Source: Lacticaseibacillus absianus (lineage in GTDB: Bacteria > Bacillota > Bacilli > Lactobacillales > Lactobacillaceae). Taken from it: a stretch of 64,000 bases of DNA. Shown here one piece after another: positions 1 to 64,000 of this stretch; position 1 is the first letter of the stretch; each line of letters starts with the position of its first letter. The notes below the pieces were generated by a model. That model was not told the DNA's origin, did no database searches, and saw only the letters and a list, made by a program, of their open reading frames with translations. The stretch lies in NCBI RefSeq assembly GCF_013407595.1, contig NZ_JABEKX010000006.1, positions 1 through 64,000 on the forward strand, given 5' to 3'. The position numbers and the translations under genes are program-made.

Positions 1-858
1 CAGGGCCCGTGCCCCGCGCTTGTTTGCCTTGTTGGTGACCTTCCACAGCGCCGTCTCGCCGACGGTGGCGTCGCCGATCGCGGCGCGCAGCTGATTGTCG
101 ACCGCGTCCACAGTCTCTTTGCTCGAAGCCATGGACGACTTGAGCTGCTCCCGTGACTCGAGCAGCGAGTCGAAACTGCCAGGTAGGTCGATTACCTCGC
201 CGGTGTCGTCAGGGTAAAGGGCCCGCAGTGCGGCGGTCGTGGCGCTGGCGCCGTCAGTCTCGGGTGCCTCGTCACCGATCACGTGCTTCTCCCACCACTC
301 GATCAGCAGCGGCTCGATCGTGTCGATGGCCTCTTGGTCCCGCTCTATGCGCTTGTAGCCAAAGGCGTGTCCACCGATCAGATAGGCAAAGTAGACGTAT
401 GGCCTGTTGAGCACGTACATGTAGTGCTGCACCTGGAGCTGGTACGGGACCGGCACCTCGTCGTCAGCCCACTCGGCCGACTTGTACTCACTGGCCGTCT
501 TGATCTCCAGGAAGCCGGGCTCCCCAGCGATGTCGCGGTCGATGTTGGCGCGTAGGAAGGGGTGCTCCGGGTCGAAAAACGTCTTGTTCTGGCGGTAGAC
601 CTTCTTGCCAGTCGCCGCCTCGAACTCACGGGCCAGGATCGGCTCCATGATGGTGCCCCAGTGCATAAACTCGTTGTCGCCCTCTGTGATTGGCAGGCGG
701 CCCGTCTTGTCGGCCCACACACTGAATGGTGAGCGCCACGGCGACAGCCCCAAAATGGCTGCCACGTCGCTACCGCCGATGCCCTTGCGCCGCTCAAGCA
801 GCCACTGCTCGTGGGTCATGCTGGCGGTGCTGACAAAGTTGCTAGTCTTCATACGCAT
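1..858 (-). CDS. YqaJ-type phage recombinase/exonuclease, C-terminus beyond window
   Basis: The frame is open from an ATG at 858 to the left edge (286 codons), so the C-terminus is missing. The N-terminal part carries the family signature GIGGSDVAAILGLSPW followed by a conserved W-x-DKTG. Further on are WGTIMEP and the nuclease core NIDRD...FLEIKT, which supply the acidic and lysine residues of the lambda-exonuclease/PD-(D/E)XK fold. The family resects DNA ends for phage single-strand annealing recombination, usually with a RecT/Erf-type annealer, which would lie further left. It is the most distal gene seen in the leftward early operon. The start overlaps the upstream small gene by 17 nt, and a GGAGG lies just before it. 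The family call is firm; activity is inferred. Confidence 0.85.
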   Translation of the reverse strand, partial: MRMKTSNFVSTASMTHEQWLLERRKGIGGSDVAAILGLSPWRSPFSVWADKTGRLPITEGDNEFMHWGTIMEPILAREFEAATGKKVYRQNKTFFDPEHPFLRANIDRDIAGEPGFLEIKTASEYKSAEWADDEVPVPYQLQVQHYMYVLNRPYVYFAYLIGGHAFGYKRIERDQEAIDTIEPLLIEWWEKHVIGDEAPETDGASATTAALRALYPDDTGEVIDLPGSFDSLLESREQLKSSMASSKETVDAVDNQLRAAIGDATVGETALWKVTNKANKRGARAL

Positions 859-952
859 CCTCCTTCACGCCCCAGCCGTCTCCGTCTTCGGCCTGGTGCT
901 GCTTCTCCAGATCGTGCTGGTCCAGCATCTGATTGATCTCCCAAGGCGTCAT
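842..952 (-). CDS. Small phage protein of 36 aa, unknown function
   Basis: Short ORF of 36 residues beginning MTPWEINQMLDQHDLEKQ, acidic toward the C-terminus. It sits tightly between the 72-aa gene and the recombinase gene, overlapping the latter. A GAGGTGTG purine-rich stretch precedes the ATG. Its position in a compact overlapping operon is the main support; no family is recognised. Confidence 0.5.
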   Translation of the reverse strand: MTPWEINQMLDQHDLEKQHQAEDGDGWGVKEDAYED

Positions 953-955
953 GTG

Positions 956-1174
956 TCACACCTCCCCGATCTTCTCGAGATAGTCGATGCAGGCCAGCTT
1001 TGCCTGCCAGATAGTCAGACCGTCATCGAAGTCGGTCTCGTCGCCGTCCGAGTAGTCGAAGTACCAGCTGGCGCCCTCGCACTGATTGAGCTCGCCGACT
1101 TCGGTGCCGTCGACTTCGACCCGCCAGATGCGATCCTCAGATGAGATGCGAATGAATTTCACGTTGTCTTTCAC
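956..1174 (-). CDS. Hypothetical phage protein, 72 aa
   Basis: Starts with GTG at 1174, whose bases overlap the TGA of the upstream 45-aa gene (GTGA, 4 nt), indicating translational coupling. The product is small and acidic (KDNVKFIRISSEDRIWRVEV...), with aromatic residues in a WYFDYSDGDE segment. No domain is recognised. Membership in the leftward early operon suggests a role in phage replication or lysogeny control, but this is inference only. Confidence 0.65.
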   Translation of the reverse strand: MKDNVKFIRISSEDRIWRVEVDGTEVGELNQCEGASWYFDYSDGDETDFDDGLTIWQAKLACIDYLEKIGEV

Positions 1175-1308
1175 TGGTCTTCCTCCTCGTCCATGTCTGC
1201 GTCTGTGATCACGAAGCAGTCGCGCCAGCTGCGCTTGCCTTTTACTGCGGCGATCAATGCAGCAATGCCTGCGCCAGCCAGAAAACTAATTGGGTCAATC
1301 GGAATCAT
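1171..1308 (-). CDS. Small membrane-associated phage protein, 45 aa
   Basis: ORF of 45 residues beginning MIPIDPISFLAGAGIAALIA. A hydrophobic segment at about residues 7-22 could be one membrane helix and is followed by a charged tail ending DADMDEEEDQ. A GGAGGA lies just upstream. It overlaps the end of the DUF771 gene by 14 nt and the next gene by 4 nt, as expected for a real member of this operon. Function unknown. Confidence 0.55.
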   Translation of the reverse strand: MIPIDPISFLAGAGIAALIAAVKGKRSWRDCFVITDADMDEEEDQ

Positions 1309-1651
1309 GTGGCCATCCTCCTCTGGTGATCTGGTCTAGGTTGTCTTCGAGCCACTTGCTCATCACGGTTGCGCGGAACAGATACTTGCTACCACCACCC
1401 CGCTTACCGTTGGACCAGCTGAGCACAGCGCCGATTGATTCGAGCTCCTGGCGTTTTGGCTTGAGCACATGGTTGGTGAAGTCCGAGATTCGCATACCGC
1501 CACCCTTCAGATGGTCGATGCAGTCTTGTCGCGTCCATCGCTGGCCCACTAGGCCATCAGAGGTCAAATGCTCCCACTCGTCACGATCGACCAGCACCTT
1601 GTCCGCCGGGATCGTGACACTGAACTTTGCTGTTACGTCGATCGTGTCCAT
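1295..1651 (-). CDS. DUF771 family phage protein
   Basis: Product of 118 residues. I place the start at the ATG at 1651, which has a GGAGG ahead of it; an upstream in-frame start would run back through the antirepressor gene. The opening VTAKFSVTIPADKVLVDRDE and the C-terminal YLFRATVMSKWLEDN are typical of DUF771, small proteins found in early or lysogeny modules of Firmicutes phages and likely to fold as helix-turn-helix DNA-binding proteins. It lies 2 nt after the antirepressor stop. The role, possibly excisionase-like or regulatory, is not established. Confidence 0.8.
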   Translation of the reverse strand: MDTIDVTAKFSVTIPADKVLVDRDEWEHLTSDGLVGQRWTRQDCIDHLKGGGMRISDFTNHVLKPKRQELESIGAVLSWSNGKRGGGSKYLFRATVMSKWLEDNLDQITRGGWPHDSD

Positions 1652-1653
1652 GG

Positions 1654-2388
1654 CTATGCCTCCACTAAATTCATCTGCTCCGCGATTGGGCGGATGCCTT
1701 GCTTCGCGAGCTCGTCGTAGATGAACTTCTCGCCTCGCTGTGTCCACTTGAGTAGCGGGTGAACGGCTTGGTTCTCAATGTCACCCCACTTGTCGTAGCC
1801 GGTGTAGCCCTTGGCTGCATACTTCGCTTTGATAACCCACTGCTTGCCCTGCTTGAAGATGATGCCCATCTCACTCAGCTTGGCGTTGAGCCACTTAGCC
1901 GACTTACCGTAGGCCTTCTCAATAATCGTTGTGGTCATCAACCCGGGGTTATGCATCTGTGTGTCGAAGTACTCGACCTTTGGCACCATCTTGGCGTTCT
2001 CGACCTTGAGCTGCTTGTTCTCGTCCAGCAGCAACGCATAACCGCGCCGGATTACCTCAGCCGGATCGTTCCACTTGCGCTCCACATCGATTAGGTAGGC
2101 TCGATACATTGCACCCCGCGCCGTCTTGCTCATCAGTGCTAGGTTCTTCGCCATGTCGATGGTCAGTGCGTAATCTTGAAGCTGCTGTTGCTTGCCTTTC
2201 GGGTAGTCCGGATTGAAGGGTGTAGTTTGAACTACGCCCTCGAAGTCTTCGTGTTCATCAAAGCTCTTGAAATTCTGTTCAACCCACAGGCTGAAACGTG
2301 TCTTGATCTCGAGCCCCTTGTATAGCTCGCGTGCTGAAACGACCTGCTGGTGCTGATCGTTCTCTGTCACCTGAATCAGCTCGTTCAT
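1654..2388 (-). CDS. Phage antirepressor (AntA/AntB N-domain plus KilA-C-like C-domain)
   Basis: A 244-residue protein. Residues about 10-90 (SARELYKGLEIKTRFSLWVE, DYALTIDMAKNLALMSKT, YLIDVERKWNDP) match the AntA/AntB antirepressor domain. The C-terminal half (GYDKWGDIENQAVHPLLKWT and beyond) matches the KilAC/ANT domain. Antirepressors of this type counter the CI repressor and favour lytic development. The gene overlaps the upstream HTH gene by 4 nt, so it should be co-transcribed from the divergent promoter region near 2640-2690. The family call is firm. Confidence 0.9.
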   Translation of the reverse strand: MNELIQVTENDQHQQVVSARELYKGLEIKTRFSLWVEQNFKSFDEHEDFEGVVQTTPFNPDYPKGKQQQLQDYALTIDMAKNLALMSKTARGAMYRAYLIDVERKWNDPAEVIRRGYALLLDENKQLKVENAKMVPKVEYFDTQMHNPGLMTTTIIEKAYGKSAKWLNAKLSEMGIIFKQGKQWVIKAKYAAKGYTGYDKWGDIENQAVHPLLKWTQRGEKFIYDELAKQGIRPIAEQMNLVEA

Positions 2389-2633
2389 GACTGGGCCTCC
2401 TTCGTCTCCGCTGCGCGCAACTTGACGTAAGTCACCGCACGCTTCCAGCGGTATTGATCCTGGGTAGAAGCCGTTAGACCCTGGCCATCGGTCATCTTCT
2501 TGACCAGCTGCGACATCGTTACGTCGCTGACGCCGAGAAACTTCGCGACTTCGGCTTGTTGAAGTTTGATGTGGTTGAGGTAGTTACCCCAGTCACCACG
2601 ATCAGTAGTCCAGTTGAGTTGAATCGTTACCAT
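2385..2633 (-). CDS. Small HTH (Cro-like) phage DNA-binding protein
   Basis: An 82-residue protein and first gene of the leftward operon, facing away from the CI-like repressor. The segment VAKFLGVSDVTMSQLVKKM (about residues 29-47) reads as a helix-turn-helix. The position fits a Cro or early-regulator role: it would bind the intergenic operators and shift the switch towards the lytic side. The assignment rests on position and the HTH pattern. Confidence 0.7.
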   Translation of the reverse strand: MVTIQLNWTTDRGDWGNYLNHIKLQQAEVAKFLGVSDVTMSQLVKKMTDGQGLTASTQDQYRWKRAVTYVKLRAAETKEAQS

Positions 2634-2672
2634 GTGTTCACCTTCTTTTGCAGTTAATTAAGTTGTGGGATA

Positions 2673-2694
2673 ATCACCTCAGGAAGGAGGTGAT
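2673..2694 (+). promoter_or_regulatory. Ribosome-binding site buried in an 8-bp hairpin
   Basis: ATCACCTC (2673-2680) and GAGGTGAT (2687-2694) are perfect inverted arms. The 3' arm contains the Shine-Dalgarno AGGAGGT of the 73-aa gene starting at 2698. The folded mRNA would hide the ribosome-binding site. Confidence 0.6.
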
Positions 2695-2697
2695 CTA

Positions 2698-2919
2698 ATG
2701 TCCAAAACGGATAAGGAACTAGCCGTTGAATTGACAGTTGCTTTGCTCAACCACAATGCCCAACTGCACAACTTGTCCAACACTGAGGGCGCTATTGGTC
2801 AAAGCAAGGCCAGCGTTGTCACCGGGAATACGGTTGGCAGTAACTATCAGTACCTACTGGGTGTTATCGAAGGTCGCATTGATGCTCTGAAAGCCCCAGC
2901 AAAATCCGATACGAAATAG
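2698..2919 (+). CDS. Hypothetical phage protein, 73 aa
   Basis: Starts at ATG 2698 behind a strong AGGAGGTG that is itself part of a hairpin. The product (MSKTDKELAVELTVALLNH...) is mostly helical in appearance, soluble, and without recognised motifs. It points rightward between the divergent early and lysogeny operons. Its 3' end overlaps a small leftward ORF (2864-3016). Function unknown. Confidence 0.6.
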   Translation: MSKTDKELAVELTVALLNHNAQLHNLSNTEGAIGQSKASVVTGNTVGSNYQYLLGVIEGRIDALKAPAKSDTK

Positions 2920-3016
2920 TTAGATTGTACTTTTCACCGAGAGTTGCTACTTCCGCTAGCAGCTCTTTTAGTTCTTCAAGGTTTTGTGGCGAAGCTGAAA
3001 TCTCTAACTGGTTCAT
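2864..3016 (-). CDS. Small phage protein of about 50 aa, unknown
   Basis: ORF of 50 residues beginning MNQLEISASPQNLEELKELL. An alternative GTG start one codon earlier (3019) is possible. A very good GGAAGGAGG stands upstream. The N-terminal half looks like an amphipathic helix (EELKELLAEVATLGEK). It lies in the genetic-switch intergenic region, convergent with the 73-aa gene. Too short for a family assignment. Confidence 0.45.
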   Translation of the reverse strand: MNQLEISASPQNLEELKELLAEVATLGEKYNLTISYRILLGLSEHQCDLR

Positions 3017-3050
3017 CACTTGCTCGCCTCCTTCCTTCCGAATTAATCAG

Positions 3051-3185
3051 GTAATTAAGTGGTTGCATTCTTGTACTGAACTCAGTACAATGTGGGCATA
3101 GCAAATAACTTAACCGTCATACTCCTACCGGCCTTCCTCGCCAAAGTCAGCGCCGATATGGGTTTGTTAAGTCGTTGCTTAATTA
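3051..3185. promoter_or_regulatory. Genetic-switch operator region between early and lysogeny operons
   Basis: A perfect inverted repeat, TTGTACTGA-AC-TCAGTACAA (3071-3090), is a likely operator for the CI-like or Cro-like protein. A TAATTAAG motif recurs at 2655-2662, 3052-3059 and, inverted, 3178-3185, giving additional candidate sites. Which regulator binds which motif cannot be told from sequence. Confidence 0.55.
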
Positions 3186-3281
3186 CTTGATGAACCCAGA
3201 ATAACTGAACTAGATACAAACGTCAAGCTAAAAATATCGACTTCAGTTATTTTGTGTCCTCATGCTCAGGAGAACGTTGAT

Positions 3282-3623
3282 ATGGCGCTAGTTGAGCGTA
3301 TTAAAAAAGTCGCGAAAGAAAAATATGGCTGGAATCTCAAGGAAACTGCCACACATGCCGGAATCGGCATTAATAGTATCTACCGTTGGAAAGATCAGAC
3401 GCCAACCGCCGATTCATTAAAGGCCGTTGCTAAGGCTCTAAACGTCACCACGGACTATCTGCTTGGCAACACGGACGACCCGAATCCCGCCAAGTCTGAC
3501 CCGTCCGCCCCGGTTGACCTGGCTGACGATGTCCCAATGACCTTCGAAGGTCGCCCGATCGATAGTGCCACCATCGAGATATTTCGCGCGATCCTGCGCA
3601 ACCAGGGTGGTGACGATAAGTGA
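3282..3623 (+). CDS. CI-like phage repressor, XRE-family HTH
   Basis: Product of 113 residues. I use ATG 3282, preceded by AGGAG at 3268-3272; an earlier in-frame start has no good ribosome-binding site. Residues about 1-65 form an XRE-type HTH (NLKETATHAGIGINSIYRWKD, then the typical ALNVTTDYLLGNTDD). The short C-terminal part lacks the LexA/CI autopeptidase domain, fitting a repressor cleaved or inactivated by the adjacent ImmA-type protease. Its stop overlaps the GTG of that gene by 4 nt. Confidence 0.85.
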   Translation: MALVERIKKVAKEKYGWNLKETATHAGIGINSIYRWKDQTPTADSLKAVAKALNVTTDYLLGNTDDPNPAKSDPSAPVDLADDVPMTFEGRPIDSATIEIFRAILRNQGGDDK

Positions 3624-4006
3624 ATGAGGACATCGACGAATGTGTCACCCGACTATTGAACTACGCCTACGATCACAATGTAGGCTTTGCGCTAACAGGA
3701 GACGTTGAGCCCGACCAGCCCTCGGCAGCTTACCCAAGCCGTCGCTTCATCATCGTCAACACACAGTGGCGAGACCACCAACAGCTCCCCTACACCATCG
3801 CACACGAGATTGGCCACGTGATCAACGGCGACCCAGACGTTGCCTACTTCCACCCAGCACGCAACAGCATCGAGGGTGAAGCAAACAGGTTCGCCGTCCG
3901 CCTTCTACATAGCCTGTTCGAAGTCGAAGATCCGCAGCGCTTCATGGAAAACTTTCACATACCAGGCTACATGTCGGACTACGTGCACGAGATCTACGCA
4001 AAATAA
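3620..4006 (+). CDS. ImmA/IrrE-family metallopeptidase
   Basis: Product of 128 residues from a GTG start within the GTGA overlap with the repressor gene. The zinc-protease motif HEIGHVING lies at about residues 61-69, and the downstream EGEANRFAVRLL supplies the third ligand region. Members cleave the partner CI-type repressor, as in the ImmA-ImmR pair, to trigger induction; that partnership is inferred here from the overlapping gene pair. A small GCCCTC/GAGGGC hairpin (4008-4024) follows the stop. Confidence 0.88.
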   Translation: MNEDIDECVTRLLNYAYDHNVGFALTGDVEPDQPSAAYPSRRFIIVNTQWRDHQQLPYTIAHEIGHVINGDPDVAYFHPARNSIEGEANRFAVRLLHSLFEVEDPQRFMENFHIPGYMSDYVHEIYAK

Positions 4007-4048
4007 AAAGCCCTCTGGGAGGGCGGGAAAGAAGAATGGTGATTAGAT

Positions 4049-4477
4049 ATGGCTAGCGATTTTGAAACGCAACGTAACGATGCAACGATAACAAGGCTTC
4101 GACTTTCTCAGCAGGGGAAAGCAGTTCATGTAATTGATATATCCTCAACAAAAACCACCTTTGAATTATCAACCGACATACTTCTTTTAGGCTATGGCCA
4201 TCCAAATAAGCGAGTGCTTGTGAACCTTTTTTCTCTTGGCGATCAACTTACAGGCCACGAACCAATTCTGTTGGACAGCCGTGGCTCACAGACAATTGAC
4301 GGACTTGGAACAATCAACTTGGAAACCGAGTTTGAATTCGATTCTTCGAGTGTTGGCCCAGAAACGACCAATCTGCTTGGATTGCAATTCAACTTGGAAG
4401 TTGAATCAGGCAAAGACGGAAGCTTTATCCCACATCCTATTTTCAGTACTATAATTCCAGCAAAGCGAGGAAAGTGA
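4049..4477 (+). CDS. Prophage cargo protein of unknown function, 142 aa
   Basis: Not recognised. The ORF is clearly more AT-rich than the core genome and lies between the immunity genes and the integrase, a usual place for lysogenic-conversion or superinfection-immunity genes. The product begins MASDFETQRNDATITRLRLS and is mostly polar with beta-type alternation (LLLGYGHPNKRVLVNLFSLG). No signal peptide or membrane segment is seen. It forms a pair with the next gene, whose TTG start lies 1 nt after this stop. Confidence 0.65.
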   Translation: MASDFETQRNDATITRLRLSQQGKAVHVIDISSTKTTFELSTDILLLGYGHPNKRVLVNLFSLGDQLTGHEPILLDSRGSQTIDGLGTINLETEFEFDSSSVGPETTNLLGLQFNLEVESGKDGSFIPHPIFSTIIPAKRGK

Positions 4478-4478
4478 T

Positions 4479-4919
4479 TTGTCCGCAGACGTCACAGATA
4501 TATTTGCATACAAGTCCGAGAAGATGCACCGCGTTCCTCTTGAATCCAGCGATGGTAATTTTCGTGCTACAATCAAGGCGGCGGACCCCGACAATAAAGA
4601 TGGAGATGGTCCAATGGATCCCAGATACGTAAGCAAAGATGATTTCAATCGCTTCTCCGACAAAGTTGACCGACGTTTCGACAAAATTGACGACAAACTC
4701 GAAAGCATCGACAAAACTCTGACGAAATTGTCTGCCCAATTTGATACAAACGCGACGTCGATGGCCGAACTAAAGACTACTACGTCAAACAGCGTAAATT
4801 CTTTAACAGTAATTAGCGAGAATACCAAAAACAATACTCGTCGGCTTGACTGGATTTTCGGGATAGTAGCAGCGGTTGTCGCAGCAATTCTACTCAAAGT
4901 TTTCTTTCATATCGGCTAG
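4479..4919 (+). CDS. Prophage cargo: coiled-coil protein with C-terminal membrane anchor
   Basis: Product of 146 residues from a TTG start with GAGGAAAG just ahead. Residues about 50-120 have heptad-like repeats (DKVDRRFDKIDDKLESIDKTLTKLSAQFD), predicting a coiled coil. Residues about 127-145 (WIFGIVAAVVAAILLKVFF) form one membrane helix near the C-terminus. The shape resembles phage haemolysin/XhlA-type or membrane-anchored exclusion proteins, but no family is certain. It is coupled to the preceding cargo gene; a superinfection-exclusion role is plausible only from context. Confidence 0.65.
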   Translation: MSADVTDIFAYKSEKMHRVPLESSDGNFRATIKAADPDNKDGDGPMDPRYVSKDDFNRFSDKVDRRFDKIDDKLESIDKTLTKLSAQFDTNATSMAELKTTTSNSVNSLTVISENTKNNTRRLDWIFGIVAAVVAAILLKVFFHIG

Positions 4920-4932
4920 TCGCAAACAAAAA

Positions 4933-4970
4933 GCACCTACCCCACATCTTGGCGGACCGTGGGTAGGTGC
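4933..4970. terminator. Hairpin after cargo genes, possible terminator
   Basis: GCACCTACCC (4933-4942) pairs with GGGTAGGTGC (4961-4970). There is no T-run on the plus side; the A-run before it gives a T-rich tail on the minus strand, so it terminates best leftward. Confidence 0.45.
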
Positions 4971-5103
4971 AAGGAACAAATCACACACACGAGGTGCGCT
5001 CTTTGCGTGCCTCCAGTATATCACAGGAGGTTCTAATCATGGCAACGGTGAAAAAAACAAACGATGGTAAGTGGTCAGTTCGTAAGCACCCAATAATCGA
5101 CCG

Positions 5104-5157
5104 TCTTGCAAACTGAGAAGGGCCGCAATCCTATTTTTGGATTGCGACCCTTCATTG
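5104..5157 (-). terminator. Terminator-like hairpin after IS66 tnpC
   Basis: AAGGG/CCCTT and GCAATCC/GGATTGC arms surround a T-rich loop just beyond the tnpC stop, inside the left end of the IS. Probably ends transposase transcription. Confidence 0.5.
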
Positions 5158-5158
5158 C

Positions 5159-6688
5159 TTACGCGGTTTCGCTAGTTGCTGGCTTTAGATGCTGATTCCA
5201 AGGTAAATAAGCCTCAGCTTGTTCCCTCGTTGGTGAGGCAGACAGTTGTGACAGCCCATGCAGAAGTCGCTCAATGTAACTTCGTGGATCCAGTCCGTTG
5301 GCTTTGGCAGTCTCAACGATCGTCATCCAGATCGCATTGGCTTCGGCCCCCTTTGGGCTGGTGGCGAACAGCCAGTTCTTTCGTCCAATCACGAAGGACT
5401 TCATGTTCCGCTCTGATGCATTGTTGCTCAAATCAATCTCGCCAAACTCCAAGACTCGATTAAGCATGCACCGCTGATTCAAAGCGTAGGTCAGAGCGAC
5501 ACCCAGTCGCGATTTCGGCGCCGGCGCGGCCTGATCACACCAAGCCCAGAACTGATCAATCAGAGGTTCTAGTTCTGCCTGTCGACATTTCAGACGCTCG
5601 GCCGGTGATAAGAGCGCCCATTGTGTCTCAAGGTGGAACATCTGGTTGAGCAGCTCTAGCGGTTTCGTGCTGGTAAATTTACCTTTAACCTTCGCTGCGT
5701 CGTCGTAGAATTTACGCCGAACGTGCGCCCAACAACCAACACGGATGACGCTGTCGCCAAGAAGATTATATCCGGCATAGCCATCACACTGCAGGACCCC
5801 AGTATAGCCTGAGTATATTCGCTGCGCGAACTTACCAGAGCGGGTGTTGCCATAAGCGTAGTAGACGACCTGCTGGTCGGCGAGGCGAATACTGCGTTCT
5901 ACCCAGATGTATGATTTACTCTTTGCCGACTTACCCGGTTCTCTCAGCACTTGGAACGGTGTTTCGTCGCCTTGCAGGAACCGCTCTGACAGGAGGTACT
6001 CGTGCATCAGGTCATAGACTGGTCTGACGATTTCTGCCGCGTTGATTACCCAGTTTGTCATGGTCGTCTCACTGAGTAGAAGACCCGCTCGGCGCCATTC
6101 TAATATCTGACGATAAAGCGGTGTACCCAGCATGTATTTCTGATAGAGCAACTCAGCGACTAGCGACGAGGTCGCGAGACTGTGCGGGAACAACGCCTGC
6201 GGCGCTTGTCCTTGATACAGGTGACTCACACCATCCTCGAGCTCACATTCCGGACACTTGTATGTCTCTTCAAAGATACGTTCAACATACAATCTGCCTG
6301 GTATGTGTTGGACCACTTCACGCACGAGATGCTTGCCCACTTTAGCCAGCTGATGACCATGATCACACAGCTCACTTTTTCGAGTGATCACGGTTTCTTC
6401 GATGGGCAATTTTGGATCGATTGATTCACCGCGACTGCTTTTAGGCTTGCGCTTGGCTTTTACTACGACTATTTCTTCGCTTTGTTGCCCAGTCTGCTCT
6501 GGGTCGGTAAAAACACTGTTATCTCCCAGAAGAGACAGCTGATTAGGATCGGTCATCTTCTCCGAATGGGAGCCGTAGAGTTTCCGAGTTAAATACGCGA
6601 CCTGCTCGGTGAGCGCCTGAACTTGTTTCATGAGTTCTCGATTTTGCTCGAGTGCCTGTTTGAGCAGATCTTCAGTCGTAGTGACCAT
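5159..6688 (-). CDS. tnpC: IS66 transposase TnpC (DDE)
   Basis: Product of 509 residues when started at ATG 6688, preceded by GAGGG and lying just after the tnpB stop; earlier in-frame starts would overlap tnpB. The order is: N-terminal coiled coil (EDLLKQALEQNRELMKQV), IS66 zinc-finger region (CDHGHQL...YKCPEC), then the DDE core with D in QGDETPF, D in LQCDGYAGY and E in NNASERNMK. It catalyses transposition together with TnpA and TnpB. Length is normal for IS66 transposases. Confidence 0.95.
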   Translation of the reverse strand: MVTTTEDLLKQALEQNRELMKQVQALTEQVAYLTRKLYGSHSEKMTDPNQLSLLGDNSVFTDPEQTGQQSEEIVVVKAKRKPKSSRGESIDPKLPIEETVITRKSELCDHGHQLAKVGKHLVREVVQHIPGRLYVERIFEETYKCPECELEDGVSHLYQGQAPQALFPHSLATSSLVAELLYQKYMLGTPLYRQILEWRRAGLLLSETTMTNWVINAAEIVRPVYDLMHEYLLSERFLQGDETPFQVLREPGKSAKSKSYIWVERSIRLADQQVVYYAYGNTRSGKFAQRIYSGYTGVLQCDGYAGYNLLGDSVIRVGCWAHVRRKFYDDAAKVKGKFTSTKPLELLNQMFHLETQWALLSPAERLKCRQAELEPLIDQFWAWCDQAAPAPKSRLGVALTYALNQRCMLNRVLEFGEIDLSNNASERNMKSFVIGRKNWLFATSPKGAEANAIWMTIVETAKANGLDPRSYIERLLHGLSQLSASPTREQAEAYLPWNQHLKPATSETA

Positions 6689-6704
6689 GGGCGTAGCCCT
6701 CGAT

Positions 6705-7097
6705 TCATTGATGTTGGGTTGAGTGTACCACTGGTGCGACGGGCGTTCTACCATTATTTCTTGGACAAAACTGGTTTACCGTCGACTCCAATCCCCAACC
6801 AGATAAAAGACGCTCTAATTGCTTAGCGTGGAGTTTCTTAACCTCATTTTGAGTCGTTGGCCACTGTAGCCGGCCGTCCTCAATTCGCTTGTAGAGCAGG
6901 ATAAATCCATCGCCAGCCCAATATAGGGCCTTAAACCGATCCTTGCGGGTCCCGCAAAATAGAAACAGTGCCCGACTGTACGGATCCAGATGATATTCCT
7001 CTTGGATAACTCCAGCCAAGCCTTCAATACCACGACGCAAGTCGGTCTTACCACAAATCAAATAAATGCCGCTGAGCTTGTGGATATCAATGAGCAT
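6705..7097 (-). CDS. tnpB: IS66 accessory protein TnpB (Orf2)
   Basis: Product of 130 residues with the family pattern IYLICGKTDLRRGIEGL and ALFLFCGTRKDRFKALYW. The biochemical role is unsettled, but it is required for transposition in IS66 elements. It overlaps tnpA by 11 nt and ends 16 nt before the tnpC start, so the three genes form one operon. Confidence 0.93.
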   Translation of the reverse strand: MLIDIHKLSGIYLICGKTDLRRGIEGLAGVIQEEYHLDPYSRALFLFCGTRKDRFKALYWAGDGFILLYKRIEDGRLQWPTTQNEVKKLHAKQLERLLSGWGLESTVNQFCPRNNGRTPVAPVVHSTQHQ

Positions 7098-7272
7098 TGG
7101 CGAACACCGCCTTCATCAAGGCATCCAGGATATAGCCCTGGATATGGTTATACACTACAACCGTTTTGTTGGTGTCAATCTTAACTTGAAAGGCCTTGGT
7201 GGCAGTGCTCAGTGGCGCCCGCCGCTGGTCATCCTCTAATTTGATCCGAACAATCTCAGGTTTCTCATCCAT
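7087..7272 (-). CDS. tnpA: IS66 small accessory protein TnpA (Orf1)
   Basis: Product of 61 residues, first gene of the IS operon, preceded by GGTGAGGT. It is shorter than the roughly 100-130 residues of many IS66 TnpA proteins and keeps only the C-terminal-type segment (VVVYNHIQGYILDALMKAVF). Either this lineage has a short TnpA or the N-terminus is lost; the good ribosome-binding site favours a genuine short form. Confidence 0.75.
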   Translation of the reverse strand: MDEKPEIVRIKLEDDQRRAPLSTATKAFQVKIDTNKTVVVYNHIQGYILDALMKAVFANAH

Positions 7273-8491
7273 AAAATTACCTCACCAATTTAGATTTGAT
7301 GAGGCAATCATACTGCCCGGCAAGGGGCAATCATATCCGGTCTGTTATTGGGTGCTTACGTCAGTTCGTGGCATCGTCGGGACTCGAGCTGCAGGAAACC
7401 GCAAAGACGTACGGCGAGTCTTCGACAAAAAGAAGGACGCAGTATCTTTCGCGGCGAACCTGGACCTAGATGATGGGCGCCGCGCCGAGGAAGAGAAGAA
7501 GATCACCCTGCCCGCCTACTACGACAAGTGGATCGCCGCCTTCAAGCTAGGGCGTGCGTCAGCTTCCACCGATGAGTGGTATCAGGTCGTAAGCGGCTAT
7601 CTTCATGAGTGGTTTGATGCAGAGCGCCCGGGCATGATGCTGTCAGAGGTCGATAAGACCACCTATCAGGCGTTTTTGGACTGGTGTGCCACGAATCCCC
7701 GGGGCAAGCGTAGAACGCCGCTAACGCGCTCTACGGTCGATAAAATCAACTCGCAGGTGCGCGGTATTATCAGTGACGCTGTGGAAGACGGCTACACGAC
7801 CCGTGACTTCACCCGACGAGCTATCATTGACGGCGCCGCCAGCAAAGACGAGTCGGAAAAATATGTGTCTGTCAAAGAGTTCAAGGCGATGATCAAGCTG
7901 GCCACCAAGTACGCCGACATGGCTCACATGAGTAACTACATCGCGGTCTTCATGGCATACACCGGAGCCCGCTTTGAAGAGGCCCTCGGGGTAACCTGGG
8001 AAAATATCGACTTTGAGGCACGCACAGTTACCTTTGAGCACTCTTGGCAGTATAAGACCCGCAAGCAGACAGACAACTTCGGGCCGCTCAAGAACAAGCA
8101 GTCTTACCGCACCATCACCGTCCCGCCGAAACTGATCGCGCTACTCAAGCAGCTGCGCCTGCGCCAGCAAGAACTCTTCCTCGCAGATGGGTGGCGCGAT
8201 CCAGATGACCTGGTCTTCCGAAACGTGCAGCACCGGATCATTGGCAACGAAGCGATGAACAAGACGGTCAAGGGGCTGTGCGCCTCCGTCGGCGCCAAGA
8301 ACACGATCACCAGTCACGGGCTACGACACTCGCACGGATCCATGCTACTCTTCGAGGGCGTCGAGCTGCTGTCCATCTCCCGACGTCTTGGCCACGGTAG
8401 TCTGGCAATCACAATGAAGGTATACCTACACGAGGTCGATGAGCTCAAGCAACGAGACGACAAAAAAATCGCGCGGGCGCTCGAAGCATTG

Positions 8492-8512
8492 TGAGGTGGC
8501 AATGAGGTGGCA
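8492..8512. repeat. Tandem TGAGGTGGCA repeats at the integrase end, candidate arm sites
   Basis: TGAGGTGGCA occurs at 8492-8501 (overlapping the integrase stop) and 8503-8512. Short direct repeats beside int are typical arm-type binding sites of tyrosine integrases, placing the host junction probably between here and 8742. The core att sequence cannot be identified without the other prophage end. Confidence 0.4.
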
Positions 8513-8596
8513 GTCAGCCGCGCGAACCCGCGCCACTACGGGAAAGTAGATTTCCGGGCTGCCCATCATATCGGTCGTCAAGGCCGTACATTCAGC

Positions 8597-8624
8597 AAAA
8601 ACGCCCCGTTTGGGGCGTTTTTTG
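8597..8624 (+). terminator. Rho-independent terminator after the integrase
   Basis: Stem of AACGCCCC and GGGGCGTT around GTTT, followed by a T-run, with matching A-run upstream; works in both directions. Confidence 0.8.
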
Positions 8625-8741
8625 TCCCTTTTTTGCCCGCTCAAAGTCATTTTATCGAGAAAATACTAGCTTGTAATGATAAAATGCGCAATAATTTGAA
8701 TCAACAAGGCTCCCGGGCCTTGAGATTGGAGGAGTTATCAA

Positions 8742-9188
8742 ATGGAAGAACAATCCACTGTTCAGACTTATCAGACCTTATACCTGATCCTCGCCATCTT
8801 GGGCGTGATCTCCTGTGTCCCACTGTTCTTGTACGGCACGATCGGCCTCGGGCTGATCGTCATGGGCCTGTCCATCTACCTGCTGGTCAAGCTGCCGAAG
8901 GGCAAGCGGCGCACCGGTGCTCTGCTGCTCGTGATCGCCAGTGCCTTAGAGGTCGCCTTCTGGGTGATCCTCGTCGCCACGGTCGGGAGCCTGGCCGCGA
9001 TGAGCGACTTGGCGAGCGAAGCGAGCAAGCTGACCGACTCGCAGGCGATAACCATGGTCGGCGGGATCCTTGGCGCCTTGCTGGTCGCCTTCGTCTCGTG
9101 GGTGATCCGGATCATCGGCGTGATCTTCTCGTTCATCGCTTACGGGCGCGAGAAGCAGCTGGACTTCGATCAACACACGGAAGAATGA
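8742..9188 (+). CDS. Hypothetical integral membrane protein, 148 aa
   Basis: Starts at ATG 8742 behind GGAGGAG. About four hydrophobic segments are visible (residues about 12-30, 34-53, 62-86, 104-135), separated by short charged loops (KLPKGKRRTG). No named family is recognised with certainty; it resembles small four-helix DUF-type proteins of lactobacilli. It is the first apparently chromosomal gene after the prophage and stands alone, with its own terminator at 9196-9222. Confidence 0.75.
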   Translation: MEEQSTVQTYQTLYLILAILGVISCVPLFLYGTIGLGLIVMGLSIYLLVKLPKGKRRTGALLLVIASALEVAFWVILVATVGSLAAMSDLASEASKLTDSQAITMVGGILGALLVAFVSWVIRIIGVIFSFIAYGREKQLDFDQHTEE

Positions 9189-9195
9189 CCCTTGA

Positions 9196-9222
9196 GCGCC
9201 CGGCCTCGCCGAGCGCTTTTTG
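9196..9222 (+). terminator. Terminator after the 148-aa membrane protein gene
   Basis: AGCGC and GCGCT arms with an inner CGG/CCG pairing, then TTTTT. The remaining sequence up to about 9430 shows no gene that I can support. Confidence 0.65.
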
Positions 9223-9430
9223 CTTACCCAGAGCGAAGCAAGGCCGCACTTAGCGGGACGGCTAGCTTTTCTGCCGCATGTCAGCCTGTAACGCGCAAGC
9301 GCGAACAGTCTGATCAGGATAAGCGCGTTGTGCCCACACTTGGCCTTGCGTGGCTCGACGACCCCAGACGCAAGCGCCCGCCTTTCCCCCTGCCCGGTCA
9401 GTGTGCTATCCTCTAATCAGAAAAAGATGC

Positions 9431-9495
9431 GTCAAACCGTTTGACCTTCTTTGACATTAATCGTATACTTAGCACTGTACTTTGAAGAGTGCTAA
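9431..9495 (+). promoter_or_regulatory. clpP promoter with overlapping CtsR box and CIRCE
   Basis: A promoter with -35 TTGACC (9441-9446), a 17-bp spacer and -10 TATACT (9464-9469) is visible. Over the -35 lies a CtsR operator, TTTGACC-TTC-TTTGACA (9440-9456), with an additional inverted GTCAAA at 9431-9436. Over the -10 and start point lies a CIRCE-type HrcA site: TTAGCACTG (9469-9477), nine bases, GAGTGCTAA (9487-9495), one mismatch from the consensus. This predicts dual heat-shock repression. Confidence 0.9.
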
Positions 9496-9519
9496 ACTCG
9501 CTTATTAGGAGGTCCAGCT

Positions 9520-10110
9520 ATGTTAGTCCCAACAGTCGTTGAACAGACCAGTCGCGGCGAACGCGCCTACGACATTTACTCACGCTTACTCAAAGACCGG
9601 ATCATCATGCTGTCCGGAGAGATCAATGACCAGGTGGCAAACTCGATCATTGCCCAACTCCTCTTCTTGGACGCACAAGACCCTGACAAAGACATCTACC
9701 TGTATATCAACTCTCCCGGTGGCGTGATCACCTCCGGGCTGGCGATCCTCGACACCATGAACCTGATCCACGCCGATGTGCAGACCATTGCCATCGGGAT
9801 GGCGGCTTCCATGGCCTCCGTGCTGCTCGCCGGCGGGAAGAAAGGCAAGCGCTTCGCCCTGCCGAACTCCGAAGTCTTGATCCACCAGCCGCTGGGCGGC
9901 GCCCAGGGTCAGCAGACCGAGATCGAGATCGCGGCCGAACAGATCCTTAAGGCCCGCAAGAAGCTGAACCAGATCCTCTCCGATGCGACCGGCAAGCCGG
10001 TCGAAGAGATCAAGTCCGACACCGAGCGTGATCACTACTTGACCGCGCAGGAAGCCAAGGACTACGGGCTGATCGATGACATCCTCGTCTCCAAAGACGA
10101 CCAGAAGTGA
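9520..10110 (+). CDS. clpP: ATP-dependent Clp protease proteolytic subunit ClpP
   Basis: Product of 196 residues, the normal length. The serine-protease triad is visible: Ser97 in GMAASMAS, His122 in IHQPLGG and an Asp near residue 171. The start at ATG 9520 is preceded by AGGAGG. ClpP forms the tetradecameric barrel that degrades unfolded proteins and regulators with the Clp ATPases in the cytoplasm. The gene is monocistronic: own stress-regulated promoter upstream, bidirectional terminator at 10167-10207 downstream. Confidence 0.98.
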
Positions 10111-10166
10111 TCGAGCCGCAGTGACAACAGGCGCATCACGCGACTGAACTTAGCGTGAACAGACCC

Positions 10167-10207
10167 AAAAATGCCCCACCTCACCAACTGGTGAAGCGGG
10201 GCATTTT
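10167..10207. terminator. Bidirectional terminator between clpP and the MarR gene
   Basis: AAAAATGCCCC pairs with GGGGCATTTTT across a small inner hairpin. It serves the convergent clpP and MarR-family genes. Confidence 0.85.
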
Positions 10208-10213
10208 TGGGCT

Positions 10214-10663
10214 TTAGCTCAGCGCTGTATCTGGGATCGCGCTAAGGTGCGCGTCGACGGTGTCGACTTGGAGCTTGATCGCGTTATAGTCTGATTGGCT
10301 CAAGTTCATCATCTCGGTGCAGGAGCCAACGTGTTCGAAGATCGCGTCGCGTTCATCAAGCGCCTTTTGCGTCAGCGCCACGTCGACGCGCCGCTCATCT
10401 TCCTTAGAGCGGGTGCGGGTGATCCACCCGTCCTTCTCCAGGCGCTTCATCAACGGCGTCAAAGTGCCGCTGTCTAGCGCGAGCGTCTGGCCGACTTCCT
10501 TGACGGACATCGTGCCATGCTCGTACAGCGACAGAAGAGTGATGTATTGCGGATAAGTCAGCTTGAACTGGCTCAGGGCCTGCGCGTAAAAGTGGTTGTA
10601 CTGTTTTTGCGCCTTGTAGATCGAGAAGCAGAGCTGCTCATCCAGCAAGATCGGTTTTACCAT
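10214..10663 (-). CDS. MarR-family regulator, OhrR-like
   Basis: Product of 149 residues with the MarR winged-helix fold: FKLTYPQYITLLSLYEHG, the recognition region ALDSGTLTPLMKRLEKDGWI and the wing RSKEDERRVDVALT. Cys12 in DEQLCFSIY sits where the peroxide-sensing cysteine of OhrR proteins lies. OhrR represses an organic-hydroperoxide reductase, but no ohr gene is adjacent, so the target is unknown. An inverted repeat upstream (10682-10706) suggests autoregulation. It is inserted between clpP and whiA. Confidence 0.85.
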   Translation of the reverse strand: MVKPILLDEQLCFSIYKAQKQYNHFYAQALSQFKLTYPQYITLLSLYEHGTMSVKEVGQTLALDSGTLTPLMKRLEKDGWITRTRSKEDERRVDVALTQKALDERDAIFEHVGSCTEMMNLSQSDYNAIKLQVDTVDAHLSAIPDTALS

Positions 10664-10681
10664 TAAGAATCGCCTCCGGTT

Positions 10682-10706
10682 GTATCGAACCTATTGTACA
10701 CGATAC
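10682..10706. promoter_or_regulatory. Candidate operator of the MarR/OhrR-like regulator
   Basis: GTATCG (10682-10687) and CGATAC (10701-10706) form an inverted repeat with a 13-bp spacer, 19 bp upstream of the start codon; suitable for autorepression. Confidence 0.4.
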
Positions 10707-10730
10707 GTTCACGCAAAGGAAGAATTATTA

Positions 10731-11678
10731 TTATTCTGATGCAGGATTTTGATATCCCTCGGCGATCTGGTTGAGCTTGCGCAGCCGGTGGTTGATGCCG
10801 GATTTAGAGATCGCCCCGCTCGGGACCATCTCCCCCAGCTCCTTGAGCGACACATCCGGATGTCCAAGGCGCAGCAGCGCGATCTCGCGTAGCTTCTCCG
10901 GCATCGTCTCGAGGATCCCGTGGTCGTTGAGGTAGTGAATATTCTCGATCTGGCGCTGCGCGGCGTCGATGGTCTTGTTCAGATTCGCCGTCTCGCAGTT
11001 GACCAACCGGTTGACGGAGTTGCGCATGTCCCGAACGATCCGCACGTCCTCGAACTTCAGCATCGCGTTGGTCGCCCCGATGACTTGAAGAAAATCGGCG
11101 ATCTTCTCCGCTTCCTTGAGGTAGACGATGTACCCACTGCGTCGCTCGACAGTGCGCGCGTTCAGCCCGAAGTCATTCATCATCTTCAGGATCCCGTCGT
11201 TGTGGTCGTGATACAGGGAGTAGATCTCGAGGTGATACCGCGACGTCTCGGGGTTATTCACCGATCCACCCGCGAGAAACGCCCCGCGGAGGTAGGAACG
11301 CTCACGCTGTTCCTCGTTGAGGATGCTCGGCGCGACGGCGGTGTCGATGGACATCGTCTCAGCGTCGAGGATCGCCAAGTCTTCCAGCAGTGCATTGACC
11401 CCAGTCGTCAGCCGCACCACGTACTGGTTATTCTTCTTCAGCTTCATCTTACGGCGCACGATCAGGTTCGCCTCGTGGTGATAGACTTGGCGGATCAGGC
11501 TGTAGATGCGCCGCGCGATCGCCGGGTTCTCGGTCTGCACATTCAGCACGAACTGATGATTCTGGATCCCCAGGCTCCCGTTCATCCGGATCAGGGCGGA
11601 GAGCTCCGCCTTCGCGTGTTCGGGGTGCACCTCGAGTTGGGTCAGCTCTTTTTTGACGAGGCTCGCAAAACTGGCCAT
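10731..11678 (-). CDS. whiA: WhiA, DNA-binding cell-division/sporulation-family regulator
   Basis: Product of 315 residues, normal for WhiA. It has the LAGLIDADG-like N-terminal domains (around [13 protein letters not shown] and [21 protein letters not shown]) and the C-terminal HTH ([17 protein letters not shown]...[12 protein letters not shown]). In Gram-positives it affects cell division and chromosome organisation. It is third in the leftward rapZ-yvcK-whiA operon, starting 3 nt from the yvcK stop, with AGGAGG overlapping that stop. This is the conserved order in Firmicutes. Confidence 0.97.
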
Positions 11679-11680
11679 GC

Positions 11681-12715
11681 TCAGCGCCTCCTTTTTTTCA
11701 TCGTGCCGACTTGAAAGGCGAGGTTCATCACTTCGCTGGCGACCTTGTCCCCATCGTGGAAGATCCCCTCATCGCGTAGCTTCAAGAAGTCGGCCGAGAT
11801 CACACGGCATCCGAGGTCACGCAGAGACTGGTAATCCGAGCGCACGGGCCCGAGGATCTCGTCGTACTTCTGGTGGTTCAGGTAGTGCTCGGGCACCGGC
11901 GCGATGTTGACCAGCACGGTATCGACGAAGCTGGCGCCGAGGTGGTCGTGCAAGACGCGGACGTGATCCGCGTCAGTGAACTGCTCGGTCTCGCCTTTTT
12001 GCGTCATGATATTGACGATGTAGATCACCTCAGCTTGCGTCTTCAAGACCGCCTCGCCGAGGTTGTGGATCATCAGGTTCGGGAGAATGCTGGTGAACAG
12101 GCTCCCGGGGCCGAGCACAACGACATCGGCGGCCATGATCGCGTCGATGACTTCCGGTACGGCCTGCGGGGCGGCGCCGGTCGCCGTATCGGTGACGGAG
12201 ACCCGGCGGATCAGCCGGCCGGCGGCAGTGATCTCCGCCTCTCCGGCAAGGTGTGAGCCATCCGCGAAGTCCGCGTGAAGCGTCAGCGGCCGGTCCGCCG
12301 CCGGGTAGATGTGCCCGTCGACTTTCATCATCTGACTCAGCTGCTGCACCGCGCCGAAGATCCCGTCGCGCATCTCCGACAGCGCCGCAATGATCAAGTT
12401 GCCGATCGCATGGCCAGCAAAGAAGGCATCAGAGCTATTGAAGCGGTACTGAAAAATGTCCAGGTAAAGCTGCGGCAGGTCGGACAACGCCGCCAGCACA
12501 TTGCGGATATCGCCAGGCGGGACAACGTTGATGTAGTCGCGGATCACCCCGCTGGAGCCCCCGTCGTCGGCCACGGTCACGATCGCCGTAACATCAGCGT
12601 TTTGCTCGTGCAGGCTCTTGACGATGACCGGCAAGCCAGTCCCGCCGCCGATCACGACGACTTTGGGCCGCCGCCCCTTGATCACCCGGATAAACCGATC
12701 GTTGGTCGTGGTCAT
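11681..12715 (-). CDS. yvcK: YvcK/GlmR gluconeogenesis factor
   Basis: Product of 344 residues with the CofD/YvcK fold: nucleotide-binding [17 protein letters not shown] near residue 20, then [14 protein letters not shown] and [16 protein letters not shown] choose ATG 12715, which forms a 4-nt ATGA overlap with the rapZ stop; longer in-frame extensions run into rapZ. YvcK binds UDP-sugars and supports cell shape and cell-wall precursor supply on gluconeogenic carbon. The C-terminus is basic (KKRRR). Confidence 0.95.
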
Positions 12716-13596
12716 GAGCGGTTCACCGTCGCTTTCCGTTTGTTCATATCCCGGTGCGTGATATCGACCGGGTAATCCTGGGCGAACGCCTTGCCGATCC
12801 GATCGGCGAACGCCACACTGCGGTGCTGCCCGCCAGTGCACCCGATCGCGATGGTCACACTGGACTTCCCTTCTCGCTGGTACTGCGGCATGATCGTCTT
12901 CAACAACCCGTAGAACTGCTGGTAAAAGTCCTCGGCTTCCGGCTTACCCATCACGTAATCGTACACTGCCGGCGTCTGACCGGTCTGATCCCGGAACTCG
13001 GGGACATAGTACGGGTTCGGCAAAAAGCGCACGTCCATCACGATGTCTGCATCGATCGGTAGCCCGTATTTGAAGCCAAAACTCATCACCTCGATGTGGA
13101 AAGTTGGGTGATCAGACGTCTTGAAGTTGACGAACAGTTTTTCCCGCAACTGCCGCGGGCTCAGGTTGGTCGTGTCGATCACGACCTGCGCCCGGTTTCG
13201 CAATTCGGTCAGCAGGGCCCGTTCCTTCTTGATCCCGTCCATCAGCCGGCCTTCCATCGCCAGCGGATGGCTGCGCCGCGTCTCCTTGTAGCGCGAGACC
13301 AGCTCGGCATCGGTCGCATCCAAGAACAGGATCTTCGTCGTCACGAACGCGGTATTGTCCAGGCTCGCCAGCATATCGAGGATCTGATCATAAAACGCGT
13401 GGCTGCGCAGGTCGATGACCAGCGCGATCTTGGAGATCTTACCGCTTTCCTTGACCAGCTCCCAGAACTTCGGGAGCAGCGCCGGGGGCATATTATCCAC
13501 GCAGAAATACCCGAGGTCCTCAAAGGACTGCATCGCGACGGTCTTGCCCGCACCGGACATCCCCGTGATCACGACTAGGTCTAGTGTCTCTGTCAT
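12712..13596 (-). CDS. rapZ: RapZ/YvcJ nucleotide-binding protein
   Basis: Product of 294 residues. Walker A is GMSGAGKT at residues 12-19. The C-terminal domain carries the conserved [20 protein letters not shown] and H-RD segments. E. coli RapZ is an RNA adaptor controlling GlmS via GlmZ; Gram-positive YvcJ hydrolyses nucleotides and its RNA role is unclear. First gene of the operon; start ATG 13596 with GGAGG ahead. The 5' leader contains a strong hairpin. Confidence 0.96.
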
Positions 13597-13610
13597 CTCG
13601 TTCCCTCCTC

Positions 13611-13656
13611 GGCCCCTGCCTCGCAGGGGCCCTACTGCGTTCTAGTATAACATTCC
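13611..13656 (-). promoter_or_regulatory. rapZ -10 region and 5'-UTR hairpin
   Basis: Reading leftward, an extended -10 TGTTATACT lies around 13645-13653. It is followed by a perfect hairpin GGCCCCTG/CAGGGGCC (13611-13631) with a 5-nt loop, ending just before the rapZ Shine-Dalgarno. No convincing -35 was found. Confidence 0.5.
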
Positions 13657-13763
13657 GGGCGTGTCATTCCTACCGCCGGGTTTGCCCCGGTGCGATCACA
13701 CACCGACTTCGGCCAGCAGACACTCGGCGTGCGTCCGGGCCATGCTTGCGGCGCACCAACTAA

Positions 13764-13807
13764 ACAGGCGCCCCCCGCCCGGCCAAGGCCGAGCAGTGGG
13801 CGCCTGT
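13764..13807 (-). terminator. Terminator-like hairpin after the HdeD-family gene
   Basis: ACAGGCGCCC (13764-13773) pairs with GGGCGCCTGT (13798-13807), with an inner GGCC/GGCC stem. Only a short T-rich tail follows on the minus strand. Confidence 0.6.
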
Positions 13808-13835
13808 GCGTCATCTCACCGGAGCCAAGCGACGG

Positions 13836-14378
13836 TCAGACGTTACGCCGGGCGAACGCCATCAAGATGGCGTTGACCCCGAAGATCATGAAGTCAATCG
13901 CCAGCAAGGTGACCAGTCCGACGGCCGTGACCACCGGCTGCATCAGCAGCAAGACCCCGACGAGCACGGAGAACAGATCCAGGATCAGATTGAGGATGAA
14001 CCAACCCGTTCCGGCGCGGCGCAGATGGCCCGCATTGAACAAGTTGGCCAGCGCATCGACCAAAAACCACGCGGCGAACAGGTAAGCCAGCGTCAACGCA
14101 CCGCTGACGAGGTTGAACAGGAACACCAGCCCCAAGCCGATGTCGAACACCCCAGCGAGGATGGACAGCCAGGACAGCTTGCCGGTGTAATCACGCAGCT
14201 TGCTGCTGGCCGCCAGTGTCGCGATCCCGCGAATGATCGCGATGATTGCGAAGATGAAGGTCAACGTCAGGAGTGTTGCCCCGGGGTTGCGGAACATCAC
14301 GATCGCTGCGATGATCAGCGCGACCCCTGTGATGAACTCACCCCAGTCGAAGCCAAAATGGGATTGACGACTAAACAT
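13836..14378 (-). CDS. HdeD/DUF308-family membrane protein
   Basis: Product of 180 residues made of six hydrophobic helices in three pairs, the DUF308/HdeD pattern: GEFITGVALIIAAIVMF, LLTLTFIFAIIAIIRGI, SILAGVFDIGLGLVFLF and so on. In enterobacteria HdeD is linked to acid resistance; function in lactobacilli is unknown. It is monocistronic between rapZ and uvrA. A second DUF308 gene lies at 46851-47381. Confidence 0.82.
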   Translation of the reverse strand: MFSRQSHFGFDWGEFITGVALIIAAIVMFRNPGATLLTLTFIFAIIAIIRGIATLAASSKLRDYTGKLSWLSILAGVFDIGLGLVFLFNLVSGALTLAYLFAAWFLVDALANLFNAGHLRRAGTGWFILNLILDLFSVLVGVLLLMQPVVTAVGLVTLLAIDFMIFGVNAILMAFARRNV

Positions 14379-14445
14379 ATTCTCACCACTTTCTTGCTTT
14401 CATCATACCGGCTTGTCCACGATTGCACAACTCCCGATCGCACAA

Positions 14446-14475
14446 CCAACGCCCTACCAGGTGGCAGGGCGTTGG
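14446..14475 (-). terminator. Hairpin downstream of uvrA
   Basis: CCAACGCCCT (14446-14455) pairs perfectly with AGGGCGTTGG (14466-14475), 9 nt beyond the uvrA stop. Confidence 0.65.
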
Positions 14476-14484
14476 TCGGATCAT

Positions 14485-17343
14485 TCACTTGGTCGCTAGC
14501 GCCGCGGCGCGCGCCTTATCTCGCTTGAGGATCGGTGCAAGGTACTGGCCGGTGTAGCTGGCAGGTTCCATGGCGATCGCCTCCGGTGTGCCAGTAGCGA
14601 TGATGGTGCCCCCACCGTCTCCGCCTTCGGGGCCGAGGTCGATCACCCAGTCCGCGGTCTTGATCACGTCAAGGTTGTGTTCGATCACCAGCACCGTGTT
14701 GCCGTCGTCGACCAGGCGCTGCAGCACGTTCAACAACCGCCGGATGTCGTCGGTGTGCAGGCCCGTGGTCGGCTCGTCGAGAATGTAGAAGTTCTTGCCA
14801 GTCGACAGCTTCTGCAGTTCGGAGGCCAGCTTCATGCGCTGCGCCTCCCCACCAGACAGCGTGGTCGCGCTTTGGCCCAAGCTGACATAACCCAAGCCGA
14901 CGTCGACGATGGTCTGAAGCTTGCGGGCGATCTTCGGGATCGGTGCGAAGTACTTCACCGCCTCATCGACGGTCATATCGAGCACCTCGGAGATGTTCTT
15001 GCCCTTGTAGGTGACTTCGAGCGTTTCGGAGTTGTACCGCTTACCGTGGCAGACCTCACATGGCACATAGACGTCCGGCAGGAAGTTCATCTCGATCTTG
15101 ATGATCCCGTCACCCTTACAGTTTTCGCAGCGACCGCCTTTGACGTTGAAGGAGAAGCGGCCCTGTGTGTAGCCACGCAACTTAGCCTCATTAGTCATCG
15201 CGAACAGCGCTCGGATATCGTTGAAGACACCGGTATATGTCGCAGGGTTGGAGCGGGGGGTGCGGCCGATCGGGCTCTGGTCGATATCGACCAGCTTCTC
15301 AATGTTCTCCCAGCCGTAAACGTGGCTGTACTTGCCAGGCTTCGCAGAGTTGCGGTAGAGCTTTTGCGCCAGCACCCGCTTGAGGATCGAGTTGACCAGC
15401 GTTGACTTGCCGGAACCAGAGACCCCGGTGACCGCGATGAATTTGCCTAGCGGAAAATCGACGTCGATGCCCTTGAGGTTGTGGTCGGCCGCGCCTTCCA
15501 ACCGGATGGCCTTGCCGCTACCTGGTCGCCGCGTGGCCGGCACTGGAATGAACTTCTTACCCGCTAGGTACTGACCCGTCAGCGACTTAGCGCTGCGCAT
15601 CACCTGCTTCGGCGTGCCGGCGGCCATGATGCGCCCGCCGTTATCGCCGGCTCCGGGGCCCACGTCGACGAGGTAATCGGCGGCGAGCATCGTGTCCTCG
15701 TCGTGTTCGACGACGACCAGCGTGTTGCCGAGGTCGCGCATCTTCTTGAGCGAGCGGATCAACCGATCGTTGTCCCGCTGATGCAGACCGATCGACGGCT
15801 CGTCGAGGATGTAGAGCACCCCGGAGAGGTTCGACCCGATCTGCGTTGCAAGCCGGATCCGTTGGGCCTCACCCCCACTAAGAGTGCCCGCGCTACGGCT
15901 CAGGGTCAGGTAATCCAGCCCGACGTTGACCAAGAAGGCCAACCGGTCAGCGACTTCCTTGACGATCGGCTGGGCGATCACTTTTTCGTTCTCGCTCAGG
16001 GTCATGTTGCGGTAGAACGGCAAAGCGTCTTTGATCGACATGTCCGACGCCTCAGCGATGTCGCGACCGTCGACTTTGACGGCGAGGGCCTGGCGGTTCA
16101 ACCGCTTCCCGTGGCAGACCGGGCATTCGAGCTCGGTCATGTACTGGCGCATGGAGTCGCTGCCAAACGCAAAGTTGTTGTTCGCGTTGTAGCGCCGCCA
16201 GACATTGTTCACGATGCCCTCGAACGGTGCCTGGACGTCCTTGTGCGGGCCGAATTCGCCTTCACTGAGAAAATGGAACGTCTTGCCCTTGCTCCCGTTG
16301 AGCACCAAGTCCTGCTGCGCCTTGGTCAGCTCGCCGAACGGCTTATCCATCGGCACCTTGAAGGCCTTGGCCGCTTGCGCCAGCATGGACGGATAGTACT
16401 TAGAGGTCGCGCTGGCCCATGGCGCCAAGGCGCCCTCGGCCAGCGACTTGGTGCGATCGGGCACGATCAGATCGACGTCAACGGTCAGCTTGGCCCCCAG
16501 CCCATCGCATTCGGGGCAAGCCCCGAACGGTGCGTTGAAGGAGAACAACCGCGGTTCGAGCACCCCGATGGTGAACCCGCAAATCGGGCAGGCAAAATGC
16601 TCCGAGAACACCAGCGGCTCCCCTCCAATGACATCCACTGTCGCGTAGCCCTCGGACAGGCGCAACGCGGCTTCAAAGGAGTCGAACAAGCGTGAGCGCA
16701 CGTCGGCTTTGACCACGATCCGGTCGATCACGATGTCGATGTCGTGTGCCTTGTTCTTATCGAGTTCCAGCTCGGCGGAGGCATCCATCACCTCGCCGTC
16801 GACGCGCATCCGGACGTAGCCTTCTCGCACGATTTTTTCAAGCACCTTCTTGTGGCTGCCCTTCTTGTGGCGCACGATCGGGCTCAAGATCTGCAGGCGG
16901 GTGCGCTCCGGGAGCTGCTGAACGCGATCGACCATCTGCTCGACAGACTGGCTCGAGATCGGGGTCCCGTCGTTGGGGCAGATCGGCTTGCCGATGCGTG
17001 CCCACAGCAGGCGCAGGTAGTCATTGATCTCGGTGACCGTCCCGACCGTACTGCGCGGGTTCTTCGAGGTGGTTTTTTGGTCGATGGAGATTGCCGGGCT
17101 CAGCCCGTCGATCGAATCGACATCCGGCTTATCCATCTGCCCGAGGAATTGCCGTGCGTATGCCGAGAGGCTCTCGACGTAGCGGCGCTGCCCCTCAGCG
17201 TACAGGGTATCGAAGGCGAGGCTCGACTTGCCCGAGCCACTCAGACCGGTCATGACGACCAGCTTGTTGCGCGGGATCGTCAGGTCGACGTCCTTCAGGT
17301 TGTGGGCGCGAGCGCCGTGGATCACAATTTTATCGTTTGACAT
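14485..17343 (-). CDS. uvrA: Excinuclease ABC subunit A
   Basis: Product of 952 residues, full length. Two ABC modules are present: Walker [20 protein letters not shown] near residue 33 and [15 protein letters not shown] in the second half, each with an LSGGEAQR signature. Zinc-binding cysteines are visible (CPICGF...[16 protein letters not shown]...[10 protein letters not shown]). UvrA scans DNA for bulky lesions and loads UvrB. It lies 7 nt after uvrB in an operon controlled from the LexA-box promoter near 19440. Confidence 0.98.
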
Positions 17344-17350
17344 GCTTGCC

Positions 17351-19363
17351 TCAATTCTCTGCTTCCAGTTCTAAGATCGTGTCACGCAGCGTCGCCGCCT
17401 GCTCGAAATCGAGCTTCTTGGCTGCCGCCGCCATCTGCGCACGCAAGTTGGTGACCAGCTGCTTTTTCTCCGCCTTGGTCATGTCGTGCAGATCGACTTC
17501 GGCGAACGTCTTGTCCACATCGGTCGTGTCCTTGCCGCTGGTGTCCAGGCTGTGGATCGAATCGCGGATCGGCTTGATGATCGTCGTCGGGGTGATCCCG
17601 TGTTTGGCGTTGAACGCCTCTTGGATCGTGCGACGCCGGCGCGTCTCAGTGATCGCGGCATCCATCGAATCGGTGATCTTATCAGCGTACATGATCACCT
17701 TCCCGTGCGAATTCCGACTCGCGCGGCCGATCGTCTGGATCAGCGAGCGCTCGGCGCGCAGGAACCCTTCCTTATCGGCGTCGAGGATCGCGATCAGCGA
17801 GACCTCCGGCACATCGATCCCCTCGCGCAACAGGTTGATCCCGATCAGCACATCGAACTTACCTAACCGCAGGTCGCGGATGATCTCTGTGCGCTCCAGT
17901 GTCTTAACGTCCGAGTGCAAGTATTTGACCTTGATGCCGAGCTCCTTGAGGTAATCCGTCAGGTCCTCGGCCATCTTCTTGGTCAGCGTGGTGATGAACA
18001 CGCGCTCGTGCTTGTCCACCCGGTCGTTGATCTCGCCGACCAAGTCGTCGATCTGACCCATGATCGGGCGCACCTCGATGAGCGGGTCGAGCAGGCCGGT
18101 CGGCCGAATGATCTGCTCAGCCACATCGGTCTTCGGGACCCGGTCCATCTCATACGGCCCTGGCGTCGCGGAGACGTAGAGGATCTGGTTGACGTGCTGC
18201 TCGAACTCGTTGAGCTTCAGCGGCCGGTTATCCAATGCGCTGGGCAGACGGAACCCGTAGTCGATCAAGGTCTGCTTGCGCGCTCGGTCCCCGTTGTACA
18301 TCCCGCGCACCTGCGGCATGGTCACGTGACTCTCGTCGACCATGATCATGAAGTCTTTCGGGAAGAAGTCCAGCAACGTATACGGCGGCTCCCCCGCCTG
18401 GCGGCCTTCCATGTGACGGGAGTAGTTTTCGATCCCGTTGGTGTACCCCATCTCGCGTAGCATCTCGATGTCATAGTTCGTGCGCTGCTCTAGCCGCTGG
18501 GCCTCCAGCAGCTTACCCTGCCCATTCAATTCTTTGAGCCGCGCTTCCAGCTCATTGGCGATACTTTCGATCCCGTGTTCGAGCTGATCGTCTGAGGTCA
18601 TGAAGTGTGTCGCTGGGAAGATCGCGATATGCTCGCGCTGCCCGATCACCTCGCCGGTCAAGGCGTCGACCTCGACGATGCGATCGATCTCGTCGCCGAA
18701 GAACTCGACGCGGATCGCATGATCGTCCCGCGAAGCCGGGAAGATCTCGACCACGTCCCCACGCACGCGGAAGCGGCCACGCTGAAAGTCGATATCATTG
18801 CGGTCGAACTGGATGTCGACCAGCTGGCGCAACAGCGTGTTGCGGTCGATCTCCATGCCCACGCGCAGGCTCAGCACGTGGTCGCGGTATTCAGTCGGCG
18901 ACCCCAACCCGAAGATCGAGGACACCGAGGCGACGACGATCACATCGTTGCGCTCGAGCAACGCGCTGGTCGCGCTGTGGCGCAGCTTATCGATCTCGTC
19001 GTTGATCGCCGAGTCTTTTTCGATGTAGGTGTCAGAGCTTGGCACATAGGCCTCTGGCTGGTAGTAGTCATAGTAAGAGACGAAGTACTCGACCGCATTG
19101 TGCGGGAAGAACTCCTTGAACTCCCCGTACAGCTGGCCGGCCAGTGTCTTGTTATGCGACAGGATCAGCGTCGGGCGGTTAAGCTTGCTAATGATCTGGG
19201 CCATCGTGAACGTCTTCCCCGTCCCGGTCGCGCCGAGCAGAATCTGTTCCTTCTTGCCGGCCTCGAAGCCCTGGGTGAGCTGCGCGATCGCCTCGGGTTG
19301 GTCCCCGGCTGGGCCGTATGGGGACACGAGATCGAATTTGCGGTCTGCGATGCGTTCGATCAA
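17351..19363 (-). CDS. uvrB: Excinuclease ABC subunit B
   Basis: Product of 670 residues. I choose the TTG at 19363 because GGAGGT (19371-19376) precedes it by 7 nt. The ATG at 19378 overlaps that GGAGG and has no ribosome-binding site of its own. The start then reads [23 protein letters not shown], typical of UvrB. Features are Walker [12 protein letters not shown], the beta-hairpin region [22 protein letters not shown], helicase motifs (DEShv, QTIGRASRN) and a C-terminal UVR domain ([22 protein letters not shown]). It acts with UvrA and UvrC in nucleotide excision repair. Confidence 0.97.
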
Positions 19364-19437
19364 GTCTGACACCTCCATTATTGAGTCGTGCTGAACAAAA
19401 AAGTCGGAACCGAGATCCCAACTTTTCAACAAGTATG

Positions 19438-19466
19438 ATTATAGCATCCCGAACATACTTTCGCTA
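19438..19466 (-). promoter_or_regulatory. uvrBA promoter with LexA (SOS) box
   Basis: On the minus strand a TATAAT -10 lies at 19438-19443. Where the -35 should be is CGAAAGTATGTTCG (19450-19463), one mismatch from the Gram-positive LexA/DinR consensus CGAACRNRYGTTYG. LexA binding here would block the promoter, giving SOS induction of uvrBA. The box directly abuts the stop of the upstream HD gene. Confidence 0.8.
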
Positions 19467-20111
19467 CCGGTTGCCAGATTGATTCGTCATGATCGCCCGC
19501 GTCAGCTTCGTCAACATGTCACGGTCCGCGAACTCCTCGTTCAACATGTCCGGCAGGATCTCTGCCAGGAAGTACTGCACGCTCGGGCGTTGCTCGAATG
19601 ACATGATCACCGCGAGGCTCTCGGTGTAGATGTTGACGAAGACCCGCTCCGGGTTCCCCTTCTCGATCTCCCCGAAGGATTCATACAGTAAGTCGACTTT
19701 GTCGGCGATGCTCAAGAGCTCCCCTTCCAGCGTGTCGTCCTTACCTTCCGACAGGCGCCGGCGGTAGGCCTCTTGGAAGTCCGCCGGGATCTCGTTTTGG
19801 ATGAAGTTCTCCGTCATCGAGTCCTCGACGTCAGCCAGCATCTCGCGCAGCGCCGGCGTTGCGTACTTGACCGGCGTCTTGATATCACCGATAAAGCGCT
19901 CCGTGTAATCGTGATTCAGCGCCTTCTCGTATAGGCTTTGCCAGTTGACCGTGTTCCCCGCGTGTTCTTCGATATCCCCCAGCAACTGCGCAATCTCAGC
20001 GACTTTGAAGCTGTGGGCCGCCACGCTGTGCTCCGAGTATTTGAAAAACCCCGGTGCGCGCCGTAGCGTCTCTAAGTTGTTCAGGCCTTGAATGAACTGG
20101 TGCATGCCCAT
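19464..20111 (-). CDS. HD-domain hydrolase, YfbR-like
   Basis: Product of 215 residues starting at ATG 20111, preceded by GGAGGG. The HD metal-binding residues are visible: H in YSEHSVAAHS, the HD pair in LNHDYTERF and D in SIADKVDLLYE. YfbR is a 5'-deoxynucleotidase; many Firmicutes homologues are annotated only as HD proteins, so substrate specificity is inferred. It is transcribed leftward ahead of uvrBA but probably separately, since the uvrBA promoter lies right after it. Confidence 0.82.
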   Translation of the reverse strand: MGMHQFIQGLNNLETLRRAPGFFKYSEHSVAAHSFKVAEIAQLLGDIEEHAGNTVNWQSLYEKALNHDYTERFIGDIKTPVKYATPALREMLADVEDSMTENFIQNEIPADFQEAYRRRLSEGKDDTLEGELLSIADKVDLLYESFGEIEKGNPERVFVNIYTESLAVIMSFEQRPSVQYFLAEILPDMLNEEFADRDMLTKLTRAIMTNQSGNR

Positions 20112-20256
20112 GATTGCTATCCCTCCTTGGCTAAATTGCAACAATGGTACCACCCTGTCCTGCCAGATGCAAGGATGTCAGGTTTTCTCCCCCAGACGCT
20201 TGCCCTATGCCGCGCCGCGCGCTATGCTGGGCCAAAACCTAGAAAAGAGATGCCCC

Positions 20257-20754
20257 ATGTCCATCACATTCACGACCGCCCAGCTCAGCGACCTGCCGGC
20301 GATCACCGCCATCTACAATGCTGCGATCCCCGGCCGCCTCGCCACCGCGGACCTCACGCCGGTCACCGTTGCCAGCAAAGCCGCCTGGTTCGCGCAGTTC
20401 GATCCTGCACGTCGTCCGCTGTGGCTGATCCGCAGCGACGATGTCCTGGCCGGCTGGGTCAGCCTTGAGGACTTCTACGGCCGTCCAGCTTACCATCGCA
20501 CCGCTGAGATCAGCCTTTACCTGGCACCGAGTTTTCAGCACCAGCACCTCGGCCAAGACGCCTTGGACTTTGTGATCGGCGAGCTTCCCCGGCTCGACAT
20601 CACTACCCTGGTCGCCTTCGTCTTTCACCACAACGGCCCCAGCCAGCACCTGTTCGCCCGCAACGCCTTCACCCAGTGGGCACACCTGCCTCAGGTCGCC
20701 GAGATGGACGGCGAGTTGCGTGACCTTGATATCCTCGGCCGCCACTTCGCCTGA
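20257..20754 (+). CDS. GNAT acetyltransferase, phosphinothricin-acetyltransferase-like
   Basis: Product of 165 residues from ATG 20257, preceded by AAAAGAGA. The pattern DLPAITAIYNAAIPGRLATAD, GRPAYHRTAEISLYLAPSFQHQHLGQDAL and HNGPSQHLFARNAF is that of the Pat/Bar/YwnH branch of GNAT enzymes. The acetyl-CoA loop is QHQHLGQ, with no classical RxxGxG/A. Likely acetylates an amino-acid-like or antimetabolite substrate; the real one is unknown. Diverges from the HD gene. Confidence 0.8.
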   Translation: MSITFTTAQLSDLPAITAIYNAAIPGRLATADLTPVTVASKAAWFAQFDPARRPLWLIRSDDVLAGWVSLEDFYGRPAYHRTAEISLYLAPSFQHQHLGQDALDFVIGELPRLDITTLVAFVFHHNGPSQHLFARNAFTQWAHLPQVAEMDGELRDLDILGRHFA

Positions 20755-20795
20755 GTGCCCTATGGGGGAGCCCGACTCAACGCGCTAGCTTGGCC

Positions 20796-20836
20796 GCAAA
20801 GAACCGGAACGACAGGTTGTCGTTCCGGTTCTTTGC
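20796..20836. terminator. 19-bp perfect hairpin between convergent genes
   Basis: Perfect arms at 20796-20814 and 20818-20836 with a 3-nt centre, between the rightward GNAT gene and leftward pgcA. No T-run follows on either strand. Confidence 0.6.
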
Positions 20837-20894
20837 GCGCGCAGCGCGCCGCGTTGGGGTCAGTCACACCGGTCCCAACACGGTAAACGCTGGA

Positions 20895-22619
20895 CTATTC
20901 CGTCCGAAACGCAGTCAGTGCCGCCTCGAACTCGGTCAGCTTCGCCTCGGCGGCAGCCTTCGTCGTGGCACTGGTCCCGACGTAGAACTTGACCTTCGGC
21001 TCAGTGCCGGATGGCCGGATCGCGATCCAGGTCCCATCCGTCAGCACATACTTCAACACGTCGGACACCGGCATCTCGATCGGTGTCTGGGTCCCATCTG
21101 CCGCCGTGGTGGTCTGCGCTTTGTAGTCTTCGACCCGCGCGATCGCCACGCCAGCGAATGCCGCTGGCTGGTGCTCGCGGAACTTGGTCATCAAGGCCGC
21201 CATCTGCGCTGGCCCGTCGATCCCTTCAAAGTCAACCCCGACAGTCTTCTCCGCAAAGTAGCCGTAGCGTGCGTAGAGGGCCTGGATCCCGTCCCACAGC
21301 GTCATGCCTTTGGCCTTGTAGTACGCCGCCACTTCGGCCAGCAGAACGGTCGACTGGATCGCGTCCTTGTCGCGCACGAACGGCTTGATCAGGTAGCCGT
21401 AGCTCTCCTCGAAGCCGAACAAGAACTCGTGGCTACCGGTCTCTTCGTACTGCTTGATCTGATCCCCGATGAACTTGAAGCCGGTCTCAACGTCGATCAT
21501 CTCGACGCCGTAATCCGCCGCGATCGCGGTGGCCAGCTCCGTGGAGACGATGGATTTGACCACCGCACCGTTGGCCGGCAGCGTGCCGGCCTGCTTGCGC
21601 GCTTCGAGGATGTAGTGTAGCAAGAGACTGGCGATCTGATTACCGGACAACAACTGGTAGTGGTCCCCTGCCCAGACCGCGGTCCCAAGCCGATCGGCGT
21701 CTGGGTCGGTCGCGATCAGCACATCAGCGTGACTCGCCTTCCCCAGCTCGATCGCCATATCGAAGGCTTGCGGGAACTCGGGGTTCGGGAACGGCACCGT
21801 GGCAAACTCCGGATCGGCGACCGCTTGTTTGGCGACAAGCTGGAAGTTGCCGAACCCGGCGTTGCGCAGCGCCATCTGCGCTGGAATGCGGCCGGTCCCG
21901 TGCAGCGGGGTGTAGACTAGCGACATGTCCTTACCCGTCGTTGCGATCAAGTCGCGGTCGATCGTAACGGTCGCCACCGCCTGGTAGTAGGCCTCATCGA
22001 CGTCTTCGCCGATCAGCGTCAGAAGCTTCTGTGCCCGCAGTGCGTGCACATCCAACGACTGGATCGCAAAAAGGTCGTCAACGGCGCGCACGTACTCGGT
22101 GATGCGGTCGGATTCTTCGGGCGGCATCTGGCCCCCATCCGGTCCGTAGATCTTGTAGCCGTTATACTGCTTGGGGTTGTGGCTCGCCGTGATCATGATC
22201 CCGGCATACGTCTGCAAGTGCCGCACGGCAAACGATAACTCTGGGGTCGGCCGCAGCCCGTCAAACAAGAAGCTCGGGATGCCATGCGCACCCAAGACCC
22301 CCGCTGCCGCCTGCGCGAACTCGCCGCTCATGTAGCGGGAGTCGAAACTGATCGCCACCCCGGCGTTTTTTTGTGCCGCCGGCAGTGTGTCCATGAAGCG
22401 TGCGAGCCCTTCTGTCGCCTGGCGGACGGTGTAAAGGTTCATCCGCCCGATCCCTGCGCCGATCACCCCGCGCATACCCGCGGTCCCGAACGCCATCGGG
22501 GCGGAGAAGGCGGCCTCTTGGGTCTCAGGGTCGTCCGCCATTGCGGCAACTTCCTGCGCCATCGTCGCGTCAAGCGCTGGTGCTGTCACCCACACCGCGT
22601 AGTTCTCTTTGTAGCCCAT
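20895..22619 (-). CDS. pgcA: Alpha-phosphoglucomutase / phosphosugar mutase
   Basis: Product of 574 residues from ATG 22619, preceded by AGGAG. Phosphoserine loop TASHNPKQYNGYK (Ser near 146), metal-binding DPDADRLG, sugar-binding GFEESYGYL and phosphate-binding RPSGTEPK are in the expected order. It interconverts glucose-1-P and glucose-6-P, supplying UDP-glucose for envelope polymers. It lies downstream of trxB but after a terminator, so it probably has its own promoter in 22620-22830, where I see no clear one. Confidence 0.95.
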   Translation of the reverse strand: MGYKENYAVWVTAPALDATMAQEVAAMADDPETQEAAFSAPMAFGTAGMRGVIGAGIGRMNLYTVRQATEGLARFMDTLPAAQKNAGVAISFDSRYMSGEFAQAAAGVLGAHGIPSFLFDGLRPTPELSFAVRHLQTYAGIMITASHNPKQYNGYKIYGPDGGQMPPEESDRITEYVRAVDDLFAIQSLDVHALRAQKLLTLIGEDVDEAYYQAVATVTIDRDLIATTGKDMSLVYTPLHGTGRIPAQMALRNAGFGNFQLVAKQAVADPEFATVPFPNPEFPQAFDMAIELGKASHADVLIATDPDADRLGTAVWAGDHYQLLSGNQIASLLLHYILEARKQAGTLPANGAVVKSIVSTELATAIAADYGVEMIDVETGFKFIGDQIKQYEETGSHEFLFGFEESYGYLIKPFVRDKDAIQSTVLLAEVAAYYKAKGMTLWDGIQALYARYGYFAEKTVGVDFEGIDGPAQMAALMTKFREHQPAAFAGVAIARVEDYKAQTTTAADGTQTPIEMPVSDVLKYVLTDGTWIAIRPSGTEPKVKFYVGTSATTKAAAEAKLTEFEAALTAFRTE

Positions 22620-22834
22620 ATCGCTCACTCCTGTCCAAAATAGTTGATTGTCTCGCCAACATTGTACACCGAACACGCAGTCAACGGGGCCTGAAGCACT
22701 CGAAGAAAGCGATATCCTTACCCATTATCCCACGCGCGGCGCGCGGGTCAATCGCCTGGCCAGAAGTCATACCGAATCGCAAGATTTCTTGAGCTCTCGG
22801 GCACCTTGACGATGAGGCCTACGCGCTTTGCTCA

Positions 22835-22866
22835 CAAAAAAAGCGACTGAGCCGTCTCAGTCGCTT
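22835..22866 (-). terminator. Rho-independent terminator of trxB
   Basis: AAGCGACTGAG (22841-22851) pairs with CTCAGTCGCTT (22856-22866), with a run of T on the minus strand after it. Confidence 0.85.
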
Positions 22867-22871
22867 GTCTC

Positions 22872-23834
22872 TCAGTTGGCGCTTGGCACTGCGCCGTTCG
22901 CCAAAGCCTCATCTTGCAGGCTCTGGATGTAGTCGAACACGCTTTGGCCGGCCTGACCGCCTTCGCCGACGGCCGTCGTGATCTGACGCAAATGCTTCGC
23001 CCGAACGTCACCGATCGCGAAGACGCCAGGGACCCGCGTCGCCATGTTCTCATCCGTTGGGATCCAGCCGTTCTCGTCCAATACCCCAAGGTGCTTGAAG
23101 CTATCGGTCAACGGCATGATGCCGACATAGATGAAGACACCAGATGCGGGCTGGACCCGCTCGGCGCCGGTCTCTTTATCCACATAGCGGACCCCCGTCA
23201 CCTTCGTGCCGTCGCCGAGGATCTCTGACACGCCTGCGTTCCAGACGAAGTCCATCTTCTCGTTGGCAAAGGCGCGCTGCTGGATGATCTTCTGCGCCCG
23301 CAACTGATCACGCCGGTGCATCACGGTCACCTTGGCCGCCGGGCCGGTCAGGTAGATGCCTTCTTCGACGGCGGAGTCCCCGCCGCCGATCACCGCAACG
23401 TCACGGTTGCGGAAGAAGGCGCCGTCGCAGACGGCACAGTAGGAGACCCCCCGGCCCCCGTATTCTTCCTCGCCAGGGATCCCCAGCTTGCGGTGCTCAG
23501 CCCCAGTCGCGATGATCACGGCCTTAGCCTGGTACTCGCCTTCATCCGTCACCACGACCTTCGCCTGACCGTCCACATGCACGTCGGTCACGTTACCATA
23601 CGCGTATTCAGCCCCGAACTGAGTCGCCCCGTCATACATCTTCTGGCCGAGCTCTGGGCCCAGGATCGAGGTGAACCCTGGGTAGTTCTCGATCGCGGCG
23701 GTGTTGTTCATCTGACCACCGTAGATCCCGCGATCCAGCATCAGCACGGACAGGTTAGCGCGCGACGCATACAGCGCCGCCGTCATGCCGCCAGGGCCAG
23801 CACCGATCACGATCACATCATACTGCTTAGACAT
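22872..23834 (-). CDS. trxB: Thioredoxin-disulfide reductase
   Basis: Product of 320 residues from ATG 23834 (AAAGGAG nine bases ahead; a TTG two codons earlier is too close to it). FAD-binding GAGPGGMTAA at the N-terminus, redox pair CAVCDG (Cys133/Cys136), NADPH-binding GGGDSAVEEG and C-terminal GDVR complete the family pattern. It reduces thioredoxin with NADPH. It has its own strong promoter within the 3' end of gpsA. Confidence 0.97.
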   Translation of the reverse strand: MSKQYDVIVIGAGPGGMTAALYASRANLSVLMLDRGIYGGQMNNTAAIENYPGFTSILGPELGQKMYDGATQFGAEYAYGNVTDVHVDGQAKVVVTDEGEYQAKAVIIATGAEHRKLGIPGEEEYGGRGVSYCAVCDGAFFRNRDVAVIGGGDSAVEEGIYLTGPAAKVTVMHRRDQLRAQKIIQQRAFANEKMDFVWNAGVSEILGDGTKVTGVRYVDKETGAERVQPASGVFIYVGIMPLTDSFKHLGVLDENGWIPTDENMATRVPGVFAIGDVRAKHLRQITTAVGEGGQAGQSVFDYIQSLQDEALANGAVPSAN

Positions 23835-23860
23835 GGGCAAAAACTCCTTTGGTTGGTCTG

Positions 23861-23902
23861 CTTACGTTTTGTAAGTATACCTGAATTCAGTCGCGTTGTA
23901 AA
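23861..23902 (-). promoter_or_regulatory. trxB promoter with palindrome at the start point
   Basis: On the minus strand: -35 TTTACA (23897-23902), 17-bp spacer, -10 TATACT (23874-23879). An inverted repeat CTTAC/GTAAG (23861-23875) covers the predicted start point and could be an operator. The promoter lies partly inside the gpsA coding region. Confidence 0.75.
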
Positions 23903-24927
23903 GTCGGATCAAAATCAAACTCCGGCTTGCCGTCACGGGCCATCAGGTCAGTGATCACCGACTGGATCGGTGCATCCTGGTACAACACGTTGTAGATGGC
24001 CGTCGAGATCGGCATCTCGACTTCAAGCTCGCTCGCCAGCTCGTGTACGACCTTGGCCGTGGAGACGCCTTCGACGACCATCCCCATGTTCGCGAGCACA
24101 TCCGCCAGTTTCTCCCCCTGGCCCAGTGCATTACCAGCACGCCAGTTGCGGCTGTGGACACTGGTACAGGTGACGATCAGGTCGCCGACCCCAGAGAGCC
24201 CGATGAACGTCAGGGGGGCAGCGCCGAGGCGGACCCCCAGGCGTGTGATTTCTGCCAGACCGCGGGTCATCAACGCCGCCTTGGTGTTGTCCCCATAGCC
24301 GAGCCCGTGTAAAGCGCCGGCACCGATCGCGATCACGTTTTTCAGCGCCGCACCGAGCTCGACGCCGATCACATCGTCATTCGTGTAGAGCCGGAAGTAG
24401 GCGTTCATGAAGATCGCCTGGACTGCCTTAGCGGCGGCCAGCGACTGAGACGCTGCGGTCAGGGTGGTGATGTCTTTAGTCGCCACGTCTTCGGCGTGAC
24501 TCGGCCCGGAGATCACCACGATCCCTGCATGCAGGGCCGCCGGTAACGTCGCGTCGAGCACCTGCGACACGCGCAGCTTGCTGCCGACTTCGAGCCCCTT
24601 GGCCGCATGTGCGATGATTGGGCGCGTCCCGCTAGCTTCCAGCAGCGGCCGCACTTGCTCGGCCACGCTGCGGACCGCGTTGGTCGGCACGACGAACAGA
24701 ATCACGTCGGCCCCCGTCAACGCCGCCGCCAGGTCCGTCGTCGCCTGCAAGTTGTCATGCAGGCGAAAATCTGGCAGGTAGTGCTGATTGGTGTGCTGTG
24801 TGTTGATCTCCGGGATCTGCCGGGCGTCATGTGTCCACAGCGCGACGTCATGGCCATTTTCGACCAGCAGGTTCGCCAACACCGTTCCCCATGAACCAGC
24901 GCCTAATACGGCCACTTTCTTTGTCAA
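23887..24927 (-). CDS. gpsA: NAD(P)-dependent glycerol-3-phosphate dehydrogenase
   Basis: Product of 346 residues from TTG 24927, preceded by AGGAG at 7 nt. NAD-binding GAGSWGT at residues 9-15; catalytic Lys within [15 protein letters not shown]; substrate-binding [14 protein letters not shown]. Makes glycerol-3-phosphate for phospholipids and lipoteichoic acid. It follows lgt in the hprK-lgt-gpsA operon, a conserved arrangement in lactobacilli. Confidence 0.97.
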
Positions 24928-24949
24928 AAGATCACTCCTAGTTGTTTGT

Positions 24950-25771
24950 CTAAAGGTTCGCGAGCTTGTTCCCGTCCAAGTACCACGGGATATCTTGGCG
25001 CCGGCGGTAGACCCACAGGCCGACCGCGGCCACGAAGAGCACGATCGACAGCAGCTGCGAGACGCGCAGGCCAGGCATCAAGTATAAACTATCCGTGCGC
25101 ATCCCTTCAACGAAGAAACGCCCGAAGCTGTACCACATCACGTAGCTCAACAGGACTTCGCCTTGCTTGAACCAGTCGCGGTGGTGCCGAACACTCATGA
25201 TCAGAATGAAGCCAGCAACGTTCCAGGCTGATTCGTACAAAAACGTCGGCTGACGGTACGCCCCGGCGATGTTCATCTGCTGAATGATGAACGCCGGCAG
25301 GTGTAGGCCCTTCAGGAACGCCAACGTGGTCTTCGCTCCGTACGCTTCCTGATTCATGAAGTTACCCCAGCGGCCGATCGCCTGGGCGATCATCACGGTC
25401 GGCGCCGCAATGTCGAGGATCAGCCACGCCGGTAGCCACTTGGCCCGGCAGTAGACCAAAAACACGATCACGCTGGCGATCAGCGCACCGTAGATCGCGA
25501 TCCCACCGTGCCAGATCGCGATGATCTCCCCGGGGTGCGCGGCGTAGTACGGCCACTCAAAGGCGACGTAATACAGCCGGGCGCCGATCAAGGCAAAAGG
25601 CAGTGCCCACAGGACAAGGTTGAGGATATGGTCCTCCGCCACGCCGCGGCGTGCGGCCTCCTTCATCGCCAGGTACACCGCAAGCAAGACACCACAGGCG
25701 ATGATCACCCCATACCAATGGATCTCAAGCCCGCCGAGGCGCACTGCGATCGGATTCAACGCTGCTAACAT
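24950..25771 (-). CDS. lgt: Prolipoprotein diacylglyceryl transferase
   Basis: Product of 273 residues with about seven membrane helices. Family motifs: [16 protein letters not shown] at the N-terminus, the [11 protein letters not shown] segment, and the signature [13 protein letters not shown]. Transfers diacylglycerol to lipobox cysteines, for example those of the lipoproteins at 49837 and 59666. Lies 13 nt after hprK and 22 nt before gpsA, so clearly in the operon. Confidence 0.97.
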
Positions 25772-25784
25772 ATCAGGACCGTCC

Positions 25785-26720
25785 TTACTCTTCAGAATTC
25801 GACTGGATCAGTTTGTTGAGGTTCTGCTCGAACGTCTTCGTCGCGTCGTAACCCATCGATTTGGCGCGGAAGTTCATCGCGGCGACCTCGATGATCGAGG
25901 CCAAGTTACGCCCGACCTTGACCGGAATGGTGATCTTCGGGACTGCGACATCAAAGATCGTCTGGGCCTGTTCCCCGGAACCCAGGCGGTCGAACTGCTT
26001 GTCCGGCGTCCAGTTCTCCAGGTGCACGATCAGGTCGATGCTCGTCCGTGCCCGCACAGCACCGGCGCCGAACAGGTTCATCACGTCGATGATCCCCAGC
26101 CCGCGGATCTCCAGCAGGTGCGAGAGGATTGCCGGCGCCTCGCCGATGATCGTCTGCTCGTCTTGTTGATAGACGTCGACGCGGTCGTCGGCGATCAGCC
26201 GGTGGCCGCGCTGGATCAGCTCCAGCGCCGTTTCGGACTTGCCGACACCCGAGTCCCCGGTGATCATCACCCCGAGTCCGTAGAGATCGACCAAGACCCC
26301 GTGCATGCTCCGGCGTTCGGCCAGTTGGCCCTCCAGGTAGTCCGTGATCAGGCTCGACAACCGAGTGGTCGGCAGCTTAGAGCCCAACACCGGGATGTGT
26401 GCCGACTCCGCCGCTTCGAGCATCTCGGCCAGCGGTTCAATCCCGCGCGACACTAAGAATGCCGGTGTGTCCATGGCAGCCATACGCCGCAAGATCACGA
26501 GCCGCTCGGCTGAAGTCATGTTGCGTGCAAAGGCGCTTTCGGTCCGGCCGAACAACTGCACGCGCTCGTGCGGATAATAATTGAAGTACCCAGTCAGCTC
26601 CAAGCCCGGCCGGGAGATGTCAGAGACGCTCACCTGGCGCTCATCGAGGTACGCCTCACCGCTGTACACGGTCAGGTGCGTCTCCGTGACCAGTTGGCGC
26701 ACCGAAACTCTGTCTACCAT
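25785..26720 (-). CDS. hprK: HPr kinase/phosphorylase
   Basis: Product of 311 residues from ATG 26720, with AGGTGG five bases ahead; a GTG three codons earlier is less well placed. Walker [10 protein letters not shown] at about residues 155-163 and the HprK signature [21 protein letters not shown] are present. The enzyme phosphorylates Ser46 of HPr and so controls carbon catabolite repression and PTS activity, relevant to the fru operon next to it. Confidence 0.97.
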
Positions 26721-26826
26721 CGGTTCCACCTGTCTTTCGCCATAATTATCTTTAAGTTTATCATCGTTTGGCTCCAGTTAACAGAGGGACGGCCCGCCGA
26801 CCGATAGCCACCGTCGCTCAGATACG

Positions 26827-26853
26827 CAAAAACCCGCTCGGCGTGCGAGCGGG
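26827..26853 (-). terminator. Terminator of the fructose operon
   Basis: CCCGCTCG (26833-26840) pairs with CGAGCGGG (26846-26853); TTTTT follows on the minus strand. Confidence 0.85.
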
Positions 26854-26862
26854 CCATGCGAC

Positions 26863-28812
26863 TCACTGTTTGAACAGCGTCAGAATCTGAAGCGGTGTCG
26901 AGGCCGCCTTGAGCCGCTCGACGAACTGCGGATGCGTCAGCAGCTTCGCCGTGTTGCTCAAGTAGCGCAAGTGGTCGCCATCATCGTGTTCCGGGATCAA
27001 GAAGCTGATCATCGTGTCGACCGGCTGCTGATCGAAGGTCTGCCACTCGATCGGTCGGGTCAGCCGGACGACGAGCATCGCGGAACGCTTGATCGTCGCA
27101 TCCTGCGCGTGTGGGATCGCGATCCCCTGCTCCATCCCGGTCGAGCCTTCGCTTTCGCGGTGCAAGTACTTCTGATAGACCGCCTCGGCATCTGTTGCCA
27201 AGCCGTTGTGTACCGCGAGTTCGGCGAGCTGATGAAGCGCGTCATCCCGGTCCCGGGCGGTAACGTCCAAGACGATGTTCGCCTCGGTCAGGATCTGTCC
27301 CCAATCACTGGTCACACTGTCGCTGTCTTTGTCGGCTGCCGTTGCGGCCGGCGCGATCGCCGTCACCGCTTCGTCACCAGTCAAGCCGGCCATGCTGACC
27401 GCGGGTGCGACCGCATTATGCTTCTTCGAGGCACGCCCGGCCACGAGCGCCAGCAGTGCACCGGAGACCAGTGACCCGATCAGGATGTAGAGCACCCACA
27501 TCACGGGGTGAGTGACCAGCGGCAACACGATGAAGCCACCGTGGGGCGCTGGGACCTGCACCTTACCGACATACGTCAACGCCGCGGCGATCGCAGAGCC
27601 GATCATGAAGCAGGGAATGTTGATCAGAGGATTCTTCGCGGCAAACGGAATGGCCCCTTCGGTGATGTGCGTGGACCCCAGCAAGAAGTTGACATAGCCG
27701 GCACTGCGCTCATCGCGCGTGTAGGCCTTCTTGTTCATCAGGACGGCAAACCCGGTCGCCAGCGGTGGGGCGATGCAGGCCGCGGAGACCCCAGCCATGA
27801 AGAATGCATTGCCTTGGGCCAGCAGCGCTGTCCCGGTCAGATACGCCGCCTTGTTGATCGGCCCACCGAAGTCGAACGCACACATTGCACCGACGACCAA
27901 CCCTAAGATGATCGGATCTGAGTTCTGCATCCCCTTCAGGAAGTCCATCATGCCAGTGTTGATCGCCGCCATCGGTTTGGTGATCAAAAACATCAGCGTC
28001 CCGGCAATGAAGACCCCCAAGACTGGGTAGAGAAAGATCGCCTTGAGGCCGCGGAACTCGCGGTCAGGTAGCGGTGCCAGGAGCCGTTGTAAGAGCAAGA
28101 CGACCGCCCCGGCGATGTAACCACCGACGATCCCACCCAGGAATCCGGTGCCGCCATTCAAGGCCAGCATCCCGACGGCAAAGCCGACGATCAAGCCGCT
28201 ACGCTTGGCGATCGCTTCACCGATGTAAGCACACAGGACTGGGACCATCAGCCCCATCGTCGTGCCCCCGATGTTGTTCAGCATCGCTGCGAACGTATTG
28301 TACTGCTCGTTCTTCGGATCGGCGGAATAGATCCCCCAGAAGAACGAGATGGCAACGAGGACCCCACCGGCCACGACTAGCGGCAACATGTGAGATACCC
28401 CGTTCATCAAGCTGGTGTAGATCAGGTGTCCGATACTTTCGCCACCGCGCTTATCGTCGCCACCCGCCGCTTTGCGCGCCTGGTCAGCCTTATACACCGG
28501 CGCGTCGGGTGCTAGCGCCTCATCGATCAGCTTCTTGGGGTCCTTGATCGCTGCAGCGACCGGGACCATCACGACCGGCAACCCAGCGAAGCGATCGGCG
28601 TCAACGTCGATATCCGACGCGACCACCACCGCCCGTGCGTTGTCGATCTCTTCTTGAGTCAGCGGATCATCGACCCCGGTCTGTCCGTGCGTTTCGACCT
28701 TGATCGTCAAGCCCATTTTCTGCGCTGCTTGTTCCAGTGCTTCCTGTGCCATGTAGGTGTGGGCGATCCCCGTCGCGCAACCCGTGGCACCAATCAGATC
28801 ATACTTGGCCAT
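26863..28812 (-). CDS. fruA: PTS fructose transporter EIIBCA
   Basis: Product of 649 residues in the order B-C-A. EIIB is residues about 1-100 with active Cys12 in GATGCATGIAHTYMAQ. EIIC (about 130-460) has many helices and motifs such as GGTGFLGGIVGGYIAGAVVLL. EIIA is at the C-terminus with His568 in GIAIPHAQDA. It imports fructose as fructose-1-phosphate. ATG overlaps the fruK stop by one base (TAATG). Confidence 0.96.
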   Translation of the reverse strand: MAKYDLIGATGCATGIAHTYMAQEALEQAAQKMGLTIKVETHGQTGVDDPLTQEEIDNARAVVVASDIDVDADRFAGLPVVMVPVAAAIKDPKKLIDEALAPDAPVYKADQARKAAGGDDKRGGESIGHLIYTSLMNGVSHMLPLVVAGGVLVAISFFWGIYSADPKNEQYNTFAAMLNNIGGTTMGLMVPVLCAYIGEAIAKRSGLIVGFAVGMLALNGGTGFLGGIVGGYIAGAVVLLLQRLLAPLPDREFRGLKAIFLYPVLGVFIAGTLMFLITKPMAAINTGMMDFLKGMQNSDPIILGLVVGAMCAFDFGGPINKAAYLTGTALLAQGNAFFMAGVSAACIAPPLATGFAVLMNKKAYTRDERSAGYVNFLLGSTHITEGAIPFAAKNPLINIPCFMIGSAIAAALTYVGKVQVPAPHGGFIVLPLVTHPVMWVLYILIGSLVSGALLALVAGRASKKHNAVAPAVSMAGLTGDEAVTAIAPAATAADKDSDSVTSDWGQILTEANIVLDVTARDRDDALHQLAELAVHNGLATDAEAVYQKYLHRESEGSTGMEQGIAIPHAQDATIKRSAMLVVRLTRPIEWQTFDQQPVDTMISFLIPEHDDGDHLRYLSNTAKLLTHPQFVERLKAASTPLQILTLFKQ

Positions 28813-29741
28813 TATGCTTCCTCCCTTGTGATGACGATCTGGTCGCGCAAGTCATCCAGATCCTCAAACGTTGTCAGCCAACTGCGCCGGGCCGTATCGC
28901 TGCCTGCCGCGATCGCTTCCCTCAGATTATCGGCAACTGGTCTGCCCGCGACCCAACCACCGACGAACGTCCCAAGCATCGTATCCCCGGCGCCTGCGGT
29001 ATTCAGCACGGCGATCTTCGGGGCGTTGCCGGCAAAGCACCCCGCCTGCCCGACGAAGATCGCGCCATCCTCGCCACACGACAACAAGACGTTCTGTGCG
29101 CCCCGGTCGATCAGCTGCTTGGCCATGGCGATCCGCGACGCGGTATCGCGTGGCGGTTCCTCCCCGACCCAGCTCGCCAGCTCGTTATCGTTCGGCTTGA
29201 TCAAGAGCGGGTGGTACTGCAAGGCGTCGAGGACCTCCGGATAAGAGGTGTCGATCACGAACCCAAAGTGACGCTGTGCACTCAACTGGGCGATCGTGAC
29301 GATCACCTCGGGTCGGATCCCCTGGGCGAAACTTCCAGACAGGATCAGCGTATCATCCGTGCCGAGGCGCTCGAGCCGCTCCAGCAACTGACGCAACGCC
29401 GCCGCCCCGACGGCCGGCCCCGGGTTGACCAGCTTGAACTCTTCGTTAGTCGCCGACACATGGGTGAACACATTGATCCGCGTGATCCCACCCGCGTCGA
29501 TAAAGTCGTTGGCGATCCCCGCACGCGTCAACTCAGCGACGATGTGGGCGAGCGTGAAGCCCCCGCCGATCCCCAGAGCTTGATTTTCAATGCCCAGTCG
29601 GTGAAGAATAAAGGAGACATTCACGCCTTTACCGTTAGCTTGGACGTCGGCACCGGTCGTACGGTTCACGGTGCCTTCTTTCATCTGCGGCGTCGTGATG
29701 AACAGGTCGATCGCCGGATTCAGTGTTAATGTATAGATCAT
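28812..29741 (-). CDS. fruK: 1-phosphofructokinase
   Basis: Product of 309 residues from ATG 29741, with AGGAGG nine bases ahead. PfkB fold: MIYTLTLNPAIDLF at the N-terminus, GGKGVNVS-type substrate loop (here NGKGVNVSF) and the ATP/anion-hole motif NTAGAGDTMLGTF. Converts fructose-1-P from FruA to fructose-1,6-bisphosphate. First gene of fruKA, transcribed away from the RpiR-type regulator. Confidence 0.95.
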   Translation of the reverse strand: MIYTLTLNPAIDLFITTPQMKEGTVNRTTGADVQANGKGVNVSFILHRLGIENQALGIGGGFTLAHIVAELTRAGIANDFIDAGGITRINVFTHVSATNEEFKLVNPGPAVGAAALRQLLERLERLGTDDTLILSGSFAQGIRPEVIVTIAQLSAQRHFGFVIDTSYPEVLDALQYHPLLIKPNDNELASWVGEEPPRDTASRIAMAKQLIDRGAQNVLLSCGEDGAIFVGQAGCFAGNAPKIAVLNTAGAGDTMLGTFVGGWVAGRPVADNLREAIAAGSDTARRSWLTTFEDLDDLRDQIVITREEA

Positions 29742-29827
29742 AGTCGAGTCCCTCCTACCTTCGACAACTATCATAGCGCCCCTCACGGCGTACATGTTGC
29801 CAGGATCGCACGCCGGGACCCACGAAT

Positions 29828-29843
29828 CTGAAAAAGTTTTCAG
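29828..29843. promoter_or_regulatory. Palindromic operator in the fruK/rpiR intergenic region
   Basis: CTGAAAA-AG-TTTTCAG (29828-29843) is a perfect inverted repeat. Its GAAAA/TTTTC form resembles operators of RpiR-family regulators. Its 3' arm touches the regulator's own AGGAGG. Confidence 0.6.
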
Positions 29844-29852
29844 GAGGCTCAT

Positions 29853-30605
29853 ATGACCGTCAAGTTAAGTGCCACCGAGCAATACTTGCGCAACGTGATC
29901 GCTAAGAACCGCAGCCAGATCGCGAGCATGTCGATCGTGCAGTTCAGCGAGTTCGCCAATGTCTCGACTGCGACCATCGTGCGCACGATGAAGAAGCTGG
30001 GCTACTCCGGCTACACCGACTTTCGCCACTCCCTGCTGAGCGAAGCCAAGGAGGACCAAAAATATGCCGTCTTGCGCGACGCAGACGACAAGATCAAGCA
30101 GGTCATCACGATGAACCAGCAGGAGGTCAACCAGACGATCGCCAACCTCGACATCAGCGCGATCGAAGACGGGATCCAACAGTTGCATAGCGCAGACGTG
30201 GTCTACGTGTTCGCACGCGGGCTCTCTGAGACGATTGGCGAGGAGATGGCGCTCAAATTGCAGTTGCTGGGCAAGTACGTGCAGTTTTACAGCGACCCCA
30301 ACATCATCCGCATCATTGCCGGCCGAACGAAGCCTGGGGCGGTCGCGATCATCGTCACCCTGAACGGCAAGACCCCAGAGCTCGTCGAAGCCGCTCAGAC
30401 GCTCAACGCCCGCAACGTACCGGTGATGACGATCACGACGAACGAAGACTCGCCGATCGTGCAGTACACCGACATCCTCTTCAACGGCTATAAGTCCTCG
30501 GTCTCGTATTTTCCCGACTATGAGGTGCGCTCACGCTTGCCGATCCAAGTGATCGGCCGGATCCTGCTCGACTCCTACGTCGTCCGTGAAGGCAACCCAG
30601 GCTAA
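29853..30605 (+). CDS. RpiR/MurR-family regulator of the fructose operon
   Basis: Product of 250 residues. The N-terminal HTH (RSQIASMSIVQFSEFANVSTATIVRTMKKLGYSGY) is followed by a SIS sugar-phosphate-binding domain (ADVVYVFARGLSETIGEEMALKL; GAVAIIVTLNGKTPELVEAA). Such proteins sense sugar phosphates. Its position divergent to fruKA with an operator between indicates control by a fructose phosphate. This is unusual because FruR in lactobacilli is normally a DeoR-family protein in the operon. Confidence 0.85.
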   Translation: MTVKLSATEQYLRNVIAKNRSQIASMSIVQFSEFANVSTATIVRTMKKLGYSGYTDFRHSLLSEAKEDQKYAVLRDADDKIKQVITMNQQEVNQTIANLDISAIEDGIQQLHSADVVYVFARGLSETIGEEMALKLQLLGKYVQFYSDPNIIRIIAGRTKPGAVAIIVTLNGKTPELVEAAQTLNARNVPVMTITTNEDSPIVQYTDILFNGYKSSVSYFPDYEVRSRLPIQVIGRILLDSYVVREGNPG

Positions 30606-30606
30606 C

Positions 30607-30645
30607 GCAAAAAAATCTGGCCCACTTGGGGTCAGATTTTTTTGC
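30607..30645. terminator. Bidirectional terminator between rpiR-type gene and yvlD-like gene
   Basis: AAAAAAATCTG and CAGATTTTTTT arms with an inner CCC/GGG, between convergent genes. Confidence 0.85.
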
Positions 30646-30663
30646 GGGCGCAAGCGCCATGCA

Positions 30664-31002
30664 TCAGTCGTTCGGCTCGCCTAGCGTTGTGTTGACGAGG
30701 CTGATGATCAGCGCCAAGAGCATCTGGGCGCCGAAGCCCGAGAAGTAGATGCCGTCAACGAACCAGGTCATCATGGTGAGCATGAAGCCGTTCAAGACTA
30801 AAAGGAACAGCCCCAGCGTCAGTAGGGTCAGCGGGAAGGACAAGACCTTGAGGATCGGCTTGATCAGTCCGTTCAACAAGCCTAAGACAACGGCCCCGGT
30901 CAGCGCAACTTGCCAGTTCGCGACGCTCAGCTGAACGGGAAAAAGCTGACTGTAGACGATGAAAACGAGAGTGGTCAAAGCGACCTTACGCAGGAATCCC
31001 AT
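30664..31002 (-). CDS. YvlD/LiaZ-like membrane protein (phage-holin IV superfamily)
   Basis: Product of 112 residues with four hydrophobic helices. The central GLLNGLIKPILKVLSFPLTLLTLGLF is the hallmark of the YvlD family (Pfam phage_holin_4_2), which despite its name is chromosomal. In enterococci the homologue LiaZ belongs to the LiaXYZ envelope-stress operon. Start ATG overlaps the upstream stop (TAATG). Last gene of a three-gene leftward operon. Confidence 0.85.
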   Translation of the reverse strand: MGFLRKVALTTLVFIVYSQLFPVQLSVANWQVALTGAVVLGLLNGLIKPILKVLSFPLTLLTLGLFLLVLNGFMLTMMTWFVDGIYFSGFGAQMLLALIISLVNTTLGEPND

Positions 31003-31292
31003 TAGAAGTCGCTCCAGTCATCGTGGTCTTCACGCGGAGGCTGCTTTGGCCGGGATTCTTCGTGGACGTTATGCGCCACTTTACGCCCCGGCTGCACATA
31101 GTCCTGCCAGTCGGTCCGGTGGTGTGCCGGGCGGGCACCATGGTGGTCACTGCGTCGGATCAGCCACCAGATCAGCAGGCCGATGACGACCGGCCAAAAC
31201 AGGACATGGATCAAGGCGAAGCCGACGAGCAGGACGACCATGATCACGAGCCCGACGATGAATAAGATGATGGGGATCATGAGAAATGGCAT
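31002..31292 (-). CDS. Small membrane protein in the LiaX-type operon
   Basis: Product of 96 residues from ATG 31292 with AAAGGAG ahead. Two hydrophobic helices (about residues 4-24 and 26-45, ending WWLIRRSDHH) and a long polar, His- and Arg-rich tail. It occupies the place of LiaY/YvlC, which has a PspC domain in other species, but no PspC motif is seen here. Function unknown; membership in an envelope-stress operon is from position. Confidence 0.7.
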   Translation of the reverse strand: MPFLMIPIILFIVGLVIMVVLLVGFALIHVLFWPVVIGLLIWWLIRRSDHHGARPAHHRTDWQDYVQPGRKVAHNVHEESRPKQPPREDHDDWSDF

Positions 31293-31313
31293 ACTGTTGT
31301 CTCCTTTAGGGCA

Positions 31314-31339
31314 GACGCGCAGGCCTTCGCCTGCGCGTC
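31314..31339 (-). promoter_or_regulatory. Intra-operon hairpin after the LiaX-like gene
   Basis: GACGCGCAGGC (31314-31324) pairs perfectly with GCCTGCGCGTC (31329-31339) around CTTC. No T-run, so more likely an mRNA-processing/stability hairpin or a partial terminator separating levels of the first gene from the two membrane proteins. Confidence 0.5.
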
Positions 31340-31344
31340 GCACT

Positions 31345-32826
31345 TCATTCAGTTTCGGTGTCTTTGAGCAAAATGTTTCCGCTGGTGGTCGTGACCTTCA
31401 GCTGGCCTTCACCGGTCCCCGGGCGATCCAGGGCAACGGACTTGGCCTTGCCGGTCACATCGATGCCGCTCATGCGGCTCTTGACCCCACCGAAGCGCGT
31501 GCGTGCCTCACCGGTGACCGCCACGGTGGCCGGCAAGGCGACCTTGACGTTCCCGTTGACAGAGCTTGCCGTCAGCTGCTTGAAGTCGCTCGGTAAGGTC
31601 GTGCGGATCGTGCCGTTGACGGTCTGCAACGCCAAGGTCTTCGCATCGTTTTCGACCTTGATGTCGCCGTTGACGGTTTCAAGGACGAGGTCGTGGACCG
31701 CGCCATTGGTGACCTTGATCGAGCCGTTGACGTTTTCGGTCTCCAGCATCACTGCGGTCAGATCATTGAACGCCAGCTCACCGTTCGTGCTCTTGACGTA
31801 CAGATCCTTGCCGTTCAGCCCGTTAAGGGTCAAGCCCCCGTTGAGCAGGCGGACGGTAACATGATCGTAGTCGCGCTTCGGCAGGTGGATCGTCAGATCG
31901 GCTTGCACCCGGCGGTTCGGGACCTGGAAGACGAAGTGATCGTCATTGACATCGATGCGGCTACGGTCAAGGAAAGCTTGCAGCGGTGTGTCTGCGGCCA
32001 TCTTGCCGAACAGCTTGATGTTGGCATCGACCTGGATCCCGGCCTGCGCCCAAGTATCGATCGTGATGTCACCATTGGCGACCTTCAGATCTAGGATCGT
32101 CGCTTGACTGTCCGGAAAATCAAAGGTGTGGCTGAAGCGCTCCATTGCCAGCCCCGGTACCCGAACCGTGACATCCTTCCAGTCCACGTTGTCGAGCACG
32201 TTGCCCATGGTCTTCTTCAGGAGCGACCCGATCTGGACCGTGGCGTCATTGACGGTCTTGCCGATATCGTTCAGCGCGTCTTTGGCTTGGTCCTGCCAGT
32301 CGTCCGGCAAGACCTTATCGGTGAAGTGCTTCTTGTTCAGCAGGTGCTTCTCGCGGTTGAGGTCCGCGATCTGCGCCTTGATCGCCGCTTGCTGTTCCTT
32401 CAACTCGCTGAGTTGCTGGGTCAGCTCGAGGTTCTCCTGCTTCAACTGGCCACGCTCTTGATACTTCGCTTCGGTCAGCGTGTCGAGGTCTTCCATTGTG
32501 TCCAGCACGATGATCTGCTCGGCATTGGCCGCCAGTTTGGTGTTCACGTTCTTGATCTGGGCTTCCGTTGCGTCCAGTGTGCCGGCCAGTTCGGCCAGCT
32601 TCGTGTTCAACCCGGCGAGGGCCTCTTCGGCCACGTCTGGGCTCTTGTCGTCAGGTTCTTCAGGATCGGGAGTTTCGTTCGTCTGGTCAGCTGCGGCATC
32701 ATCGGGGGCAGCTGGCTTCGGTGCAGCTGCCTTGGCTTTGGCAAGGTTCTCAAGGAGCACCAGCGCTTCTTCGCTCGTGATCACCCCTTGCTTCACTAGA
32801 TCTAGGATCCGTTCACGTTCATTCAT
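31345..32826 (-). CDS. LiaX/YvlB-like DUF4097 protein
   Basis: Product of 493 residues. The N-terminus NERERILDLVKQGVITSEEALVLLENLA is the SHOCT-like helical domain of LiaX/YvlB proteins. An acidic low-complexity linker and a coiled coil (about residues 90-165) follow. The C-terminal half is a DUF4097 beta-helix with repeating NG-D-motifs (VANGDITI, VKSTNGELAF, TENVNGSIKV, ETVNGDIKV, SSVNGNVKV). In Enterococcus LiaX senses cationic antimicrobials and controls the cell-envelope response. First gene of the operon. Confidence 0.88.
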   Translation of the reverse strand: MNERERILDLVKQGVITSEEALVLLENLAKAKAAAPKPAAPDDAAADQTNETPDPEEPDDKSPDVAEEALAGLNTKLAELAGTLDATEAQIKNVNTKLAANAEQIIVLDTMEDLDTLTEAKYQERGQLKQENLELTQQLSELKEQQAAIKAQIADLNREKHLLNKKHFTDKVLPDDWQDQAKDALNDIGKTVNDATVQIGSLLKKTMGNVLDNVDWKDVTVRVPGLAMERFSHTFDFPDSQATILDLKVANGDITIDTWAQAGIQVDANIKLFGKMAADTPLQAFLDRSRIDVNDDHFVFQVPNRRVQADLTIHLPKRDYDHVTVRLLNGGLTLNGLNGKDLYVKSTNGELAFNDLTAVMLETENVNGSIKVTNGAVHDLVLETVNGDIKVENDAKTLALQTVNGTIRTTLPSDFKQLTASSVNGNVKVALPATVAVTGEARTRFGGVKSRMSGIDVTGKAKSVALDRPGTGEGQLKVTTTSGNILLKDTETE

Positions 32827-32977
32827 GGTATTACCTCCACGTATTGACTGCCTCTGTAGTTATAGTATGCCAGCCCCTCACCATGAATGCATAGGTCCTA
32901 AGGTTGATTTTTGAGTCGGGCGCACGGACACGCCCCGGTCGCCAACGCCGCTGACCCCGAGCGCGTCGTCACCCCGT

Positions 32978-33203
32978 CAAAAATAGCCGCCATGGGTAAT
33001 GGCGGCTACGGAGAAAGGATTGGTCGACGAGTGGGTGGCTCGCCGGCGATTTTTACTTTGGAGGAGTAAAAATGAAAAAGTTGGGTATGGGTATGGAAAT
33101 GAGTGGGTGGCTCATTTCTATGCCTCTGATACTACCCGCCAAATATGACGAAACTGTGATGAAGGCGTGCAAATTCTGCCATCGCACGCGAACACAAAAA
33201 TAG
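32978..33203 (+). repeat. Copy 1 of a stem-loop array with small ORF
   Basis: Four consecutive hairpins are visible, each with a 7-nt loop. H1 is 32986-33006, stem GCCGCCA/TGGCGGC, loop TGGGTAA. H2 is 33028-33042, stem CGAG/CTCG, loop TGGGTGG. H3 is 33049-33073, stem ATTTTTACT/AGTAAAAAT, loop TTGGAGG holding the Shine-Dalgarno. H4 is 33097-33117, stem AAATGAG/CTCATTT, loop TGGGTGG. Copies 2 and 3 are at 35934 and 42326. The A-run before H1 makes it a terminator on the minus strand. Confidence 0.8.
33072..33203 (+). CDS. Small repeat-associated protein, 43 aa, unknown
   Basis: ORF beginning MKKLGMGMEMSGWLIS, ending with a basic tail (CKFCHRTRTQK). The start codon forms part of the 3' arm of the ribosome-binding-site hairpin. 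Two Gly-Met units come from a GGTATG hexamer repeat. The paralogue at 36088 is identical over MKKLGMG and MEMSGWLISM and shares a later (D/E)E-x-V motif, as does the third copy at 42415. Coding is supported by homology of three copies; it could also be a regulatory leader peptide. Confidence 0.6.
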   Translation: MKKLGMGMEMSGWLISMPLILPAKYDETVMKACKFCHRTRTQK

Positions 33204-33299
33204 TCCCGATTTTTGGAAAGATGAGTGTGAAATAACGATCAATCATGCTACTATCAAGGCGAGTGGCAAATCTATTTCTATATGAAAGGAAGTGCAGGC

Positions 33300-33695
33300 A
33301 TGTTCACCTGGTTCTCGCACCTCACGGGCCCCTGGCCTTGGCTCGTCGGTCTGATCGGCGTCGTGATCGGCTTAGCGGTCCTGTGGATCTGTATCACGAT
33401 GCTCCTGCTCCCCCTACTCGCACTGATCCAGCATCTGATCGCACCGGCAGAGAACTCGACCAGCATCAGTGATGACCAGTACCTCTTGGGCACGCTGACG
33501 CTGGCGGTCACCGCTGATCACACCGGTGAGGTCATGATCGCGGGGGGCGGGCGAGCCCGGCAGACCTACCCGGCCAAGCTGTGGACCGCCGATGGTCCTG
33601 CACTCAAGCTCGGCGAACAAGTCGTCGTGGTCGACGTGGATCACGGCATCGCGTATGTCGAACGCTTCAACGCGGCCACTGCACCACGCGCGTAA
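33300..33695 (+). CDS. NfeD-like membrane protein
   Basis: Product of 131 residues from ATG 33300 (AAAGGAAG ahead). One or two N-terminal hydrophobic segments (residues about 9-45) precede a beta-rich OB-fold-like C-terminal domain (GTLTLAVTADHTGEVMIAGGG...GEQVVVVDVDHGIAYVE). NfeD proteins are usually encoded next to flotillins, as here, and organise membrane microdomains. First gene of a three-gene operon. Confidence 0.82.
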   Translation: MFTWFSHLTGPWPWLVGLIGVVIGLAVLWICITMLLLPLLALIQHLIAPAENSTSISDDQYLLGTLTLAVTADHTGEVMIAGGGRARQTYPAKLWTADGPALKLGEQVVVVDVDHGIAYVERFNAATAPRA

Positions 33696-33739
33696 GGCAC
33701 CACCCGCACCGCCATTTTTCATTCAAGGAGGATTCACCT

Positions 33740-35263
33740 ATGGACTTCACCCCGTACATCCCATGGCTGATCGCCGTGGTCGTTTTGATCTTACTGTTCA
33801 TCTTCCTCGCTACCCACCGCAAGACCGCACTGCCTAACGAAGTGCTGATCATCTCGGGGGCTTTGATCTCCGGCAAGCACAGCTTCAAGGATGTCAACGG
33901 CAACCGGGTCAAGCTGATCACCAACGGTGGCTCATTCATCCTGCCGATCCTGCAACGCTGGGACGTGCTCAGCCTGAACACCCGCACAATCGAAGTCGCC
34001 ACCCCCGAGGTCTACACGCAACAAGGGGTCCCGATCATCGTCAACGGCACCGTCATCCTCAAGATCGGGTCCAGCCAAGAAGAGGTCGCGACTGCCGCCG
34101 AGCAGTTCCTGGGCAAGAACGACGAGCAGATCAACTCGGAAGCCACCGAGATCCTCGAAGGCCACTTGCGGGCGATCCTCGGCACGCTGACCGTCGAGGA
34201 CACCTACCAAAACCGCGATGCCTTCGCCGAGAAGGTCCAAGACGTCGCCTCCTCCGACCTGGCCAAGATGGGCCTGCAGATCATCAGCTTCACGATCAAG
34301 GACATCGCCGACAAGAACGGCTACCTCGATTCGTTGGGTAAAAAGCAGATCGCAGAAGTCAAAAAGAACGCTGCGATGGCCGAAGCCGCCGCGAACCGTG
34401 ATACCCGCATCCAGCAGGCGCAAGCCGACCAGGAAGCCAAGCAACAGGAGATCGAGCGCCAGACCCAAGTTGCCGACGCTCAGCGCGAACAGCAAGTGCG
34501 CATGGCCGACTTCAAGAAGCAACAAGAGATCGCCCAAGCGCAAGCTGACCAGGCGGCCATCGTCGAACAGATGAAGGCCAAGCAGGTGCAGAAGGAAAAA
34601 GATATCGAACTCGCCCAGCGTGACGCCGAACTGCAGGAGCAGCAGCTGAACGCGACCGTGCGCAAGCAAGCCGATGCGGACCTCTATAAGGCCCAGCGTG
34701 CGGCCGATGCGCAAAAAGCGGCGCAGATCGCCGCTGCGGAAGCTTCCGCCAAGCAAGTTGAGCTTGCCGCCGAAGCAGACGCCAAAAAGGTCGAACTCGC
34801 CGCGGAAGCCGAGGCCAACAAGGTCAAGCTCGCCGCCAGCGCCGAAGCTGAGCGCACCGAGAAGATCGGGCAGGCGCAAGCCGCCGCGACCTCCGCGACC
34901 GGGCAAGCCGAAGCCGACAAGATCAAAGCGATGGGGTTAGCCCAAGCCGAAGCGATCGCCAAGCAGGCCGAAGCGGCCAAGCAACTCGACGAATCCGGGC
35001 GCTACAAGATGACGATCGAAGCGATGCCGAAGATCATCGAGGCCGCGATGAGCCCTTACGCGAACGTCGACTCGATCAAGCTCTACGGGGATGGCGACCT
35101 GACTGGCCAGACCAACGGTAGCCTGGTCAAGCAGCTGGACATGCTCAATGAAGTCGCCGGCATCGACATTCGTGGCATGCTCAACGGTGCGCTGACTCAG
35201 CAAGCCGGCAGCCGGCCAGTCGTTGACGCCCTCAAGGACCACACTGACACGCCGAAGGACTGA
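33740..35263 (+). CDS. floT: Flotillin-family protein (FloT-like)
   Basis: Product of 507 residues from ATG 33740 behind AAGGAGG. N-terminal membrane hairpin/helix (IPWLIAVVVLILLFIFLA), SPFH/band-7 domain (about residues 30-200) and a long Ala/Glu/Gln coiled coil (about 200-460) with repeated AEA motifs, then a C-terminal domain (GDGDLTGQTNGSLVKQLDML). Flotillins scaffold lipid domains and influence secretion and envelope signalling. Works with the NfeD protein encoded 44 nt upstream. Confidence 0.93.
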   Translation: MDFTPYIPWLIAVVVLILLFIFLATHRKTALPNEVLIISGALISGKHSFKDVNGNRVKLITNGGSFILPILQRWDVLSLNTRTIEVATPEVYTQQGVPIIVNGTVILKIGSSQEEVATAAEQFLGKNDEQINSEATEILEGHLRAILGTLTVEDTYQNRDAFAEKVQDVASSDLAKMGLQIISFTIKDIADKNGYLDSLGKKQIAEVKKNAAMAEAAANRDTRIQQAQADQEAKQQEIERQTQVADAQREQQVRMADFKKQQEIAQAQADQAAIVEQMKAKQVQKEKDIELAQRDAELQEQQLNATVRKQADADLYKAQRAADAQKAAQIAAAEASAKQVELAAEADAKKVELAAEAEANKVKLAASAEAERTEKIGQAQAAATSATGQAEADKIKAMGLAQAEAIAKQAEAAKQLDESGRYKMTIEAMPKIIEAAMSPYANVDSIKLYGDGDLTGQTNGSLVKQLDMLNEVAGIDIRGMLNGALTQQAGSRPVVDALKDHTDTPKD

Positions 35264-35265
35264 CT

Positions 35266-35790
35266 ATGGGACTGTCAATCTTCGAGCTGCTCCTCTTCGG
35301 CTTCATCGTCTATACGCTCCTCAAGAAGGCCGGATTGTTCACGAACGTCGCCGCCAAACGCCGTAAGCAGCAGTGGCAGCGGCGTCAAGAAGAGGCGCGC
35401 CATACCGCCGAGCACCGCACCGCTCGTCCGGCAACTCGGCCCGCGGCGCAGCCCGACCAGACCGTGGCTCAACGGCCGGTGAAGCGGGCTCAGCCCACGA
35501 AGAGCGCCGTCCCTGCGCGGTCGTCCTCACCGTCGGCCGCCGCAAAGCAACGTGCCGTAGCGACCCCACCGCGGGCGTCACAACCAGTAGCCCGAACGGC
35601 GACCAAGGCCGCGCGGTCACAGCCGCCTTCGGCCCCGCTCAAGTCACCACAAGCCGCTACTCGGCCTGACCGGCGCCAGGCAACGTTGCAGCCCCACGAA
35701 TCTGCCTTGCAGCGCGATGCGCGCCTACACCGCGTGCCGCTCCGCCCACCGAAGTCGCGGCTGACACCACCGCGCCAACGACTCAAGTGA
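35266..35790 (+). CDS. Unknown membrane-anchored basic protein in flotillin operon
   Basis: Product of 174 residues, starting 2 nt after the flotillin stop. One N-terminal hydrophobic helix (LSIFELLLFGFIVYTLLKKAGLF), then a long disordered tail rich in Arg, Ala, Pro, Gln and Thr with about 30 basic residues. No family recognised. The tight coupling suggests a partner of the flotillin/NfeD pair; the basic tail could contact membrane phospholipid or nucleic acid. Confidence 0.65.
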   Translation: MGLSIFELLLFGFIVYTLLKKAGLFTNVAAKRRKQQWQRRQEEARHTAEHRTARPATRPAAQPDQTVAQRPVKRAQPTKSAVPARSSSPSAAAKQRAVATPPRASQPVARTATKAARSQPPSAPLKSPQAATRPDRRQATLQPHESALQRDARLHRVPLRPPKSRLTPPRQRLK

Positions 35791-35811
35791 CCTGCTGGCC
35801 CGCCAACCCCC

Positions 35812-35854
35812 AAAGCGCCGCCTTGACTCAACGAACGAGTCAAGGCGGCGCTTT
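35812..35854 (+). terminator. Terminator of the flotillin operon (18-bp stem)
   Basis: Perfect arms at 35812-35829 and 35837-35854 with a 7-nt loop; flanking AAA/TTT. Confidence 0.75.
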
Positions 35855-35933
35855 GTCGTGGGTGAGCTAGCCATGCGCACCGAAAATACACAGCGACCCA
35901 CAAGACCCGGTGATCACGGTGAGGCTGAGTCAT

Positions 35934-36282
35934 CAAAAAAACCGCCACTCGTGAGTGACGGTCTCAAACTTGAGCTGGCCGGTCTCGATCGAGACTGGCC
36001 AGCTGACTTTTTCGTCCCGCCGCGATCTGGCACACGTGTGGGTGGCACGCATCCCCGCCTTGGGACCATTACTTTGGAGGAGTAAAAATGAAAAAGTTGG
36101 GTATGGGTATGGGTATGGAAATGAGTGGGTGGCTCATTTCTATGTGTTTAAATGTACCCGCAGATTGTGAAGAAAGTGTGACGAAAGCGGCGCAAGTGAT
36201 GAAGAAAACCTTAATGTCATTTAAATGCTCTTATTTGACGCGTCGAGTCACTTCAGTTGCACTTTGCGACGATCACGACTAA
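35934..36282 (+). repeat. Copy 2 of the stem-loop array with small ORF
   Basis: Shares with copies 1 and 3 the CATCAAAAAAA-hairpin start (35941-35962), CGTG/CACG hairpin with loop TGGGTGG (36035-36049), the TTACT-TTGGAGG-AGTAA ribosome-binding-site hairpin and, inside the ORF, AAATGAG/CTCATTT around TGGGTGG (36119-36139). It has an additional nested palindrome: AGCTGGCC (35973-35980) pairs with GGCCAGCT (35997-36004) around an inner self-complementary GTCTCGATCGAGAC. Confidence 0.75.
36088..36282 (+). CDS. Small repeat-associated protein, 64 aa, unknown
   Basis: Begins MKKLGMGMGMEMSGWLISM, with three Gly-Met units against two in the 33072 copy, a difference of one GGTATG hexamer. The middle part has PADCEESVTKAAQVMKK; the C-terminus contains two more Cys. 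One weakly hydrophobic stretch (SGWLISMCLNV). The ORF ends 22 nt before the FeS-type gene at 36305, so it could act as a leader for it. No known family. Confidence 0.6.
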   Translation: MKKLGMGMGMEMSGWLISMCLNVPADCEESVTKAAQVMKKTLMSFKCSYLTRRVTSVALCDDHD

Positions 36283-36304
36283 GCTCTCTGTGGAGGTGAT
36301 CAGA

Positions 36305-36682
36305 ATGGAACTCAACTTTGATCCAGCTGCGACAGCCAAGGTCCAACCGCACCTCGGGCCGCAGAAACAACTGCTTTTGACCTTCGAGGACGGGGTCGGC
36401 CCGTACTCTCAGCACGCGATGATCCACATGCAGATCCAGTTCACACTGAACGTCGTCGCTGTGGACGCCGATATTTCGGCGTATGACACCGTGATCGACA
36501 GCACGCTTGGCCCGATCCGCATCAAAGGGTACTCAAGCGAAGACCTTGACCCGCACCTGACGATCCATCTGAACCCAACGGCCAACACGATGAGCCTGAG
36601 TGGTGACAGCGGGATCATCGACCCCAACCTTGGCTTCATCGATTTCACCACAGTCGGCGGGCCGATCAATCCGGCCCGATAA
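36305..36682 (+). CDS. FeS-cluster biosynthesis family protein (YqkB/HesB-like)
   Basis: Product of 125 residues from ATG 36305 behind GGAGGTGATC. The segments LLLTFEDGVGPYSQ, VDADISAYDTVIDSTLGPIRIKGYSSEDLD and IIDPNLGFIDFTTV match the lactobacillar HesB/IscA-fold family often annotated as iron-sulfur cluster biosynthesis protein. The A-type scaffold cysteines are absent, so actual FeS binding is doubtful. Confidence 0.75.
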   Translation: MELNFDPAATAKVQPHLGPQKQLLLTFEDGVGPYSQHAMIHMQIQFTLNVVAVDADISAYDTVIDSTLGPIRIKGYSSEDLDPHLTIHLNPTANTMSLSGDSGIIDPNLGFIDFTTVGGPINPAR

Positions 36683-36776
36683 TGCGAATACGCCTTCCTA
36701 TTTGCGAAGCGGTGGTGTAGAATCATCGTGTTATCGGTGGATAAGTCTACCGTAAAAGCATTTAGGAGGCCTTTTT

Positions 36777-37199
36777 TTGTTACGCTACACGTTTGAATCT
36801 GCGCTCACGATCCATGAGATCAAGGCGCTGTATGGCGCTGCGGGTCTGACCCACTACCTGACCGACGTGGCGGAGACTGCCCGGGGGATCGCGAACTCGA
36901 CGCTGCTGACCGCCCGTGACGATGACCAGCTAGTCGGCGTGATCCGTGGTGTCTCCGATATGCACACGATCGTCTTCATTCAGGACCTGATCGTACTACC
37001 GGACTACCAGCACCAAGGAATCGGTCATGAACTGCTCGCTCAGTTCGACGACTACTTCAAACAAGTCGCGCGGATCGTGGTCGTCTGCGACAGCCCCGAG
37101 TTGCGGGCCTTCTACGCACGTGCTGGGTACCTGCCCGGCGATGAGACCGCCGCGACGACCTTCATCCGGCCGCGCCGATTGCTCGAACCCAAATACTGA
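36777..37199 (+). CDS. GNAT-family N-acetyltransferase
   Basis: Product of 140 residues from TTG 36777, with AGGAGG 7 nt ahead. The acetyl-CoA site is LIVLPDYQHQGIGHELLAQF, with the classical Q-x-x-G-x-G/A loop, and the C-terminal RAFYARAGYLPGDETAAT is typical. Substrate unknown. It ends before the long hairpin 37230-37272. Confidence 0.88.
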   Translation: MLRYTFESALTIHEIKALYGAAGLTHYLTDVAETARGIANSTLLTARDDDQLVGVIRGVSDMHTIVFIQDLIVLPDYQHQGIGHELLAQFDDYFKQVARIVVVCDSPELRAFYARAGYLPGDETAATTFIRPRRLLEPKY

Positions 37200-37229
37200 A
37201 CGTCATCAGCGGTTTGTACCCGCGCAAAA

Positions 37230-37272
37230 CGTGGCCCCGATCAGACCTATTCTTGGTCTGATCGGGGCCACG
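37230..37272. terminator. 18-bp perfect hairpin between convergent genes
   Basis: Arms at 37230-37247 and 37255-37272 pair perfectly around a 7-nt loop; no T-run on the plus side, TTTTGCGCG on the minus side. Confidence 0.65.
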
Positions 37273-37347
37273 TCTGTCTACATCGGCCAACCCGAACTTG
37301 GGCAAAAAATATGGACGCGGCTGATCAGCGCCGGCCGCTTATTGACC

Positions 37348-38094
37348 TCACGCTAATTGCGCTAAGCAGTCCAGCCCGGCCGCCAGCACCCGCAGATGTG
37401 AGGCGACCCCAAAGTCACGCGCGTCATAGGCCGCGACAGCCGCCAGCGAGTCGGCGGTGAACAGGAGCTGGGCGAACTGAACGGCACGAAACTCGGCGCA
37501 AGCGGCCAGCGCGGCGCACTCCATCTCAACAACCTCACAGCCCGCGGCCAGGCTCGCCGCGATCTTCTGCTCGGTCTCGCGGAAGTAGCCGTCCGTCGTC
37601 CACGTCTGGACTGGGCGGACCGCAGTCCCCAGCACGGTCATCAGGTGGGTGGTCAGTGTCTCATCCAAGGCCACCGTTGCCGCCGCCGGAAGGTAGTGAA
37701 ACGACGTGCCTTCATCGCGCAAGGCCCGGGTGGCGACCATCAACTGGTTCTCCGGGGTCTCGACTAGCACCCCGCAGGAGCCGACAGCAATGATCTGCTT
37801 GGCGCCATAGGCGATCAGAAAATCGAGGAGCTGCGTCGCCGCCGGCGCTCCCAGCGGGGCACGGCATAGACCGATCTGCTGGTCCCCCACCGTCAAGGCG
37901 TAGACCTCGAAGTGATTCGAGACGGTCACAAACTCCCCGACGACTTTGTGTGGATAACGGGCCACGAAGGTCGCCACGTTCTCCGGCGTGATGAAGGCAT
38001 AGAGCATCTTGGCCGGAAACGTGAAGCCTTCATCACGAAACGGGTCGAGTACGGCGCGCGGGGTCCCATCATAAGTCAGCAGTGGCAGGGTCAT
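37348..38094 (-). CDS. Nucleoside phosphorylase (uridine phosphorylase-like)
   Basis: Product of 248 residues of the PNP/UDP fold: IIAVGSCGVLVETPENQLMVATRALRDEGTSFHYLPA carries the phosphate/ribose-binding pattern, and the catalytic region AGCEVVEMECAALAACAEF is the conserved E-M-E ribose site. Cleaves nucleosides to base and ribose-1-P; uridine phosphorylase is likeliest. Single gene transcribed leftward. Confidence 0.85.
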   Translation of the reverse strand: MTLPLLTYDGTPRAVLDPFRDEGFTFPAKMLYAFITPENVATFVARYPHKVVGEFVTVSNHFEVYALTVGDQQIGLCRAPLGAPAATQLLDFLIAYGAKQIIAVGSCGVLVETPENQLMVATRALRDEGTSFHYLPAAATVALDETLTTHLMTVLGTAVRPVQTWTTDGYFRETEQKIAASLAAGCEVVEMECAALAACAEFRAVQFAQLLFTADSLAAVAAYDARDFGVASHLRVLAAGLDCLAQLA

Positions 38095-38161
38095 CAGATC
38101 ACCTCATCGAATTATCATGGGTTCGATGCTACACCGCTTCTCGCACACGCACAAGTGCCAA

Positions 38162-38530
38162 TCAATGAGGATCAGCGTGGCGTGGCGCGATCAGTGCCGC
38201 GGTCATCGCCGCCGTCGCCGTACGCACCGCGCGCGGGGCGGGGCTGAACTGGTTGAACTCGGGCCGCGACAACCGCAAGTCCACCACCCCATACTGCGGT
38301 ATCAGCTGTTGTAGTTGGCGTTCGTCGTCGTCCAGTTGTGTCGCGAGCTGCCACATATACGCCAGCGCCTGGCGTCGCACCCGCCCTCGCCACCAGCTAC
38401 CGATATCCATGGCAATCGTCGCGGTGACGCCCACCCCAATCAGCCACGGCGACCAGCCCAGCACCATTCCCAGCACTGGCAGGAAGACCCAGCCAGCGAC
38501 CGTGACCATCCAGTAGCCCCACTTTCTCAT
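38162..38530 (-). CDS. Hypothetical membrane protein, 122 aa
   Basis: Start at ATG 38530 behind GGAGGG; the longer in-frame extension would reach into nrdD. Two hydrophobic helices (about residues 5-25 and 28-45) precede a polar tail containing ATQLDDDERQLQQLIPQYGVVDLRL. No family recognised. It follows nrdD by 82 nt and may be co-transcribed. Confidence 0.6.
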   Translation of the reverse strand: MRKWGYWMVTVAGWVFLPVLGMVLGWSPWLIGVGVTATIAMDIGSWWRGRVRRQALAYMWQLATQLDDDERQLQQLIPQYGVVDLRLSRPEFNQFSPAPRAVRTATAAMTAALIAPRHADPH

Positions 38531-38612
38531 CGAATCCCTCCAATCTCGTTCAGTATCGCATAACGCCAAACACGCCCCATCGGTCCGAAACCCGAGGGGC
38601 GCGCGATATTGG

Positions 38613-40799
38613 TTAGGCTTGGCCCGCCAGATCATCGTTGCCGATGGTCATGTGTTTCTTGCGGTGAATGATCTCTTCTTGGCGACCATGGACCATCGGC
38701 CGCTTATTCGGGTTGCCGAGGTAGCCACACAGACGCTTGACCACGTCGCACTGCGCCGGATCGTGGTTGCCGCATTCCGGGCACTCATACCCCTTCGCCG
38801 TGGCCTTGAACTCACCCTTGAATCCGCAGGCGAAACACTGATCGATCGGCGTGTTGGTCCCGAGGTAGCCGACCCGATCGTACGCATAGTCCCAGACGGC
38901 TTCAAGCGCCTTAGGGTTCTGCTTGAGGTTCGGATACTCGCAGTAGTGGATGAACCCACCGGAACAGTACTGCGGGTAGTCTTTTTCAAAGTCCAGCTTC
39001 TCAAACGGCGTCGGCGCCTTGCGCACGTCGTAGTGGAAGGAGTTCGTGTAGTACTCCTTGTCTGTGATATCCTTGACGCTACCAAAGCGCAACTTGTCCG
39101 CGCGCGCGAACGTGTCCGTCAGCGACTCGCTCGGCGTGGAGTAGACGGAGAAGTGGTAGCCGTATTCCTGCTCCCAATCAACGCAGTGATCGTAGAGCGC
39201 CTTGACCACGTCCAGGGTGAACTGCTTGGCGGCCGGGTCTTGCTCCCAAGTCGGGCCGTAGAAGACGGTCCCGACCTCATACAACCCAATGTAGCCAAGG
39301 CTGACCGTCGCACGATCGTTCTTGAACAGCTCATCGACTTTCTGATCGTCGGCCAGGCGCTTGCCGAAGGCGCCGTACTTGTAGAGGATCGGCGCAGATT
39401 CCGGCGTCGCCTCCTTGGTCCGCTCGACCTTGTAGACCAACCCCTGCTTGCAGATCGCTAGACGTTGTTCCAAGAGGTCCCAGAACTTCGCCTGGTCGCC
39501 CTTCGACTCCATCGCGATCCGCGGCAGGTTCAGCGTGATCACGCCGAGGTTCATGCGGCCAGCATTGACCTCTTCGCCAGTCTGCGGATCGCGCCAGCCT
39601 TGCAGGAAGGACCGGCAGCCCATCGGCGCCTTGAAGCTCCCCGTCAGGTCCACGATCTTGTCGTAAGACAGCACATCCGGGTACATCCGCTTGGTCGCAC
39701 ACTCGAGGGCGAGCTGCTTGATATCGTAGTTCGGATCAGCCGGGGCGAGGTTCAGTCCGCGCCGAAGCGTGAACACGAGCTTCGGAAAGATCGCGGTGCG
39801 CTTCTCTTTGCCCAGCCCATCGATGCGGATCTTCAGGATGTCGCGCTGGATCTCGCGTTCGATCCAGCTCGTCCCCAACCCGAACCCGACGGTGACAAAC
39901 GGCGTCTGCCCTTGAGTCGAGTACAGCGTGTTGACCTGGTACTCCAGCGTCTGCAGCGCATCATAGATGTCTTTGCGCGTCCGCCGCTTCGCGTAGGCGT
40001 CTGCGGTGGCCGGATCGGTGGTCAGCTCCCGGGCTTCCGCCAAGTGCTTCTCGTAGTTCTTCTGGGCAAACGGAGCGAGCACCTCATCCGTCCGGTCGCT
40101 CGAGCATCCCCCGTACTGGGAGCTCGCGACGTTGGCGATGATCTGCGTCATCTGCGTCACCGCGACTTGAATCGAATGCGCCGGTTCGACCTCTGCGTTC
40201 CCGATGCAAAACCCGTGCGTCAGCATCTCTTTGAAGTCGATCAGGCAACAGTTGGTCTCCGCCATGTATGGTGTGTAATCCAGGTCGTGCCAGTGGATAT
40301 CGCCGCGCAGATGTGCGTTCGCCACAGCAGGCGGCAACATCTTGAGCCCGATCGCCTTGGCGACTGCACCGGCTGTCAAGTCGCGCTGAGTCGAGAAGAC
40401 CCGCGAGTCTTTGTTGGCGTTCTCGTGCACCACCGTCGAGTCGCGGTTCAAAAGCTTCTCCACGTTGTAATTGACGTCGGACTTCTGCGCCCGCTCGATG
40501 TCGCGCTGCACCCGGTAGTTCGTGTAGGCGCGGCTCCAATCGTACTGGTGCGCGTTCAGGATCGACTCTTCAACGATACTCTGGACCTCCGCAATGCGGA
40601 CGTCTTTGTCGAAGCGATCGCAGATCGTCGCCACCGCATCGTCTGAGATCGCCTCGATCAGGGTGTAGTCGGTCGGCGCAAGGTCCCCATCGACCGCCTG
40701 GGCCGCCTTGGTGATCGCCTTAGTGATCTTCGCTTGGTCGAAATGGACCTTACGGCCGTCGCGTTTCTTCACGTTGATGGTGACTTTGAGATCGATCAT
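38613..40799 (-). CDS. nrdD: Anaerobic ribonucleoside-triphosphate reductase (class III)
   Basis: Product of 728 residues. N-terminal ATP-cone (VKKRDGRKVHFDQAKITKAI), catalytic barrel, zinc-binding cysteines CFACGFKG...CPECGNHD and the glycyl-radical loop RLCGYLGNPNKRPMVHGRQEE near the C-terminus. Makes dNTPs anaerobically from NTPs. The activase NrdG, normally encoded next door, is not found in this window. Upstream NrdR boxes indicate NrdR repression. Confidence 0.97.
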   Translation of the reverse strand: MIDLKVTINVKKRDGRKVHFDQAKITKAITKAAQAVDGDLAPTDYTLIEAISDDAVATICDRFDKDVRIAEVQSIVEESILNAHQYDWSRAYTNYRVQRDIERAQKSDVNYNVEKLLNRDSTVVHENANKDSRVFSTQRDLTAGAVAKAIGLKMLPPAVANAHLRGDIHWHDLDYTPYMAETNCCLIDFKEMLTHGFCIGNAEVEPAHSIQVAVTQMTQIIANVASSQYGGCSSDRTDEVLAPFAQKNYEKHLAEARELTTDPATADAYAKRRTRKDIYDALQTLEYQVNTLYSTQGQTPFVTVGFGLGTSWIEREIQRDILKIRIDGLGKEKRTAIFPKLVFTLRRGLNLAPADPNYDIKQLALECATKRMYPDVLSYDKIVDLTGSFKAPMGCRSFLQGWRDPQTGEEVNAGRMNLGVITLNLPRIAMESKGDQAKFWDLLEQRLAICKQGLVYKVERTKEATPESAPILYKYGAFGKRLADDQKVDELFKNDRATVSLGYIGLYEVGTVFYGPTWEQDPAAKQFTLDVVKALYDHCVDWEQEYGYHFSVYSTPSESLTDTFARADKLRFGSVKDITDKEYYTNSFHYDVRKAPTPFEKLDFEKDYPQYCSGGFIHYCEYPNLKQNPKALEAVWDYAYDRVGYLGTNTPIDQCFACGFKGEFKATAKGYECPECGNHDPAQCDVVKRLCGYLGNPNKRPMVHGRQEEIIHRKKHMTIGNDDLAGQA

Positions 40800-40844
40800 G
40801 AACGTTCCTCCTCGAAAACTGATACGACTATCATATCACGCGGC

Positions 40845-40899
40845 ACACCAGATATGGGGATGAAAAACCGATTTCGAGCTATTTTCACTATATATTGTG
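40845..40899 (-). promoter_or_regulatory. NrdR boxes upstream of nrdD
   Basis: TCACTATATATTGTG (40885-40899) matches the NrdR consensus ACACWATATAKTGTG except at the first base. A weaker second box, ACACCAGATATGGGG, lies at 40845-40859, 40 bp away, i.e. on the same helix face, as is typical for paired NrdR sites. Confidence 0.75.
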
Positions 40900-41033
40900 T
40901 TGCGAACAATTCAATGTCTCGCGTTGTTCCACAGACTAAGCCCAGCGGCGTGCTGTTTCTCAGCCCTGCGCCGGATTTCCCTCCCCCCTTGCGACACGGT
41001 ATAATCAAGTCAGAAGCATAGGAGGGACAACAC

Positions 41034-41204
41034 ATGGACAAAGCACAGCTCAAACAGCTCGGGATCATCATCGGTATCGTGATCCTGGCAATGATCCTCT
41101 TGCCATTCATCACTGGCCTGATCAGCCTGGCGATCAAGGTGATCCTGTTCATCGCGATCGTGTACGGCCTCTACTGGGCCTACGAGACCTATCTCAAGAA
41201 GTAG
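41034..41204 (+). CDS. Small membrane protein, 56 aa
   Basis: ORF of 56 residues beginning MDKAQLKQLGIIIGIVILAM, with two hydrophobic segments (residues about 9-27 and 29-48) and a C-terminal Lys pair. A good promoter element (TATAAT at 41000-41005) and GGAGG stand upstream, and a strong terminator follows (41271-41306). Function unknown; the transcription signals make a real gene likely. Confidence 0.7.
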   Translation: MDKAQLKQLGIIIGIVILAMILLPFITGLISLAIKVILFIAIVYGLYWAYETYLKK

Positions 41205-41270
41205 ACGCGGGCCAGTGGCGCCAAAATCGGCTCTGGGAGGACGTTCGGTCGTCACGCATGAGCCGCAAAT

Positions 41271-41306
41271 AAACCGGGACGCAGACAAAAGTCTGCGTCC
41301 CGGTTT
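41271..41306. terminator. 16-bp perfect hairpin terminator between convergent genes
   Basis: Arms 41271-41286 and 41291-41306 around AAAA, followed by TTTATTTG. Confidence 0.8.
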
Positions 41307-41380
41307 ATTTGCGTCCGCCGATGGCGCAGCGGACTAGGCGGAGCGAAGGCACGTGAGCTGTCGCACGATCAGCTGACTCA

Positions 41381-41752
41381 TCAACGTGCGAGCAGGAGGA
41401 GGAGAAGCGCCACGATCGCAGGGCCCCCCTGGGTCAACACGATCTGCTTGTTGGCAGTGATCGCACCAAAAATTGCCGCGATCACGACGAACCCAACAAA
41501 CAACAGCTGAACGTTATGGGCTGGAACGCCATTCAGGCCATATCGCGCGTAAAGCAAGCCGACCCCGACGAATCCATTATAGAGCCCTTGGTTGGCCATC
41601 GCCGCCCTGGCCTCGCTAGTCGCAAGGTATTCTGCCGACACCGCAAACGCTTTGCGCGCCATGGCCGTCTGAGTACCAAACATCTCAAGCAGCATGATGA
41701 ACAAAGCCTCGACCGCGACAATCATGACAAACACGTCTTTCAATACGAGCAT
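41381..41752 (-). CDS. DUF1304 family membrane protein
   Basis: Product of 123 residues with four hydrophobic helices. The conserved family pattern is visible: EALFIMLLEMFGTQTAMARKAF, then MANQGLYNGFVGVGLLYA and VVIAAIFGAITANKQIVLTQGGPAIVALLLL. DUF1304 proteins are small integral membrane proteins without a known activity. Monocistronic. Confidence 0.85.
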   Translation of the reverse strand: MLVLKDVFVMIVAVEALFIMLLEMFGTQTAMARKAFAVSAEYLATSEARAAMANQGLYNGFVGVGLLYARYGLNGVPAHNVQLLFVGFVVIAAIFGAITANKQIVLTQGGPAIVALLLLLLAR

Positions 41753-41962
41753 CTCGATTCCTCCTGCTGAGCATTAGTAAGTCTCTGCAGTGTACCAGAT
41801 CTGCGCCCGCACCGAAACAAAAAGGTCTCCAGTCGGCGACCTTCACGCGCCCACGGGTGGTCCCGACCAGCGCGGCATCCTCAAGGCTGAATCTTTATTC
41901 AGGAAATATATCAGATCAAGCGTTTCGACCAAAACAGGGTCCGATTGACTTCTGACAAAAAA

Positions 41963-41991
41963 ACACCGCGCAGCCTCTCAGCTCGCGGTGT
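41963..41991 (-). terminator. Terminator of the tRNA-Ala pair
   Basis: ACACCGCG (41963-41970) pairs with CGCGGTGT (41984-41991); TTTTTTT follows on the minus strand. Confidence 0.85.
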
Positions 41992-42015
41992 ATCAACGTT
42001 TGTGACGCTGTTGTC

Positions 42016-42088
<73 letters not shown>

Positions 42089-42101
42089 AAATATAAGCTA
42101 A

Positions 42102-42174
42102 TGGATCCGAAGAGATTCGAACTCTCGACCTCTGCCATGCGAAGGCAGCGCTCTCCCAACTGAGCTACGGACCC
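42102..42174 (-). tRNA. tRNA-Ala (anticodon CGC)
   Basis: 73-nt cloverleaf on the minus strand. Acceptor GGGTCCG/CGGATCC, D-arm GCTCAGTTGGGAGAGC, anticodon stem CTGCC/GGCAG with loop TTCGCAT, T-loop TTCGAAT. Anticodon CGC reads GCG alanine codons. CCA is not encoded. First in the pair, transcribed from the promoter at 42189-42216. Confidence 0.95.
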
Positions 42175-42188
42175 GAAACACAAGTAAT

Positions 42189-42216
42189 ATTGTAGCATAT
42201 CTGGCCGCGCTGTAAA
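42189..42216 (-). promoter_or_regulatory. Promoter of the tRNA-Ala pair
   Basis: On the minus strand -35 TTTACA (42211-42216), 16-bp spacer, -10 TACAAT (42189-42194), ending 15 bp before the first tRNA. Confidence 0.75.
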
Positions 42217-42325
42217 GCCTTTTTTTGCCAGGGCGTCGCCGGTGCTGACCCAGCAGCAAAGACGCCGCGTCTGCCCCGCCTAGCACAGGCCTACGATTGG
42301 CGATCCCGTGCCACCCGCACGGCAT

Positions 42326-42531
42326 CAAAAAAGCCGCTATGGGCAGTAGCGGCCTGAGGAGTAAGGGTTGGCCGAACGTCACCGTCCGGCGATTTTTACT
42401 TTGGAGGAGTAAAAATGAAAAAGTTGATATGGGGATCAAGAGAGTGGGCAACTCTTCTTGACTCTCTTATCATATCCATAAGATGTGAAGAAATTGTGAA
42501 CTTTTCGATAAAAATTTATGAACTACATTAG
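42326..42531 (+). repeat. Copy 3 of the stem-loop array with small ORF
   Basis: H1 is 42333-42353, stem GCCGCTA/TAGCGGC, loop TGGGCAG. H2 is 42371-42390, GCCG-ACG/CGT-CGGC, loop changed. H3 is 42392-42416, the same ATTTTTACT/AGTAAAAAT stem with loop TTGGAGG. H4 lies inside the ORF, AAGAG/CTCTT (42438-42456) around AGTGGGCAA. The untranslated part is nearly as in copy 1, while the ORF has diverged. On the minus strand H1 followed by TTTTTT can terminate the MFS gene mRNA. Confidence 0.75.
42415..42531 (+). CDS. Small repeat-associated protein, 38 aa, unknown
   Basis: Begins MKKLIWGSREWATLLDSL and contains RCEEIVNFS, which lines up with DCEESVTKA of copy 2 and KYDETVMKA of copy 1. The ribosome-binding site and first codons are almost identical to the other copies, but the Gly-Met run is gone. 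The last 4 nt overlap the 3' end of the convergent MFS gene, which would make that mRNA antisense to the whole element. Confidence 0.5.
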   Translation: MKKLIWGSREWATLLDSLIISIRCEEIVNFSIKIYELH

Positions 42532-43691
42532 CTTGGGTTTACCTTCCGTGCTTGCCAGCTGAAGATCGCGATGGCCATGAACAGAACCACCGCCAACCCC
42601 GCGAAGAGGATGTGGTAACTCAGCGCTTCGATCAACAAGGCGCCGATCAGCGGGCCGACCGCACGCCCAGCCGACGCAAACATCTGGACGTAGCCTTGGA
42701 AGCGGCCCTTCTCGGCGTATGCAGTGTGCAGATCCACGTAGGTCGAAACACTCGGCAACGCGAGGATCTCACCCAGCGTCAGCACCCCCATCGCCAGCAT
42801 GAACCACCAGTACTGCTTGGCGAGGATCAGGAGCAAGAAGGCGGCCCCGAACAGTGTGAAGCCCACCCCGAGGCGCAGGCGTAGGTGTGCGGTCAACCAA
42901 TCATCGAAATAGGTCAACACCGGCTGGCCGAGCACGATCAGCACCGCGTTGAAGGTCCACAGGAAGCTGTAGTCGCGCACACTCATGCCCAAGCCTAACA
43001 TGAACGTCGAGATGTTCGACTGCCACTGCTCGTAAGCGATCCACGTGACGAACAAGGTGATGAGGAGCAAGGCGATCGATCGCTGGTACGGGTTAGCCTG
43101 GCGCGCCCCGGCCGCCTGCACCGTCGTTGGGCGCGGCTCGCGTGTTACATTGAAATGCAGCAAGGCCACGATGAAGAAGATGGTAAACAGGGTGAACGCA
43201 AGCGCAAAGATGTACTGGATCCCCAGCGGCAGGACGTAACCCACGATCAGCGTACCGATCACCAGTCCGAGGTTGGACATGAAGTACAAGACGTTGAACA
43301 CATAGCTGGTCCGCCGCGACGTCGCCAGTGTCGCGTAGGAGTTGACCGCCGTGCCCACGATGCCGTTGCCGAAACCCAAGGCGACCAAGAACAGCGGATA
43401 GGCCGGCCAGCCATGCCAGACGATCAAGCACCCGCTGGCGGTGACGGCCAGTGCAATGCCAGCCAGGATCGTGCCGTAAGGCTGCCACTTGTCGAAGAGC
43501 CGACCGCCGACGTAATTGCCCAGCATCATGGCAACGGAGTTGAAGAACAGCACGATCCCTGAGACCGTCAACGACTCCCCGAGGTATTCGTGCATGTAGA
43601 TGGTCGTCAGCGGCCAGATGAAGCTGATCCCTGTATTGGTGATCAGTGACCCTAAGAACAGCCATTTCAACGTCAGCGTTTTGCGCGCCAT
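42528..43691 (-). CDS. MFS transporter, multidrug-efflux type
   Basis: Product of 387 residues with about twelve hydrophobic helices. Between helices 2 and 3 is the MFS motif A variant GNYVGGRLFDKW. The opening LKWLFLGSLITNTGISFIWPLTTIYMHEYLG is typical of MdtH/YttB-like drug:proton antiporters. Substrate unknown. Single gene; terminator probably H1 of the adjacent repeat element. An AT-rich stretch 43692-43890 upstream holds no gene I can support. Confidence 0.88.
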   Translation of the reverse strand: MARKTLTLKWLFLGSLITNTGISFIWPLTTIYMHEYLGESLTVSGIVLFFNSVAMMLGNYVGGRLFDKWQPYGTILAGIALAVTASGCLIVWHGWPAYPLFLVALGFGNGIVGTAVNSYATLATSRRTSYVFNVLYFMSNLGLVIGTLIVGYVLPLGIQYIFALAFTLFTIFFIVALLHFNVTREPRPTTVQAAGARQANPYQRSIALLLITLFVTWIAYEQWQSNISTFMLGLGMSVRDYSFLWTFNAVLIVLGQPVLTYFDDWLTAHLRLRLGVGFTLFGAAFLLLILAKQYWWFMLAMGVLTLGEILALPSVSTYVDLHTAYAEKGRFQGYVQMFASAGRAVGPLIGALLIEALSYHILFAGLAVVLFMAIAIFSWQARKVNPS

Positions 43692-43890
43692 GATGTCCCC
43701 TCCATTTTCTGAAAACTCACGTCTTCCATTCTACCGGTCCCCGGTTTTTTTGCATCATTAATGGGCAAATTCTCATTCTCCGTCAGCAGTGCTTAATATT
43801 TTGCCGCGATTGCCGGCCTGACGGTTTCGGAACCCTTTTCGTTGCGGTAAACTGAAAGTATTCATTGTACGCTACTAGGAGGTAGACGCC

Positions 43891-44733
43891 ATGACCATCC
43901 AGACTAGTCTGAACTACCAAAAACAATTCTTCGACGCCTTCGCACAAGCGTGGCAGGACCGCTCAACGTTCCGCCTGTACAAGGGGATCGATGCGACCGC
44001 GACGAACCTGCGCCTCGCGCTGTCCGAGACGCCAGGCTACATCCTCGCCTATGACAAGGACGCCCAGCGCGAGCTGCACGATCACTTGCAAAAAGACCTG
44101 ATCGCGTTCTTACGCGAACACATCCCCTTTTTCAAGGTCAGCGACGCCGGTGACGTCTTCTTCGGGGACTGGTACCACCGCCGCCAATTCGGGCACATCG
44201 ACGTTTTTGCTCGGGTGATCACCCAGAACACGGACGCGCAGGCCGCGATCTTGCCACAATTGCAGGCGTTTGCGCAGGATCCAGATAACTTCTTGGCCAA
44301 CCAGATCGAGGCGATGCGCAAGCAGACCTACGCCGCGGTCGACGACCTGCACAATCAGATCGAAGCGGCCAGCGTGGACGCAACAGATGAACCCGCGCGC
44401 GCTAACAGCGGCAGTGCCGGCGGGTTCCGCGGGATGTTGAAGAGCTTCATCGACCCAGATGACGAGCAGACGGCCAAGCCGGTCCGCCGCAGTGCGCCGC
44501 AGCCGACTGCCACCAAGCTCAAGGCGCGCTTCGATGCCGCCAAAGAAACCGCCGATGCCGAGTTCGACGCCAACAAGCGCCAGCTCGAAGTCGCTGCAGC
44601 GATCACGCGCTACGAGTACCAAGCCGTGACCGCCACGTACAGCTCCGTCGAGCAGTTTCAAAACGTGCTGGCAAACCTGCAGGCCGACTTCATGAAGGCC
44701 CAAGAAGCAAAGGAGGCCAAAGCTAATGCTTAA
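43891..44733 (+). CDS. Unknown cytoplasmic protein, first gene of a two-gene operon
   Basis: Product of 280 residues from ATG 43891 behind AGGAGG. No signal peptide or membrane helix. Residues 1-160 appear folded (ATATNLRLALSETPGYILAYDKDAQRELHDHLQKDLIAFL, WYHRRQFGHIDVFARV), a Gly/Ser/Pro linker follows (about 170-210), and the C-terminus is helical, coiled-coil-like (KLKARFDAAKETADAEFDANKRQLEVAAAITRYEYQ). Not recognised. Overlaps the next gene by 8 nt, indicating that the two proteins work together. Confidence 0.7.
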   Translation: MTIQTSLNYQKQFFDAFAQAWQDRSTFRLYKGIDATATNLRLALSETPGYILAYDKDAQRELHDHLQKDLIAFLREHIPFFKVSDAGDVFFGDWYHRRQFGHIDVFARVITQNTDAQAAILPQLQAFAQDPDNFLANQIEAMRKQTYAAVDDLHNQIEAASVDATDEPARANSGSAGGFRGMLKSFIDPDDEQTAKPVRRSAPQPTATKLKARFDAAKETADAEFDANKRQLEVAAAITRYEYQAVTATYSSVEQFQNVLANLQADFMKAQEAKEAKANA

Positions 44734-45781
44734 TTACAACGACGCAAAGATCCAAGCCCTGGCCACCGGTGAACTGACCGCCCAAGAGGCGCGCACGCAG
44801 ATCAGTGCCGCCTATGCGAGCGCCCTGGCGACGCTGCGCAACGATCCGCTGTGGGAAGCCAACCTCCCGGCGATGATGACCGTCACCCGGAGCTTCACCG
44901 CCTTGCTGGGCGACAAACTGCTCCAGGCCCTCAAGGCCGATCAGCACATCGACCCGGCGTTTGCCGAGCGCCTGTGGGTCGACCTCACTGTGGCGGACGT
45001 GGATCACAGCACCCTCACCTTCCACCTGGCCAGCGCCGATCATAACCAAGATCTGCTGGCGATCGAGGCACCGCTTGGTCCAGACGCCAAGCTGGTGGCC
45101 AAGAACCTGCCCACACTGCTACAGGTGACCGCTGCGGAACCGGTACTAGATTACACCGATGCGGAAGTCCAAGCCCTGAGCGCAATGATCAAAGTGCTGT
45201 ACACCGCCGACCTCGGCTTCAAGCGGATCGACGAAACGGTCCTTCAGCCAGTCGACGGGTTGACCTTCAAGACCCGTTACGACAACACCCAGGTGCGCAC
45301 CGTCGCCGAGACCGCACGTGAGGCCGGTGACCTCGCACTCACCCTGCCGTTGACCGCGGGCGTCGTACTCAGCTACCGCGTGCGCGATAACAACGGTGAC
45401 GACTGGACCGAGCTGGGCACAGCCGATACTGCTGATCGCACCTTCACGTGGACCTCGGCCACGATCCCCCCTGAACTAGTCGGGCACACCTTGAAGCTCG
45501 AAGCGCAGGTCCGTACCGGCGAGAACTCCCCGGCCCTGGACGAACTGTTCGTCATCGCCTCCAGCAACGCGATCTTGATGCGCCAAAGCGAAACGCTAGG
45601 CCATTACTCGCTTGACCTGCAGAACCAAAAGACCCTGGCTATCGCGATCGATCCAAGCGCCGACACGATCACCCTGCACTACCCAGAGCCGACGACCCAA
45701 GTCCTCGAGCTCAACCACACCTATCCGTTCCTCGGTGACTGGCTCAAGGCGATCTTGCCGATGCGCCGCGCGTTCAACTGA
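44726..45781 (+). CDS. Unknown protein, second gene of a two-gene operon
   Basis: Product of 351 residues from ATG 44726, within the end of the previous gene. N-terminal helical half (MLNYNDAKIQALATGELTAQEARTQISAAYASALATL) and a beta-rich C-terminal half (LTFKTRYDNTQVRTV, GVVLSYRVRDNNGDDWTELGTADTADRTFTWTSATIP) resembling an Ig-like or jelly-roll fold. No secretion signal. No family recognised. Followed by a terminator. Confidence 0.7.
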   Translation: MLNYNDAKIQALATGELTAQEARTQISAAYASALATLRNDPLWEANLPAMMTVTRSFTALLGDKLLQALKADQHIDPAFAERLWVDLTVADVDHSTLTFHLASADHNQDLLAIEAPLGPDAKLVAKNLPTLLQVTAAEPVLDYTDAEVQALSAMIKVLYTADLGFKRIDETVLQPVDGLTFKTRYDNTQVRTVAETAREAGDLALTLPLTAGVVLSYRVRDNNGDDWTELGTADTADRTFTWTSATIPPELVGHTLKLEAQVRTGENSPALDELFVIASSNAILMRQSETLGHYSLDLQNQKTLAIAIDPSADTITLHYPEPTTQVLELNHTYPFLGDWLKAILPMRRAFN

Positions 45782-45792
45782 TCGAGACCCTG

Positions 45793-45823
45793 AAGATGGC
45801 GGCCACTGGCCCCATCTTTTTTT
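45793..45823 (+). terminator. Terminator of the unknown two-gene operon
   Basis: AAGATGG (45793-45799) pairs with CCATCTT (45812-45818), with an inner GGCC/GGCC; T-run follows. Confidence 0.85.
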
Positions 45824-45955
45824 CTCCCGACTGAGACCCGAACGTTCGCCCGGTTGCTCATGTTGAACACCCCACTTTTTTAGGGACAGATGATTGTATT
45901 TTCATCGAAATGCGGTATGATTTGCGTAACTCATCCTAGAGGAGGACAAGACACC

Positions 45956-46780
45956 ATGGCCAATGAATTTCCCCAAGTTTTGACCATCGCCGGCGTTGAT
46001 AGCGACGGTAGTGCAGGCGCGCAAGCCGACCTGCACAGTTTCTTCATGCGCGGCACTTACGGCACACTGATCCTAACGGCTGCCGTGGCCGGTAACTCGT
46101 ACGGCATTCACGATGCGGCGCTACTCCCGTTGACGTTCATTGACCATCAATTCGACGCCCTAGCCGACGACTTACAGATCCGCGCCTGCAAGACCGGGAT
46201 GCTCGCCAATGCCGAGATGATCGACAACGTGGCGGCCAACCTGCAGCGCGTCGACTTCGGCCCACTTGTGCTGGACCCGGTGATCTCCACCAAGCATGGT
46301 AACCTGCTGATGGAGGCCGATGCCTTCGAGACGCTCAAAAAAACGCTGATCCCATTGGCGACAGTCATCACCCCCAACTTCTACGAGGCAGAGCACCTGA
46401 CTGGCATGACGCTGGATTCCGACGCCAAGATCATCGAAGCGGCACATGCGATCCAGGCGATGGGCGCCAAGAACGTGGTGCTCAAAGGCCGCCACGACAG
46501 CGATACCCAGACTGAAGTTCGCGATTACGTACTGCTGGCCAGCGGCAAAGCCTTCTGGCTCACCGGCCCGTATTACCCGACCGAGCGTAAGAACGGGACC
46601 GGCGATTCCCTGAGCGCAGTGATCACCGCCGAGCTGGGTAAGGGCACCGAGATCGAAGACGCGATCCGCATTGCCAAGCGCTTCGTCGATACAGCGATCG
46701 CTAACGAGATCGCCGTCGGCCACAAGTTCGGCCCGATCAATCACTGGGCGAACGCATTGGTCCAACCGCACGACTTATAA
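45956..46780 (+). CDS. pdxK: Pyridoxine/hydroxymethylpyrimidine kinase (ThiD/PdxK type)
   Basis: Product of 274 residues from ATG 45956 behind GAGGAGG; the in-frame upstream extension has no ribosome-binding site. Ribokinase fold: VLTIAGVDSDGSAGAQADL at the N-terminus, LDPVISTKHGNLL, ITPNFYEAEHLTGM and the catalytic KNGTGDSLSAV. Such enzymes phosphorylate pyridoxal/pyridoxine in lactobacilli or HMP in thiamine synthesis; without neighbouring thi genes, the vitamin B6 role is likelier. Monocistronic. Confidence 0.85.
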   Translation: MANEFPQVLTIAGVDSDGSAGAQADLHSFFMRGTYGTLILTAAVAGNSYGIHDAALLPLTFIDHQFDALADDLQIRACKTGMLANAEMIDNVAANLQRVDFGPLVLDPVISTKHGNLLMEADAFETLKKTLIPLATVITPNFYEAEHLTGMTLDSDAKIIEAAHAIQAMGAKNVVLKGRHDSDTQTEVRDYVLLASGKAFWLTGPYYPTERKNGTGDSLSAVITAELGKGTEIEDAIRIAKRFVDTAIANEIAVGHKFGPINHWANALVQPHDL

Positions 46781-46792
46781 CCACAACAAAGA

Positions 46793-46838
46793 CCCCGCTT
46801 CACGGCGCACCGAGCGTCAGGAAGCCGGGCCTTTTTTT
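46793..46838 (+). terminator. Terminator of the pdxK-like gene
   Basis: CCCCGCTTC pairs imperfectly with GAAGCCGGG around a long loop, followed by TTTTTTT. Confidence 0.6.
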
Positions 46839-46850
46839 GATGGTCTCGCG

Positions 46851-47381
46851 TCACGCCTGGGTGCGGTCACGCCAGGCGCCAAGCGCCTCCGAAACACCCA
46901 TCACGATCAGGAGCGCCCCAACGACTTGGAGCATCACTAACACCGTGCGGAACGGATTGAAGAGTAGGAACAGGCCCGCGGCGGCGACTAGCCCACCGTA
47001 GAGGATCGCTGGAAGTGGCGAGACGTTGATGTATTGGCGATCACCGCGAGCGGTTCGGATCCGGTTGATCCCGTAGACCAGTAGTAAGAACCCGAACAAG
47101 ACAGGTAGCAGGCTCATCGCCCCACGCAACAGTGCGCCCACGAGGGCCGCTGCGATAACCAACCCCACCCCACGCCAGAGCGCCAAATTAGGTTGGGTGC
47201 CGCGGTCTTGCCAGGCCTGCAAGAGCGCCGGCACCGCCATGGCGAGCAGTGCGACCATCAGGACGTACTTGACGACCGAATACACGCTGTACGGCGCGAT
47301 CAGGAACCACACGCCGGCTGCGCCAAGCGCAAGGGCCCGCAACCACGCGATCTGATGAAGTTTCGTTAAGAATCGTTGCAT
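46851..47381 (-). CDS. HdeD/DUF308-like membrane protein (second paralogue)
   Basis: Product of 176 residues with six hydrophobic helices in the DUF308 arrangement (LRALALGAAGVWFLIAP, VLMVALLAMAVPALLQAW, GVGLVIAAALVGALLRG, LLPVLFGFLLLVYGINRI and so on). More Trp/Arg-rich loops than the 13836 paralogue. Function unknown. Monocistronic; start ATG 47381 with GGCGGAA ahead is only a moderate ribosome-binding site. Confidence 0.78.
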   Translation of the reverse strand: MQRFLTKLHQIAWLRALALGAAGVWFLIAPYSVYSVVKYVLMVALLAMAVPALLQAWQDRGTQPNLALWRGVGLVIAAALVGALLRGAMSLLPVLFGFLLLVYGINRIRTARGDRQYINVSPLPAILYGGLVAAAGLFLLFNPFRTVLVMLQVVGALLIVMGVSEALGAWRDRTQA

Positions 47382-47448
47382 CGAACATTCCGCCTTTCTA
47401 TGGCTTCAAGATACCATAGATGTGCCCGCGTGGCATCCGTCGCAGGGC

Positions 47449-47625
47449 CTACCACTGCTGGTGGTCCCACGCCCGGCCGTCAAGCTCCCCTTCCGCCTGC
47501 TCGATACGCCGCGCCTGCTGGCGGATATGGTCCTGTAGGCTGGCCCACATGGCCCGCTCAGCGTAGTCTGTTGCGGCTTGTTCAAGGGCCGCCGCCTGTT
47601 CGAGCAACCACTCAGTCGTTGCCAT
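47449..47625 (-). CDS. Small helical protein of 58 aa coupled to the oxidoreductase
   Basis: ORF beginning MATTEWLLEQAAALEQAATDYAERAMW, Ala/Gln/Glu-rich and likely all-helical, ending AWDHQQW. It overlaps the 3' end of the NAD(P)H oxidoreductase gene by 14 nt, with AAAGGGGGT ahead of the ATG. Third gene of the mutY-oxidoreductase transcript. No family recognised. Confidence 0.6.
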   Translation of the reverse strand: MATTEWLLEQAAALEQAATDYAERAMWASLQDHIRQQARRIEQAEGELDGRAWDHQQW

Positions 47626-48262
47626 CACGGTGACCCCCTTTCATCTCATGTAGCTCATCTTGAAGCGACTGCCACTGTTCCTGGCGTACCGCGAGAGTCT
47701 CGGCCAGAAGCGCCGCTTCCGGATAGGCCGCCAAGCGCGCCTGCCACCACTCGGCCTGAGCGGCGAAACGCTGCGGGTCCGCCAGCTGCAGGTACTGCTG
47801 ATACCGGACGAGCAGTCGCTGGCGCCAGCCCTCCGTCTGATAGGCAAACTGAGGGACTGTCAGCGTCGGGAGCAGGTGCAGCCTGACCTTGCGGGCCAAC
47901 GCCGCGTATGGGCTGAGCAGCGTGCTCAGGCTGATCCCTTCTCGACCGCCAGCCTGGTAAGCGGCCTCCGGTTGACCGAAGCTGACCACCAGCCCCAGAC
48001 TTTTGCCCGCCAGTGCTGGGGTCAGCTCGTCCGTCCACACCGTGTCCAGCCACTGCTTCAGGCTGGCCGGTGCTTGGTACCAGTACAGGGGGAACTGCAA
48101 CACAATGCGATCAGCAGCCCGCAACAGTGCCGCTTCTTCGGTCACCACCGACGTCACGGGGTGCCAGGTCACGTTAGGCAACCCCGCGGCACTGGCCTGG
48201 AGGAACGCTTGTGTCTGCGATGTTTCCAGCGTTGGGTGACTCACGACCACCAGCGTCTTCAT
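47612..48262 (-). CDS. NAD(P)H-dependent oxidoreductase, flavodoxin fold (KefF/MdaB-like)
   Basis: Product of 216 residues. TLVVVSHPTLETSQTQAFL opens the flavodoxin-like fold, and the family motif RIVLQFPLYWYQAPASLKQWLDTVW is clear, with VSFGQPEAAYQAGG further on. FMN-dependent quinone/azo-type reductase by family. Its start abuts the mutY stop (48262/48263), so co-transcription is likely. Confidence 0.9.
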   Translation of the reverse strand: MKTLVVVSHPTLETSQTQAFLQASAAGLPNVTWHPVTSVVTEEAALLRAADRIVLQFPLYWYQAPASLKQWLDTVWTDELTPALAGKSLGLVVSFGQPEAAYQAGGREGISLSTLLSPYAALARKVRLHLLPTLTVPQFAYQTEGWRQRLLVRYQQYLQLADPQRFAAQAEWWQARLAAYPEAALLAETLAVRQEQWQSLQDELHEMKGGHRDGND

Positions 48263-49354
48263 CTACGCTTCCCCCAATCCCATCGCCGCCAGCAACTTTT
48301 TTTGGACCGTCGGTAGCGCCAGCGTGTCCACCTCAGTCGCCGGGACCCAGCGACCAGGTAGGTAATCGAGCGCAAACGCCTCAGTCTCCGCAGTCACGAT
48401 CGTCATCTGCCACTGTTGGTGGGTGAACGTGTGGCGGACAGGCTTGAACCCACCGTCCGCCAGGTGCAACGCCACCCCGCTGCTGGCCTCGAACTGCGCG
48501 GCCGCCGCCTGTAACTGGTGGTCAAGCATCGGGATGTCCGGCGGGCACTCGAATAGCGGAAACATCCACAGGGTCGCCAGCATCCCGGTGCTCGGTCGCT
48601 GCACAAAGAGATACCCCGCCGGACTGTGCACCGCCAGCGCAAGGTACGGGACCGGACGCGGACGCGGCTTCTTGGTCTTGACGGGGAAGTCCAGCACCCG
48701 CCCAGTGCGCAGGCTCTCATCGAAGGCCGCGACCGGCGAATGCGCGGGGTCGGGGTCCTTCGCGCGCATATAACTAGCGCCTAGGTCCATGATTGCCTGG
48801 TTAAAATCCCCAGGGCGCGCCGGGTCGATCACCTGCCGGATCACCCGATCAAACACTGCGCGGGTCTTAGGCTGGGCGATGTCGTCCGGAATGCAGAACA
48901 GTCGGGCGAAGACGCGAAAAGCGTTCCCGTCGATCGCTGGCTCCACCTGGCCGAAGGCGATACTTGCGATCGCCCCCGCGGTGTACGGGCCGATCCCGCT
49001 GAGCTCACGCAGTGCGGCCGCGGTCTGCGGCCACTGACCGCCGTGATCCGCGACAAGCTGCTTGGCCGCGCGCTGCAGATTCCGGGCACGCGAATAGTAG
49101 CCGAGCCCCTCCCACGCTTTGAGCACCGCCGACTCCGGGGCCGCCGCCAGCGCTGCCACCGTCGGAAACAACGTGAGGAAGCGCTCGTAGTACGGGATCA
49201 CGGTCGCCACCTGCGTCTGCTGCAGCATCGTCTCGCTGATCAAGATGTGGTACGGGTCCTGGTCGCGCCGCCACGGCAAATCGCGCTTCTCCGCATCGTA
49301 CCAGTCCAGTAGGGCTTTACGAAACGCACGGATCTTATCTTGTGACCAATTCAA
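48263..49354 (-). CDS. mutY: A/G-specific adenine glycosylase MutY, cluster-less type
   Basis: Product of 363 residues. HhH-GPD core: catalytic Glu in ISETMLQQTQVATV, helix-hairpin-helix LSGIGPYTAGAIASIAFG, catalytic Asp in PAIDGNAFRVFAR. After QAIMDLGASYM the four cysteines of the usual [4Fe-4S] loop are absent (the segment reads RAKDPDPAHSPVAAFDESL). The C-terminal NUDIX-like 8-oxoG-recognition domain is present. Removes A opposite 8-oxoguanine. Cluster-less MutYs are known in lactic acid bacteria. Confidence 0.95.
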   Translation of the reverse strand: MNWSQDKIRAFRKALLDWYDAEKRDLPWRRDQDPYHILISETMLQQTQVATVIPYYERFLTLFPTVAALAAAPESAVLKAWEGLGYYSRARNLQRAAKQLVADHGGQWPQTAAALRELSGIGPYTAGAIASIAFGQVEPAIDGNAFRVFARLFCIPDDIAQPKTRAVFDRVIRQVIDPARPGDFNQAIMDLGASYMRAKDPDPAHSPVAAFDESLRTGRVLDFPVKTKKPRPRPVPYLALAVHSPAGYLFVQRPSTGMLATLWMFPLFECPPDIPMLDHQLQAAAAQFEASSGVALHLADGGFKPVRHTFTHQQWQMTIVTAETEAFALDYLPGRWVPATEVDTLALPTVQKKLLAAMGLGEA

Positions 49355-49449
49355 TCGTCATCCCTCCAATTCTTCCATTATACCGATTCGCCCGCGCCGA
49401 CACCACCGCCGACGTGGGCCAGCAAGCCGCCGCGCTTCGCGTGGGATGC

Positions 49450-49661
49450 AAAAACGCCGCGGCTCCCCAGTCGTGGCGTGATCGTGGCTTATTCCCATCT
49501 ATTCGGAGGCGACAGGGACCTCACCCAAGCATACCTGTACCCAACGACCAGCGGCGTTGGCGCTGGTGTCCGATCATGTCAGGTCCGGCCTTCGCCGGGT
49601 GGCATACCAGTCAGGCGACGAACGAGTCACGCCCGCGTCTGACTAGTGCTTTTGACACCGC
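49450..49661 (-). ncRNA. Probable structured RNA or leader upstream of mutY
   Basis: A promoter (49668-49696) directs leftward transcription into about 210 nt ending in a terminator-like hairpin with T-run (49446-49478). No ORF with a ribosome-binding site is seen. Visible helices on the minus strand include ACTAGTCAG/CTGACTGGT (9 bp), ACCAGCG/CGCTGGT, GGACCT/AGGTCC and CCGGC/GCCGG. An upstream GGCGTGA can pair with TCACGCC at the terminator's 5' side, so a switch is possible. A small RNA such as a 6S-like RNA, or an attenuating leader of mutY, are the alternatives. Confidence 0.5.
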
Positions 49662-49667
49662 TATTTG

Positions 49668-49713
49668 ACCATACCACGCAACCCGACGCGTGTAAACCGC
49701 GATTGGCCAATCG
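49668..49713 (-). promoter_or_regulatory. Promoter of the structured RNA, with upstream palindrome
   Basis: On the minus strand -35 TTTACA (49691-49696), 17-bp spacer, -10 TATGGT (49668-49673). A perfect palindrome CGATTGGCCAATCG (49700-49713) lies just upstream of the -35. Confidence 0.6.
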
Positions 49714-49836
49714 AGTGGGGTTGGCCAAAAAGCGGGGTATAACGAGGTTGTCATTTCTCACTTAGCGGTCATATAGCTTATTTCCTGGGACTCTATCGCA
49801 AAGATGCCCTTGTTTTGATGTTCCACCAGTACTTCA

Positions 49837-50640
49837 CTATTGTTGATTCAAAAAAATCCGATCGCTATCGCCTTGGCCAAAAAATTTAAAAGTAACCGAA
49901 TCTCCGGCTTTAAAGGTTATCGTTTCTGGTTCGTCTACATTCAATCCATATCCATTTGCTGTGTCACCATTGATGCTGACAAATCCATATGCATAGTCCG
50001 GATCAGAGCCATGTAGAAGGCCCGGCATCCACTTCACCGAGTAAGTGCCCGGCTTAATTCCGGAATCGTCGGTGGCAATTTCAACCACAACAACCTCTCC
50101 GTCATGCCCAATGAGTGTATTGCTACCAGTCAAGAAAATTTCGTTTTTCTCACGTCTTGAAGTCAGCGCGTACGCCAGCTTTGCAGTGGATGAACTACTT
50201 GTTTTAGCTGTAGACATCGCTGAGCTTGAGGACGAGTTATCACTCGAAGACGTTGATGGAGTTTTTTTGGTTGAAGAACTGCGCCCACTACTTGACTCGC
50301 TTTTCTTGCTAAATGTGTGATAGGTCACCTTGACCTTTGCGTCCTTAGAAAACCTATCACCCTTTTCTAGATCAGTCTCTCCGTTAATCGAGATTGTCTC
50401 TACATCGCCATCCTTGTGAAGTAACCCGGCGATAAGATCGGGATTCTTTATTGTTTTGACGTTCTTAAATCCAGCGTCCTTAAGCTGGGCAACAACCGTC
50501 CTGTAGTTACTCCCTTCCATCTCTGAGGAGTCTGTGGGCATGGATAACGGTTTGTTTTTGTCACTGCTACACCCAGCTACCAGGAGTACAAAGGCCATCG
50601 CCAACACCGCAAGCAACAACCTACCCTTTTTGTTCACCAT
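49837..50640 (-). CDS. Surface lipoprotein with PASTA-like domain
   Basis: Product of 267 residues from ATG 50640 (GGAGG eight bases ahead). Signal peptide with lipobox LLVAGC. A PASTA-like segment (YRTVVAQLKDAGFKNVKTI...SKDAKVKVTYHTF, about residues 45-110), a Ser/Lys/Thr linker of about 40 residues and a beta-rich C-terminal domain (GEVVVVEIATDDSGIKPGTYSVKW). Clearly more AT-rich than its neighbours, suggesting acquisition; similar lipoproteins occur on lactobacillus mobile elements. Role unknown. Confidence 0.75.
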   Translation of the reverse strand: MVNKKGRLLLAVLAMAFVLLVAGCSSDKNKPLSMPTDSSEMEGSNYRTVVAQLKDAGFKNVKTIKNPDLIAGLLHKDGDVETISINGETDLEKGDRFSKDAKVKVTYHTFSKKSESSSGRSSSTKKTPSTSSSDNSSSSSAMSTAKTSSSSTAKLAYALTSRREKNEIFLTGSNTLIGHDGEVVVVEIATDDSGIKPGTYSVKWMPGLLHGSDPDYAYGFVSINGDTANGYGLNVDEPETITFKAGDSVTFKFFGQGDSDRIFLNQQ

Positions 50641-50830
50641 TACGCTATCCTCCAACGCCTAGTTTCTGAATTTCACCATGTTCATCAATCACAAGCGCAT
50701 ATTTTCCAGATGCGCTGATACCTCTACCTTCGAACGACTAATTTATTCATCAACTAGCGATACTTTTTATTTACAATTATCGAGACTATTGTCGCACATA
50801 TTATAGCAAACGCATACCATTTTTATTGCA

Positions 50831-50873
50831 AAAAAATCCTACCACAACCATTATCTGGCCTAGTAGGATTTTT
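50831..50873. terminator. Bidirectional terminator upstream of the lipoprotein gene
   Basis: AAAAAATCCTAC pairs with GTAGGATTTTT around a 20-nt loop; ends the transcript of the 47-aa gene. The rest of 50641-50830 is AT-rich without a supportable gene. Confidence 0.7.
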
Positions 50874-50946
50874 CATCAGAATGCTATATCTCGCTTCTGC
50901 AATACAACTGGCGGAATTCTGCCAGAACAGACAACCAAAGCTCCGA

Positions 50947-51090
50947 TCAGCGCTCACTTTCGAGCTTCTCGGCGTCCTTGTCGATTGTGGCAAACCCTGA
51001 CTCAGTCTTCTTAACTGGGTGCTCAGCGCGCTTCTTTTCCACTTCTTGGATCAGCGCCTTGCGTTCTTGCTTACTGAGTTTTCCTGCCAT
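50947..51090 (-). CDS. Small charged protein, 47 aa, unknown
   Basis: ORF beginning MAGKLSKQERKALIQEVEKK, almost entirely charged or polar and probably helical, ending DKDAEKLESER. GAGG stands 8 nt ahead of the ATG and a terminator follows. Not recognised. Confidence 0.6.
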   Translation of the reverse strand: MAGKLSKQERKALIQEVEKKRAEHPVKKTESGFATIDKDAEKLESER

Positions 51091-51184
51091 GATTCTCGCC
51101 TCTTCTTCACTGAATTAGAGTTGAGGGCAATGACTACTCTCGCGACACCTCTGTTATACCACTTTCCGGCGTGAATGGTAAGGG

Positions 51185-54100
51185 TCATCGGCCCAGCCCG
51201 TGGCGTGTGCGCAGGTGACTCTCGCCGGTCCCGGTGGGGATCACCTGAAGCTGGTCGGGAATGCTCTCCCGCAGTTCGGTGACGTGGCTGATGATCCCGA
51301 TCATGCGGCTTTGGCCCTCCAGGCTCTCCAGCGCGTCCATCGCAGTGGCAAGACTGGTCGAATCGAGCGAGCCGAAGCCCTCATCGACGAACAGCGCATC
51401 GATCGAGACACCGCCGCTTTCCTGCTGGATCACCTCACCGAGTGCCAAAGCCAAGGCCAGTGCCGCGATGAAGCTTTCCCCACCGGATAGCGTGTGCACG
51501 GAACGCGCCGCACCGATCTGATCGTCGTAGATGTCGATCTCAAGGCCAGAGTCGTTGCGATGACTGCCCGGATCCTGATGTAAGGTAAAAATGTACCGCC
51601 CTGCGCTCAGCGTCTGGAGCCGTGTGTTGGCGACCGTCAGCACACGCTGCAGGTAGGCCCGTAGCACGTAACGCTCAAGTGACAGCTTCGCGTCATTATT
51701 CCCGTTGACCACTTCGAATAGGTCTGCCATCGCCGCAGCCTCGTCCATCGCCTGCTGGTTCTGCGCGTAGTCGGCCTCGATCGTCGCGACGAGCTGCCGG
51801 TTGGTCTCAGCTAGCTGGGTCGCAGCAGCCTGCTGGGCCTGCGCCGCAGCCAGCGTCGCAGCTGCCGCAGACTTAGCCGTCGCCAGTGCCGCGACGTCCG
51901 GCTCCGGCTGCGTACCGATCTGGGCGGTCGCGTGCGTCAACAGCGCGGTCTGACGCGTCCGCGCCGTCTGGGCCGCCTCGACTTGGGCCTGCAGCGCCGC
52001 GCGCTCAGTCAGACGGGCGCGCAACGCGTCGAACTGTGCGCGTGCATCCGCCCCGAACCGTGTCGTCAGGGCCGCCTCGAATGCCTGTTGGGCCTGCGCA
52101 TTGGCCGCCAGCGCGTCCGCCTGCTGTTGCCTCAACTCCGCTTGCGTCGTCGTCACACGAGTCAGCTCCGCCTGCGCCGTAGCCAGTGCCTCCTGGTTGG
52201 CCGCCTGTGCAGCCACATGGGCCGCCAGCGTCGCGGTCAATGTCGCCAGCGTCGCCTCTAGGTCGGCCAAGGCCGGTGCGTCGGCCGGTACAGCCGCTTC
52301 GGCCGCCGTCAGGGCCCCGCGGGCTTGCGCCAGCGCGACTGCGGCCTGCGTTGCCGCCGCAGTCGCCGCTTCCTGTTGGGTCGCTTGAGTCTGCTGCTGC
52401 GTCGTCAGGTCGGCCGCGGTCCGTGTCAGTGCCTCACGCTGGGCCACCTCGGTGTTGACCTGAGTCGTCAGCGTGGTCACCGTCGCTTGCAGTTGCGCAG
52501 CGACAGCCGGCACATCGCCGTCTGCCGCGCCCGTTAACTGTTGCGCTAGGGCTGCCGCGCCGGCGGCAGCCTCTTGGCGCTGCTGGTGTAGGCGCACGGC
52601 CTGGGCCTCAGCAGTCGCCAAGTCGACCTGCGCCGCCTGCCGCGCCGCATCAGCGGTCTCGACCTGCGCATCGGTCACGGTATCGTCCGCTTGCAGGGCC
52701 ACCACGGGATGCGGATGCGCTCGGCTACCGCACACCGGACACGGCTGACCCGGGGTCAGCTGGGCGGCCAAGCGCGCGATCTGCTGGGTCAGCTGGGCAT
52801 CGTGCAGTCGCGCATACGCCTGCTGAGCCGCTTCTGCTGCCTTCGTGGCGGATGCAACGACTTGAGTCGCCTCAGTGTGTGCCTGTGCAAGGTGCGCCTG
52901 CTCAGCCTGGCGTTGCTGCCACTGCTCAACGCGCGGCAGCGTGGCGGCCTGCTCAGTTCGCGCCTCAGTCAGCGCCGCCTGGTGATCAGGGACTGCTGCC
53001 AGTGCCGCAGCCGTTGTGGCCTGCTGATCAGCCAACGCGGCCGTGGCCACGGCTTGCTGGTCGACTGCTGCTTGGGCGCGCGTCTGTACGGCGCGCGCCC
53101 GGTCGACGGCCGCGCGCTGGGTGACCAGTGCCTCTAGCTGCGGGCGCAACGCTTCTAGGGCGTCTGCGCGCCGCTGCGTCGCCGCGATCTCGTCCGCCTG
53201 CGCCGCCAGTTCCTGTCGCGTCTGCTGCGCCGCAGCCAGCGCCTGTTCGGCGACTGGGCGCGCCTGCGCGAGTGCGGTCAAGCGCGCTGCCCGCTGGTCC
53301 AGGGCCGCTTGCGCACTGGCCAGTTGGGTCGCCTGGGCCTGATGCGCAGCCACCCACGTCAGTTGGTCCAACGTCTCGCGGGCCTGAGTTAGGGCCGGCG
53401 CCGCCTCATCCATCGCCGCCAGCTCGGCCTCAGCCGCCCGCCGGTCAGCATACGCCGCCTGCAGGGCCAAGCCAGCCGCTTCAGCCGTCACGGCAGCGTC
53501 GAAGTGTTGCTGCGCCTGGGCCTGGGCCGTCGTGCTCGTCGCCACCGCCTCGGCCAGCTCGTCGAGCCGTGCATGCATCACCTTGAGTTGATCGGGTAGC
53601 GGGGCGCCAGCCGCCGGGGCGGTCGCCCCAAAGGCGAACTGACTGGCTAGCGCCGCCAAGCGCGCTGTCTGCTCCTGAACGAACGCGGACTTCGCGCGCG
53701 CGGCCTGACGCAATCGCTGCTGCCAGGCCTCAAACAGCCCGGTACCAAACAAATGGCGCAAAAGCGCCTCCTTGTCGTCGCTCTTAGCGTCTAGGAACTG
53801 GCGAAACTTCCCTTGTGGCAACAGGATCATCTGGCGGAACTGATCCGCATCGAGGTGCAGTAGCGTCTCGATACGCGGTGCAACATCGCGGACCTTCGTC
53901 CATTCATGCAGCTCCACGCCGGCCTGGCGTTCCGTCAGGCTTAGACGCATCGGGGCATTGGTCAAACCAGCCCCACGCTTTTTGGCCAACAACTGATCGG
54001 GCTCCCGCCAGATCGTGTACTGCTTGCCCCCGTGGCTGAACGTCAGTGTGACTCGAGTCGGCGCATCGGGCGCTGCGAACGTCGCGCGCATCTCACGGCC

Positions 54101-54283
54101 ACTGCGGTCGTCGCCGGTGGTGGTACCGTACAGTGCAAAGACCAGCGCATCGAAGATCGTTGTCTTCCCGCTCCCCGTCTTGCCGCTGATCAGAAACAGC
54201 GGCGTGTGCGCGAACTCGCTGAAGTCGACGACCGCATCGCGGTACGGCCCGAAGTTACGCATCACTAAGCGTTCTAGCTGCAT
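51185..54283 (-). CDS. sbcC: Exonuclease SbcC (Rad50-like ATPase)
   Basis: Product of 1032 residues from ATG 54283, overlapping the sbcD stop by one base (TAATG). Walker A GKTGSGKTTIFDAL near residue 35, two very long Ala/Gln/Thr-rich coiled coils, a central zinc hook CPVCGSRAHPHP, then signature LSGGESFIAALALALALGE and Walker B IDALFVDEGFGSLD. With SbcD it cleaves DNA hairpins and blocked ends. The coil sequence is of low complexity, producing many spurious opposite-strand ORFs. Confidence 0.97.
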   Translation of the reverse strand: MQLERLVMRNFGPYRDAVVDFSEFAHTPLFLISGKTGSGKTTIFDALVFALYGTTTGDDRSGREMRATFAAPDAPTRVTLTFSHGGKQYTIWREPDQLLAKKRGAGLTNAPMRLSLTERQAGVELHEWTKVRDVAPRIETLLHLDADQFRQMILLPQGKFRQFLDAKSDDKEALLRHLFGTGLFEAWQQRLRQAARAKSAFVQEQTARLAALASQFAFGATAPAAGAPLPDQLKVMHARLDELAEAVATSTTAQAQAQQHFDAAVTAEAAGLALQAAYADRRAAEAELAAMDEAAPALTQARETLDQLTWVAAHQAQATQLASAQAALDQRAARLTALAQARPVAEQALAAAQQTRQELAAQADEIAATQRRADALEALRPQLEALVTQRAAVDRARAVQTRAQAAVDQQAVATAALADQQATTAAALAAVPDHQAALTEARTEQAATLPRVEQWQQRQAEQAHLAQAHTEATQVVASATKAAEAAQQAYARLHDAQLTQQIARLAAQLTPGQPCPVCGSRAHPHPVVALQADDTVTDAQVETADAARQAAQVDLATAEAQAVRLHQQRQEAAAGAAALAQQLTGAADGDVPAVAAQLQATVTTLTTQVNTEVAQREALTRTAADLTTQQQTQATQQEAATAAATQAAVALAQARGALTAAEAAVPADAPALADLEATLATLTATLAAHVAAQAANQEALATAQAELTRVTTTQAELRQQQADALAANAQAQQAFEAALTTRFGADARAQFDALRARLTERAALQAQVEAAQTARTRQTALLTHATAQIGTQPEPDVAALATAKSAAAATLAAAQAQQAAATQLAETNRQLVATIEADYAQNQQAMDEAAAMADLFEVVNGNNDAKLSLERYVLRAYLQRVLTVANTRLQTLSAGRYIFTLHQDPGSHRNDSGLEIDIYDDQIGAARSVHTLSGGESFIAALALALALGEVIQQESGGVSIDALFVDEGFGSLDSTSLATAMDALESLEGQSRMIGIISHVTELRESIPDQLQVIPTGTGESHLRTRHGLGR

Positions 54284-55398
54284 TACTCCGCCTCCTTCAC
54301 TTGGCTCAGGGCCGCTGCCGCCCATGCCTGCTGCGTCTCGCTCAGCGTCCGGCCGGTCACTTGCGCGTAAAAATCCGCCAGCATCGGCATCGGGGCGAGG
54401 TGCGTGTCGACCTGGTCCGCCGCGGTGTCCAAGGTGACGTGTGACTCGCGGTCGAGGCTGATCACCCGCGGAAAAACCTGACGCAGCGCTGCCATCACGT
54501 TGGGGATCACCGCCAGATCCGTCAGTGTGATCGCCGTGTACGCGTCACGGTCATACGCCGCATACTGCGCCGGGTCCGTCAGCGCCGCAAAGCTCGCCGT
54601 CAAGTGCTGCACCTCATGGCGCGGTGGCAGCGCAACGAATTTCCGCGTCATCGTCTCGGTGTCAAGGATGTACACGCCCTTCTCCTGCGCGACCTCCGAC
54701 GTCGAGAACTTCAGTAGCGACCCTGCGTACTGGATCGTGGCATCCCGAAGCGCGTGACGATTGTGCAGGTGCCCCAGTGCGACGTAGTCAAAGGCGCGCA
54801 AGTCGGCCACCGCCACCGCGTCGAGCCCCCCGACGTTGACCTGAGTCTCCGACGCCGAGCGTTGACTGTCCGCGGCGAAGAAATGGGCGACCAGCACATG
54901 CTTCTTGGCCGGATCGAACTGCGCCTGCATCGCGGCGCTGACCCGGTGCATCGCCAGATTGATGTTGGTCAGGCTGTCATCATCGAAATACTGACGCGCC
55001 GCCACTGGCTCAAAGTACGGCAGCAAAAAAAACTGCGTGTCGCCAAGCACCACCGGGGTGAATGCCTCTGCCAGTTGACAATTCAGGTAGAGTTGCGTCG
55101 CGCCGTACCACGCGCGCCCGGTGCTTAGCCGCACGGCCGAATCGTGGTTCCCGGCGATCACCAAGAGCGGATAGCCGAGCTCGCGGTTCAAGCGCGTCAG
55201 CTGTGCGTTGACCATTGCCACTGCGTCCTCGTTGGCCAGTGCCCGGTCGTACAGGTCCCCGGCGATGATGATCGCATCGACTGACTCGCGCTTGGCCACT
55301 GCCACCAGCTGCTCGAACACCGCTGCTTGATCTTCCTGCAGGTCGTACCCTGCCAGTTTTTTGCCGATGTGCCAATCGGCCGTATGCAATACCCGCAT
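54283..55398 (-). CDS. sbcD: Exonuclease SbcD (Mre11-like nuclease)
   Basis: Product of 371 residues. Calcineurin-type metal-binding motifs in order: TADWHIGK, IIAGDLYDR, VIAGNHDSAVR, VAHFFA, ALGHLHNRHAL. Nuclease partner of SbcC in repair of palindromes and double-strand ends. First gene of sbcDC. Confidence 0.97.
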   Translation of the reverse strand: MRVLHTADWHIGKKLAGYDLQEDQAAVFEQLVAVAKRESVDAIIIAGDLYDRALANEDAVAMVNAQLTRLNRELGYPLLVIAGNHDSAVRLSTGRAWYGATQLYLNCQLAEAFTPVVLGDTQFFLLPYFEPVAARQYFDDDSLTNINLAMHRVSAAMQAQFDPAKKHVLVAHFFAADSQRSASETQVNVGGLDAVAVADLRAFDYVALGHLHNRHALRDATIQYAGSLLKFSTSEVAQEKGVYILDTETMTRKFVALPPRHEVQHLTASFAALTDPAQYAAYDRDAYTAITLTDLAVIPNVMAALRQVFPRVISLDRESHVTLDTAADQVDTHLAPMPMLADFYAQVTGRTLSETQQAWAAAALSQVKEAE

Positions 55399-55537
55399 GT
55401 GTCCGCCTCCAATTCATCTTAGCTTTATCCAAACACACGTTCATCGTTCTGTCAACGCGCCGTCCTGGCAGGCGCACATGCCTTTGGCTGATCGTCGTCA
55501 GTCGAGTACAATAGAGACAAATACGGGAGGCAGACTG

Positions 55538-56152
55538 ATGAACACATTTATCTTCGATATCGACGGGACCCTGATCGACTCGGTCACGATGTACCTCGCC
55601 GGGCTGCAGCGCACGATGCGCCGGCACGGCCAAGACTACACGCAGGACCAACTGAGGTTCTCGAATGGCATTCCGTCCAGCGACACCATGACCCGCCTGG
55701 GCTTCACCGAAGACGCGGTCGACGCGGCGATCCGCGAGTGGACCGAGGACTCGTTGGCCTTTGCCGCCACCGTCGACTGGTTCCCCGGGATGCAAGACAC
55801 GCTGGCAAATCTGCGGGCAGGCGGTGCCAAGCTGGGGATCGTGACCTCCAAGAACGCGGATCAATACGCGCTAGACGTCACCCGCTTCGGCTTTGCCACC
55901 GCTGTCGACACCGCGGTGGTCGCCCACGACGCCCCGCGCAACAAGCCCTTCGGTGACCCGATCGAGTTGGCGATGACACGCTTGGGCAGCGACCCGCACC
56001 GGACCGTCTATGTCGGTGACACCCGGACCGACGCCCTGGCCGCACAAGCCGCTGGCGTCCCGTTCGCCCTGTGCACGTGGACCACCCCACACCTTGACGA
56101 ACCTGTCGCCTACCCACTTCAACGCCCAACAGACCTGCTGGCCCTGCTGTAG
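55538..56152 (+). CDS. HAD-family phosphatase (phosphoglycolate-phosphatase-like)
   Basis: Product of 204 residues from ATG 55538 behind GGGAGG. HAD motifs: I is FDIDGTLIDS, II is IVTSKNA (Ser/Thr and Lys), III/IV is VYVGDTRTDALAAQAAGV. A helical cap between motifs I and II marks subfamily IA, as in PpaX/Gph and beta-phosphoglucomutase. Substrate uncertain. A plausible promoter (TTGGCT, 17 bp, TACAAT near 55507) is upstream. Confidence 0.88.
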   Translation: MNTFIFDIDGTLIDSVTMYLAGLQRTMRRHGQDYTQDQLRFSNGIPSSDTMTRLGFTEDAVDAAIREWTEDSLAFAATVDWFPGMQDTLANLRAGGAKLGIVTSKNADQYALDVTRFGFATAVDTAVVAHDAPRNKPFGDPIELAMTRLGSDPHRTVYVGDTRTDALAAQAAGVPFALCTWTTPHLDEPVAYPLQRPTDLLALL

Positions 56153-56343
56153 GGGAAGCTGCAACGAGTCTCTGGGCGTGACATGACGCCTTGTGAACAG
56201 ACGACGCCGGAATGCGACAGGTCATAACCCAACACCCGCGCTGGTCCCAGTGACTCGATCAGTGGCCACCACGGGGCCGCACCAAACGCAAAGAGGCAGC
56301 CAGCGTATGCTGACTGTCTCTTCGTCGTGGTGATGCGTGGCGG

Positions 56344-56400
56344 GTGGTACTCCCCCGAATTGCCACCCTCCTGCTAGGATAGTGTACCACTTTGGGGAGT
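56344..56400. promoter_or_regulatory. Two overlapping, mutually exclusive hairpins between convergent genes
   Basis: GTGGTAC (56344-56350) can pair with GTACCAC (56384-56390). ACTCCCC (56349-56355) can pair with GGGGAGT (56394-56400). The 5' arms overlap, so only one can form (or a pseudoknot). Located just past the ABC-F stop; the remaining 56153-56343 shows no gene. Confidence 0.4.
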
Positions 56401-56414
56401 CAATATCTGTCTGG

Positions 56415-58037
56415 TCAGTAGATGTCGGCGACTTGCGCCTGGGCAACTTCGTGACTCATGAATTCATCGTAGGTGGTGTCCGCACGCTCGACGACCCCCT
56501 TCGGCCCCACCTCAACGATGTGGTTGGCGATCGTCTGGATGAACTGGTGGTCATGGCTGGTGAAGACCATGGAACCCTTGAAGTCGATCAGCGCATCGTT
56601 CAAAGCAGTGATGCTTTCAAGGTCCAAGTGGTTGGTCGGATCATCGAGCAACAGAACGTTGGCCTTGCTGAGCATCATCTTGGCGAGGTAGGAGCGCACT
56701 TTTTCGCCCCCAGACAGCACGTTGACCTTCTTCAACACCTCATCGCCGCGGAACAGCATCTGGCCAAGGAACCCGCGCAGGAAGGTGTTGTCGCTCTCTT
56801 CCTTGCTGGCGAACTGGCGCAGCCACTCCAGAATGTCGAGGCGCGCATCCGCAAACTCCGGCGTCAGGTCACGTGGCATGTAAGACTGACTCGTCGTCAC
56901 GCCCCAGGTCACGCTCCCACTATCAGGCGCCACCGCCCCAGCAATGATCTGCATCAGGAGGCTGGCCGTCACGTCCGAGCGGGAGATGATCGCCGTCTTA
57001 TCACCGGGCCGCAAGATGAATGAGACGTTATCGAGCACCTTTACCCCATCGATGGTCTTGGAGACGTTCTCGACCCGCAGCAAGTCGTTGCCGATCTCAC
57101 GCTCCGGCGTGAACTTGATGTACGGGTACTTACGCGAGGACGGCTTGATGTCGTCCAACGTGATCTTCTCGAGTTGCTTCTTACGGCTGGTCGCCTGCTT
57201 GGACTTGGACGCGTTGGCGGAGAACCGGGCGATGAAATCTTGCAGCTGCTTGATCTGTTCTTCCTTCTTCGCGTTCTGCTGACCGCGCAGCTCCTGAGCC
57301 AGCTTGGAGGACTCCAGCCAAAAATCATAGTTCCCAACGAACAGCTGGATCTTGCCGAAGTCAACGTCGCACATCATCGTGCAGACCGCGTTCAAAAAGT
57401 GTCGGTCATGGCTGACGACCAGTACAGTGTTCTCGTAGTCTGCGAGGAAGTCTTCCAGCCACGCGATCGTCTGCGGGTCGAGCCCGTTGGTCGGCTCATC
57501 CAGCAGCAGAACATCCGGCTTGCCGAACAGCGCCTGCGCCAAGAGTACCTTGACCTTCTCCCCTTCAGGCAGCTCACCCATCAACTTCTGATGCTCGTCT
57601 TCCGGAATGCCTAGAGACTGGAGCAGCTGGCTCGCGTCGCTCTCGGCGTTCCAGCCGTCCATCTCGGCGAACTCCCCTTCGAGTTCTGCGGCCCGCATCC
57701 CCTTGGCCTCATCGAAGTCCGGGTCGGCGTACAGCGCGTCTTTCTCCATCATCACATCGTACAGGCGCGTGTAGCCCTGCAGCACCGTGTTCATGACGGT
57801 CTGGTCGTCGAACGCGAAGTGATCCTGCTTCAGGCTACTCATGCGCTCGTGTGGGTCCATCTGCACGGTCCCGGTCGTCGGCGCGAGCTTACCTTCCAAG
57901 ATCTTCAGGAAGGTCGACTTCCCAGCACCGTTCGCGCCGATGATCCCATAGCAGTTCCCCGGCGTAAACTTCAGGTTGACTTCGTCGTAAAGCTTGCGGT
58001 CGGTGAAGACCATCGACACGTTATTCACAGTAAGCAA
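56415..58037 (-). CDS. ABC-F family ATPase (YkpA/YbiT-like)
   Basis: Product of 540 residues from TTG 58037 (MLTVNNVSMVFTDRKLYDEV), with AGGAGG 11 nt ahead. Two nucleotide-binding domains and no membrane helices: Walker A GANGAGKST, first signature degenerate (LPEGEKVKV), Walker B VLLLDEPTNGLD; second signature LSGGEKVRSYLAKM, VLLLDDPTNHLD. The inter-domain linker (QQNAKKEEQIKQLQDF...) is the P-site tRNA-interaction motif. Ribosome-associated translation factor; no antibiotic-resistance subtype is evident. Confidence 0.9.
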   Translation of the reverse strand: MLTVNNVSMVFTDRKLYDEVNLKFTPGNCYGIIGANGAGKSTFLKILEGKLAPTTGTVQMDPHERMSSLKQDHFAFDDQTVMNTVLQGYTRLYDVMMEKDALYADPDFDEAKGMRAAELEGEFAEMDGWNAESDASQLLQSLGIPEDEHQKLMGELPEGEKVKVLLAQALFGKPDVLLLDEPTNGLDPQTIAWLEDFLADYENTVLVVSHDRHFLNAVCTMMCDVDFGKIQLFVGNYDFWLESSKLAQELRGQQNAKKEEQIKQLQDFIARFSANASKSKQATSRKKQLEKITLDDIKPSSRKYPYIKFTPEREIGNDLLRVENVSKTIDGVKVLDNVSFILRPGDKTAIISRSDVTASLLMQIIAGAVAPDSGSVTWGVTTSQSYMPRDLTPEFADARLDILEWLRQFASKEESDNTFLRGFLGQMLFRGDEVLKKVNVLSGGEKVRSYLAKMMLSKANVLLLDDPTNHLDLESITALNDALIDFKGSMVFTSHDHQFIQTIANHIVEVGPKGVVERADTTYDEFMSHEVAQAQVADIY

Positions 58038-58148
58038 AGGTGTTAGTTCCTCCTCTAGGCGTATTGGCAACAATGTTATCAGATTTTGGCGTTCAGGGCA
58101 ATCCCCTCTATAGTAGAAAACAGTTCAGCCGGCGCTGCGTGACTGGCG

Positions 58149-58252
58149 TATAATGCAAGGAGGCACACGGCTGGCCGACGCCCCGATCACCACTAAATCT
58201 AGTGGCCGCCTTGCAATCTATCCACACAATCCACAACATCTTGTGGATAATC
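58149..58252 (+). promoter_or_regulatory. Promoter, structured leader and DnaA-box-like palindrome ahead of the phosphoesterase
   Basis: TATAAT (58149-58154) starts a leader in which TGCAAGG (58154-58160) can pair with CCTTGCA (58209-58215). Next come CTATCCACA (58218-58226), CAATCCACA (58227-58235) and TTATCCACA reversed (58242-58250), the last a perfect DnaA box. ATCCACAA/TTGTGGAT (58229-58248) also forms a palindrome with CATC loop. Confidence 0.45.
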
Positions 58253-58271
58253 CCACTGACGAGGTCTTCAT

Positions 58272-59618
58272 ATGAAACATCTGATCGCCATTCTCACCGC
58301 GCTGCTCGCACTCGTTGCCCTAGCCGGTGTGCTCACGCTGAGCGCCCCCCACCACCCGGCTCAGGCCCAGGAGCTGACGCCACGCACGACCACCAGCTTC
58401 TGGGTGCTCTCCGACACCCACTTCATCGCGCCAAGCCTGCACGATGGCAAGCAGGCCTTCAAGGGCATTGAACAGAGTACCGCCGGCAAGGACCTTGACT
58501 ACCAACCCGTCGCCTTGCGCGCCTTCGTTCACGATGCGCTAGCCGCTAAGCCCGCCGCGGTGATCATCACTGGCGACGTGACCTTCAACGGGGCCCTCGC
58601 CTCAGCCCAAAGCATCGCGAAGCGCCTGGCCCCGTTGCAAGCCGCGGGCATCCGCCTGCTCGTGATCCCCGGCAATCACGATATCTATGATGGGTGGGCC
58701 CGGGCCTACAAGGGCCCAGACCAGCTCAAGGTCGCGCAGATCGCCCCGAGCGACTGGCGCCGGCTCTTTAACGACGGCTACGCACACGCCCTGAGCGAAG
58801 ACAGCGATTCACTCAGCTACACCGTCGCGCTGAACGGTGATTACCAGCTGATCATGCTTGACAGCAACATCTACCCGATCCAGCCGGGCGCCACCAATCC
58901 CAACACCGGTGGTGAACTCAGCGAGACCACCTTGGCGTGGGTCCAACGGCAACTGGCCGCTGGGCAAAAGGCGGGGCGGACCAGCCTCGTGTTCATGCAC
59001 CATAACCTCTACGCGCACAACCGAGTCGTCCACAACGGCTATGTGCTGAACAATGCAGACGTACTCAAGCCGCTACTCGACCGCTACCACGTCCCAGTGC
59101 TATTCTCCGGTCACATCCACGCGCAAGACATCGCCAACGACCCAGATGGCCAGTGCGAGACCACCGAGATCGTCTCTGGCAGCTTCGCCGTCTCGCCTGG
59201 TAGCTACGGACGGGTCACGGTCACACCAGACAAGCTGACGTACACGATGGCCGAAAGCGACCTGACGCCGGTCCTGACCGCCAAGGAACGGCAGAACCCC
59301 GACCTCGTCCACTATCAGCGCTACCTCAAGTCCCTGTTCATCGGTAACGGCGAGCGGCTGGCCGTCGAGAACCTCTACGACCGCCCCGGGGTCTCAGACA
59401 AAGAACTCAAGGCCGGCGCCGAGTTCGTCGGCGAGTTGAACTGGCGCTTCTTCGCCGGTGCAGACTCCCCGACTGCCACCGAGCTCGCCAAGATGCGTGC
59501 TAGCCTCGGCTACCGCGTCGTTTGGCAGGTCCCGGCCCTGCGTCGCTACGTGCGCTCGACCATTCAAGATCACAACCTGAACGATCGCCACTTCACCCGC
59601 ACGATCCACCACGACTAA
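58272..59618 (+). CDS. Secreted metallophosphoesterase
   Basis: Product of 448 residues with an N-terminal signal peptide (hydrophobic core LIAILTALLALVALAGVLTL, then AQAQE cleavage region). Calcineurin-like motifs: VLSDTHF, ITGDVTFNG, IPGNHDIYDG, FMHHNLY and FSGHIHAQD. C-terminal region (residues 330-448) is unrecognised. Likely an extracellular phosphodiesterase or phosphatase acting on nucleotides or teichoic-acid phosphodiesters; substrate unknown. Confidence 0.88.
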   Translation: MKHLIAILTALLALVALAGVLTLSAPHHPAQAQELTPRTTTSFWVLSDTHFIAPSLHDGKQAFKGIEQSTAGKDLDYQPVALRAFVHDALAAKPAAVIITGDVTFNGALASAQSIAKRLAPLQAAGIRLLVIPGNHDIYDGWARAYKGPDQLKVAQIAPSDWRRLFNDGYAHALSEDSDSLSYTVALNGDYQLIMLDSNIYPIQPGATNPNTGGELSETTLAWVQRQLAAGQKAGRTSLVFMHHNLYAHNRVVHNGYVLNNADVLKPLLDRYHVPVLFSGHIHAQDIANDPDGQCETTEIVSGSFAVSPGSYGRVTVTPDKLTYTMAESDLTPVLTAKERQNPDLVHYQRYLKSLFIGNGERLAVENLYDRPGVSDKELKAGAEFVGELNWRFFAGADSPTATELAKMRASLGYRVVWQVPALRRYVRSTIQDHNLNDRHFTRTIHHD

Positions 59619-59662
59619 ATACAACGAAGGGGGGAGACGTCGTCTCCCCCCTTCGTTGTATT
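59618..59662. terminator. 22-bp perfect hairpin between convergent genes
   Basis: Arms 59618-59639 and 59641-59662 pair fully; the first bases include the phosphoesterase stop codon. Serves both the phosphoesterase and the PepSY lipoprotein gene. Confidence 0.8.
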
Positions 59663-59665
59663 CCG

Positions 59666-60235
59666 CTAATCATCCTCTTCGGACTTCAAGATCTCACCGC
59701 CGTACGCGTCGATGGTGACCTCGATCGTCTTCTTGCCGTTTTTGACCTTGACCTGCCAGACCGTGCTGCCGGAGTCTTCCTCCAGCGACCAGGCATAGGC
59801 GTCGCCGTTGCCGACCTGCTTTTCGGCCAGATCGGTCACTTCGGTCAGCGTGATCAGCCCGCTGCGCGTGATCCCATCAGCTGCCTTCTTCACGCCCTTG
59901 GCGTCTTCGGCGTCCAGCGCTTCTTCGCTCTGGTGGCGGACCTTACCCGTCTTGGCGTCCAGCAACAGCTCGTATTCCTTATCATCATCGACGCCTTCGA
60001 CTTTGTATTGGTACCCCTTGCCGAGTTTGGTCAAGTCGATGCCGGTCACCGCCGCCCCAGCGTGGGCATCGGTAAAGGTGGTCCAGGCTTTTTTGAGCGA
60101 GACCTTCACGTTTTGTTTCAGCGTCACCGTGCCAGTCTGCTGGACCGTCTGCTGCTGCGTCGGGCGCTCTTGCTTCGCGCAACCGGCCAAGCCGAGCGCG
60201 GTCGCAACCGCCAGGATAAGCACCACTTTTTTCAT
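59666..60235 (-). CDS. PepSY-domain lipoprotein
   Basis: Product of 189 residues from ATG 60235 behind GAGGAGG. Signal peptide with lipobox LGLAGC. Two PepSY-like repeats: GYQYKVEGVDDDKEYELLLDAKTGKV and STVWQVKVKNGKKTIEVTIDAYGGEIL. PepSY proteins are thought to modulate peptidases or metal handling at the cell surface. Last gene on the left of the ABC exporter genes, but transcribed separately (50-nt gap, own ribosome-binding site). Confidence 0.85.
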   Translation of the reverse strand: MKKVVLILAVATALGLAGCAKQERPTQQQTVQQTGTVTLKQNVKVSLKKAWTTFTDAHAGAAVTGIDLTKLGKGYQYKVEGVDDDKEYELLLDAKTGKVRHQSEEALDAEDAKGVKKAADGITRSGLITLTEVTDLAEKQVGNGDAYAWSLEEDSGSTVWQVKVKNGKKTIEVTIDAYGGEILKSEEDD

Positions 60236-60285
60236 CGTCCAAGTCCTCCTCGGGTGTGATCTTATACCCCAAGTGTACCAGAGAA

Positions 60286-62097
60286 TCACAAGTCGTGCGC
60301 GTCAGATTCCTCGTCAAATTGACTATTATATAACGCGGCATATGCCCCGCGTTGCGCCAGCAGCTGCTCATGGGTCCCGCGCTCCACGATGTGCCCGCCC
60401 GCGATCACGACGATCTGCGTCGCATGCCGAATAGTCGATAAACGATGCGCGATGACGAAGCTGGTCTTGCCGCGCATCAACGCGGTCATCGCATGCTGGA
60501 CCGCTGCTTCTGTGTTGCTGTCGATGGCCGCGGTGGCTTCGTCGAGGACCAACACAGGCGCATCAGTGATGAACGCCCGGGCAATGTTGAGCAACTGCCG
60601 CTGGCCCTGCGAAAGGTCACTGGCATTCTCGGTCAAAAGCGTCTCGTACCCCTGGGGCAGCTGGGTGATGAACCCATGTGCGTTGGCCTGCCGCGCGGCC
60701 GCCTCGACGGCCGCATCACTGGCAGCTGGCCGCCCCATGCGAATGTTCTCTCGGATCGTCTGCTGAAACATGTACGGCTCTTGCTGGACCACCGTGATCA
60801 ACCGCCGCAGGGTCGTGCGTTGGATCGTCGTGACGTCGACCCCGTCCAGCAGGACTCGGCCGCGTTGAAGCGGGTATAGATTCGTCAGCAGGTTCATGAT
60901 CGTCGTCTTCCCAGCACCGGTCGGCCCGACCAACGCGACCACGGTCCCCGGTGCCGCGTGCAGCGTGATGTCGTGCAAGATCTGGCGGGTGGCCTCGTAG
61001 GCGAAGTCAACATGCTCGAAGCGGACATCCCCGCGCGTCGTCGCAGGTACCACGGCCCCAGGCAGGTCCTGTTCCGGTGGCTCATCGATCAAGGCAAACA
61101 CGCGCTCTGCTGAAGCTAGCGATAACTGCAGCGTGTTGATCAAGTCCAGCACGTTATTGATCGGTCCGGTGAAGTTACGCAGGTAGATCAAGAAGGTGAA
61201 GATCACGCCCACGGTGATCTTCTGACTCCCGTTCAGGATCGCCAGGGCACCCGTCACGGTGATCAGCAGGTAGGCGAGGTTATTGGTCATGTTGTTGAAC
61301 GGCCCCATTGCACTGCTGAAGGCCTGCGCCCGAAACGCCGCGCGTGTGTACCGCTCATTGGTCTGAGCAAACTGCTGCCGGGTCGCTGAAACATGATCGA
61401 ATAGCTGGATCACCCGGCGACCGGAGAGGCTCTCCTCGATCTGCGTGTTCAGCTGGCCTAACGCGTCCTGCTGGACCATGAACGCCCGCTGCGTCACTTT
61501 GGCCACGACCCGAGTGAAGCCGTAAGTCAGACCGGTGGCGGTCAGCGCGATCAGCGTCAGTAGCGGTGACAGAAACAGCATCGCCCCACCCATCCCGATC
61601 ACAGCGATCACACCGGTGAACAGCTGCACGAATGTCTGCATCAGCGCTGTATTGATGTTGTCGACATCATTGGTCAGCCGACTCATCACATCCCCGTTGT
61701 CATGCTGGTCGAAAAAACGCATCGGCAAGCGTTGCAGGTTCGCAAACACCGCGGCGCGGATCTGCGCCGAGACGCGCTGAGCGACCCGAATGATCACCGC
61801 GCTTTGGGCATAAGTGCAGACACTCGCAACGATGTACATCACGGCCAGCATTGCACAGACGCGCCAGAGCGCCTGCAAGTGGGGACTACGAATGTAGCGA
61901 TCGATCGCCAGTCCGTTCACCCGATTACCGATGATCGTCGTGGCCGTCGTGAATAGCGTGAGCCCAAAGACGCCGAACAGACGCCACCTGGCGGGCGCCA
62001 GGTAGCCAACGAGCCGGCGCAGCGTCCCCCGGACATTATTGAGCTGAACGGGCGCCTGGTGGAGTCGCCGTGGCCCGCGGCGGTTCATCATCATCAT
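60286..62097 (-). CDS. Heterodimeric ABC multidrug exporter, catalytic-site subunit (BmrD/LmrD-like)
   Basis: Product of 603 residues; six-helix transmembrane domain (residues about 30-320), then an ATPase domain: Walker A GPTGAGKTTIMNLL, signature LSQGQRQLLNIARA, Walker B VLVLDEATAAID with the catalytic Glu. ATG overlaps the stop of the upstream subunit gene by 4 nt. The non-canonical SQGQ signature pairs with the degenerate site of the partner, as in BmrCD/LmrCD heterodimers. Exports drugs or lipids; substrate inferred from family. Confidence 0.92.
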   Translation of the reverse strand: MMMMNRRGPRRLHQAPVQLNNVRGTLRRLVGYLAPARWRLFGVFGLTLFTTATTIIGNRVNGLAIDRYIRSPHLQALWRVCAMLAVMYIVASVCTYAQSAVIIRVAQRVSAQIRAAVFANLQRLPMRFFDQHDNGDVMSRLTNDVDNINTALMQTFVQLFTGVIAVIGMGGAMLFLSPLLTLIALTATGLTYGFTRVVAKVTQRAFMVQQDALGQLNTQIEESLSGRRVIQLFDHVSATRQQFAQTNERYTRAAFRAQAFSSAMGPFNNMTNNLAYLLITVTGALAILNGSQKITVGVIFTFLIYLRNFTGPINNVLDLINTLQLSLASAERVFALIDEPPEQDLPGAVVPATTRGDVRFEHVDFAYEATRQILHDITLHAAPGTVVALVGPTGAGKTTIMNLLTNLYPLQRGRVLLDGVDVTTIQRTTLRRLITVVQQEPYMFQQTIRENIRMGRPAASDAAVEAAARQANAHGFITQLPQGYETLLTENASDLSQGQRQLLNIARAFITDAPVLVLDEATAAIDSNTEAAVQHAMTALMRGKTSFVIAHRLSTIRHATQIVVIAGGHIVERGTHEQLLAQRGAYAALYNSQFDEESDAHDL

Positions 62098-63809
62098 GCG
62101 CGGCCACCCCCTAACTGCGTTGCAACGAGCCGGGCATAAAACGGCGACTGCGCGATCAACGCCTCGTGCGTCCCTCGGGCGGTGATCCGCCCCGCTTCCA
62201 TCACAATGATCTCGTCAGCATGGCGTAAGTTCGCCACGCGCTGCGAAATGATGATCGTCGTCTTGCCCCGGCGTGCCTGTCGCAGGCGCGTCAGGATCCG
62301 CGCATTGGTCGCCTGATCGACCGCACTCGTCGCGTCATCCATGACCAAGATCGGACTGTCGGGGATCACCGCACGGGCGATATTCAGGCGCTGACGCTGT
62401 CCACCCGAAAAGTTTTTGCCCATCTGGGCCACTGGTGCATCGTAACCGGCCGGCAGCGTGTCCAAGAACTCATCCGCGTTGGCGACGAATGCCCCTGCCG
62501 CCAGCGCGGCGTCATCAGCCGTCTGGCGCCCGTACGCCAAATTGCTGCGCACCGTACCCGAGAACAGTCGCGCATCTTGAAGCGCCACCAAGACCTGGCT
62601 GTGGACCGTCGTCAACGACAACCGCTGAATGTCTTGGCCGCCGATCGTGATCTGCCCTTGATAATCATCGAACGCCCGAGTCAACAAGTCGATCAGCGTC
62701 GTTTTGCCACTGCCTGTCGTGCCAATGATCCCCAACCACCGCCCCGCAGGAACGGTAAAGCTGACATCGTTCAGGATCGGTGCGCTCGCGGCGTAGCCGA
62801 AGGTCACGTGTGCGAACGTCACGGCGCTGTCTTGCGGCTTCAGCGCGGTAATCGACGCAGGCGCGGCGGTCGCCTGCTCGAGCACCGCCGTCACGCGTCC
62901 TGCCGATGTCACGGCGCGCGAGAATGCCGTAATGATGTTGACGGTCCCGATCATCGCAGTCGTGATCTGGATCATGTAATTGACGAACGCAATGATCTGC
63001 CCGTCTGACAGCGTCCCGCCGATCGCCAGGCGTCCGCCGTAAGCCAGCGCGACCACCACCCCGAGGTTCAAGACCAGCTGGATCACGGGCGCGAGCATCA
63101 CCGTCGCGAGGCTCGCTGCAAGCGCGCGGTCGGTCAGTTCAGTATTGCTCGCGGTGAACTGCGCCAGCTGCCGCGGCGCCAGCACATATGACTTGATCGT
63201 CTTGGCCCCTTGCAGGTTCTCACGCATCACGCGGTTCATCCCGTCCACCGCCGTCTGCATGGCCTGATACTTCGGCAGGCTACGCCAGACCGTCAACGCC
63301 ATGAAGCCGATCAGGATCGGCAAAGCCACGAACAGGATCGGCGCCAGGGCCGGGCAGACGATCACGGACATCACGATCCCCCCGATCATCAGCATCGGTG
63401 AGCGGACCATCCCGCGCGTGATCATCATCACCAGGTTCTGCATCTGCGTCACATCGTTGGTCAACCGTGTGATCAAGGTCGCCGGCGCCAACCCGTCAGC
63501 GCGGCGGCTGGTCAGCGCAACGGCCAGCAGGTGTTCGCGCAAGTTGGCCCCCATCCGCAGCGAGGCGAAGCTGCCGAGCACCCCTGTCCCAGCCCCGCAG
63601 ATCAACCCGATCAAGGCGAACGCGACCATCCATCCCGCTTGAGTGGTGACAAACGCCATGTCGCCGCGCGTCAACCCACGGTCGATGATCCGCGCCATCA
63701 GCGTTGGCTGCTGCAAGTCACAGAAGACCTCCCCCAGCATCACAAGCGGCGCCAAGAAAAAGCACCCGCGTGCCGGGCCATGCGTATGTTGCATCAAGAG
63801 TTTGAACAC
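62094..63809 (-). CDS. Heterodimeric ABC multidrug exporter, degenerate-site subunit (BmrC/LmrC-like)
   Basis: Product of 571 residues from GTG 63809 with GGAGGGAG ahead. Transmembrane domain plus ATPase: Walker A GTTGSGKTTLIDLL, signature FSGGQRQRLNIARA, Walker B ILVMDDATSAVD, where Asp replaces the catalytic Glu. This marks the non-hydrolysing site of a heterodimer. First gene of the operon; the transcript begins beyond an intrinsic terminator at 63829-63880. Confidence 0.92.
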   Translation of the reverse strand: MFKLLMQHTHGPARGCFFLAPLVMLGEVFCDLQQPTLMARIIDRGLTRGDMAFVTTQAGWMVAFALIGLICGAGTGVLGSFASLRMGANLREHLLAVALTSRRADGLAPATLITRLTNDVTQMQNLVMMITRGMVRSPMLMIGGIVMSVIVCPALAPILFVALPILIGFMALTVWRSLPKYQAMQTAVDGMNRVMRENLQGAKTIKSYVLAPRQLAQFTASNTELTDRALAASLATVMLAPVIQLVLNLGVVVALAYGGRLAIGGTLSDGQIIAFVNYMIQITTAMIGTVNIITAFSRAVTSAGRVTAVLEQATAAPASITALKPQDSAVTFAHVTFGYAASAPILNDVSFTVPAGRWLGIIGTTGSGKTTLIDLLTRAFDDYQGQITIGGQDIQRLSLTTVHSQVLVALQDARLFSGTVRSNLAYGRQTADDAALAAGAFVANADEFLDTLPAGYDAPVAQMGKNFSGGQRQRLNIARAVIPDSPILVMDDATSAVDQATNARILTRLRQARRGKTTIIISQRVANLRHADEIIVMEAGRITARGTHEALIAQSPFYARLVATQLGGGRA

Positions 63810-63828
63810 AGGCTCCCTCCTCTACCCC

Positions 63829-63934
63829 AAAAAACGTCACGGACCTCTCAGCCTAGTAAGGACTAAGGAATCCGTGACGCTTATCGGTAACACCAGTTGG
63901 GTTATAGTGTACCGCGCGTGGGGACACTTGGCAA
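63829..63934 (-). promoter_or_regulatory. Promoter and terminator-type attenuator of the ABC exporter operon
   Basis: On the minus strand: -35 TTGCCA (63929-63934), 17-bp spacer, -10 TACACT (63906-63911). About 25 nt downstream of the start point is a hairpin with arms at 63871-63879 and 63835-63843 (9 bp), followed by TTTTTT, then the operon's Shine-Dalgarno. Transcription must read through this terminator to reach the exporter genes. The remaining sequence to 64000 shows nothing further. Confidence 0.6.
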
Positions 63935-64000
63935 CCATTGCGCTCAGCCGCAGCCCAGGGCCAAGCCATGGGATGAGGGGCGTTGGCCTGCCGACCGGCC

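What the first reader, a model, noticed from the sequence alone, without database searches (positions are those of the whole stretch)
32986..33117. Arrays of hairpins with the same 7-nt G-rich loop on changing but complementary stems
In copy 1 all four hairpins have 7-nt loops: TGGGTAA, TGGGTGG, TTGGAGG, TGGGTGG. The stems differ (GCCGCCA/TGGCGGC, CGAG/CTCG, ATTTTTACT/AGTAAAAAT, AAATGAG/CTCATTT). Copy 2 has CGTG/CACG around TGGGTGG and copy 3 GCCGCTA/TAGCGGC around TGGGCAG. Constant loop with compensatory stem changes is the mark of an RNA (or single-stranded DNA) hairpin recognised through its loop, for example by an RNA-binding protein that counts multiple sites.
Basis: seen in the sequence. 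Interest (0 to 1): 0.8.

Follow-up and report, generated by a model that had tools for sequence, protein, structure and literature searches.

The report
Multicopy stress small RNA in lactobacilli
The hairpins belong to several copies of a gene for a small regulatory RNA, read from the opposite strand, that lactobacilli probably switch on together with a stress protease and use to block the start of protein making on other messages.

Summary
The hairpins are real and their stems covary strongly, but the evidence puts the RNA on the minus strand. There each copy looks like a compact small-RNA gene: an 11-bp direct-repeat box (roughly KTCAYA-N5-KTCAMA), a -10 hexamer, hairpins mostly with C-rich loops (CCACCC), a hairpin carrying CAUUUUUACUCCUCC (exact complement of an SD plus AUG), and a terminator. 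The window has three copies, the genome four. All 30 genus genomes searched have 1-6. A covariance model finds the family in 142 of 395 genomes of the order and 8 of 398 of the class, all 8 in that order. The promoter box was not in the model, yet 37 of 41 hand-picked hits outside the genus have it, and it precedes htrA in 29 of 30 genus genomes. One relative folds as nine hairpins with C-rich loops. Best reading: a two-component-controlled multicopy sRNA that pairs with ribosome-binding sites, working like streptococcal csRNAs or Listeria LhrC. No Rfam family matched. Expression, regulator and targets are not shown.

The parts
33144..33161 (-). copy 1: direct-repeat promoter box CATCACAGTTTCGTCATA
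   Evidence: position; box conserved
33129..33134 (-). copy 1: -10 hexamer TAGTAT
   Evidence: position; TA...T in the alignment
32979..33122 (-). copy 1: sRNA; start about 7 nt after the -10 (inferred), end in the T-run
   Evidence: model match 32978-33126, E 1.9e-39; fold
33096..33118 (-). copy 1: 5' hairpin GAAATGAG/CTCATTTC, loop CCACCCA
   Evidence: 4 of 11 pairs of this helix change on both sides
33049..33074 (-). copy 1: anti-RBS hairpin with CATTTTTACTCCTCC (33060-33074)
   Evidence: 6 of 7 pairs never vary in the 30 rows
33023..33047 (-). copy 1: middle hairpin, loop CCACCCA
   Evidence: 9 of 9 pairs change on both sides
32979..33008 (-). copy 1: intrinsic terminator, C-rich loop, T-run 32979-32983
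   Evidence: 9 of 9 pairs change on both sides
36166..36183 (-). copy 2: promoter box CGTCACACTTTCTTCACA
36151..36156 (-). copy 2: -10 hexamer TACATT
35934..36144 (-). copy 2: sRNA with an extra hairpin (35973-36004) and terminator at 35934-35961; hairpins with TGGGTGGC/GCCACCCA at 36118-36140 and 36033-36050; anti-RBS 36076-36090; ends inferred
   Evidence: model match 35933-36148, E 2.4e-17; positions
42484..42502 (-). copy 3: promoter box AGTTCACAATTTCTTCACA
42469..42474 (-). copy 3: -10 hexamer TATGAT
42326..42462 (-). copy 3: sRNA; 5' hairpin 42436-42461, anti-RBS hairpin 42392-42416, middle hairpin 42372-42389 (loop not C-rich), terminator hairpin 42333-42353; ends inferred
   Evidence: model match 42325-42467, E 3.6e-31; fold z -5.72; positions

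Best explanation
The window carries three related genes, on the minus strand, for a small regulatory RNA of about 140-210 nt. Shown by sequence comparison: most copies have a direct-repeat box 9-10 nt upstream of a -10 hexamer, covarying hairpins mostly with C-rich loops, an almost invariant anti-RBS hairpin and an intrinsic terminator; the same box stands before htrA. Inferred: the box is the site of an OmpR-type response regulator that senses envelope or secretion stress and switches on htrA and all sRNA copies together. Inferred: each RNA offers several short C-rich sites (CCACCC loops, the CUCCUCC loop, an unpaired ACUCC stretch, the terminator loop) that start pairing with G-rich Shine-Dalgarno regions; the anti-RBS hairpin then opens and covers SD plus AUG, so translation of the target is blocked. 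The stems drift because only their pairing matters, while the loops are kept.
For: Covariation: 23 of 36 pairs change on both sides, score 0.414 against at most 0.102 for slid partners. Promoter: box plus -10 in 76 of 90 copies, 0 of 90 on the other strand. Terminator: CCC in the loop of 43 of 61 distinct family terminators against 0 of 23 other terminators of the window. G-T exceeds A-C 33 to 10 in the middle hairpin and 13 to 4 in the terminator. Independent check: box found upstream of 37 of 41 model hits outside the genus though the model holds no promoter. Shared regulon: box above the 99th percentile of background before htrA in 29 of 30 genomes, -10 in 30 of 30. Anti-RBS core ACTCCTCC in 79 of 90 copies. 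Precedents csRNA and LhrC.
Against: No expression data were seen. Strand signs are not uniform: over all hairpins G-T and A-C are 78 to 69, and in the 5' stem they are 20 to 20 (summed). The plus strand also folds better than its shuffles. 14 of 90 copies fail the strict promoter pattern; 12 of these look like one-repeat departures by eye, L083 and L094 have none. 18 of 61 distinct terminator loops lack CCC. No other 22-nt stretch matching the RBS complement (up to 3 mismatches) is in the own genome, so targets are not obvious. The regulator is not identified.
Confidence: 0.72

Rival explanations
1. The same minus-strand RNA works mainly as a multivalent sponge: its repeated C-rich loops bind an RNA-binding protein or another RNA, and the number of hairpins sets the dose.
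For: Loops are kept while stems change. One relative folds as nine hairpins with CCCC or CCCCC in each loop.
Against: The most conserved part in the genus is not a generic loop but the anti-RBS stretch. No candidate protein was sought or found.
Confidence: 0.15
2. A plus-strand leader: the hairpin with SD and AUG controls translation of a small plus-strand ORF (RNA thermometer, riboswitch, or toxin-type hidden RBS).
For: GGAGG and ATG are correctly spaced on the plus strand and lie in a hairpin.
Against: The ORF from that ATG has 3-98 codons in 85 distinct copies, 37 of them under 15. Box plus -10 in 0 of 90 copies on that strand. The plus-strand fold does not keep hairpins 2 and 3.
Confidence: 0.04
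3. A mobile palindromic repeat (REP or MITE-like).
For: Several copies per genome with hairpins.
Against: Copies keep neighbours between species: of 90 loci scanned, 24 hold the Fe-S gene and 16 the MFS gene of the window, own loci included. Promoter and terminator signals are conserved.
Confidence: 0.03

Closest known systems
CiaR-dependent csRNAs of Streptococcus (PMC3091779, passages read)
   Same: Several copies per genome; OmpR-family direct repeat with N5 spacer about ten bases upstream of the -10; intergenic RNA ending in a terminator; sequence complementary to SD and AUG; htrA in the same regulon.
   Different: Box there is NTTAAG-N5-TTTAAG, here KTCAYA-N5-KTCAMA. The CiaR-like regulator of this genome has no close relative in 10 of 18 sRNA-positive genomes searched. 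Here up to four hairpins, in one relative nine, with C-rich loops.
LhrC family of Listeria (PMC4132741, passages read)
   Same: Multicopy; controlled by a two-component system (LisRK); several redundant C-rich sites in loop, linker and terminator loop; binds the SD region of its target.
   Different: No Rfam match at gathering score in the window or 40 loci; that LhrC is one of the Rfam families is recalled. Its LisR-responsive element lies upstream of -53, here the box lies at about -24 to -40.
CsrB/RsmZ-type RNAs
   Same: Many hairpins sharing one loop motif.
   Different: GGA-like loops would be on the plus strand only; the RsmZ model scores 20.7 bits there against a cut-off of 44.
The 307 putative sRNAs of L. 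casei BL23 (PMC8220740, section 7 and passages read)
   Same: Same genus; RNA-seq and Northern blots of many short transcripts, so some members may already have been detected.
   Different: No passage seen describes a multicopy family, shared promoter box or anti-RBS hairpin; the supplements could not be opened.

Membership tests
csRNA (CiaR regulon) | CiaR repeat NTTAAG-N5-TTTAAG before the -10 | tested here: not met
   Consensus of 49 aligned copies is TCA(C/T)A-N6-TCA(C/T/A)A
csRNA (CiaR regulon) | Regulator CiaR present | tested here: not met
   CiaR-like regulator (likeness judged by eye) has a relative of 48% identity or more in 8 of 18 sRNA-positive genomes among 38 searched
csRNA (CiaR regulon) | Stretch complementary to SD and AUG | tested here: met
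   CATTTTTACTCCTCC; ACTCCTCC in 79 of 90 copies
csRNA (CiaR regulon) | Several paralogous copies per genome | tested here: met
   1-6 DNA matches in each of 30 genus genomes; some genomes have only one
LhrC | Match to a curated RNA family model | tested here: not met
   Only tRNAs at gathering score in the window and 40 loci; presence of LhrC in the library is recalled
LhrC | Dependence on LisRK | not testable with these tools
   A LisR/ArlR-like regulator (name recalled) is in 17 of 18 sRNA-positive genomes, but also in most genomes without a hit
LhrC | Redundant C-rich sites in loops, linker and terminator loop | tested here: met
CsrB/RsmZ | GGA in hairpin loops of the transcribed strand | tested here: not met
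   Transcribed strand has C-rich loops; RsmZ model below cut-off and on plus
Small coding gene | Reading frame kept between homologues | tested here: not met
   3-98 codons in 85 copies

The most novel reading that the evidence does not exclude
An ancient Lactobacillales-wide stress regulon (htrA plus multicopy sRNAs) in which the sRNA evolves by adding and swapping hairpin cartridges that share one C-rich loop, up to nine on one RNA. Valency towards ribosome-binding sites, or towards an unknown C-rich-RNA-binding protein, would be the evolved trait, and streptococcal csRNAs and Listeria LhrC would be diverged branches of the same system.
Probability: 0.25. Interest if true: 0.8.

Novelty: new variant of a known kind. 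Interest (0 to 1): 0.62.

Why it matters
It would give probiotic lactobacilli and other families of their order a csRNA/LhrC-like layer of stress control that Rfam 15 does not hold, with a shared promoter box by which the regulator can be found. The changing number of hairpins makes the question why bacteria keep many redundant sRNA sites directly testable.

Tried and rejected
Considered and rejected: plus-strand leader or small ORF; mobile repeat; T-box remnant (GGGTGGC recalled a T-box; no Rfam match); CsrB/RsmZ. PhoP as regulator, suggested by a recalled Bacillus box, found no support: no box above 4 bits in the phoPR-pst region of the own genome (the PhoP/pst naming there is recalled). The CiaR-like regulator was rejected by distribution. 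A strand test over all hairpins was uninformative. A search with the 22-nt RBS complement found only window copies. In one search the upstream scan took wrong ORFs for two of ten regulators (L203, L204); one search then scanned the regions of three regulators whole and found only a 4.5-bit site, before the LisR/ArlR-like gene. WalR and PhoP were not tested by distribution. Of 70 promoter-pattern matches I examined 13 that were not classic copies: 2 htrA, 9 sRNA-like, 2 (L196, L200) with nothing evident.

Full report
What was reported. They are there. The minus-strand RNA folds into these four hairpins with z -8.86. The plus strand also folds better than its shuffles (z -5.69) but pairs hairpins 2 and 3 differently.

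Copies. A DNA search finds four copies in the own genome, three of them in this window. In the genus 30 of 30 genomes have 1-6 matches. An exact search of named genomes gave 25 stretches, 24 in Lacticaseibacillus and one in Enterococcus nangangensis; contigs of equal length in both sets (202184 bases) show that the window's genus is Lacticaseibacillus. Ninety distinct copy sequences were extracted.

Which strand. Read on the minus strand, most copies look like a complete gene: TCAnA-N6-TCAnA, 9-10 nt, TAnnnT, then a hairpin, a C-rich linker, an anti-RBS hairpin, a variable hairpin and a terminator with a T-run. In the 49 copies chosen for alignment these box and -10 positions are invariant. 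In all 90 copies a strict box plus -10 is met by 76 on this strand and 0 on the other; of the 14 misses 12 show by eye one departing repeat, and L083 and L094 have no box. G-T exceeds A-C in the middle hairpin (33 to 10) and the terminator (13 to 4); cells are not independent. Against this, the count over all hairpins is 78 to 69, and in the 5' stem it is 20 to 20 (summed). The three model matches in the window are all on the minus strand.

Structure. On 30 copies 93.2% of cells pair, 23 of 36 pairs change on both sides, and the covariation score is 0.414 against 0.203 shuffled and at most 0.102 slid. The rows are related, so the shuffles overstate significance, and the structure was drawn from these sequences, which favours it over slid versions; the gap is nevertheless large. 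All 9 pairs of the middle hairpin and all 9 of the terminator change on both sides, 4 of 11 in the 5' stem. The anti-RBS hairpin hardly varies here (6 of 7 pairs never), although across all loci its stem also changes in concert (5 C-G beside 33 T-A at the first pair outside the conserved ACT/AGT). CAUUUUUACUCCUCC is the exact complement of GGAGGAGUAAAAAUG.

Loops. Of 61 distinct family terminators found by script, 43 hold CCC in the loop, against 0 of 23 other terminators of the window. Not all loops are C-rich: copy 3 has a GUGA middle loop. In some copies the middle and the anti-RBS hairpin have changed places. Two genomes hold a longer version; in one, the 347-nt stretch that was folded gives nine hairpins in the centroid, each with CCCC or CCCCC in the loop, z -12.37.

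Spread. A covariance model of 150 positions that does not contain the promoter hits 127 of 301 Lactobacillaceae genomes in 20 of 40 genera, 142 of 395 genomes of the order in 37 of 80 genera, and 8 of 398 of the class, all 8 in the same order (how many of the 398 lie outside the order is not shown). E-values of the model are rough. As an independent test I looked for the box upstream of 41 hits outside the genus, picked by hand from the listed hits of 12 other Lactobacillaceae genera and 13 genera of other families: 19 of 21 and 18 of 20 have it at p 0.02 or better against shuffles. Of the four misses, L171 and L302 show a box by eye, missed because the script found no anchor; L174 and L291 do not.

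Regulon. The promoter pattern gave 70 matches in 28 of 30 genus genomes; the reversed control pattern gave 1. Most lie at known copies; of 13 others examined, 2 precede htrA, 9 look like further sRNA variants, 2 show nothing evident. Scoring 280 bases around the start of htrA in all 30 genomes gave a box above 9.2 bits, the 99th percentile of background, in 29 (the other 8.4), and a -10 at the right distance in 30. The own-genome gene encodes a trypsin-like plus PDZ protein whose best NCBIfam model is HtrA, below that model's cut-off. htrA with multicopy sRNAs is the make-up of the pneumococcal CiaRH regulon (PMC3091779, passages). LhrC depends on LisRK (PMC4132741, passages); LisRK control of htrA is recalled.

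Regulator. The CiaR-like regulator of this genome has no close relative in 10 of 18 sRNA-positive genomes among the 38 searched. A LisR/ArlR-like regulator (name recalled; no NCBIfam model over its cut-off) is in 17 of 18; the exception, G045, is 87% complete. It is also in most genomes without a hit, so this is compatible, not decisive. WalR (YycF by NCBIfam) lies about 6 kb before htrA and was not tested by distribution.

Function. Pairing to SD and AUG, started by C-rich loops, is inferred from sequence and from csRNA and LhrC precedent. No second 22-nt target was found in the own genome at up to 3 mismatches, so targets are probably recognised by shorter seeds.

Alternatives. The plus-strand ORF is not conserved. 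Copies sit at stable places. Rfam has no match except tRNAs for the window and 40 further loci at gathering score; a permissive scan of the element gave four low-scoring entries, all on plus, including RsmZ far below its cut-off.

Verdict. It is a widespread sRNA family that works like csRNA and LhrC, failed the membership tests that could be made for either, and is unusual for its modular multi-hairpin design.

Noticed in passing
L193:2300-1950 (-); L194:2444-2790 (+): A relative of about 350 nt with nine hairpins, each with CCCC or CCCCC in the loop, behind the same promoter box.
   Followed up: partly
L189, L190: A very short transcript-like unit (box, -10, terminator) without the anti-RBS hairpin, upstream of a gene that resembles queG (name recalled), in two genus genomes.
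   Followed up: no
   Followed up: no
L094:1396-1645: A sequence resembling the anti-RBS hairpin and a terminator lies between two tRNA-like 3' ends; neither ARAGORN nor Rfam calls a gene there.
   Followed up: partly
window 31345-35263: Copy 1 lies between a DUF4097 gene and an operon with a flotillin gene and a weak NfeD match (20.9 bits, cut-off 29.1), membrane-stress type neighbours.
   Followed up: no
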